Shown here piece by piece: positions 1 through 30,731 of a stretch of 30,731 bases of DNA (position 1 is its first letter; each line of letters opens with the position of its first letter). A program made the translations under genes and the position numbers. The stretch lies in IMG/VR virus record IMGVR_UViG_3300032308_000907, positions 1 through 30,731 of that record; one strand, written 5' to 3'. The notes beneath the pieces are model-generated. The model was given only the letters and a program-made list of their open reading frames with translations, had not been told where the DNA came from and did not search any database. This stretch comes from a virus.

Positions 1-105
1 ACCACCAGCAACAAAAAGATTATTTCCGTATGCTATTGATAAAATAGCAGTAGTAAATGTAGAAGTTTGAGTATTCCACGTAACACCATCTGTACTTGTT
101 CTTAA
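1..105. repeat. 105-bp perfect direct repeat, copy at left edge (partner 1432-1536)
   Basis: Positions 1-105 are identical, base for base, to 1432-1536. The copies diverge at 106 and 1537. Each copy encodes parts of two Asp-box units, one in each tandem paralogue. Because the match begins at base 1 it may extend beyond the window. Confidence 0.9.
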
Positions 106-594
106 AGCACCATTTTGACCACCAGCTACCCAAAGATTATTGCCGTATGCTACTGCGTTAATATTAGAAGTAGTAAAATTAGAAGTTCTAGTAGTCCAAG
201 TTATTGCATCTGTTGATGTTCTTAAAGTTCCACCACTGCCAACAGCAACAAAAAGATTATTGCCGTATGCTATTTCGTTAATCTGAACACTAGTATTACT
301 ATTCTGCGTTACCCAAGTTATTGCATCTGTTGATGTTCTTAACTGACCACCACTGCCACCAGCTACCCATAAATTATCAGCAAATGCTATTGAGTTAATT
401 TGAGTAGTAAATGTAGAGGTTGGGGTAGACAAGACTGAGAAAAACGCGTTTCCTATTAGTTTGTAAACAGGGCTTGTACTTGTTATTTGCGAGCCATCAA
501 GTTTTGTCCATTCAGGACCTGGGCTATCTATACCAAAGCGCACCTCGCCTTGGCTAAATTGGTTGGCGCGTAAAGACCTTAATCCTTTATTCAC
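1..594 (-). CDS. Asp-box (BNR-like) repeat protein, 3' end cut by window edge
   Basis: The frame is open from a GTG at 592-594 to the left edge, giving 198 codons without a stop. The start lies directly against the TAA of the upstream gene (TAAGTG), which suggests translational coupling. A short unique head (about 60 residues, beginning MNKGLRSLRANQF) is followed by three full and one partial copies of a ~40-residue unit with the pattern YGNNLWVAGG...LRTSTDAITW. The STDxxTW part fits the Asp-box (S-x-D-x-G-x-T-W) of BNR/sialidase-type beta-propellers. The MNKG start and the repeats match the neighbouring gene at 595-3438, so the two are tandem paralogues. A role as a fibre or receptor-contact protein is inferred from position at the end of the fibre genes. 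No catalytic residues can be assigned. Confidence 0.8.
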   Translation of the reverse strand, partial: MNKGLRSLRANQFSQGEVRFGIDSPGPEWTKLDGSQITSTSPVYKLIGNAFFSVLSTPTSTFTTQINSIAFADNLWVAGGSGGQLRTSTDAITWVTQNSNTSVQINEIAYGNNLFVAVGSGGTLRTSTDAITWTTRTSNFTTSNINAVAYGNNLWVAGGQNGALRTSTDGVTWNTQTSTFTTAILSIAYGNNLFVAGG

Positions 595-3438
595 TTAGTT
601 ATACCACCCAACTAATGCGGTAACAGAAGTGGATGTGTCGTCTAAAGTTACAGACTCCACTACAGTAGAAAAATCTTTACTAACTACGGTATGTGCTCTT
701 ATAGCACCACTATTACCAGCAACAACAAAAAGATTATTTAAATAAGCTGCTGAGAAAATAGAATTACTACCAAGGTTAGCGTTTTGAGTAATCCAAGTTA
801 TTGCATCTATACTTGTTCTTAAAGCTCCACCATTACCAACAGCTACCCAAAGATTATTGCCGTATGCTATTGAGTTAATAACAGTACCAAAATTAGAAAC
901 TCTATTAGTCCAAGTAGTTGTATCTGTACTTGTTCTTAACTGACCACCAAAACCACCAACTACCCAAAGATTATTGCCGTATGCTATTGAGTTAATAGCA
1001 GCAGTACCAACATTAGGGGTTAACTGCGTCCAAGTCAGCGCTTTAGTACTAGTTCTTAACTGGTCACCATTTAAACCAAAAGCCACCCAAGTATTATTTC
1101 CGTATGCTAATTCTATAATAGTGGAAGTACCAAAGTTAGAAGTTCTAGTAGTCCAAGTTATTGCATCTGTACTTGTTCTTAACTGACCACCATTACCACC
1201 AGCAACCCAAAGATTATCAGCAAATGCTATTGAGTTAATAGAAGTAGTAAATGTAGAGGTTTGAGTATTCCAAGTTATTGCATCTGTACTAGTTCTTAAA
1301 GCTCCAGCATTACCAACAGCAACAAAAAGATTATTTCCGTATGCTATTGATGCAATAGAAGTAGTACCAAAATTAGAAGTTTGAGTATTCCACGTAACAC
1401 CATCTGTACTTGTTCTTAACTGACCACCTTGACCACCAGCAACAAAAAGATTATTTCCGTATGCTATTGATAAAATAGCAGTAGTAAATGTAGAAGTTTG
1501 AGTATTCCACGTAACACCATCTGTACTTGTTCTTAACTGACCACCATTGCCACCAGCTACCCAGAGATTATTACCAAAAGATATTGAGGTAATAGAAGTA
1601 GTAAATGTAGAAGTTCTACTAGTCCAAGTAGTTGTATTTGTACTAGTTCTTAAAGCTCCACCAGCACCACCAGCTACCCAAAGACCATTGCCATAAGCTA
1701 CTGCTTGAATACTACTAAGACCAAACCCACTTGACACATCATCCCAGGTTATTCCGTCTGTAGATGAGGTCATTATTGATGAAGAACCAACAGCTACCCA
1801 GATACCATTACCAAATGCTGCTGAGTTAATACCATCAGTAGGGCCAAGGGTAGTTGTTTGAGTAATCCAAACGGTTCCAACTGACATCGTGTTACCAGTG
1901 CTTTTGTAAAGCAAGCCCCCATTTAATCCCACCATAAATATGTTATTACCGTATGTAATTGCATTTATATCTGATGCCCCAAACACAGCGCCCTGCGGGT
2001 ACCAATTTAAATTTGAATTATTATTACTAGTTCTTAAAGTTCCAGAACCACCAGCAGCTACCCAAAGATTATTTTCATATGCTACTGAGTTAATAGCAGA
2101 AGTAAAATTAGAAGTTCTAGTAGTCCAAGTAATAGCATCAGTAGATGTTCTTAAAGCTCCACCTTGACCACCAGCTACCCAAAGATTATTGCCATACTTT
2201 ATATTTAAAATTTGAGTAGTAAATGTAGTAGTTCTAGTAGTCCAAGTTATTGCATCTGTACTTGTTCTTAAAGTTCCAGCAGCACCACCAGCTACCCAAA
2301 GATTATTGCCGTATGCTATTGAGTTAATAACAGTAGTAAAATTAGAAGTTCTAGTAGTCCAAGTAATTCCATCAGTTGAGGTTCTTAAAGTTCCAGCAGT
2401 ACCACCAGCTACCCAGAGGTTATTGCCAAATGCTACGGAGAAAATAACAGTAGTAAATGTAGAGGTTCTAGTAGTCCAAGTTATAGCGTCTGTGCTTGTT
2501 CTTAAAGCTCCACCATTACCACCAGCCACCCAAATATTATTACCGTAGGCTACTGTGTTAATATCTGAAGTACCAAAGTTAGAAGTTTGGGTAACCCAAG
2601 TGATTGCATCAGTTGAGGTTCTTATAGCTCCACCACTGCCAACAGCAACAAAAAGATTATTGCCGTATGCTATTTCGTTAATTTGAGTAGTAAAATTAGA
2701 AGTTCTAGTAGTCCAAGTAATAGCATCTGTTGATGTTCTTAAAGCTCCACCTTGACCACCAGCTACCCAAAGATTATTACCGTATGCTATTGTGTTAATA
2801 ATAGAAGTACCAAAGTTAGAAGTTTGAGTAGTCCAAATAATACCAGCACTTACGTATGTGTTATCACTTAAAGAAAATGCTCCATTAGTACCACCAGCCG
2901 CCCATATGTTATTTCCAAAAGCAAGCGCTTGTACAGTACTTGTTGCGAAAATAGTTTGTTGGGTTGCCCATGTAGTAGCGTCATTAAGTGCTGATAGGGA
3001 GTTTGCTCCGCCTGTTCCCGCAATTAAACCTCTTCCCGCACCATCAAATGCAATTGCATAAATTTGGGTAAGACCACCAGCAAATTGAGAAGTTCTAGTA
3101 GTCCAAGTTATTGCATCTGTGCTTGTTCTTAAACCTCCAGTAATACCACCAGCTACCCAAAGATTATTGCCATATGCTACTGCGGTAATTTGAGTAGTAA
3201 AATTAGAAGTTTGGATAGTCCATACCTGACCTGCTCCAATATTTGTAAATATATTAGGCAACGGGCGGGTTGGTATGGGGTTTGTTGTAGTGTCGTAGGC
3301 TCTTTCTTTGGCAGGGCTAACCCCAACAGGAAAGAATCTTAAAACGCCTCCAATACTTTTATCAATGACTTGTGCTGTTGAAGGGTCATTGTTTGTAGTA
3401 TTGTACTTGCGTACGCCACTTGCTACGCCCTTGTTCAA
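595..3438 (-). CDS. Large Asp-box beta-propeller repeat protein, probable tail fibre or adhesin
   Basis: 947 residues from a TTG at 3436-3438, with GGAG ten bases upstream. After about 70 unique residues the protein is built from 21 units of about 40 residues, each with a (I/V)AYGNN(L/I)WVAGG strand pair, LRTSTD, an Asp-box-like STDxxTW and a TSNFTT linker. Units 2, 3, 10, 11 and 12 are degenerate. The last ~30 residues are unique and end LVGWYN. Asp-box repeats form blades of beta-propellers, and 21 units would fit three seven-bladed propellers; that folding is my inference. It starts two bases after the stop of the small beta protein at 3441-3821 and is followed directly by its paralogue. 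In phages such proteins are usually tail-associated. No neuraminidase Arg triad or catalytic Tyr is evident, so binding is more likely than hydrolysis. Confidence 0.85.
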   Translation of the reverse strand: MNKGVASGVRKYNTTNNDPSTAQVIDKSIGGVLRFFPVGVSPAKERAYDTTTNPIPTRPLPNIFTNIGAGQVWTIQTSNFTTQITAVAYGNNLWVAGGITGGLRTSTDAITWTTRTSQFAGGLTQIYAIAFDGAGRGLIAGTGGANSLSALNDATTWATQQTIFATSTVQALAFGNNIWAAGGTNGAFSLSDNTYVSAGIIWTTQTSNFGTSIINTIAYGNNLWVAGGQGGALRTSTDAITWTTRTSNFTTQINEIAYGNNLFVAVGSGGAIRTSTDAITWVTQTSNFGTSDINTVAYGNNIWVAGGNGGALRTSTDAITWTTRTSTFTTVIFSVAFGNNLWVAGGTAGTLRTSTDGITWTTRTSNFTTVINSIAYGNNLWVAGGAAGTLRTSTDAITWTTRTTTFTTQILNIKYGNNLWVAGGQGGALRTSTDAITWTTRTSNFTSAINSVAYENNLWVAAGGSGTLRTSNNNSNLNWYPQGAVFGASDINAITYGNNIFMVGLNGGLLYKSTGNTMSVGTVWITQTTTLGPTDGINSAAFGNGIWVAVGSSSIMTSSTDGITWDDVSSGFGLSSIQAVAYGNGLWVAGGAGGALRTSTNTTTWTSRTSTFTTSITSISFGNNLWVAGGNGGQLRTSTDGVTWNTQTSTFTTAILSIAYGNNLFVAGGQGGQLRTSTDGVTWNTQTSNFGTTSIASIAYGNNLFVAVGNAGALRTSTDAITWNTQTSTFTTSINSIAFADNLWVAGGNGGQLRTSTDAITWTTRTSNFGTSTIIELAYGNNTWVAFGLNGDQLRTSTKALTWTQLTPNVGTAAINSIAYGNNLWVVGGFGGQLRTSTDTTTWTNRVSNFGTVINSIAYGNNLWVAVGNGGALRTSIDAITWITQNANLGSNSIFSAAYLNNLFVVAGNSGAIRAHTVVSKDFSTVVESVTLDDTSTSVTALVGWYN

Positions 3439-3440
3439 TG

Positions 3441-3821
3441 TTAGAAATCTCCACCGAATGCCGTTACGTGGTAAGCTTCCGCGTTGTTTGTAGTTACGCG
3501 CACGGAAGAACCTGAAGGAATAACAAGTGAGTTAAAGGTAATTGCGGTAGAAAATGATGCTACGGAAGCACTTGGAGTAATTGCTGTAATTTGAATTTCC
3601 TGTAGTAAAAAGTAAGTACTGCCGTTGTATATAAAGATTCGAACTACGTTAGCAGTAGATGTTCCAGCCGCTGCAATGTCAATTTCATCAATACGGCTTC
3701 CACTAGAACCAGCGGTAAAAAGAGTACCTACGTTGGTAGGGGCTGTTCTTGAGGTATCAGCCGTTGAAATAGAGACTGATGAGCACCGAGGTGTTGATGC
3801 AAAATTTGGTGTAGTTGCCAT
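3441..3821 (-). CDS. Small beta-rich virion protein of unknown function
   Basis: 126 residues from ATG at 3819-3821, with AAAGGA eight bases upstream. The composition is rich in Ser, Thr, Ala and Val with few charged residues, no membrane segment and no signal peptide. It shows alternating hydrophobic strands (VVRIFIYNGSTYFLLQEIQI, then SSVRVTTNNAEAYHVTAFGG) typical of a compact beta sandwich. It sits between a collagen-like fibre gene and the Asp-box genes, and the downstream TTG start follows its TAA after two bases. This placement suggests a fibre-associated, decoration or assembly protein. I do not recognise a named family. Confidence 0.75.
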   Translation of the reverse strand: MATTPNFASTPRCSSVSISTADTSRTAPTNVGTLFTAGSSGSRIDEIDIAAAGTSTANVVRIFIYNGSTYFLLQEIQITAITPSASVASFSTAITFNSLVIPSGSSVRVTTNNAEAYHVTAFGGDF

Positions 3822-3878
3822 TTCTATATCCTTTCAAAGATAGGTTTAGTATACTTGATATTGCTTGTATTAAACGTA

Positions 3879-5270
3879 TTATCTGTAATAATAACTAGCG
3901 GCTAGTGGGTCTATAGAACCAGTTGTTCCTTGAGTTCCAGCTCCAGTAGCACCCTGTGCTCCTTGAACTCCTTGCGGGCTTTGAATACCTTGTGTTCCTT
4001 GAACCCCTTGAGCACCAGTAGTTCCTTGAGAACCCGTTTGTCCAGTTGCGCCTTGAGTACCTGTTTGTCCAGTAGTGCCTTGAGTACCTGTTTCGCCTTG
4101 AGCTCCAATAATTCCTTGAGCACCTTGAGCACCAGTAGAACCTTGAGTTCCTGCTGTTCCTTGAGTACCTGTTGTACCTTGAGCTCCATTTGTGCCTTGA
4201 GTACCAAGTGTACCTTGAACTCCTTGAGCTCCAACACCACCTTGTGCTCCTTGAGCGCCTTGTAGACCAGTTACAAATGTAATAAGTTCAATAGCTTCAT
4301 TATTAGAAAATGAGTTATTTCCAGACCCACCGTCAGAGACCCTTGATACTGGAATTTTTACATAACTATTTGATACAACTGTTATTGCAGAAGTTACTTG
4401 ATAGGTAATATATTGATTTGAATTATCTTTCTTTTGAATAATGATGTTATCAGACTGTTTAAGAAGAGCCAAAATAACATCAATGTCAACACCTAAATCA
4501 GTAATGTGGTCAACATATAAAAATGTTGCAGATGTTTGTGTTGAATTATTCCAACGAATCTGTCCAGCACCTGGGCGTGAGTCAGTTGTTGCAGTATCTA
4601 CTTTATAATTATGATTACTTACGGAACCGCCAGAGGTTCCAGTTGTTCCCTGAGTACCAGTATTACCAGTAGTGCCTTGAGTACCTTGAGCGCCTGTATA
4701 CCCTTGGACTCCTTGTGTACCGTTATTTCCCTGTGCTCCTGCAGTACCGTCAGTTCCTTGCGCGCCTGTCGTACCTTGCGCACCAGTTGTACCAGTAGAA
4801 CCTTGTAAACCAGTTTGCCCAGTAGTTCCTTGAGCACCCGTAGTTCCTTGAGAACCAGTTGTGCCTTGTGAGCCCGTTGTACCAGTGTACCCTTGAGTAC
4901 CAGTTTCACCTTGAGTACCTGTTGTGCCTTGCGCACCCGTTGTGCCTTGCAAGCCAGTTGTACCTTGAGAACCATCTGTACCTTGTGCACCTGTATATCC
5001 CGTAGGCCCTTGTGTTCCTGTTGCACCCTGTGTTCCTGCTCCAGTAAATCCTTGTAGACCTTGTTCTCCTTGTGTTCCAGTTTCACCTTGTATACCAGTT
5101 GTGCCTTGTTCGCCCTGAACGCCTTGAAAACCAGCGTCTTGCCAATTATTTCCGTCGTAAACACGCACCCTATTGGAGGTGGTATTGTAGTAAGTATCAC
5201 CAGCATCATAGCCCGTAGGGTCGCTACCTAGGCTTAATAAACCTAGAGGTACGAAATATCTACGGGCCAT
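3879..5270 (-). CDS. Collagen-like tail fibre protein with central globular domain
   Basis: 463 residues from ATG at 5268-5270, with AGGAG nine bases upstream. Residues 1-47 form a head segment ([12 protein letters not shown], then a [13 protein letters not shown] motif) resembling the start of the next gene upstream. Residues ~48-214 and ~335-452 are collagen-type Gly-X-Y triplets, mostly GTQ, GAQ, GTT and GET. They are separated by a globular insert at ~215-334 and followed by a short tip ending AASYYYR. Gly-X-Y tracts in phage fibres are known to form trimeric collagen-like stalks. Gln, Thr and Ala replace the proline of animal collagen. Context is a block of three collagen-like genes, so this is most likely one arm of a multi-part fibre. 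Confidence 0.85.
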
Positions 5271-5300
5271 GCTGGTTAACTCCTAATGCTAGAGGGGAAC

Positions 5301-8300
5301 TTAAGCCTGAATTACGACTCTGTAAGTTTCTCCTGACGCAGGTGCTACTGCAAAGCTAATGGTAGCAGTAGTTGTTGTAATGTATTTAACATCTGTTACC
5401 ACTTCATTAGAAGTTGCTACCTCATATACAGAGACTTGGATGTCATATGTACCCAAATCGTGAGTAATTGTAAAGTCAGTTACACTGTATGGAGCTACTG
5501 GGGTAATAGTTGTTGCGTATTTAGTAACAACAACTGTTTTATCAATCTTAAGGCCGTTAGATGACTTAGAAAGTCCTGAAGCGGTATCAAGTTTTGCGCT
5601 AAATGTAGAACCAGTTAAATCAAGCCCATCACCAGCAAGGTACGTTCCAGCTCCTGAGAACTGTGTAAATGTTAGTGGTGTGGTGCCTAATGTTATTGAG
5701 TCATTTGTTGTAAGAACCCAGCCTGTGTTTCCATTGACTGTACCCTCGGATACGAAGGTAAATAGACCAGCAGTAACTTCTGCACTTAGATTTGCATCTT
5801 CTGCGCGGTTTGGTGCTCCCATACTCCTAACAACGTAAATACCATTTTGTGAAGCAGTTGACTGATTCTTAACGAGTATTCGGTCACCTGCTTGAAGATT
5901 TACTCCATCAAGTTCGCTTCCATCTTCAAGGTCGTTGCTCATGTTTACGTTAACAGTTGTTGCTAAACGTACTGATGCCTTAACATCTAATCCACTTGCA
6001 GTCGCATCAACATAAGCTTTAGTAGCAATTGTTGTAGTATCAACTGTAAGTTCGCCACCACCTGAAAGTGATAAACCAGAACCAACGCTTAAGATTCCAG
6101 CGTTCTGTCCTTGAATACCTTGAGTACCAGTGGTGCCCTGGGCTCCAGTGATGCCTTGGGCACCAGTTTCACCTTGCGCACCCGTTGTTCCCTGAGCACC
6201 AGTAGTACCTTGAGTACCAGTAGTACCTTGGGTTCCAGTCTCACCCTGAGCTCCAGTGAAACCTTGAGTTCCAGTCTCTCCTTGTGTACCAGTCTCGCCT
6301 TGTGCGCCTGTAGTACCTTGAGCTCCTGTGTAACCTTGTAGACCTTGAACTCCTTGTAGACCAGTTTCACCTTGCGCTCCAGTAATTCCTTGAGCACCAG
6401 TGTGTCCTTGAAGACCTTGCTCTCCTTGAATACCTTGTAGACCTTGAGCGCCTGTGGTTCCCTGAGCTCCTGTGTGACCTTGGAGACCTTGTGTTCCTTG
6501 TGCACCAGTAGTTCCTTGTGCACCAGTTTCACCTTGAGTACCTTGAATACCAACAGCACCAGATAGGTTAACTGTCCAGTAGTTAGTAGTACCCCCGTGT
6601 GTACCTGTTCCAACCTTTGATGTGCGTGTAAATGTAAGTTGACCTGTACCCGCGTTATACGCGCTAACAGTTCCGTATTGAATTTGTGTTAGGTCGTGGG
6701 CAATAGTGATGTCTTGACCAACTGAGTAGTCAACAGTTAAATCATTAAGAGTGATTGATGTTGAACCATTGTTACCAAGAGTTAATGAAGAATTAGATGT
6801 GGTTGAGTAACGGTCTCCATCAATACCTTGAATACCTTGGATACCCTGAGTACCAGTCTCTCCTTGCGCACCAGTGTAACCTTGTAGACCTTGAACTCCT
6901 TGTAGACCAGTTTCACCTTGCGCTCCAGTTGTGCCTTGCGCTCCTGTGTAACCTTGAAGTCCTTGTTCTCCTTGAATACCTTGAAGTCCTTGTGCGCCAG
7001 TTGTTCCTTGAGCACCAGTTTGTCCTTGTAGACCTTGAACTCCTTGAGTACCAGTTTCACCTTGAGTACCTGTTGTGCCTTGCGCACCAGTTGTACCTTG
7101 TGAGCCTGTTGTACCTTGTACGCCTTGTGCAGCAAGTAATGTCCAGAAAGTTCCTTCTGAAGGAGTGTCTCCAACATTGCCACCATTAGCATTTTTGCGG
7201 TACCAGGTTTGTCCTTCGTAAGTTGCTACGTCTCCAACCGCATATGGTAATCCCATATTGTAAGCGCCAGTAAAGTTCCATAGTGCATCCGCACCCTCAG
7301 TACCTTGTACACCTTGCGCACCAGTTGCGCCTTGAGCTCCAGTTGTACCTTGTGAACCATCGTTACCTTGTAAACCAATTTCTCCCTGAGCACCAGTTGT
7401 ACCTTGAGTACCTGTTGTACCTTGTGAGCCTGTATTTCCTTGAGTACCAGTTGTTCCCTGCGCACCAGTAGTTCCTTGAGCTCCTGTTGCACCCTGTACA
7501 CCAGTAGCACCATCAAGATTGATTGTCCAGTCTCCGTGGAATCCTGAACCAACTACGTCGTTAATATTTACAACAAGAGTGTTAGTGCCTGATGTGTAGC
7601 TTACAACTGTTGCAGACATATGGTTGTTTACATCATAAGCAATAACAATGTCTTGACCTACTGAGTATGAAAGGTCAGGGTCATTAAGAACAAATGAAAC
7701 GTTATTTGCTACCGCAATTGTGTAGTCAGTACCAGAAGTTGTCTTGTAACGGTCTGAGTGACCTTGAATACCCTGCGCACCAGTTTCACCCTGTGCTCCA
7801 GTAAATCCTTGAGCGCCTTCAAATCCTTGAAGTCCTTGTTCACCTTGTGTTCCAGTCTCACCCTGTGCACCAGTAGTACCCTGTGCACCAGTTTCACCCT
7901 GTGTACCTGTTGTGCCCTGTGCACCAGTTTCACCTTGTGTTCCAGTAGTTCCCTGTGCTCCAGTAAATCCTTGTGTTCCAGTAGTTCCCTGTGCTCCAGT
8001 AAATCCTTGTGCACCATCATTACCTTGAAGGCCAGTTTCACCTTGGGCGCCTGTAAAACCTTGTGTACCAGTTTCTCCCTGAGTTCCAGTAGTACCTTGT
8101 GCTCCAGTAACACCTTGAGTTCCAGTTGTTCCTTGAGTTCCAGTTGTGCCTTGAGCACCAGTTGTTCCTTGGGAACCGTTAGAACCATTAGCACCTTGTG
8201 CTCCTGTTGCGCCTTGCGCACCAGTGCTGGTATTAATCCAAGCCGTACCATTCCATGTACGTAAGTACTTAAGGGATGTGTCGTAATAAATCTGTCCTTC

Positions 8301-8396
8301 TACAGGATTTGCTGGTGCAGAAGCTAAGTTTTGAATTCGAGCATTTTGAAGCTCGAGCTTAGTTAAGTCAATCGGTGTTAAAAACTTACGTGCCAC
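5301..8396 (-). CDS. Large collagen-like tail fibre with beta modules and a receptor-tip domain
   Basis: 1031 residues from GTG at 8394-8396, with a strong AAAGGAGAT site. The head (1-58) resembles that of the 463-residue fibre. Gly-X-Y tracts at ~59-212, ~296-380 and two later stretches are interrupted by three folded inserts. Two are paralogous ~85-residue beta modules (each with SVGQDI followed by DWTINLDG or YWTVNLSG), the first at ~213-295. The third has a WNFTGAY...Y.GQTWYRKNA...P...FW pattern like chitin-binding CBM5/12 modules. Residues ~766-1031 form a non-collagen C-terminus with AYVDATASGLDVKASVR, AGDRILVKNQ and NGIYVV motifs that I recognise from other phage tail fibres. Its last ~55 residues resemble the end of the 154-residue protein. 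Likely the main receptor-binding fibre. Confidence 0.88.
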   Translation of the reverse strand: MARKFLTPIDLTKLELQNARIQNLASAPANPVEGQIYYDTSLKYLRTWNGTAWINTSTGAQGATGAQGANGSNGSQGTTGAQGTTGTQGTTGTQGVTGAQGTTGTQGETGTQGFTGAQGETGLQGNDGAQGFTGAQGTTGTQGFTGAQGTTGTQGETGAQGTTGTQGETGAQGTTGAQGETGTQGEQGLQGFEGAQGFTGAQGETGAQGIQGHSDRYKTTSGTDYTIAVANNVSFVLNDPDLSYSVGQDIVIAYDVNNHMSATVVSYTSGTNTLVVNINDVVGSGFHGDWTINLDGATGVQGATGAQGTTGAQGTTGTQGNTGSQGTTGTQGTTGAQGEIGLQGNDGSQGTTGAQGATGAQGVQGTEGADALWNFTGAYNMGLPYAVGDVATYEGQTWYRKNANGGNVGDTPSEGTFWTLLAAQGVQGTTGSQGTTGAQGTTGTQGETGTQGVQGLQGQTGAQGTTGAQGLQGIQGEQGLQGYTGAQGTTGAQGETGLQGVQGLQGYTGAQGETGTQGIQGIQGIDGDRYSTTSNSSLTLGNNGSTSITLNDLTVDYSVGQDITIAHDLTQIQYGTVSAYNAGTGQLTFTRTSKVGTGTHGGTTNYWTVNLSGAVGIQGTQGETGAQGTTGAQGTQGLQGHTGAQGTTGAQGLQGIQGEQGLQGHTGAQGITGAQGETGLQGVQGLQGYTGAQGTTGAQGETGTQGETGTQGFTGAQGETGTQGTTGTQGTTGAQGTTGAQGETGAQGITGAQGTTGTQGIQGQNAGILSVGSGLSLSGGGELTVDTTTIATKAYVDATASGLDVKASVRLATTVNVNMSNDLEDGSELDGVNLQAGDRILVKNQSTASQNGIYVVRSMGAPNRAEDANLSAEVTAGLFTFVSEGTVNGNTGWVLTTNDSITLGTTPLTFTQFSGAGTYLAGDGLDLTGSTFSAKLDTASGLSKSSNGLKIDKTVVVTKYATTITPVAPYSVTDFTITHDLGTYDIQVSVYEVATSNEVVTDVKYITTTTATISFAVAPASGETYRVVIQA

Positions 8397-8408
8397 TTTG
8401 TATCTCCT

Positions 8409-8873
8409 TTAAGATAGGTAAGCGATTCCTGAAAAAGCTGCTTGGAAGGTGACCGTAAGTGAGTTCGAATTAGAGTACGATATTTCGCCTTCATAAATAG
8501 TACCAGCAGAATCTTGAACTGTAAGGTTAGGGTAGAAACCTAAATTATGATTTATTACCCACGTAGCGCTTACCACACTTTGGGTATGTATGTAGGCAAC
8601 TCGTGAAGTAGTGAAGTATAGATTGTCTAGTCCCTCGGTCAGGTCATCTGTTGAACCAAGAGCAGATGCTGAGATTGCCTCAGACAGTTGTTCAAGAGTA
8701 ACCCCACCTCCAGCTGTACCCTGTAATCCTTGTGCACCAGTAAGGCCCTGCGCTCCCGTGGCCCCCTGAACGCCCTTAGGCCCACCCTGCCCAACATAAA
8801 TAACCGTTGGGCTTTGTGTTCCCTGAATGCTACATGTGTGCTGAGAACCTACACACCTACAATGGCTAGTCAA
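8409..8873 (-). CDS. Short collagen-like fibre or tip protein
   Basis: 154 residues. The start is TTG at 8871-8873, preceded by a GAGGTGA site and overlapping the stop of the upstream gene by 8 bases. The first ~14 residues carry three cysteines (MTSHCRCVGSQHTC), unusual for an intracellularly assembled fibre. About eight Gly-X-Y triplets follow (GPKGVQGATGAQG). The rest is a beta-rich domain with a LDNLYFTTSRV motif often seen in phage fibres. The C-terminal ~55 residues (WVINHNLGFYP...FSGIAYLS) align by eye with the C-terminus of the 1031-residue fibre (TITHDLGTYD...SGETYRVVI), so the two probably share a tip fold. It could connect the 354-residue adaptor to the longer fibres. Start choice is moderately sure. 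Confidence 0.75.
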   Translation of the reverse strand: MTSHCRCVGSQHTCSIQGTQSPTVIYVGQGGPKGVQGATGAQGLTGAQGLQGTAGGGVTLEQLSEAISASALGSTDDLTEGLDNLYFTTSRVAYIHTQSVVSATWVINHNLGFYPNLTVQDSAGTIYEGEISYSNSNSLTVTFQAAFSGIAYLS

Positions 8874-9930
8874 CTGTCACCTCTTGTGTAGTAAATACCT
8901 GTCCGCGCAAATAAGTTGCTTCGTAAGTTGGGTCCGTGCTATCCGTTGCTTGTAAATCCCAGAAAGCACGTACTGGCATATATTCGGTCTGTTGTTTTGT
9001 TAAAGACAATCTAATTTTACTTGAAGTTTCTGAAACAGATACAGTTTCAATATTAAATGTTCCATATAACGAAGGTGCGTTTGGATATGTACGCACCTGC
9101 GCCTTAAATTGCAACCCTGTAATATCAAAAGGAAAATCAATTTCTTGTTCGTATGAGTCACCTTCATATAAAATAATATCTTGAACTGTTACGTAACTTG
9201 GTAGGGCTCTTCTTCCAGTTAAATCATTTTCTATGTATACTCTTTCTGGTTTACGTCCATCATCAATTTCTTGAGGCATATAGATAGGAACAAGTTTGTT
9301 AGTTTTACGAGATACTCTACGAAGAGTACCCATTTCAATACGCCACAGGCCGATGTTAAGCTGCGCGCATAGGGTTCTATATTGTTCCCAACGCTGTTGT
9401 ATAACGCTAGTTAACTGTTGATATCGCTGTGCTCTAGGGATTACAACCCCATCTGGAGCGGTAATGTTAATATCAAAGGCTGAATCTGTTGCCAGTACCC
9501 ACAAGGCCTCAATTACAGCAAGGATTGCAAGTGGGTACTCTTCAACAGGTGGGATAGCAGACAAGTTAACTACAGAGCCAAAAGAATCTGTTCTATTATA
9601 GGTATGTTGTTCAATAGCAGTGTTGATAAATAAACAAATATCATCATCTGTAAAATAACGGAATCTATTTCCTGTAATTAAAATAGCTTCGTTACTTGGT
9701 GGGGCGGTTACAAAGTGAACTACCCCAATATCAGCTTCTAGGGTGTACCCAGTAGGGTAGACAACGGGGGTTCCGTCAACCTGCACTACAAGGGTGTTTA
9801 TATCAATAGGTTTGCATGGGAGAGTAAAGTCTTTTGTAGACCCGTCACCAGTTGCGGTAAAAATAAATTGCTGAGGTTGGTCACCTAGTTCAAGACGGAC
9901 CCTGTAAGTCAGGTCGTATATATTTGCCAC
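8866..9930 (-). CDS. Probable neck/adaptor protein with BppU-like C-terminal domain
   Basis: 354 residues from GTG at 9928-9930, with AGGAG upstream. Residues ~1-110 begin with NIYDLTYRVRLELGD and a beta-rich segment. A helical middle part (~110-200, with VEEYPLAILAVIEALWVLAT and QQRWEQYRTLCAQLN) is typical of head-tail connection proteins. Residues ~240-354 are beta-rich (DIILYEGDSYEQEIDFPFD, then AFWDLQATD, then RGQVFTTQEVTVD) and resemble the N-terminal domain of BppU-type baseplate proteins, which anchors receptor-binding parts. The gene lies after capsid and a small head protein and overlaps the first collagen gene, which fits a bridge between head and fibres. The two-domain assignment is by eye; the whole could be a single conserved tail family. 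Confidence 0.6.
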   Translation of the reverse strand: MANIYDLTYRVRLELGDQPQQFIFTATGDGSTKDFTLPCKPIDINTLVVQVDGTPVVYPTGYTLEADIGVVHFVTAPPSNEAILITGNRFRYFTDDDICLFINTAIEQHTYNRTDSFGSVVNLSAIPPVEEYPLAILAVIEALWVLATDSAFDINITAPDGVVIPRAQRYQQLTSVIQQRWEQYRTLCAQLNIGLWRIEMGTLRRVSRKTNKLVPIYMPQEIDDGRKPERVYIENDLTGRRALPSYVTVQDIILYEGDSYEQEIDFPFDITGLQFKAQVRTYPNAPSLYGTFNIETVSVSETSSKIRLSLTKQQTEYMPVRAFWDLQATDSTDPTYEATYLRGQVFTTQEVTVD

Positions 9931-9978
9931 CAGCGCTCCTCACAATACATACATAATAATACTTCTATAAACGAAGAA

Positions 9979-9999
9979 GCGCCCCGTAAACCGAGGCGC
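9979..9999 (-). terminator. Hairpin between small head gene and adaptor gene
   Basis: The minus-strand transcript can form an 8-bp stem (GCGCCTCG with CGGGGCGC, one G-U pair) and a 5-base loop. It is followed by a pyrimidine-rich but broken T run. It is a terminator-like or processing hairpin, probably attenuating rather than ending transcription, since the next gene starts about 50 bases later. Confidence 0.5.
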
Positions 10000-10018
10000 C
10001 CACTCCGCTAAGTATGTC

Positions 10019-10387
10019 TTAGATAACTCCTGCTAAGTAACCTTTTTCCTTAAGGTGTTGGGCTACTTGTTTTGTTACCTTGTACTTCTGACCAGCTTTA
10101 AAGTTATAGTTGTTTCCAGCTCCAAGAGTCATATTTTCAATGTCTTCAATTACGCGGATTTCTACAGACTCATCTGTTGACTTTCCAACCGTAACTGGTT
10201 CATCAACAATAATAGCTTGTCGGTCTGGAACAGTTGCGTCAATAACTTCAGTTTCAAGCTTTACTTTAGCCTGGGCAGTTGCCATAGACATTTCAGCTGC
10301 GCGGTCCTGCATTTGCTCTAGGCTATCAGCCACAAGCTTTTCACGCATTACGCCAGTTGCATCAGTGGGCTTTGCTTTTGTTGCCAT
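10019..10387 (-). CDS. Small head-region protein, unknown function
   Basis: 122 residues from ATG at 10385-10387, with a strong GGAGG eight bases upstream. The first half is helical and charged (REKLVADSLEQMQDRAAEMS). The second half ends in a compact motif (MTLGAGNNYNFKAGQKYKV) followed by a basic helix (QVAQHLKEKGYL). Proteins ending in a similar FKAGQKYKVTKQVAxHLxEKG pattern are common next to capsid genes in phages, where they are usually left as hypothetical. It lies between the capsid gene and the adaptor, each time separated by a GC-rich hairpin, so it may be expressed at its own level. A decoration, plug or head-completion role is possible but not shown. Confidence 0.75.
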   Translation of the reverse strand: MATKAKPTDATGVMREKLVADSLEQMQDRAAEMSMATAQAKVKLETEVIDATVPDRQAIIVDEPVTVGKSTDESVEIRVIEDIENMTLGAGNNYNFKAGQKYKVTKQVAQHLKEKGYLAGVI

Positions 10388-10425
10388 TTAATTATCCTCC
10401 GATTTAATATCTCTGTTTAAATAGA

Positions 10426-10445
10426 GCGGGGCCTTTCGGCCCCGC
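10426..10445 (-). terminator. GC-rich hairpin with GAAA tetraloop after capsid gene
   Basis: A perfect 8-bp inverted repeat (GCGGGGCC/GGCCCCGC) surrounds a 4-base loop. In the minus-strand transcript the loop reads GAAA, a GNRA tetraloop. No clean U run follows (TCTATTT), so it may be a weak terminator or an mRNA 3'-end stabiliser for the highly expressed capsid message. Confidence 0.6.
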
Positions 10446-10466
10446 CCCCTATGCTATTTAGTTGTA

Positions 10467-11537
10467 TTAGTTGGTTTCTGCAATTACTACAGACTGGTCT
10501 GTAATTAGACCAAGACCAAAGATTGAGTACCAAGCAAGTGCGTGCTCACGACCAAAGTCTAGAATACCGCCATCGCGGAGTTCTACTGGGAGAGAGATTG
10601 CGTGACCAAATGCGTTATCTCCAATGAAGATAGCTGAATAGCGGTCAGCACCACCGTTACCTGTGTAGGTAGCAGGGGTTGTGTAGCCTCCACCAGGGGT
10701 TACTGTTGGGTTAGCAACAGCTGTGTCTGTGGTGTAAGAAGTACCAGCACCGCCAGTAACCTTAAGAACCTGTGTTGTTTCGATGAATACGCAGTCGTAT
10801 AGACGACCAATTTCACCTAACATGAAGTTTCCTGGTGCTGCGTACTTTGTTACTTCGATAAACTCAGGCATGTCGCGTAGGCGGCGTGACTGGTGAGGGT
10901 GCACAAAAGCAACATATGTCTCACCAAGGCGAGGGATGTTCTTTGTGCTTAGTGTTTCTACTGCATCCTTGACTGTGTGAGGTGTCAAGTGAAAGTCACC
11001 TGTCATTGAAGCACGTGAAGAACCTGTAGTTCCGTAAGCGTACCAGTTGTTAACAGCTGAAAGTGCTGAGCGGTCTTCACCATAAATTGTTGAAGTTGCT
11101 GCATAAAGTGTGTCGCGTGATAGCTGGTCTAGGTAGATAGCCATGTTACGACCAAGAAGACGTGAGGCTGAAGCCATTACGTCATCGAATGATGCGTTAA
11201 GAAGAAGCTCTGATACAGCAAGAGCATAACCATGCTCTGATACTGTGATTGAGAACTGCTGTGCAGTCAACGCGTTTGTTGTCATACGAACACCTTCAAC
11301 CAATGGGGCTGCGAAGCCTAGGTTGTTGTAACGTAGGAAGTTGATTTGAAGACCAGGAGCAACACCGAGTTCAGTCTTTTTAACTGCAAACTGTTCAAAG
11401 CGAAGGATAGGCATAGCCTGGAAAAGGATTTCCTTTGACCAGATTGTCTGAATCGCTTGAGTCAGTTGGGTGTTGGTACCTGAGTACGCTGTAGGTGCTG
11501 CGGCAAGATTGCCTGTACCTGTAATACCTGATGCCAT
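10467..11537 (-). CDS. Major capsid protein (HK97 fold, N4-gp56-like)
   Basis: 356 residues from ATG at 11535-11537, with AAGGAG ten bases upstream. The pattern fits the N4-gp56 type of HK97-fold capsid proteins: an N-terminal helix with QTIWSKEILFQAMP; a loop with PLVEGV followed by EHGYALAVSELL, the usual EGV...YG...ISDL region; and a later FVHPHQSRRLRD, FMLGEIGRLYDCVFIETTQV block typical of the family's second half. It follows a coiled-coil scaffold gene and the portal, the expected order. A Gly/Thr-rich stretch at ~265-295 may be a surface loop. There is no sign of a fused protease, and the N-terminus has no long delta domain, in agreement with a separate scaffold. The capsid call is firm; the exact family is from memory of its motifs. 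Confidence 0.92.
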   Translation of the reverse strand: MASGITGTGNLAAAPTAYSGTNTQLTQAIQTIWSKEILFQAMPILRFEQFAVKKTELGVAPGLQINFLRYNNLGFAAPLVEGVRMTTNALTAQQFSITVSEHGYALAVSELLLNASFDDVMASASRLLGRNMAIYLDQLSRDTLYAATSTIYGEDRSALSAVNNWYAYGTTGSSRASMTGDFHLTPHTVKDAVETLSTKNIPRLGETYVAFVHPHQSRRLRDMPEFIEVTKYAAPGNFMLGEIGRLYDCVFIETTQVLKVTGGAGTSYTTDTAVANPTVTPGGGYTTPATYTGNGGADRYSAIFIGDNAFGHAISLPVELRDGGILDFGREHALAWYSIFGLGLITDQSVVIAETN

Positions 11538-11586
11538 TTAGTTATGACTCCTTATTAGTTTTTAGGGTTTAGTTGTTTGTTTTTTA

Positions 11587-12387
11587 TTAACCCAGTAGTC
11601 CGCGAGACTTTCCACGAGCAGAGTCGCTCATGAGGCGGTCGCGTACTTTTGCGTATTCGTTTACCGACATTGACGCAATATCTTGCGCCGTGAACTGACG
11701 TGATTCCATATTAGTTTCCAGCGGTCCAGATGCAGGTAGGGTTGCCCTTGTTCCTGGCATCTCTTTGCGAGCATTTTGCATAGCGCTTTGCGCTGATTCT
11801 AAAATACTTGCTGAGCGTTCTTTTAATCGTTCTACGCTTTCTGCAATTTCTTCACGGCTATTGCCTTGAATAAAATCAACAAGCTGTGGAATGATATTGT
11901 CACGCTCTTGTTCAACGACTTGCTGCTTATAAGCAGTCAAATCTGCAAACTGACGTTCACGCTCCAGAAGAGCGAAGGCTCGTTCACGTTCTTGACGTTC
12001 ACGCTCCAACTGCTCGCGCAACTCTTCCGCGGTTAGCTTAATGAGGTCTTTAGCTTCAAGTTCCTCAAATTGCTTATCGCGCTTCATAGCAACTTCAGCT
12101 GCTTCTTTTTCTGCGGCTTCTGCTGCCTTACGAGCTGCTTTTTCTTCTTTTTCTTTCTTAAGATTAAGTACTTCATCCTTCAATCTTTCAATTTCTGGAT
12201 AAAGCTTATCTTTTTCTTGAGAACGAACTTTTGCTAAATCATCTTCAGTATAAAACTTAGATGTTTTAGTAGTTTCACTCTCTAGTCCAGCTTCAACAGT
12301 AGGCGCGTCAACGCCCGACACATTTACGACTGGAGCGGTACCAGCTTCTGCTTCAAAAGCAGTAGCCATTTCGTTTGCTGCTGACAT
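11587..12387 (-). CDS. Capsid scaffolding protein
   Basis: 266 residues from ATG at 12385-12387, with AAGGA eight bases upstream. The sequence is strongly helical and charged: residues ~48-165 are a long heptad-rich coiled coil (KLYPEIERLKDEVLNLKKEK, then AARKAAEAAEKEAAEV). A less charged C-terminal part ends YAKVRDRLMSDSARGKSRG, a basic tail as used by scaffolds to bind the capsid shell. The position between portal and capsid is the classic place for a scaffold. No serine protease motif is seen, so capsid maturation probably proceeds without a fused protease here. Confidence 0.88.
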   Translation of the reverse strand: MSAANEMATAFEAEAGTAPVVNVSGVDAPTVEAGLESETTKTSKFYTEDDLAKVRSQEKDKLYPEIERLKDEVLNLKKEKEEKAARKAAEAAEKEAAEVAMKRDKQFEELEAKDLIKLTAEELREQLERERQERERAFALLERERQFADLTAYKQQVVEQERDNIIPQLVDFIQGNSREEIAESVERLKERSASILESAQSAMQNARKEMPGTRATLPASGPLETNMESRQFTAQDIASMSVNEYAKVRDRLMSDSARGKSRGLLG

Positions 12388-12509
12388 AGTTATGTCCTTA
12401 TCCTAGGGGTCGTCTTCCAAATGCCTTGCGGCGTATCACATATGACCAAACGTTTTTATTACTAGCTTTATTCTTACAATTTAATATGAAAATGTCTGCT
12501 TAAATAGCA

Positions 12510-14234
12510 TTATTTTTCATACCCATCTGGTACACGCCTTTGAGGGAGTTTTGTACCATAAGCTTGAGTTACCAACTTGCTACGGATTGCTTGGTCACCA
12601 ATTTGGTCCGCAATCAGTACATCATCCATAATGGCCGCGTTTCCTGGGGAAGTGCCTGGTGCCATAGGGGTAGCGGCTGAGGCTGATGAACCTGTAGCAG
12701 CCCCTCCTGGACCTACTGGTGCTGGCATCTGACCTGTAAGCGTCATAATGTCTTGTTCAATCTGTGTCTGAATAAGTTTAAGCGCTCCATCGGCTACTGC
12801 ATCGTCTTGAAGTTCTTGGCGAATTTCTGTCAATTTTTGCATTGGGAACTCTTCGCCAAGTGAGCGGAGGGCGCCTTCCTTAGATTCAAGACCAAGAGAT
12901 AGTTTAGATTGAATCTCATTAAGAGCAATTAATTTATCTAAAGGGAGTGGTTGTGGGAAGTGAACATAGGAGCGGTAAGTAATTGGGTCATTAAAATCAA
13001 GTTTTGCTAGTTGACCTGGCTTTAGGGGAACTTGGTTTAGGTTAGGGTCATAATTAAAAACTTCTGGTTCTTTAAGCGCAAGGTTAAGTAGGATAAGTTC
13101 ATTTACACGCTCTAAACCGTGAGCATATTGAATAATCTTTTGGTGATAGCGGTTCATCAAAGGCTGAAACTGAATAGATAAAGCAACACCTGATGTATTA
13201 GAAATAGGCTGTGCTTGACCTAGGGCTGTCTCTGGAACACCAACCATTTCGTGCATTGATTTTTTCATCATTGCAAGGAACTCCATGGCACCTTTTAGGC
13301 CTTGTGAGCCTCCTTCAAGGTTTTCTACTTTTGCATCCTTTGGTAGACCACCCCATACTTTATTTGCGCCTTTTTCTAATTGGGATGCTTTAGCACCAAT
13401 AATAACTGTCACGGGTGCGGCGTGGTAGTTAACAATGTCAGCAATGTCTGTAGCGGTTTCATTATAAGCACGGTTGATATTAATAATATCAAAACAATCA
13501 GAAACGCCCCAAGGGCTACCACTAATACGAACATTAGGAATATGAATAACGGGAATAGTGCCGAGTGGATTTGGACGAGAGTCAATAAGTTCGTCATTGA
13601 TATACTCTTCAATTACGTCATCAGTTAAAATTTCTGTGTAGGTAAATACTTGACGAGTTCCTTCTAAAGAAGTTCCCCAAAAACGATACTTAAGTTTAAA
13701 TCTAATAAGTCGCTCTCTGTCGTGCGGGTGAAACTCTGGAAAACAAAATGAAGAGTTAAGAGGAAGTACGCGAACACGTCCAGGGTGGTTGCGCCCTGCT
13801 GGGTCAAGGTAAGCTTCTTCATAAGCAACCTTAATAAAGCAATCACCAGATACAGTTCCTTGTTGTCCAATTTCCCAAAGAACTGTTGCTTTATTGTTAT
13901 CTACTTCCCATACTCTTTCAAGTAAGTCTGGGACAATAGCTTCGGTTTCTTTAACGCTTCTAAAGTTAACGCCTTTACCAAAAGTAAAGTTAATAATAAA
14001 ATCTGTAAATGCACGATAGTAATTTAATACCATCTGTGTTTCGCCAGTTTGACGGCGATAAGAATAATGATGACCTAGGTACATTGCCCAGTTAAGGGAG
14101 TAACGATTTAGACGAGGCCCGTGTACTTCAAACTCTTCATCAGCAAGCTCTACAAGTCCCAATGGGGAAATAGAAATTGTTAAGTCTGAGGACGCTGCAC
14201 GGTAACTTGGAGGGGAAAAATCAACACCGCTCAC
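12510..14234 (-). CDS. Portal protein (SPP1 gp6-like)
   Basis: About 574 residues. GTG at 14232-14234 is preferred because GAGGTG lies four to five bases before it; an in-frame TTG one codon upstream is too close to that site. The N-terminal part contains LNYYRAFTDFIINFTFGKGV, then a beta barrel with the conserved pattern IPVIHIPNVRISGSPWGVSD followed by FDIININRAYNETATDIADI, characteristic of the SPP1 gp6 portal family. The stem helix region is around MEFLAMMKKSMHEMVGVPE, with the expected NTSGVALSIQFQPLMNRY. The C-terminal ~60 residues are low complexity (Ala/Gly/Pro) and probably disordered. It forms the dodecameric DNA gate and docks with the terminase two genes upstream and the scaffold downstream. 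Confidence 0.92.
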   Translation of the reverse strand: MSGVDFSPPSYRAASSDLTISISPLGLVELADEEFEVHGPRLNRYSLNWAMYLGHHYSYRRQTGETQMVLNYYRAFTDFIINFTFGKGVNFRSVKETEAIVPDLLERVWEVDNNKATVLWEIGQQGTVSGDCFIKVAYEEAYLDPAGRNHPGRVRVLPLNSSFCFPEFHPHDRERLIRFKLKYRFWGTSLEGTRQVFTYTEILTDDVIEEYINDELIDSRPNPLGTIPVIHIPNVRISGSPWGVSDCFDIININRAYNETATDIADIVNYHAAPVTVIIGAKASQLEKGANKVWGGLPKDAKVENLEGGSQGLKGAMEFLAMMKKSMHEMVGVPETALGQAQPISNTSGVALSIQFQPLMNRYHQKIIQYAHGLERVNELILLNLALKEPEVFNYDPNLNQVPLKPGQLAKLDFNDPITYRSYVHFPQPLPLDKLIALNEIQSKLSLGLESKEGALRSLGEEFPMQKLTEIRQELQDDAVADGALKLIQTQIEQDIMTLTGQMPAPVGPGGAATGSSASAATPMAPGTSPGNAAIMDDVLIADQIGDQAIRSKLVTQAYGTKLPQRRVPDGYEK

Positions 14235-14293
14235 CAATCACCTCTTTCTTTAAGAACCATATACTAACACCTATTACTATATAAATACAACCG

Positions 14294-14599
14294 CTAGCGG
14301 GCTCGTTCCCCGTGAGTAATATTTATACCAACATCCTTAGTAACTTTCTTTTTAGCTTGTGCTTCTTTTCTATCTTTTTCTTCTTTAACATAATCCCGAA
14401 ATCTAGGGTCTACTTCTTTTTTAGATTTAACGTATTGACCACCCATTTGATTATATTTAGCGTGAATCCAGTGACCACGTGCGGGAGAGTTTTTAGAAAA
14501 TCTAGCACCTGCTTGAGCAGTAATCATGTTCCATAGTTTTGGGTTTGCTGGCTCTTGTTTGGGAGCCTTTTTTACTTCTCTACCCTTAATTAGTGCCAT
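14294..14599 (-). CDS. Small basic protein between terminase and portal
   Basis: About 101 residues from ATG at 14597-14599, chosen because AAAGGA lies seven bases upstream; an earlier in-frame TTG would start inside a terminator-like hairpin. The sequence is rich in Lys and Arg. It has a conserved-looking core (PKLWNMITAQAGARFSKNSP, ARGHWIHAKYNQMGGQYV) and a highly charged C-terminal helix (KEEKDRKEAQAKKKVTKD). I recognise the core as the sort of short aromatic/basic protein found in aquatic phage head modules, without a known function. DNA binding is possible from the charge, but nothing proves it. Confidence 0.65.
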   Translation of the reverse strand: MALIKGREVKKAPKQEPANPKLWNMITAQAGARFSKNSPARGHWIHAKYNQMGGQYVKSKKEVDPRFRDYVKEEKDRKEAQAKKKVTKDVGINITHGERAR

Positions 14600-14619
14600 C
14601 AATAATCCTTTGTAAAAGG

Positions 14620-14654
14620 AGCCCACACCCAATGATAAACATTGGGCGCGGGCT
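14620..14654 (-). terminator. Rho-independent terminator-like hairpin
   Basis: In the minus-strand RNA a 15-bp stem forms with two G-U pairs (AGCCCGCGCCCAAUG paired to CAUUGGGUGUGGGCU) around a 5-base loop. It is followed by CCTTTT. It lies just past the stop of the 132-residue gene and before the ribosome site of the next gene. It probably gives partial termination, since downstream head genes have no other obvious promoter. Confidence 0.7.
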
Positions 14655-14665
14655 GTTACCTTAAA

Positions 14666-15064
14666 TTAGTCGTTTACTACTGCTGGGTTTTGTGGCTTCT
14701 GTGGACCACCGCTGCGGAAAACTTCTTCAATGCGGTTGTCGCCATGGTCAGCAAAACCACCTGCAGCAAAATCAGAAAGATAATCTGGAGCCTCTACCCA
14801 TGCAGCAGACCCAACGTGAGCACGCTCACGCATTGTCTCTTCTGGAAGCTTTACGAAAACATTCTGATTACGATTTGGGCGGCCTGGTGCAGGCATGTAA
14901 CCCTGCATAGCTCCGTTTGTGAATTCCTGTGGAACATCTGTATCTGTTGCTACGCCTTCTTCAAAGCGTAGTGGTCCGCGTTGTCCAGGAATAGCTGGAG
15001 ATACTTTGCGGTCGTAAACAGTTCCAGGACGTTCTGGGAACTTAGGGGATGGTGCAATTGTCAT
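14666..15064 (-). CDS. Conserved-looking head-region protein, unknown function
   Basis: 132 residues from ATG at 15062-15064, with AGGAG seven bases upstream. It is Pro-, Gly- and Arg-rich with little predicted structure: PGTVYDRKVSPAIPGQRGPL, then GAMQGYMPAPGRPNRNQNVF, then a short helical DYLSDFAAGGFADHG. There is no membrane segment, cysteine pair or catalytic motif. It lies between the terminase and portal with a hairpin at its end, so it may be made in fairly high amounts as a minor virion protein. The N-terminal extended, proline-rich style suits a flexible peripheral or decoration protein, but that is a guess. Confidence 0.65.
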   Translation of the reverse strand: MTIAPSPKFPERPGTVYDRKVSPAIPGQRGPLRFEEGVATDTDVPQEFTNGAMQGYMPAPGRPNRNQNVFVKLPEETMRERAHVGSAAWVEAPDYLSDFAAGGFADHGDNRIEEVFRSGGPQKPQNPAVVND

Positions 15065-15080
15065 ATATGACTCCTAAAGT

Positions 15081-15094
15081 TTGAAGTACTTCAA
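15081..15094. repeat. 14-bp perfect palindrome upstream of the 132-residue gene
   Basis: TTGAAGTACTTCAA reads the same on both strands and lies 17 bases upstream of the ATG at 15064, next to the ribosome site. It could be a small operator or a short hairpin in the leader. One chance palindrome in a window of this size is not surprising. Confidence 0.35.
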
Positions 15095-15141
15095 GTAAAA
15101 GTTTGACTTGTATTGATGTAAATTTCAGGGTAAACGTAAAA

Positions 15142-16725
15142 CTATCTACCGCTAAAAAAGGGGGAACTAGTGACCTCTACTGAAGGCATGGTGTGGTCTA
15201 AGGTTAAGGCTACCGCTATAGCCAAGCTGTCTGCGTAATCGTCGTGCGCGTGGGCCTCGTCGGGAGCAGCTGCTAAAAAGTTAGGTCCTGTAAACTTAGT
15301 CTCTAAATCAGTCATTTGTTGATAAAAACGTCGCCATTTGCTTAGGCGCCGTGTATGTGCGTGCGCAGGCCAACTAATCATACGTCGGTCAATTAGAGCC
15401 TTAAGGTGTTTCCAACGTTTAGACTGTTCTGGTTGACTACTACCCACAGAGTGTACTTCTGCCCTTGGCAGCAACAATCGCAGGCGCTGAGCAACAGCAT
15501 CTCCAACGCCATTGGCATCTACCCCAACTGCTAGTACATCATAGTTAGATAAGAATTGAACAATCTGAAAGTACTGGTCTTCCCAATCATCGCCCTGTAT
15601 CTCCATCCAATTAAGGATGCGATGGTCAAAGTAACCAAATTCATCTGGTCTATCCCAGTCAACCCACACAACAGTCACAACTGTAGAGTCTAATTTACGA
15701 GCGGGGTCGATACCAACAACCACTGGTGTTCTGTGCCAAGCGTGAACTATTTCCGCTGAAGTGTCTCCAAGTTCATCCATGATAGATGAGGTAATAAACA
15801 TACCGCGCTCAAGAAGCCACTTACAGTTATAGGACATTTGGAATTCATCTGAATCTTCACCAATGCGTAGCATTTCTTTTTTAATATATTTTCCATAGTT
15901 TGTGTTGACTTTAGCAACTTCTTTCCAGTCCCACTCAAAATGATTCTGTCTACGACCACGAGTGGTCTGCCTGCGCTTATTTAACTGAATGCTTCTATAA
16001 AAGTTATTTTTACTTGTAGTTGGGGTTCCTGTCTTAACCATGGTTCCTGAGTAATAAGCCAACATAGGGGAGATAGATTTAGATACTACAAAATCATCCG
16101 CTTCCTGACACTCATCAATAACGATAAGATGAAATGACTCAGATTCAATCTTTGCTCTAGGGTTGGCCGTCATCATTGTCAAACTACTTCCAGAGTTCTT
16201 TAAAATAATTTTACGCTTAACACCGCTTACACGTCCTAAGTTGTCATCAATTTCTGGGTCACCTAGAATTTCTGTTGCGCGCTCGGATGTTAATCGGTTA
16301 ACCGTTCTACCAAAAAGTGTTTCTACCTGGCCCTCAACTGGGGCAAACATACCAATCATAATCCCGTTACTAAATTTACCAAGAAGGTCTGGGTACATCT
16401 TTGCAAGACGTGGTAGAAGAACCATCAGTGTAGCCACTGTGTTAGCAATTGTTTCTGACTTGCCCGACTGACGTGCGGCAAGGGCTGTAACCTCTTCACC
16501 ATCATTAATAATCACTGATTCAATGATTCTGCGGGCCAATGGCATTTGGTATGGGTGCAATGAGTGCCCTACCAAAGCATCCATAAATTGAATGCAGCGG
16601 TCTGTTAGTTTATTGACAAACTCTTTTGAGAGTTCATCTAACTCTAATTCTTCATCTTCTGAGACAACGTCTTCATCCTGTATTTCAGGAATAAACTCGT
16701 CTTCGTCATCTAATAAATTGTCCAT
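15142..16725 (-). CDS. terL: Terminase large subunit (packaging ATPase and nuclease)
   Basis: 527 residues from ATG at 16723-16725. The ATPase domain shows a Walker A variant AARQSGKSE (~83-91), a Walker B LIVIDECQEAD (~200-210, D204/E205) and a coupling-like TGTPTTSKN (~232-240). The RNase H-like nuclease domain shows the acidic residues in VGIDPARKLDS (D340), VGVDANGVGDA (D403) and AHDDYADSLA (D495/D496/D499). The N-terminal ~40 residues are extremely acidic (DEDEFIPEIQDEDVVSEDEE), longer than usual, and may interact with a partner. It cuts and pumps the genome through the portal. No small terminase subunit is recognisable nearby; one of the small upstream genes may serve. A minus-strand terminator lies just upstream, so expression probably depends on read-through or a promoter I cannot place. 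Confidence 0.96.
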   Translation of the reverse strand: MDNLLDDEDEFIPEIQDEDVVSEDEELELDELSKEFVNKLTDRCIQFMDALVGHSLHPYQMPLARRIIESVIINDGEEVTALAARQSGKSETIANTVATLMVLLPRLAKMYPDLLGKFSNGIMIGMFAPVEGQVETLFGRTVNRLTSERATEILGDPEIDDNLGRVSGVKRKIILKNSGSSLTMMTANPRAKIESESFHLIVIDECQEADDFVVSKSISPMLAYYSGTMVKTGTPTTSKNNFYRSIQLNKRRQTTRGRRQNHFEWDWKEVAKVNTNYGKYIKKEMLRIGEDSDEFQMSYNCKWLLERGMFITSSIMDELGDTSAEIVHAWHRTPVVVGIDPARKLDSTVVTVVWVDWDRPDEFGYFDHRILNWMEIQGDDWEDQYFQIVQFLSNYDVLAVGVDANGVGDAVAQRLRLLLPRAEVHSVGSSQPEQSKRWKHLKALIDRRMISWPAHAHTRRLSKWRRFYQQMTDLETKFTGPNFLAAAPDEAHAHDDYADSLAIAVALTLDHTMPSVEVTSSPFFSGR

Positions 16726-16749
16726 ATGTCCATTAGTTTAGAAGTAAAA

Positions 16750-16781
16750 AGGAAGTCTGGGCTATTAAACCCAGACTTCCT
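16750..16781 (-). terminator. Rho-independent terminator upstream of terL
   Basis: A perfect 12-bp stem (AGGAAGTCTGGG/CCCAGACTTCCT) with an 8-base loop is followed on the minus strand by TTTTTA. It lies after the 84-residue gene and only 25 bases before the terminase start, separating the small-gene operon from the head genes. Confidence 0.85.
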
Positions 16782-16828
16782 AATGCCATCTACGGGAGAG
16801 GAAAGAGAGAGGCAAGCAAAGTTTAGCA

Positions 16829-17074
16829 TTAACTCATACGCTTGTGCAACTCCTCAACAACAGCGTGTAGGGCTTCAGCACCGCTTTGAGCTTCATTTAA
16901 ATAGAATTTATCACGACTCTTTTGATAGTTAGATAGGCAACGACCAAGTTCATAAATAGCCTGGTCTGTCCACATTTCAAGCTCTCCTGTTGGGATTCTT
17001 GAAACTCGTTTTGCTACTTTTTCGGAAAAAGGCTTATCCCACGCAGTTTTTTTCTTATTAAAAAAACTCATCAT
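16829..17074 (-). CDS. Small hypothetical protein upstream of terminase
   Basis: About 81 residues. Several ATG codons cluster at the start (17083, 17074, 17071). The later two are preferred because AAGGA and GGAG lie about eight and six bases before them. The start overlaps the end of the upstream gene by up to 17 bases. The sequence has a basic start (SFFNKKKTAWDKPFSEKVAKR) and a helical body (LEMWTDQAIYELGRCLSNY, then NEAQSGAEALHAVVEELHKR). Position next to terL makes it a candidate for a small terminase subunit or packaging cofactor, but it is shorter than most and no DNA-binding helix is certain. Confidence 0.65.
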   Translation of the reverse strand: MMSFFNKKKTAWDKPFSEKVAKRVSRIPTGELEMWTDQAIYELGRCLSNYQKSRDKFYLNEAQSGAEALHAVVEELHKRMS

Positions 17075-17351
17075 ATGCTCCATCCTTAGGCGTCCAAGCT
17101 GTTCTACCCCTCATAGCCTTTACCATTATGTCGTCTATTTCATCATCGGTCAAAAAATGTGAATCTTCAACACCTTTATATAAAACACCAGCATAGTAGC
17201 CTGGGTGGGTAAACGGAAAACGAAATACTAAACAACGTCCTTTTCTAAAAGGAGCTTCGGTTTCTTGAGTAGCACCGACCTCAACAATAGGTAGCGCTTT
17301 TCTATGCCAATATTGAAGTGTTCCAACATATAGTGGTCCAAATGTTTTCAT
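17058..17351 (-). CDS. Hypothetical protein, 97 residues
   Basis: The ATG at 17349-17351 overlaps the TGA of the upstream KTSC gene as ATGA, a standard coupled start. The sequence contains MKTFGPLYVGTLQYWHRK, a hydrophobic strand pair (KGRCLVFRFPFTHPGYYAGV) and an acidic helix (LTDDEIDDIMVKAMRG). It ends with aromatic and acidic residues. There is no membrane segment or metal site. I do not recognise the family. It belongs to the tight five-gene chain running from 18415 to 16829. Confidence 0.7.
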   Translation of the reverse strand: MKTFGPLYVGTLQYWHRKALPIVEVGATQETEAPFRKGRCLVFRFPFTHPGYYAGVLYKGVEDSHFLTDDEIDDIMVKAMRGRTAWTPKDGAYDEFF

Positions 17352-17938
17352 AAGTAGTCTTTAAATAACTCCTCAGCCGTAAAGCTTCGTATATTTTCCG
17401 TACCTCTAAGTGCTTTTTCTACAAGAGTATTACTGTTTTGTATATCGGTTGCAGACTGAGCCGTAGAGCTTATCTGAGCTTTTACCGACTCAGACAATGA
17501 ATCCATATTAGCTGGACCCATATCAGGCCAAGAATCTAGACCTTCTTCACGAAGATACTTTCCCGTTGAAGCGCTGTTTCTAAGACCAAGCCACATATCT
17601 ACGGGTACATTATTGTACTGCCACCAAGTATTATCACGAAATACAACAATTAATGTATTGCTATTTGGATTGTAACCAATAGTTAAAGCACGGGGTCGCT
17701 TAGGATTTATAGTAGGGGCTGTTGTAAGCTCTGTCCCAACGTTCTCTACATCATTAGGGATGGCAATGTCCCAACCAGTTTGTTGTTGAGTAGTTTGTTC
17801 GCGAGCAGCGCGCTGTTCGATAGATTGACCAAACATAATTTCATCATATGTAGGTAAACTTGGGTTGCTTTTTGTAGGAAGCGTAGGGCGCTTATTCATT
17901 TCATCCCACGAAGGCAGCTGTGTTCTTTTTTTAGCCAT
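17348..17938 (-). CDS. KTSC-domain protein
   Basis: 196 residues. The ATG at 17936-17938 overlaps the upstream TAA as TAATG, with AGGA before it. Residues ~83-140 match the KTSC pattern: ALTIGYNPNSNTLIVVFRD, then WWQYNNVPVDMWLGLRNSAS and TGKYLRE. KTSC is a small domain found at the ends of lysyl-tRNA synthetases and in many phage proteins; its activity is not well defined. The N-terminal ~80 residues are polar and Pro/Thr/Gln-rich and begin with a basic segment. The C-terminal ~55 residues are helical. Function in this phage is unknown; the position suggests an accessory packaging or host-takeover gene rather than a structural one. Confidence 0.8.
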   Translation of the reverse strand: MAKKRTQLPSWDEMNKRPTLPTKSNPSLPTYDEIMFGQSIEQRAAREQTTQQQTGWDIAIPNDVENVGTELTTAPTINPKRPRALTIGYNPNSNTLIVVFRDNTWWQYNNVPVDMWLGLRNSASTGKYLREEGLDSWPDMGPANMDSLSESVKAQISSTAQSATDIQNSNTLVEKALRGTENIRSFTAEELFKDYL

Positions 17939-18216
17939 TAGTCCTCGCAGATATGATTTTCTGTTTCTGTTTCAAGTACACGGGTTGAGCATAGCGCACA
18001 ACGAAGATAACGTGGTGGGCGAAACTTATTTTGTACAGTAGAGCCAGGTAAATAATCTGAACCATCTTCAGAAAACGCCGAGTCGTATTCATAAACTATT
18101 TCTGGTTCAGATAGTGGGTGACCAATGGTCAACTCTGGTGGGAACGGCCCTTGCGGTTCCATTACCCTATCTGGTACTGGGTAAGCTTGTATTGCTTGCT
18201 TATTAATTATTCTCAT
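17938..18216 (-). CDS. Small protein with C-terminal zinc-binding motif
   Basis: About 92 residues from ATG at 18214-18216, which overlaps the end of the upstream gene by 14 bases; a longer version from TTG at 18270 would overlap by 68 bases and has no ribosome site. Residues ~1-70 are polar and proline-rich (PDRVMEPQGPFPPELTIGHP). The last ~20 residues contain C73-x2-C76 and H88-x-C90 (RCALCSTRV...ENHIC), a compact zinc-finger arrangement. The stop overlaps the next start as TAATG. A regulatory or nucleic-acid-contacting role is possible. The CALC core recurs in the micro-gene at 22836-22955. Confidence 0.65.
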   Translation of the reverse strand: MRIINKQAIQAYPVPDRVMEPQGPFPPELTIGHPLSEPEIVYEYDSAFSEDGSDYLPGSTVQNKFRPPRYLRCALCSTRVLETETENHICED

Positions 18217-18415
18217 CTGAAGGCGCAGCTTTCTTCTTCTTTGAAGAGGAAGGCTCTTGGGTATTATCAACCGCGTCTGCTAATGGAAAGTGGCCAGCAG
18301 TAGCTCTATGTTGTAGCCAAACTGGCAGGCAAGTAGCGCAATAGTTTACTGGGTTTACTCCTGGGTCTGCGCAGGTATACGCAGCGTCATTCGAACAGTT
18401 ATCACATTTAGTCAT
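18203..18415 (-). CDS. Small zinc-finger protein
   Basis: 70 residues from ATG at 18413-18415. The N-terminal half carries C4-x2-C7, C15 and C26-x2-C29 (TKCDNCSNDAAYTC, VNYCATCLPVW), consistent with a zinc ribbon or B-box-like fold. The C-terminal part is polar with a KKKK run. No ribosome site precedes the ATG; instead a TATACT hexamer ends six bases before it, so the transcript may be leaderless, a common mode in actinobacteria. It heads the overlapping gene chain towards 16829. Confidence 0.7.
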   Translation of the reverse strand: MTKCDNCSNDAAYTCADPGVNPVNYCATCLPVWLQHRATAGHFPLADAVDNTQEPSSSKKKKAAPSDENN

Positions 18416-18421
18416 GGTAAT

Positions 18422-18434
18422 AGTATATAGTATA
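18422..18434 (-). promoter_or_regulatory. Candidate -10 element(s) for a leaderless transcript
   Basis: Two TATACT hexamers are present on the minus strand (18434-18429 and 18427-18422). The nearer one ends six bases before the ATG at 18415, so transcription would begin at or next to the start codon. A TTGACG at 18459-18454 is a possible -35 for the farther hexamer (19-base spacer). AT-rich sequence makes chance matches likely. Confidence 0.4.
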
Positions 18435-18436
18435 AC

Positions 18437-18739
18437 TTACTCTTTATGGGAATCGTCAATATATTGGTCAAAACGACCTTCTAGCCTAGTAACTCTATTT
18501 CCTATTACTTTTTGCTCATCCCGCAGCTCTTTAACTATAGGAAGTATCTGAAGCTTTACTACGTCTAAAAGCGAGCTTCCGCCATTATGGCGAAGTTCAT
18601 TTATAGGCTCTTCAAGAGCTTTGCTTGAAGCTACTGCTTCGCTAACAGCTTTCTTAAATAAGTTCCACGCAATACCGCCAATAATAACAGCGACGCCTGT
18701 ATACGCAGCAATAATTGTTGCAATATCTGTCTGTGACAT
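18437..18739 (-). CDS. Single-pass membrane protein with coiled coil, holin-like candidate
   Basis: 100 residues from ATG at 18737-18739. A longer reading from TTG at 18799 is rejected because it would overlap a good promoter. Residues ~6-28 (IATIIAAYTGVAVIIGGIAW) form one membrane helix. A basic, helical segment follows and a coiled-coil C-terminus (VKELRDEQKVIGNRVTRLEG) is predicted to be cytoplasmic. One N-terminal helix plus a charged coiled coil is a common form of small membrane proteins in actinophage lysis modules. It sits divergently from the plus-strand transglycosylase-like gene, so a lysis or entry partnership is plausible. It could equally be an unrelated membrane protein. Confidence 0.7.
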   Translation of the reverse strand: MSQTDIATIIAAYTGVAVIIGGIAWNLFKKAVSEAVASSKALEEPINELRHNGGSSLLDVVKLQILPIVKELRDEQKVIGNRVTRLEGRFDQYIDDSHKE

Positions 18740-18758
18740 AAATACCCATTCTGTGTTA

Positions 18759-18787
18759 TTTATAACATATACAGAATGTTTGTCCAA
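18759..18787 (-). promoter_or_regulatory. Sigma70-type promoter for the minus-strand operon
   Basis: TTGGAC (18787-18782) and TATAAA (18764-18759) are separated by exactly 17 bases on the minus strand. They lie 19 bases before the ATG of the membrane protein, giving a short leader. This is the best promoter I can read in the window. It would drive the chain from 18739 to the terminator at 16750-16781. Confidence 0.6.
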
Positions 18788-18866
18788 ATCATATCCCAAA
18801 ATATGCGAATTAATCTAATTCTACACATAAATTAATAAATAAAATGTTAAATACGCTTAGTTCAAC

Positions 18867-18927
18867 TTGACATTCCCTGTAACTCTTTGGTTTGCTAGTA
18901 CATGACCGAGGCGCCGTATGGGCGCCT
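18867..18927 (+). promoter_or_regulatory. Leader of the plus-strand gene: -35-like box and hairpin
   Basis: A perfect TTGACA lies at 18867-18872, but no good -10 is found at standard spacing. A 7-bp hairpin (AGGCGCC/GGCGCCT, 5-base loop) lies at 18909-18927, followed by AGGAG at 18939-18943 and ATG at 18951. The stem could regulate access to the ribosome site or trap read-through. Confidence 0.4.
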
Positions 18928-18950
18928 TTGCTACTGAGAGGAGCAATAAA

Positions 18951-19487
18951 ATGCTTAATATCAGAAAAGATACAATGGATAAAGTGGCGGTGTTTTCGAT
19001 GTACGCACTGTTAATAGGTGGGCTACCACACGCGATAGCTAACGCGTCGGATGTGGAGACTTCAACTATAGCAGTACAGGTTAGCACTGTGGACCCACTA
19101 GATAAATACAAGGGAGCAAAAGAACTGTCAGATACTGAATTAGTTGATTTGCTTAGCGCGGTTGGTTTTGAGGGAAAAGCTCTCAAGGTCGCCTATGCGG
19201 TTGCTAAGAAAGAATCTAACGGTCGCCCTTTAGCCCACAACGGAAACGCCAATACAGGCGATAACTCTTACGGGATTTTCCAGATTAATATGATTGGAAG
19301 CCTTGGAGAGGATAGGAGAGATAAATTTGAACTTACAACTAATAAGGACCTCTTTGACCCTGTGATTAATGCACAAATTGCTTATCACATGTCAGGTGGT
19401 GGGGGGGACTGGTCCGCCTGGAAAGTGTATCCAGGACAGAAAAATGGAGAAAGATACGAAACTTTTTTAAAGGATTTCCCTAACTAG
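18951..19487 (+). CDS. Exported lysozyme-like transglycosylase (SLT fold)
   Basis: 178 residues from ATG at 18951, with AGGAG seven bases upstream; an ATG eleven codons earlier lacks a site and lies inside a hairpin. Residues ~11-33 form a signal peptide (KVAVFSMYALLIGGLPHAIA, cleavage likely after ANA). Residues ~55-178 resemble lysozyme-fold transglycosylases: KVAYAVAKKESNG with the probable catalytic Glu88, then NSYGIFQIN (~105-113), the family's second signature, and DPVINAQIAYHMS. It would cleave the glycan strands of the host wall from outside. It is the only plus-strand gene, has its own leader and ends at a strong terminator, as a moron would. It could also assist lysis or superinfection control. 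Distinct from the CHAP endolysin at 23043-23597. Confidence 0.85.
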   Translation: MLNIRKDTMDKVAVFSMYALLIGGLPHAIANASDVETSTIAVQVSTVDPLDKYKGAKELSDTELVDLLSAVGFEGKALKVAYAVAKKESNGRPLAHNGNANTGDNSYGIFQINMIGSLGEDRRDKFELTTNKDLFDPVINAQIAYHMSGGGGDWSAWKVYPGQKNGERYETFLKDFPN

Positions 19488-19501
19488 CTAACCTTTAAAG
19501 T

Positions 19502-19533
19502 AAAAAACCCCAGCAAATTTGCTGGGGTTTTTT
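19502..19533. terminator. Strong bidirectional rho-independent terminator
   Basis: A perfect 16-bp inverted repeat (AAAAAACCCCAGCAAA and its complement) has A and T runs at its two sides, so it works in both directions. It separates the convergent plus-strand transglycosylase gene and the minus-strand structural gene ending at 19547. Confidence 0.95.
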
Positions 19534-19546
19534 GTTGGGAAGCTTA

Positions 19547-20674
19547 TTAAGAAGCTGCTGCCCAAGGAGTAATTGTAACAGCTGCTCCAGCTGCAATGCT
19601 GTTTGCATTTGCTGCAATAGATTGAGTTTTGATTGTTCCTGGTACACCAATGATTGAGCCTGTACCTGATGTAAGAACTGTGCTTGCATTTGAGGTAAAG
19701 CGAATCTTGTTAGTACTTGTGTTACCAGTCACAGTCCATGTGCCGTCAACAGTTCCTGTTGAAGCAACTGTAATCTTTGTACCAACTGGGTACGCGGCTG
19801 TAAATCCTGTACCTGTAAGTTCAACAGTTGTTGAACCAGCGGCGCGGTCAATATCTGTAATGCTTCCTGCTGCGTTTGTTGCTGCTGCTGCTGTTGTTAC
19901 AACTAATGAAGCATCAGTCAAAGCATCTTGACCTAGTGCTGTTGTAAGGCCTAGAACGCTAGGAACCTTCACAAAAGCAGTTCCATTAATGTAAGCACCG
20001 TCAGTTGCAGTTAGTTCATTTGCATAACGAACGCGACCAGTGATATTGATGTAGCTTCCAGTTCCTGAACCAGATACTGTAAATGTATAGCGATTTGCGC
20101 TAGCTACAGTTAGGCTTGTTCCATCGAGCCCTGTTCCAGTGATGTTTACTACATCGCCAGCTGCAAGGAAGTTATTTGGAGCTGTATATGTTTGTACGCT
20201 TCCATTACCAGATGCCTGGGTAATGATGTATACAGCGCTACCTTCAGCGTATGATGGATAAGCTGAGTATTCTGATTGAGCAATTTCATGATTGTCTGGC
20301 TTAACGGCAAATGTAATTCCGTTGTTTAGCTCTTTTGTAATGTTTGTGTAGGCGAGGTTAGTAGATGCTACTTGAGTAGTAGCAGACCAACCATAGTCAG
20401 CACCTTCTCCTGGAATACCACGCATAGTTCCGTTAGAGGTAAGTGTTACTACATCGCTTCCACGTACACCGCCGAAGTTAGTAGCAGTTGCTCTACGAAC
20501 GTCGTTTGGTTGAAGTGGAAGGTTACCCCATGCGCGGTCTACTACTACATTTCCGTCTGAATCTGTAGCGTGCCCGTCATTATTTGTTCCCCCAGCAGTT
20601 TCTGCAATAGCAATGGCATAAGCACCAGTTGCTTTTGGGTCACCTTGTGGAGCAGGTGAGATATAACTTGACAT
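19547..20674 (-). CDS. Beta-rich structural protein, probably fibre-associated
   Basis: 375 residues from ATG at 20672-20674, with AGGAAAG five bases upstream. It is rich in Ala, Thr, Gly, Ser and Val with very few Lys and no Cys. Two repeats of an Ig-like or sandwich pattern are visible: AGDVVNITGTGLDGTSLTV...YTFTVSGSG and VGTKITVASTGTVDGTWTV...NKIRFTSNAS. The N-terminal ~130 residues look like a separate domain (ITFAVKPDNHEIAQSEYSAY). The C-terminus is hydrophobic and strand-like (AAGAAVTITPW). It follows the collagen-like gene at 20739-21902 with a 64-base gap and ends at the strong terminator, which suits an abundant late virion protein. A major tail or decoration function cannot be excluded. 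Confidence 0.7.
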   Translation of the reverse strand: MSSYISPAPQGDPKATGAYAIAIAETAGGTNNDGHATDSDGNVVVDRAWGNLPLQPNDVRRATATNFGGVRGSDVVTLTSNGTMRGIPGEGADYGWSATTQVASTNLAYTNITKELNNGITFAVKPDNHEIAQSEYSAYPSYAEGSAVYIITQASGNGSVQTYTAPNNFLAAGDVVNITGTGLDGTSLTVASANRYTFTVSGSGTGSYINITGRVRYANELTATDGAYINGTAFVKVPSVLGLTTALGQDALTDASLVVTTAAAATNAAGSITDIDRAAGSTTVELTGTGFTAAYPVGTKITVASTGTVDGTWTVTGNTSTNKIRFTSNASTVLTSGTGSIIGVPGTIKTQSIAANANSIAAGAAVTITPWAAAS

Positions 20675-20738
20675 ATTCTTTCCTATCTATAGATGGTTTA
20701 CATCCCCTTGCGCTTTGGGGAATACTAAATTGTACTTT

Positions 20739-21902
20739 CTATCTGAACAACACACTGGATAAATACGTGTCTGCCACAGCGTTATTGAACACTCCCTGTA
20801 ATCCTTGTAATCCTTGTAATCCTTGAGTACCTTGAGAACCTGTAAATCCTTGAGTTCCTTGTAGCTGTGAGTAACCAAAACCTTGAATACCTTGAGTACC
20901 AGTATTTCCTTGAGTACCTTGAGAACCTGTAAATCCTTGAGTTCCTTGTAACTGTTCATAACCAAAACCTTGAATACCTTGAGTACCAGTATTTCCCTGA
21001 GCACCTTGCAAGCCAGTTGTACCTTGAGAACCTGTTATACCTTGAGTACCCTGCGCTCCAACGGTACCCTGTGTACCAGTTGCTCCCTGAACACCTTGAG
21101 CTCCTGTAGCCCCCTGTACCCCAGTATTACCTTGCGTTCCAGTTGAGCCTTGGGTACCAATATTTCCTTGAATACCTTGAGAACCAGTCGTACCTTGAAC
21201 TCCTTGTAAACCTTGTGTGCCCTGTGTACCTTGTGAACCAGTGAAGCCTTGTATTCCATAAACGCCTTGAGTTCCTTGGATACCTTGTGTTCCCTGAGTT
21301 CCTTGAGCGCCAGTAGGCCCTTGAACGCTTAATGTGTTTGTCCAATAAGGTGTTGTTCCGTTACTAGCCAAAATAAAATTATTAGAACCAATACCTAAGC
21401 GCGTTACCGAGCCAACACCATTACCTACAATTAAATCACCAACAGAGGTGACTGTGGAAAGATTAACATTTCCAGAAGCTATTCCTATAAAGTTTCCGTC
21501 TTTGTTAATAAAAGAAACTACTGTTCCGTCAGAAAGCTGCCATTCTTGTAAATTAGCTGTTTGGTCAGACCTTGCTTTTACAACAAGTCCCTTTACCCCA
21601 GAACCTGATGGGGTAATTACGTTACCAGAATCTGCGTTTTTTCTAAGATATTGGGTATGTGAATCAGAAACAATACCAGTTTCAATATTAGCAATTCGGT
21701 CTTTTAAAGTTAAATACGTGGATGAAGACGCGTTAAACGTACCACTTGGGTTTGGTGTTGTAGAGGTAGATGGGTCTGTTCCAACAATTGTTTCAATAGC
21801 TACAACTTCACTTTGAATATTATTTGGATGCGCCGCATCAATAATATCAGTAATATTTACGTGGGTTGGAAATAGCGCTACTTGGGAAGGATAGGATGCC
21901 AT
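20739..21902 (-). CDS. Collagen-like fibre protein
   Basis: 387 residues from ATG at 21900-21902, with AAAGGA seven bases upstream. Residues 1-193 are a mixed-fold head (PSQVALFPTHVNITDIIDAA, KDRIANIETGIVSDSHTQYL, LVVKARSDQTANLQEW) that resembles heads of phage structural fibres carrying a small fibre domain. Residues ~194-370 are Gly-X-Y repeats, dominated by GTQ, GIQ and GPT. Inside them, two copies of a 29-residue unit with FGY-Q-LQ stand out as an interruption of the triplet rhythm. The tip is short (VFNNAVADTYLSSVLFR). It lies far from the other collagen genes, on the other side of the head module, so it may form a distinct fibre. Confidence 0.85.
   Translation of the reverse strand: MASYPSQVALFPTHVNITDIIDAAHPNNIQSEVVAIETIVGTDPSTSTTPNPSGTFNASSSTYLTLKDRIANIETGIVSDSHTQYLRKNADSGNVITPSGSGVKGLVVKARSDQTANLQEWQLSDGTVVSFINKDGNFIGIASGNVNLSTVTSVGDLIVGNGVGSVTRLGIGSNNFILASNGTTPYWTNTLSVQGPTGAQGTQGTQGIQGTQGVYGIQGFTGSQGTQGTQGLQGVQGTTGSQGIQGNIGTQGSTGTQGNTGVQGATGAQGVQGATGTQGTVGAQGTQGITGSQGTTGLQGAQGNTGTQGIQGFGYEQLQGTQGFTGSQGTQGNTGTQGIQGFGYSQLQGTQGFTGSQGTQGLQGLQGLQGVFNNAVADTYLSSVLFR
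20834..21007 (-). repeat. 87-bp tandem duplication inside the collagen stalk
   Basis: Two adjacent 87-base units (20834-20920 and 20921-21007) differ at roughly six positions. Each encodes 29 residues with a GFGY-Q-LQG kink followed by regular triplets. It is an in-frame duplication that lengthens the stalk. Confidence 0.85.
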
Positions 21903-21934
21903 TTATGTCCTTTCACACCTTACCTAAAGAGCCG

Positions 21935-21948
21935 TACCTTATAAGGTA
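21935..21948. repeat. 14-bp perfect palindrome upstream of the collagen gene
   Basis: TACCTTATAAGGTA is self-complementary and lies 33 bases before the ATG at 21902. It could be an operator or a small leader hairpin. No clear promoter can be tied to it. Confidence 0.35.
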
Positions 21949-21979
21949 GAGCAAATACACTATTTTTTCCGCCTAAACG

Positions 21980-22138
21980 TTAGTTTTGACTCTCTCCACT
22001 AACCCCTTTACCAGGCTGCCTGTACATAGCAATTCTTGGTCGTTCTTGTTTATTAATAAATAAACGTCTAATACCAAACCTAGAATCATTAAAAGTTACT
22101 GGCTTAGCAATAGCTTCTTTAAATTCTTTTTTTCTCAT
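21980..22138 (-). CDS. Small basic protein, 52 residues
   Basis: The ATG at 22136-22138 overlaps the TGA of the upstream gene as ATGA, which supports a real coupled gene despite its size. It begins MRKKEFKEAIAKPVTFNDSR and contains a basic middle (FGIRRLFINKQERPRIAMYR). It ends GKGVSGESQN. There is no membrane segment or cysteine. The function is unknown. It is the last member of the overlapping chain beginning near 28175. Confidence 0.65.
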   Translation of the reverse strand: MRKKEFKEAIAKPVTFNDSRFGIRRLFINKQERPRIAMYRQPGKGVSGESQN

Positions 22139-22335
22139 GGGCTATACCTATTCCATTGACGTCCGTGGGTATCGACTACTTTAATAGGTTTAATTCCTAT
22201 GTCGTACCCAACCCTAGTAACACTGTCGCGTCCTTTACGACCTCTACCAACAGTTGCGCTAACTTTTCCAGCTATTGCCGTAGTAGTTGTAGCTTTAATT
22301 TCAGATTTAATGCTATTAGTTTTTCTTTTAGCCAT
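22135..22335 (-). CDS. Small basic protein, 66 residues
   Basis: The start at 22333-22335 (MAKRKTNSIKSEIK) overlaps the end of the upstream gene by 8 bases; an earlier ATG at 22359 would add eight residues and a longer overlap. It is Lys-, Arg- and Thr-rich, with RGRKGRDSVTRVGYDIGIKP. The C-terminus THGRQWNRYSP resembles the C-terminus of the upstream gene (DVPRQWNKNG). The chain continues by ATGA into the 52-residue gene. Unknown function; high charge suggests nucleic-acid or scaffold-type contacts. Confidence 0.65.
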   Translation of the reverse strand: MAKRKTNSIKSEIKATTTTAIAGKVSATVGRGRKGRDSVTRVGYDIGIKPIKVVDTHGRQWNRYSP

Positions 22336-22846
22336 TCTTATTCCATTGACGTGGTACATCTGTTATTGTGTACACAGGTTTACCAAAAGAAGGTCCTTCT
22401 TCTAAATTAATAGAAGGCTGTGCTACTTTAATAGTAGAGGTGTTTTTTGTTCCTCTTTTTGCTTTTTCAGACCTAGCTTTGGCATCTTCACTAGCTGTTG
22501 GTCCTGGTGTAGTTATTGTTCTAGGACCTGTTGAATTATTTTCTTTTTTATCTGAGCTTAGTTCTTTACGAGAACCAGACAATTTTTTAGAAAATGGGTA
22601 TACACGTTCAGAAGATACTCTTTGAACGCCGTTATCACCTACAGCGCGCCCTCTATTAATAGGAGAATCGTCTACAAGCTCACCTTCATATGTAGACTTA
22701 TTAGTGCTAGCTTCCTTTTCAGAACCTTTCTTTTCAAAACTAGATTGTTCTTTTTTTGTTTTCTTTTTTTGGGTTAACTTTTGCTTTTTGGTGGCTTTTC
22801 TAACCCCACCCATAAGGTTACCGTGCGCGCTAAGGTCAGCTGTCAT
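22328..22846 (-). CDS. Charged, disordered protein of unknown function
   Basis: 172 residues from ATG at 22844-22846, which overlaps the end of the upstream micro-gene by 11 bases. It is very rich in Lys, Ser, Glu and Thr with almost no hydrophobic core, so largely disordered: RKATKKQKLTQKKKTKKEQS near the start, then a serine/lysine-rich centre. The C-terminal ~30 residues are more ordered (EGPSFGKPVYTITDVPRQWN). The last residues recur in the next gene. Nothing identifies a biochemical function. A virion-internal or DNA-binding role is only suggested by charge. Confidence 0.65.
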   Translation of the reverse strand: MTADLSAHGNLMGGVRKATKKQKLTQKKKTKKEQSSFEKKGSEKEASTNKSTYEGELVDDSPINRGRAVGDNGVQRVSSERVYPFSKKLSGSRKELSSDKKENNSTGPRTITTPGPTASEDAKARSEKAKRGTKNTSTIKVAQPSINLEEGPSFGKPVYTITDVPRQWNKNG

Positions 22847-22955
22847 GTTCTAATTCTAAGTGTTTACTCTCGCATTGTCGGGCTAAGTCGGGCACTACAA
22901 AGAGCTTATCGCACAGAGCACAAGTCCAACGCTTTAAGCGCTCTTTATCATCCAC
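22836..22955 (-). CDS. Micro-gene: 39-residue zinc-finger-like protein
   Basis: It starts at GTG 22953-22955 inside the last codons of the 31-residue membrane peptide (8-base overlap) and stops at 22836-22838 inside the next gene (11-base overlap). C12-x2-C15 and C28-x3-H32 (TCALCDKLF...QCESKH) form a plausible zinc site. The overlap at both ends and the ordered metal-binding pattern argue that it is real. The CALC core matches the protein at 17938-18216. Confidence 0.6.
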   Translation of the reverse strand: MDDKERLKRWTCALCDKLFVVPDLARQCESKHLELEHDS

Positions 22956-23043
22956 GTTCTGCCCACCAACACCCAAGGAGTGTTACCGCAACCAAAGTTG
23001 CGATAAACACCCCCTGAAATGTGATGTGAGTCAGGTAGTACAT
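22948..23043 (-). CDS. Micro-gene: 31-residue membrane peptide
   Basis: The ATG at 23041-23043 overlaps the endolysin stop as TAATG. Almost the whole peptide is one membrane helix (GVFIATLVAVTLLGCWWAER). Its position directly after the endolysin makes it a candidate pinholin, antiholin or lysis modulator. Small coupled membrane peptides also occur in phages without a lysis function. Confidence 0.6.
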   Translation of the reverse strand: MYYLTHITFQGVFIATLVAVTLLGCWWAERG

Positions 23044-23597
23044 TATTTACCGCAGGTAGGGCACTTAGCTGCTGCTTTTGTTTTTGCAGCGGGTGCGGCA
23101 CCAAACTTAGGACGACCAAAGCCAACAATAGAAATCATTACCTTTTTAGGATTCTTCTTATAAGCACGGAGCTTCTTTGAAACCTGTCCGCCATTTCTTT
23201 GGCTTCCCTTTTCATCTGGACTAGTATTACCTTCAATGCACCAAACAGTACCATCGCCATTGTCTTTGATAACAATACCTACGTGAGAGATTCTATCGAC
23301 CCCATCTGATGGGAAATCAAAATAGGCTATATCTCCAACATCTGGGTCTGCAATGTCTGCATCAATCCATGCCCCAGCTTTCTTAAATGCGGCTGCTCCG
23401 CCTGGTGTGTAGACGGTATTAGGCACCTTTACACCAGCCTCATTAGCGCACCAGTTTACAAAAGACCCACACCATGGCTGAAAGTTAGCCTTTGTGTAGG
23501 CGCCGTACTTTGTTTCATTATCTTTAGGGCCTTCAATAGTTCCCAGTTCTGCTGTAGCAACTTCAATAAGTTTAGCTGCTGTTCCTTTGTCTGACAT
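23043..23597 (-). CDS. CHAP-domain endolysin
   Basis: 184 residues from ATG at 23595-23597, overlapping the upstream TAA as TAATG. The CHAP (cysteine/histidine amidase-peptidase) fold spans ~10-155: YGAYTKANFQPWCGSFVNWC holds the nucleophile Cys43, RISHVGIVI the His105, and WCIEGNTS the third acidic or amide residue (Glu122/Asn124). It cuts peptide or amide bonds in peptidoglycan to release progeny. There is no signal peptide, so it needs the holin-like proteins encoded just upstream. The C-terminus is an Ala/Lys-rich linker ending in a CPTC pair, which is unusual and could be a remnant or half zinc site. No separate wall-binding domain is present. Confidence 0.92.
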   Translation of the reverse strand: MSDKGTAAKLIEVATAELGTIEGPKDNETKYGAYTKANFQPWCGSFVNWCANEAGVKVPNTVYTPGGAAAFKKAGAWIDADIADPDVGDIAYFDFPSDGVDRISHVGIVIKDNGDGTVWCIEGNTSPDEKGSQRNGGQVSKKLRAYKKNPKKVMISIVGFGRPKFGAAPAAKTKAAAKCPTCGK

Positions 23598-23962
23598 TAC
23601 TTGTTCCAATCTTCATCTACTGGACGCTCTTCTGGAACTTGTCCGTCGGGCTTGTTTATAGTTGGTGCAATAGTTACTGCAACGCCTGATTGATTAGCTT
23701 CAACCTGCAAGTCAGCTGCTGTTTTTGAATTTACATCAACTGCAGCAAAAGCTGAGTTAACTTCATCTAATGAAAGCTTGCCGTCATTCATAAATCCACG
23801 CGCTAGTTTTTCTACTACTGCAGCAACGGCTGTAAGACCAGCTACTGTTACTGCTGTTATTGTGTCAACTCCAGCGATAGCACCTGCACCGATTACTGAA
23901 AGACCGCTAGCGGCAAATGTTGCAACTATACGGAGCAGAATATTTCCTGATGTCTTAAACAT
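23597..23962 (-). CDS. Holin-like protein with EF-hand-like tail
   Basis: 121 residues from ATG at 23960-23962, overlapping the upstream TAA as TAATG. Two hydrophobic helices lie at ~8-31 (ILLRIVATFAASGLSVIGAG) and ~35-53 (ITAVTVAGLTAVAAVV). The soluble tail contains NDGKLSLDEVNSAFAAVD, an EF-hand-loop-like motif also repeated in the secreted Pro-rich protein two genes upstream. A polar acidic tail ends the protein. Two membrane helices followed directly by the endolysin gene make it the main holin candidate. The motif could instead be a small helical repeat without calcium. Confidence 0.75.
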   Translation of the reverse strand: MFKTSGNILLRIVATFAASGLSVIGAGAIAGVDTITAVTVAGLTAVAAVVEKLARGFMNDGKLSLDEVNSAFAAVDVNSKTAADLQVEANQSGVAVTIAPTINKPDGQVPEERPVDEDWNK

Positions 23963-24114
23963 TATTCCTCATCCTTTGGGTTTCTTAGTGGGTAGGTAAT
24001 GGCCCAAACTGCAAGAGTTGCAATAATTGCATAGCCAACTACTGTCTTTGCTGAGCCATCTAGTACTACCCATGCAATGAACATGCCAAGCAGTGTCCAT
24101 AGTTGTTCAATCAT
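23962..24114 (-). CDS. Small two-helix membrane protein, second holin candidate
   Basis: 50 residues from ATG at 24112-24114, with AAGAGA before it, 14 bases after the upstream stop. Two membrane helices are clear (LWTLLGMFIAWVVLDG and VVGYAIIATLAVWAITY) with a short charged tail ending NPKDEE. The TAA overlaps the next start as TAATG. Paired small membrane genes upstream of an endolysin are common in actinophages, where one acts as the holin and the other as antiholin or co-holin. Confidence 0.75.
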   Translation of the reverse strand: MIEQLWTLLGMFIAWVVLDGSAKTVVGYAIIATLAVWAITYPLRNPKDEE

Positions 24115-24128
24115 GTCTCTTATAACTC

Positions 24129-26303
24129 TCACGGTTTACGTCTCCTATATCCTTTTGATTCACCAGAAGCGCCTCCGCCTCCAGAACTTCCTCCGCTACT
24201 CCCAGAACCACCAGATGTTCCAGTGGCTCCCGCAGCAGCAGCTACAGCGTTAATGGCGGCACTTCCCGCAATAACTGCAGCAACTACCATTTTTTCTGCT
24301 TCTTCACGTTCTTCAGTGGACATGTCAGCACCGATACTTCCAAGTGCTTGCAGGGCTTGACTAGGGTCATCAAATATTGCGCCAAGTAACTCCGCAGGAT
24401 TCTCTAGTAGCACAAGGGCTGCGGCAACGTCTGCTGTAATTATAACTTCATTACCATTTTCATCCTGCCTAACCTCTACAGGAGTCTCTGGTGGAAGGTC
24501 TTGGTATGCAATGCCAGCGTCTTGAATTTGTTCTTTTGTAAGTGTTTCGCCCTCTGCTACGGAAGCAATCAAAGCTTCGGCAACCAATTCTTTTTCAGCA
24601 GTAGTTAAGTTACCATCAGAGGCTAGTGCTTCAGAGAGGGCAGATACTTCTTCTTTAGTAACTTCCCCATCAGCATTTAAAGCTTCCATAACCTTGTCAG
24701 CATCGGCAGCTGAAAGCTTGCCATCAGATAAAACAGCTTCTACCGCAGCGGTAGCCTCTTCGGCGGGTGTGGTAGTATTTGGCGCAGGTTCTTCAATAGG
24801 AGGTTCTAATGGTTCTGTGGACGGATTTTCTTGCTCTGGCTCTGGTGACTCTGGTTCTGGTGTTGATTCCTCGGGTGTATCGACTTCCGCAGGAGGCTCC
24901 TCAGGTTCTACGGGTAACGCTTCGGGTTCTACCGCTGGTGGTTGGGGTTCTATGGGTTGTTCTGGCTCTTCTGTGGGAGGCTCAGTAGGTGTTGGTTCAG
25001 GAATTACAACGGGTGGTTCAATCTCTGCAGGAGGCTCAGGAACTGGTATTGGACTTGGCTCAAGAGCAGGTACGGGTTCTGGGTCTGGCTGCTGCTCAGG
25101 TTCAGTCCCTGGTTGAGGCTGAGGGACAGGAATAGGCAATGGGTCAGGAATTGGGTCAGGAGATGGCTGTGGAGACGGCTCAGGCCTTGGAACGGGCTGC
25201 ACAGAAGGCTCTGGAGAAGGCGTTACAGAAGTCTCGGGAGAAGGAGAAGGAATAGGTAATGGAGTTGGTTGCGGTGTCGGTTCTGGTGTTGGGGTTGGGC
25301 CTGGTGTTGGGTTATTGCTCGGCTCTACCGAGGGTGAAGGTGTTGGAGAAGGCTCTCGTGAAGGCTCGGGCGCGGGAGTCGGACTTGGAGATGGCTCTGG
25401 ATTACCAGATGGCGAAGGCGATGGGGAGGGACTAGGTAATGGTTGAGCAGATTCTGTTGGGGTTGGCGTTGGGCTTGGGCTTGGTGCTGGTGGTGTGGTT
25501 GGAGAGGGTGAAGGCAACGGCAAAGGAGAGGGCTCATTACTTGGATTTGAGGAAGGACTCTCGCTTGGCGCAGGAGCTATCTCTTCGGCGGTTACAACAG
25601 GAGCAACATAAACGCGAGTCAAACCAGCCTCTTCAAGACTAACAACTCGTCCATCAGGTAGTCTTACACCCGTTCTAGTATTAAGTCCTGATTGAACATC
25701 TGAGAGATAAGTAATAGTAAGAGTGCTATCTGGATTGATAGCTGCGGTAACAACAATAGTAGATAGAGGATTAGCAGAAGCATTTTGTCCATAAGGGCGA
25801 ACAGCTAAATTAACTTGAAATCCTGCTTGACTAGAGGTAATAATTAAGTGCTCATCCGCTGCGCGCCATCCAGCTGGATATGAGTTAGATGGATTTGGAT
25901 TATTAGGGTTAAGAACTACCCAGTCATAGGCGTTTACTGAGATAGAGGTAGTGCGAGGAAAGTTAGCAAAGTCATTATCTTGACGGCCAAAAACAATAGT
26001 TGAGTTTGTTGTGGCATAGACTGCTGTGTAGTCAGTTCCTTGAAAATTAACTGCGGTAGGGAGGGCTACTTGATAAGAGACGTCATCCCCACCGCAAGTA
26101 TTTTGAACTAATACTGCAGTAGCTGTTGTTGTTTCTCCAGGCTGTGACACCGTTGTATTTAAAACGGTAGGGGCGGTTGCTGCTGCAGCTATGGATTGCG
26201 CAGTTGTTACACAAGTTGCCTGTGCTGATGTTGCGAATAGTAAAGGAAAGAAAGAAGCAGATAATGCTACGGATAATGCTGCGAGTAAACGCAGTTTCTT
26301 TAT
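24129..26303 (-). CDS. Secreted, Pro-rich surface protein with apparent ATA start
   Basis: About 724 residues. The only standard start (GTG at 26148-26150) would skip a textbook signal peptide encoded upstream in the same open frame: KKLRLLAALSVALSASFFPL, then an AxA site at TSAQA. The reading is open to a stop at about 26321 and contains no ATG, GTG or TTG before that peptide; ATA at 26301-26303, preceded by GGGAGAG about nine bases away, gives IKKLRLL. After cleavage come a beta-rich ~200-residue domain, ~240 residues of Pro/Ser then Pro/Glu repeats (PSPSPTPTPT style, a wall-spanning linker), EF-hand-like helical repeats (SDGKLSAADADKVMEALNAD), a hydrophobic helix (MVVAAVIAGSAAINAVAAAA), Gly/Ser tract and a YRRRKP tail. 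It precedes the lysis genes. Function unknown; surface or lysis-related. Confidence 0.75.
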   Translation of the reverse strand: MKKLRLLAALSVALSASFFPLLFATSAQATCVTTAQSIAAAATAPTVLNTTVSQPGETTTATAVLVQNTCGGDDVSYQVALPTAVNFQGTDYTAVYATTNSTIVFGRQDNDFANFPRTTSISVNAYDWVVLNPNNPNPSNSYPAGWRAADEHLIITSSQAGFQVNLAVRPYGQNASANPLSTIVVTAAINPDSTLTITYLSDVQSGLNTRTGVRLPDGRVVSLEEAGLTRVYVAPVVTAEEIAPAPSESPSSNPSNEPSPLPLPSPSPTTPPAPSPSPTPTPTESAQPLPSPSPSPSPSGNPEPSPSPTPAPEPSREPSPTPSPSVEPSNNPTPGPTPTPEPTPQPTPLPIPSPSPETSVTPSPEPSVQPVPRPEPSPQPSPDPIPDPLPIPVPQPQPGTEPEQQPDPEPVPALEPSPIPVPEPPAEIEPPVVIPEPTPTEPPTEEPEQPIEPQPPAVEPEALPVEPEEPPAEVDTPEESTPEPESPEPEQENPSTEPLEPPIEEPAPNTTTPAEEATAAVEAVLSDGKLSAADADKVMEALNADGEVTKEEVSALSEALASDGNLTTAEKELVAEALIASVAEGETLTKEQIQDAGIAYQDLPPETPVEVRQDENGNEVIITADVAAALVLLENPAELLGAIFDDPSQALQALGSIGADMSTEEREEAEKMVVAAVIAGSAAINAVAAAAGATGTSGGSGSSGGSSGGGGASGESKGYRRRKP

Positions 26304-26338
26304 TTTAGTCTCTCTCCCGTGAGGTTAAGACTAGTTTA

Positions 26339-26530
26339 TCAAACTAAAATTAATTCGTCAGGGTCATAGATAGAAATAGATTTGTTAATAATAGGTTTTG
26401 CTAGCACACGTGCATGATGACCGCAAAACATTAACTCACCATTAAGGAATGTAACAATAACTTTTGCAGCGGCGCCACAAGAATCACAGCGGTCAAGAGC
26501 GGTTACAGCTCGCTCAGAGACCTCATTCAT
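26339..26530 (-). CDS. DUF7455-like zinc-ribbon protein
   Basis: 63 residues from ATG at 26528-26530, two bases after the upstream TAG. It shows C15-x2-C18 (DRCDSCGAAAKV) and C36-x-H38-H39 (LMFCGHHARVL), followed by a short helix and DPDEL. The spacing and the CDSCG...FCGHH signature match the DUF7455 type of small proteins, known chiefly from Actinobacteria and their phages. Function is unknown. It is the best host indicator in the window. The 36-base gap to the secreted protein's start holds that gene's ribosome site. Confidence 0.75.
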   Translation of the reverse strand: MNEVSERAVTALDRCDSCGAAAKVIVTFLNGELMFCGHHARVLAKPIINKSISIYDPDELILV

Positions 26531-26532
26531 TA

Positions 26533-26739
26533 CTATAAACGCTCTCCGCGTGAACGCTTAGAGTTTTCAATATCCTCTGCGTTACGTGACAAGTAAGGGA
26601 TTTTAGTACGATTGCGTTCTTCTGCATCTGCTTGCTCATTTTGAGACTCTGGTGTCATAGTACCAAAGCCTTCTGGCATGTCACCAAAATCAACTTTATT
26701 AATATCGGGAAATTGGCTTTCTGAGCGTTTATCTTTCAT
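26533..26739 (-). CDS. Small acidic/polar protein, 68 residues
   Basis: The ATG overlaps the upstream TGA as ATGA. It is rich in Glu, Asp, Arg, Asn and Ser with no hydrophobic core (FGDMPEGFGTMTPESQNEQA), so probably disordered. The end is charged (NSKRSRGERL). No family is recognised. It is part of the chain of small genes between 28175 and 26339. Confidence 0.6.
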   Translation of the reverse strand: MKDKRSESQFPDINKVDFGDMPEGFGTMTPESQNEQADAEERNRTKIPYLSRNAEDIENSKRSRGERL

Positions 26740-26957
26740 GCTACACCGCTTCCCGCTCCTGTAATTCCCGCACCTGCTGCGGAACCATTTCCTGACTCCA
26801 TACTAGCACCTTCATCTCTATTTGACATAGGAGATTCTGGACCAAAATTACCAACAATACCGCTACCACCTATAGTTAAATAAGAAGGATGTAGAACGTC
26901 CCAAGCACCTCGGTTTGGAAACTGTTCTTGATATTGGTATTTTTTAGAAACTTTCAT
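26736..26957 (-). CDS. Small Gly-rich protein, 73 residues
   Basis: The ATG overlaps the upstream TAA as TAATG. The first ~30 residues are basic and aromatic (KVSKKYQYQEQFPNRGAWDV). The remainder is Gly-, Ser- and Ala-rich (IGGSGIVGNFGPESP, then AAGAGITGAGSG). It looks like a short flexible structural or accessory protein. No known family. Confidence 0.6.
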   Translation of the reverse strand: MKVSKKYQYQEQFPNRGAWDVLHPSYLTIGGSGIVGNFGPESPMSNRDEGASMESGNGSAAGAGITGAGSGVA

Positions 26958-27274
26958 TAACGACGTTTCATTTCCCTTGCCGCCGTGCGCTTTTTTTCAG
27001 TTTTAATAGCTTTAAGACGTGCCATAGCAGAACCACTTACAGGACCGCCAAACATCTCAGGAGATTCTTTAGCTTCAGAAATAGTAACCCCTAGGTTTAC
27101 AGCGTTACGTGCGCCTTGTAGTCCACTAGCAACATCTCTCGTGTAAAGCTCTTCTGTTGATTTTCCGCGGTTAGCGCCAGTTTCCTCAATAAGTTGTTGG
27201 TTGGCAGCACTACGTAGTTCGGTGTGGCGACCGTCGGCATCCATTTGACCTTCGCCTTTACGATAAATAGCCAT
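26957..27274 (-). CDS. Hypothetical helical protein, 105 residues
   Basis: The ATG overlaps the upstream TAA as TAATG. It is helical and charged: MDADGRHTELRSAANQQLIE, then TRDVASGLQGARNAVNLGVT, and a basic C-terminus (AIKTEKKRTAAREMKRR). There is no membrane segment or cysteine. The basic tail could touch nucleic acid. Function unknown. Confidence 0.65.
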   Translation of the reverse strand: MAIYRKGEGQMDADGRHTELRSAANQQLIEETGANRGKSTEELYTRDVASGLQGARNAVNLGVTISEAKESPEMFGGPVSGSAMARLKAIKTEKKRTAAREMKRR

Positions 27275-27567
27275 TACTTTTCATTCTCCTTTTTGCCTGC
27301 GCGGCGTTTATTTTCTTTAGCAGTGTTCTTACCCTTATCTAGGATACGAAGATTGCCCTTAGAATCATTATTGTGGTTATTGTCCTTATGGTCAACCGTT
27401 TTGTTCTTAGATTTAATTTTTCCATTTGCAGACTCATAGTCAGCACGGGCTTTGTTTTTAGATGTTGTAACCCATTTACCGCCTACTTTTTTCTTATAAA
27501 CGTATATAGGACGACCGCCATTGGCTTCTGAACCCTTATATGGACCAAATTTCTTTGTTTCTGCCAT
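27274..27567 (-). CDS. HNH-type nuclease, short form
   Basis: 97 residues from ATG at 27565-27567, overlapping the upstream TAA as TAATG. Residues ~58-83 fit a compact HNH motif: VDHKDNNHNNDSKGNLRIL (His60, Asn67, Asn72) and then an Asn in KGKNTAKENK. The remainder is very basic, with an N-terminal segment resembling small phage proteins (GRPIYVYKKKVGGKWVT). HNH enzymes nick or cut DNA with a single metal. In phages they are either homing nucleases or helpers of packaging. There is no CxxC zinc pair. Located away from terL, so a homing or host-DNA role is more likely here. It may also have lost activity. Confidence 0.7.
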   Translation of the reverse strand: MAETKKFGPYKGSEANGGRPIYVYKKKVGGKWVTTSKNKARADYESANGKIKSKNKTVDHKDNNHNNDSKGNLRILDKGKNTAKENKRRAGKKENEK

Positions 27568-27728
27568 TATTTCGTTTTCTTTTTCTTCGCCATAGCCATG
27601 TTATCAACAAGATTAGGGTAGGGACGACCAGCAGCTTTAGCGCGAGCTTTAGCTGCGGACTTCTTAGCTGGTGAAAGCTTCTTGTCTTTCTTTGTTGGGT
27701 CTTCTGTTTCCCATACTTTCTTTACCAT
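27567..27728 (-). CDS. Small very basic protein, 53 residues
   Basis: The ATG at 27726-27728 overlaps the upstream TAA as TAATG, and its own TAA overlaps the next start the same way. It is Lys- and Ala-rich (KKLSPAKKSAAKARAKAAGR) like a histone H1 tail, then PYPNLVDNM and a final KKKKTK. DNA condensation or a virion-internal role is a reasonable guess from composition alone. Confidence 0.65.
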   Translation of the reverse strand: MVKKVWETEDPTKKDKKLSPAKKSAAKARAKAAGRPYPNLVDNMAMAKKKKTK

Positions 27729-27994
27729 TAGCAATCCCATTTTCTTAGAGCTAGAGCTTTACGTGTTGGTTTTCCGTTATCGCCAATCATAGGGCCTGGC
27801 ATACCGCCCATTCTTGCACAAAAGGACTTTCTGCGCGAAGCAGCTTTTGGAGAGCGTCGTGCTTCTTTAGAAGAAACAGGTGGCTTTAGGTCTGAGCCTG
27901 GATTAGCTCTTTCATAAGACTTACGCCCTGCTTCGTTAAGACCGCCTTTAGAGTTTTTACCCTCTTTGCGTGTCCAAGCCTCTGTCTTAGCCAT
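27728..27994 (-). CDS. Conserved small phage protein (AWTRKEGKN...GGLN type)
   Basis: 88 residues from ATG at 27992-27994 (MAKTEAWTRKEGKNSKGGLN), overlapping the upstream stop by 8 bases. An ATG at 28027 would give a longer overlap and lacks support. The AWTRK(E)GKN...GGLNE.GR.SYERANPGSDLKPPV pattern followed by RRKSFCARMGGMPG is one I recognise from many aquatic phages and some bacteria, possibly the DUF6321 group. Its function is not known. It is strongly basic with a Pro/Gly-rich middle. Conservation across phages suggests a real role, perhaps in DNA transactions or virion assembly. Confidence 0.75.
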   Translation of the reverse strand: MAKTEAWTRKEGKNSKGGLNEAGRKSYERANPGSDLKPPVSSKEARRSPKAASRRKSFCARMGGMPGPMIGDNGKPTRKALALRKWDC

Positions 27995-28175
27995 TTTTAT
28001 TATGCCAATCTTTAGTTGCTTTAACACCCTGCTTAATAGTTTTGGAGCCAGCTTTCTTAGTCAAGTTAATCTTATCGTACTTTCCTTTGTTGCCAGCGTG
28101 GTCAACTATTACATCACCTTTTTTGTTTTTCTTAATAGTGTGCTTTTCACCGTCAGCTTTAATAGTTTTAACCAT
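27987..28175 (-). CDS. Small basic hypothetical protein, 62 residues
   Basis: ATG at 28173-28175 follows a strong AAGGAGAT site. The sequence is KTIKADGEKHTIKKNKKGDV then an Asp-His pair (IVDHAGNKGKYDKINL), a Gly/Lys turn-rich beta region and a basic helix ending TKDWHNKNG. It is the first gene of the overlapping chain running downstream to 26339. No family recognised. The gap to the large gene upstream is only 11 bases. Confidence 0.7.
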   Translation of the reverse strand: MVKTIKADGEKHTIKKNKKGDVIVDHAGNKGKYDKINLTKKAGSKTIKQGVKATKDWHNKNG

Positions 28176-28186
28176 AAATAATCTCC

Positions 28187-30731
<2,545 letters not shown>

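Follow-up and report, generated by a model that had tools for sequence, protein, structure and literature searches.

Judging from the alignment of 87 relatives, the phage gene described here, which encodes an exported protein, very probably starts at an AUA codon, and the pattern is, with the same high probability, specific to this one gene. The window, meaning the whole stretch of DNA that was analysed, comprises the 30,731 nucleotides of IMG/VR virus record IMGVR_UViG_3300032308_000907. Comparison of its sequence with those of relatives shows where the start lies, that it recurs, that it is restricted to one gene and that the codon goes with the strength of the Shine-Dalgarno (SD) site. The pattern is thus family-wide, gene-specific and linked to SD strength, which lay beyond the view of a first-pass annotation made from the letters of the window. 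The gene and its surroundings comprise the following features.

26339-26530, minus: upstream gene, encoding a small DUF7455 protein (PF24254, 6e-18) and ending 35 nt before the AUA
26333-26338, minus: possible promoter -10 element TAAACT, 29 nt before the start, a consensus match only, from inspection of aligned upstream regions
26314-26318, minus: SD site GGGAG (anti-SD duplex -7.4 kcal/mol)
26301-26303, minus: putative AUA start codon, from the aligned codon across 87 relatives
24129-26303, minus: exported-protein open reading frame (ORF), with its stop at 24129-24131
26217-26303, minus: signal peptide IKKLRLLAALSVALSASFFPLLFATSAQA, from translation; conserved in relatives with different outer domains
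26148-26150, minus: first standard start codon, a GTG at codon 51, downstream of the signal peptide and unconserved in relatives
25569-26216, minus: outer domain with two cysteines invariant in the alignment (C5 and C44 of alignment A2)
24759-25568, minus: stalk of about 270 residues rich in Pro, Ser and Glu, from translation
24264-24749, minus: conserved C-terminal domain, a relative of which is encoded by 308 candidate stretches in viral contigs
24132-24290, minus: C-terminal hydrophobic segment (MVVAAVIAGSAAINAVAAAAGA), Gly/Ser linker and basic end RRRKP, from translation
23962-24132, minus: next gene, a small hydrophobic protein with a GTG start that overlaps the exported-protein stop, from the sequence
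23597-23962, minus: holin-like small membrane protein (weak matches to r1t-holin in Pfam and to holin phrog_443)
23043-23609, minus: CHAP-domain endolysin (PF05257, 6e-11; phrog_21357 endolysin, 2e-26)

The minus-strand frame of the exported protein is bounded by a TAA just upstream of 26324 and translates as PHGRETK-IKKLRLLAALSVALSASFFPLLFATSAQA-TC..., with no ATG, GTG or TTG before the GTG at codon 51. The first-pass annotation had described exactly this, a signal peptide lying in frame upstream of the first standard start, in a segment devoid of all three standard codons, and it reads from the AUA as claimed. It had also placed a good ribosome-binding site at the right distance from the ATA. 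The site itself stands, GGGAG being strong, while its spacing of 10 nt is at the long end of the range; among relatives carrying AAGGAG the aligned spacing is mostly 4-6 nt. The window therefore has the marks of a near-cognate start, namely a codon other than AUG, GUG or UUG and a strong SD at a working distance, kept in relatives. Near relatives carry TATAAT or TATACT at the place of the possible -10 element. As had been foreseen for standard gene callers, an ORF finder restricted to ATG, GTG and TTG places the start at 26150 and misses the export signal.

To place the start independently of such callers, we gathered relatives by protein searches of viral contigs with the full protein (80 loci), the outer domain (42) and the C-terminal domain (the best 80 of 308 relatives), and added a start-codon-blind DNA-pattern search whose pattern (CTGCGYNTANTCGCAGCA) sets in three codons into the signal peptide. 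Once loci had been pooled, identical 5' ends collapsed and a match to the window's N or C domain required, there were 87 distinct, homology-confirmed 5' ends from public viral contigs, gathered mainly without regard to the start codon. The aligned codon is ATA in 32 of them, TTG in 26, ATG in 18, ATT in 5, ATC in 3, GTG in 2 and GTA in 1. The comparison of homologues that the first-pass annotation had called for hence gives AUN in 40/87 and ATG, GTG or TTG in 46/87, and the 32 distinct viral 5' ends with ATA support its proposal that AUA itself initiates. On this alignment, near-cognate starts account for about half of the family. A canonical or AUN codon stands at the aligned position in 86/87 and such a peak occurs only there: codon positions upstream hold 0-11 AUN codons, and those downstream (31 at +5 and 19 at +10) are ordinary Ile codons. 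When the same pattern was run against bacterial genomes as a control, it returned chance hits only, with random codons at that place. In the lineage of L056 and L228 the start position holds GTA, and the near-identical relative L245 has ATA.

The coding signature changes at the same point. Stop codons are frequent upstream of the aligned codon and absent from the 12 codons downstream in all 87 relatives. Among AUN members, substitutions by codon position run 590:292:705 downstream and 466:433:495 upstream (the pairs are not independent), so they follow codon positions downstream and do not upstream, which we count in favour of an AUN start. In the stretch that leads from the upstream stop to the AUN codon, nearly all AUN members lack any canonical start, and their first canonical codon downstream falls anywhere from codon 3 to codon 261. 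The GTG of codon 51 is not conserved among the homologues, whose consistent start there would have spoken for a standard start. A further subgroup of three relatives (L134, L142 and probably L014) appears to start at CTG, with an SD of -9.0 and a layout like that of AUN and UUG members; in L134 and L142 canonical codons appear only inside the core of the signal peptide.

The choice of codon is tied to the SD. A duplex of -5.5 kcal/mol or stronger precedes the start in 38/40 AUN and 26/26 TTG members and in 3/18 ATG members, compared with 0% of background codons inside the gene. For AUN against ATG the Fisher p is 3e-9, a value that overstates the case because the sequences are related. Mean SD energies (kcal/mol) are -8.4 for ATA, -7.7 for ATT, -6.9 for ATC, -7.8 for TTG and -2.1 for ATG, and AUN and UUG members have in common a leader laid out as SD, short spacer and start. 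Members starting at ATG mostly lack an SD and often carry a TANNNT box 8-10 nt upstream of the ATG, sometimes right after a terminator-like hairpin (SD-less or TANNNT leaders: L204, L133, L136, L144, L153, L156, L157, L221 and L275). From their sequence, several of the SD-less ATG members may be candidates for leaderless messages. A trade-off between strong SD with weak codon and no SD with AUG is suggestive only, because actinobacteria can translate leaderless messages with an AUG start efficiently. Perfect inverted repeats of differing sequence (for example CTAAACTAG...CTAGTTTAG), which may be operators or hairpins, abut the SD in three AUN members (L241, L148 and L247) and one TTG member (L248). 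A conserved hairpin before the SD was rejected as a general feature, with a mean z of -0.18 over 21 AUN leaders.

To assess gene specificity we then scanned 438 kb, made up of 40 loci that each include an AUN-start member. An AUN or CUG codon that has a strong SD and precedes every canonical start was found in 30/34 focal ORFs and in 18/413 other ORFs, compared with 33/413 other ORFs for control codons. Since such codons are no commoner than controls in the other ORFs, a general habit of these phages was rejected; on this count the near-cognate habit belongs to the exported-protein gene and not to its neighbours. The focal gene is an outlier in each of two long phage contigs (99.9 and 78.7 kb), its first canonical codon lying 69 and 161 codons into the frame, while in the other candidates of both contigs a canonical start mostly follows one or two codons later; for two candidates in the 78.7 kb contig, one near 23.2 kb and one near 76.0 kb, it follows after 5 and 18 codons. 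A possible further AUN-start gene is L448 (G004:C1, about 76005-76356, plus strand), where ATT with an SD of -9.8 precedes the first canonical start by 18 codons. Decoding by a special initiator tRNA of the phage (anticodon UAU) was also rejected as an explanation, there being no tRNA in the window and only Asn, Gly and Gln tRNAs in the contigs of the two long relatives.

On a tree of 75 C-terminal domains no fewer than 14 changes of the AUN label are required, and strongly supported branches force at least 7 of them, which indicates that weak starts come and go by substitution or by exchange of 5' ends. These counts, which record changes at the locus and not necessarily point mutations, may be inflated where 5' end and C domain have recombined.

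Read from the AUA, the protein has 724 residues and, across the full length, no family above cut-off in Pfam, NCBIfam or PHROGs. Its N-terminus has the sequence features of a signal peptide (IKKLR-LLAALSVALSASFFPLLF-ATSAQA), that is, a basic n-region, a hydrophobic core and an A-x-A motif, which are found in relatives too. The outer domain has no Pfam or PDB match and its structure model is unreliable (pLDDT 38); its two invariant cysteines fit an exported protein. The C-terminal domain is strongly conserved, is modelled at pLDDT 68 overall and 80-91 over most of residues 20-120, is predicted to be helical with a short beta hairpin, and has no PDB match at E <= 0.001. A TerB-like assignment was discarded, PF05099 scoring 13.7 bits against a cut-off of 24.4 and weakly in 16/50 members. 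The same C-terminal domain occurs in the uncultured Caudovirales phage proteins A0A6J5NEV5 (labelled TerB_like) and A0A6J5NGG5, at 79% and 45% identity (Foldseek match). The hydrophobic segment and basic end recur in relatives and are modelled with low confidence; from its sequence, this tail with its RRRKP end is a possible membrane anchor, and the protein would sit on the cell surface. Outer domains vary across the family. SUEL (galactoside/rhamnose-binding) lectin matches were found in L206, L137 and L231, the AUC-start L206 scoring 37.7 bits for SUEL_Lectin against a cut-off of 31.4, and A0A6J5NGG5 has a lectin-type outer part with a SUEL domain; the window protein has no Pfam SUEL_Lectin match, and a SUEL lectin was rejected for it.

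The small hydrophobic protein downstream has no Pfam match. The best PHROG for the holin-like protein is labelled 'nuclease' (phrog_26427), a label we consider doubtful because the protein is small, hydrophobic and among lysis-gene neighbours. Elsewhere in the window, the genes at 5301-8396 and 20739-21902 match tail-fibre and collagen-like minor tail families repeatedly. The nearest named phages are the Streptomyces phages BRock, LuckySocke, Alone3, GiJojo and pSt2308 (capsid about 72%, terminase about 54%). Since capsid and terminase resemble those of the BRock group, an actinobacterial host is likely. No gene of this kind is annotated in the stretches of BRock and LuckySocke that were viewed, and the collection of named phages gave no blastn match and no tblastn match to the C domain.

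Given these results, we consider it on balance probable that the near-cognate codon and the strong SD are kept together to hold output of the exported protein low. The gene would be transcribed from its own or an upstream promoter, and the strong SD would recruit ribosomes that initiate at the AUA with reduced efficiency, the codon being read by the ordinary initiator tRNA as fMet. The product would then be exported by the infected, probably actinobacterial, host. On this reading, which infers both the low yield of AUA in that host and the selection keeping it low, near-cognate codon and strong SD have been kept, or regained repeatedly, in one gene. The members that use UUG, or AUG behind an SD, show that the family can do without a near-cognate start, which argues against a low-output purpose.

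Some alternatives concern what the weak start is for. It is unlikely, if conceivable, that inefficient, IF3-sensitive initiation is itself the conserved regulatory element, with the codon turning over among AUA, AUU, AUC, CUG and UUG and display of the protein coupled to the ribosome or IF3 state late in infection. Slightly less probable is regulation in which AUN and CUG initiation responds to IF3 or to the state of the ribosome during infection and so times a surface protein. AUA, AUU, AUC and CUG form the class that IF3 discriminates, as for E. coli infC and pcnB, and the exported-protein gene adjoins lysis genes. Output from the AUA start of Staphylococcus aureus ccpN varies with the medium (PMC13009471). 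UUG and AUG members of the family, however, should not respond in this manner. We give the same low probability to neutrality, whereby any AUN codon would function well behind a strong SD and the codon drifts: AUN does interchange with UUG and AUG on the tree and the SD sites are strong, but drift should also hit other genes of the same loci, many of them with a strong SD, where the pattern is absent.

Other alternatives concern where translation starts. Initiation at the in-frame CTG at 26292-26294, three codons inside from the ATA, with the AUN codon part of the leader, was an option of the first-pass annotation that we now regard as very improbable. CUG is a known near-cognate start, CTG stands at that place in 78/87 relatives, and a subgroup does appear to start at CTG, albeit at another position. 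From this CTG, however, the SD would be 12 nt too far; the codon is CTA in L042 and L171, CAG in L127 and TTG in some relatives, the CTA and CAG cases having the same ATA and SD; the aligned codon upstream of it is itself ATG, GTG or TTG in 46 relatives; and CTG-CGY, which encodes a Leu-Arg pair in the signal peptide, is conserved also among members that start at ATG or TTG. It had further been suggested that an ATG was altered by mutation or base-calling error in one virus, ATA being one base from the ATG that 18 relatives have, but near-cognate starts in about half of the family rule this out for practical purposes, since 32 distinct ATA 5' ends, along with ATT and ATC ones, come from numerous separate contigs and have SD sites resembling those of UUG members, and ATG members mostly have a different, SD-less leader. 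Frameshifting into the signal peptide from an upstream start is just as implausible, as some relatives do have an ATG mini-ORF in the leader (ATGTTAAAGTAT...) but the leader in the window, from the stop of the upstream gene to the AUA, lacks ATG in every frame, and the mini-ORFs, missing from most relatives, differ in frame and end point, for which reason coupling to this element was likewise rejected.

Only a few bacterial genes are known to have near-cognate AUN starts, with one conserved codon each. In E. coli, infC and pcnB start at AUU and, like the phage gene, combine a near-cognate AUN start with a strong SD and conservation beyond one species. These two, along with ccpN and cvfC1 of S. 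aureus, are cytoplasmic cell regulators or enzymes with a fixed codon, whereas the window gene encodes an exported phage protein and its family alternates among AUA, AUU, AUC, CUG, UUG and AUG. The likeness in start, SD and conservation extends to ccpN and cvfC1 (PMC13009471). In S. aureus, AUA starts (infC, ccpN and citZ) and an AUU start (cvfC1) with extended SD sites were mapped by ribosome profiling, and reporter constructs for ccpN, citZ and cvfC1 reached about 10% of the output seen with AUG, rising to 30% for ccpN in rich medium (PMC13009471). Searches of open-licence PMC papers turned up no phage family described as having AUN starts, so while near-cognate starts as such are already known, a recurrent, interchangeable pattern confined to one phage gene appears undescribed in that literature.

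Start codon and SD vary naturally within the phage family, in dozens of variants that could be compared to learn why evolution retains a weak start. Callers that accept only ATG, GTG and TTG would cut off the signal peptide, so that such proteins would be filed as cytoplasmic and their export and role at the surface missed. A search of phage genomes for a strong SD, an AUN codon and a signal peptide may reveal more cases.
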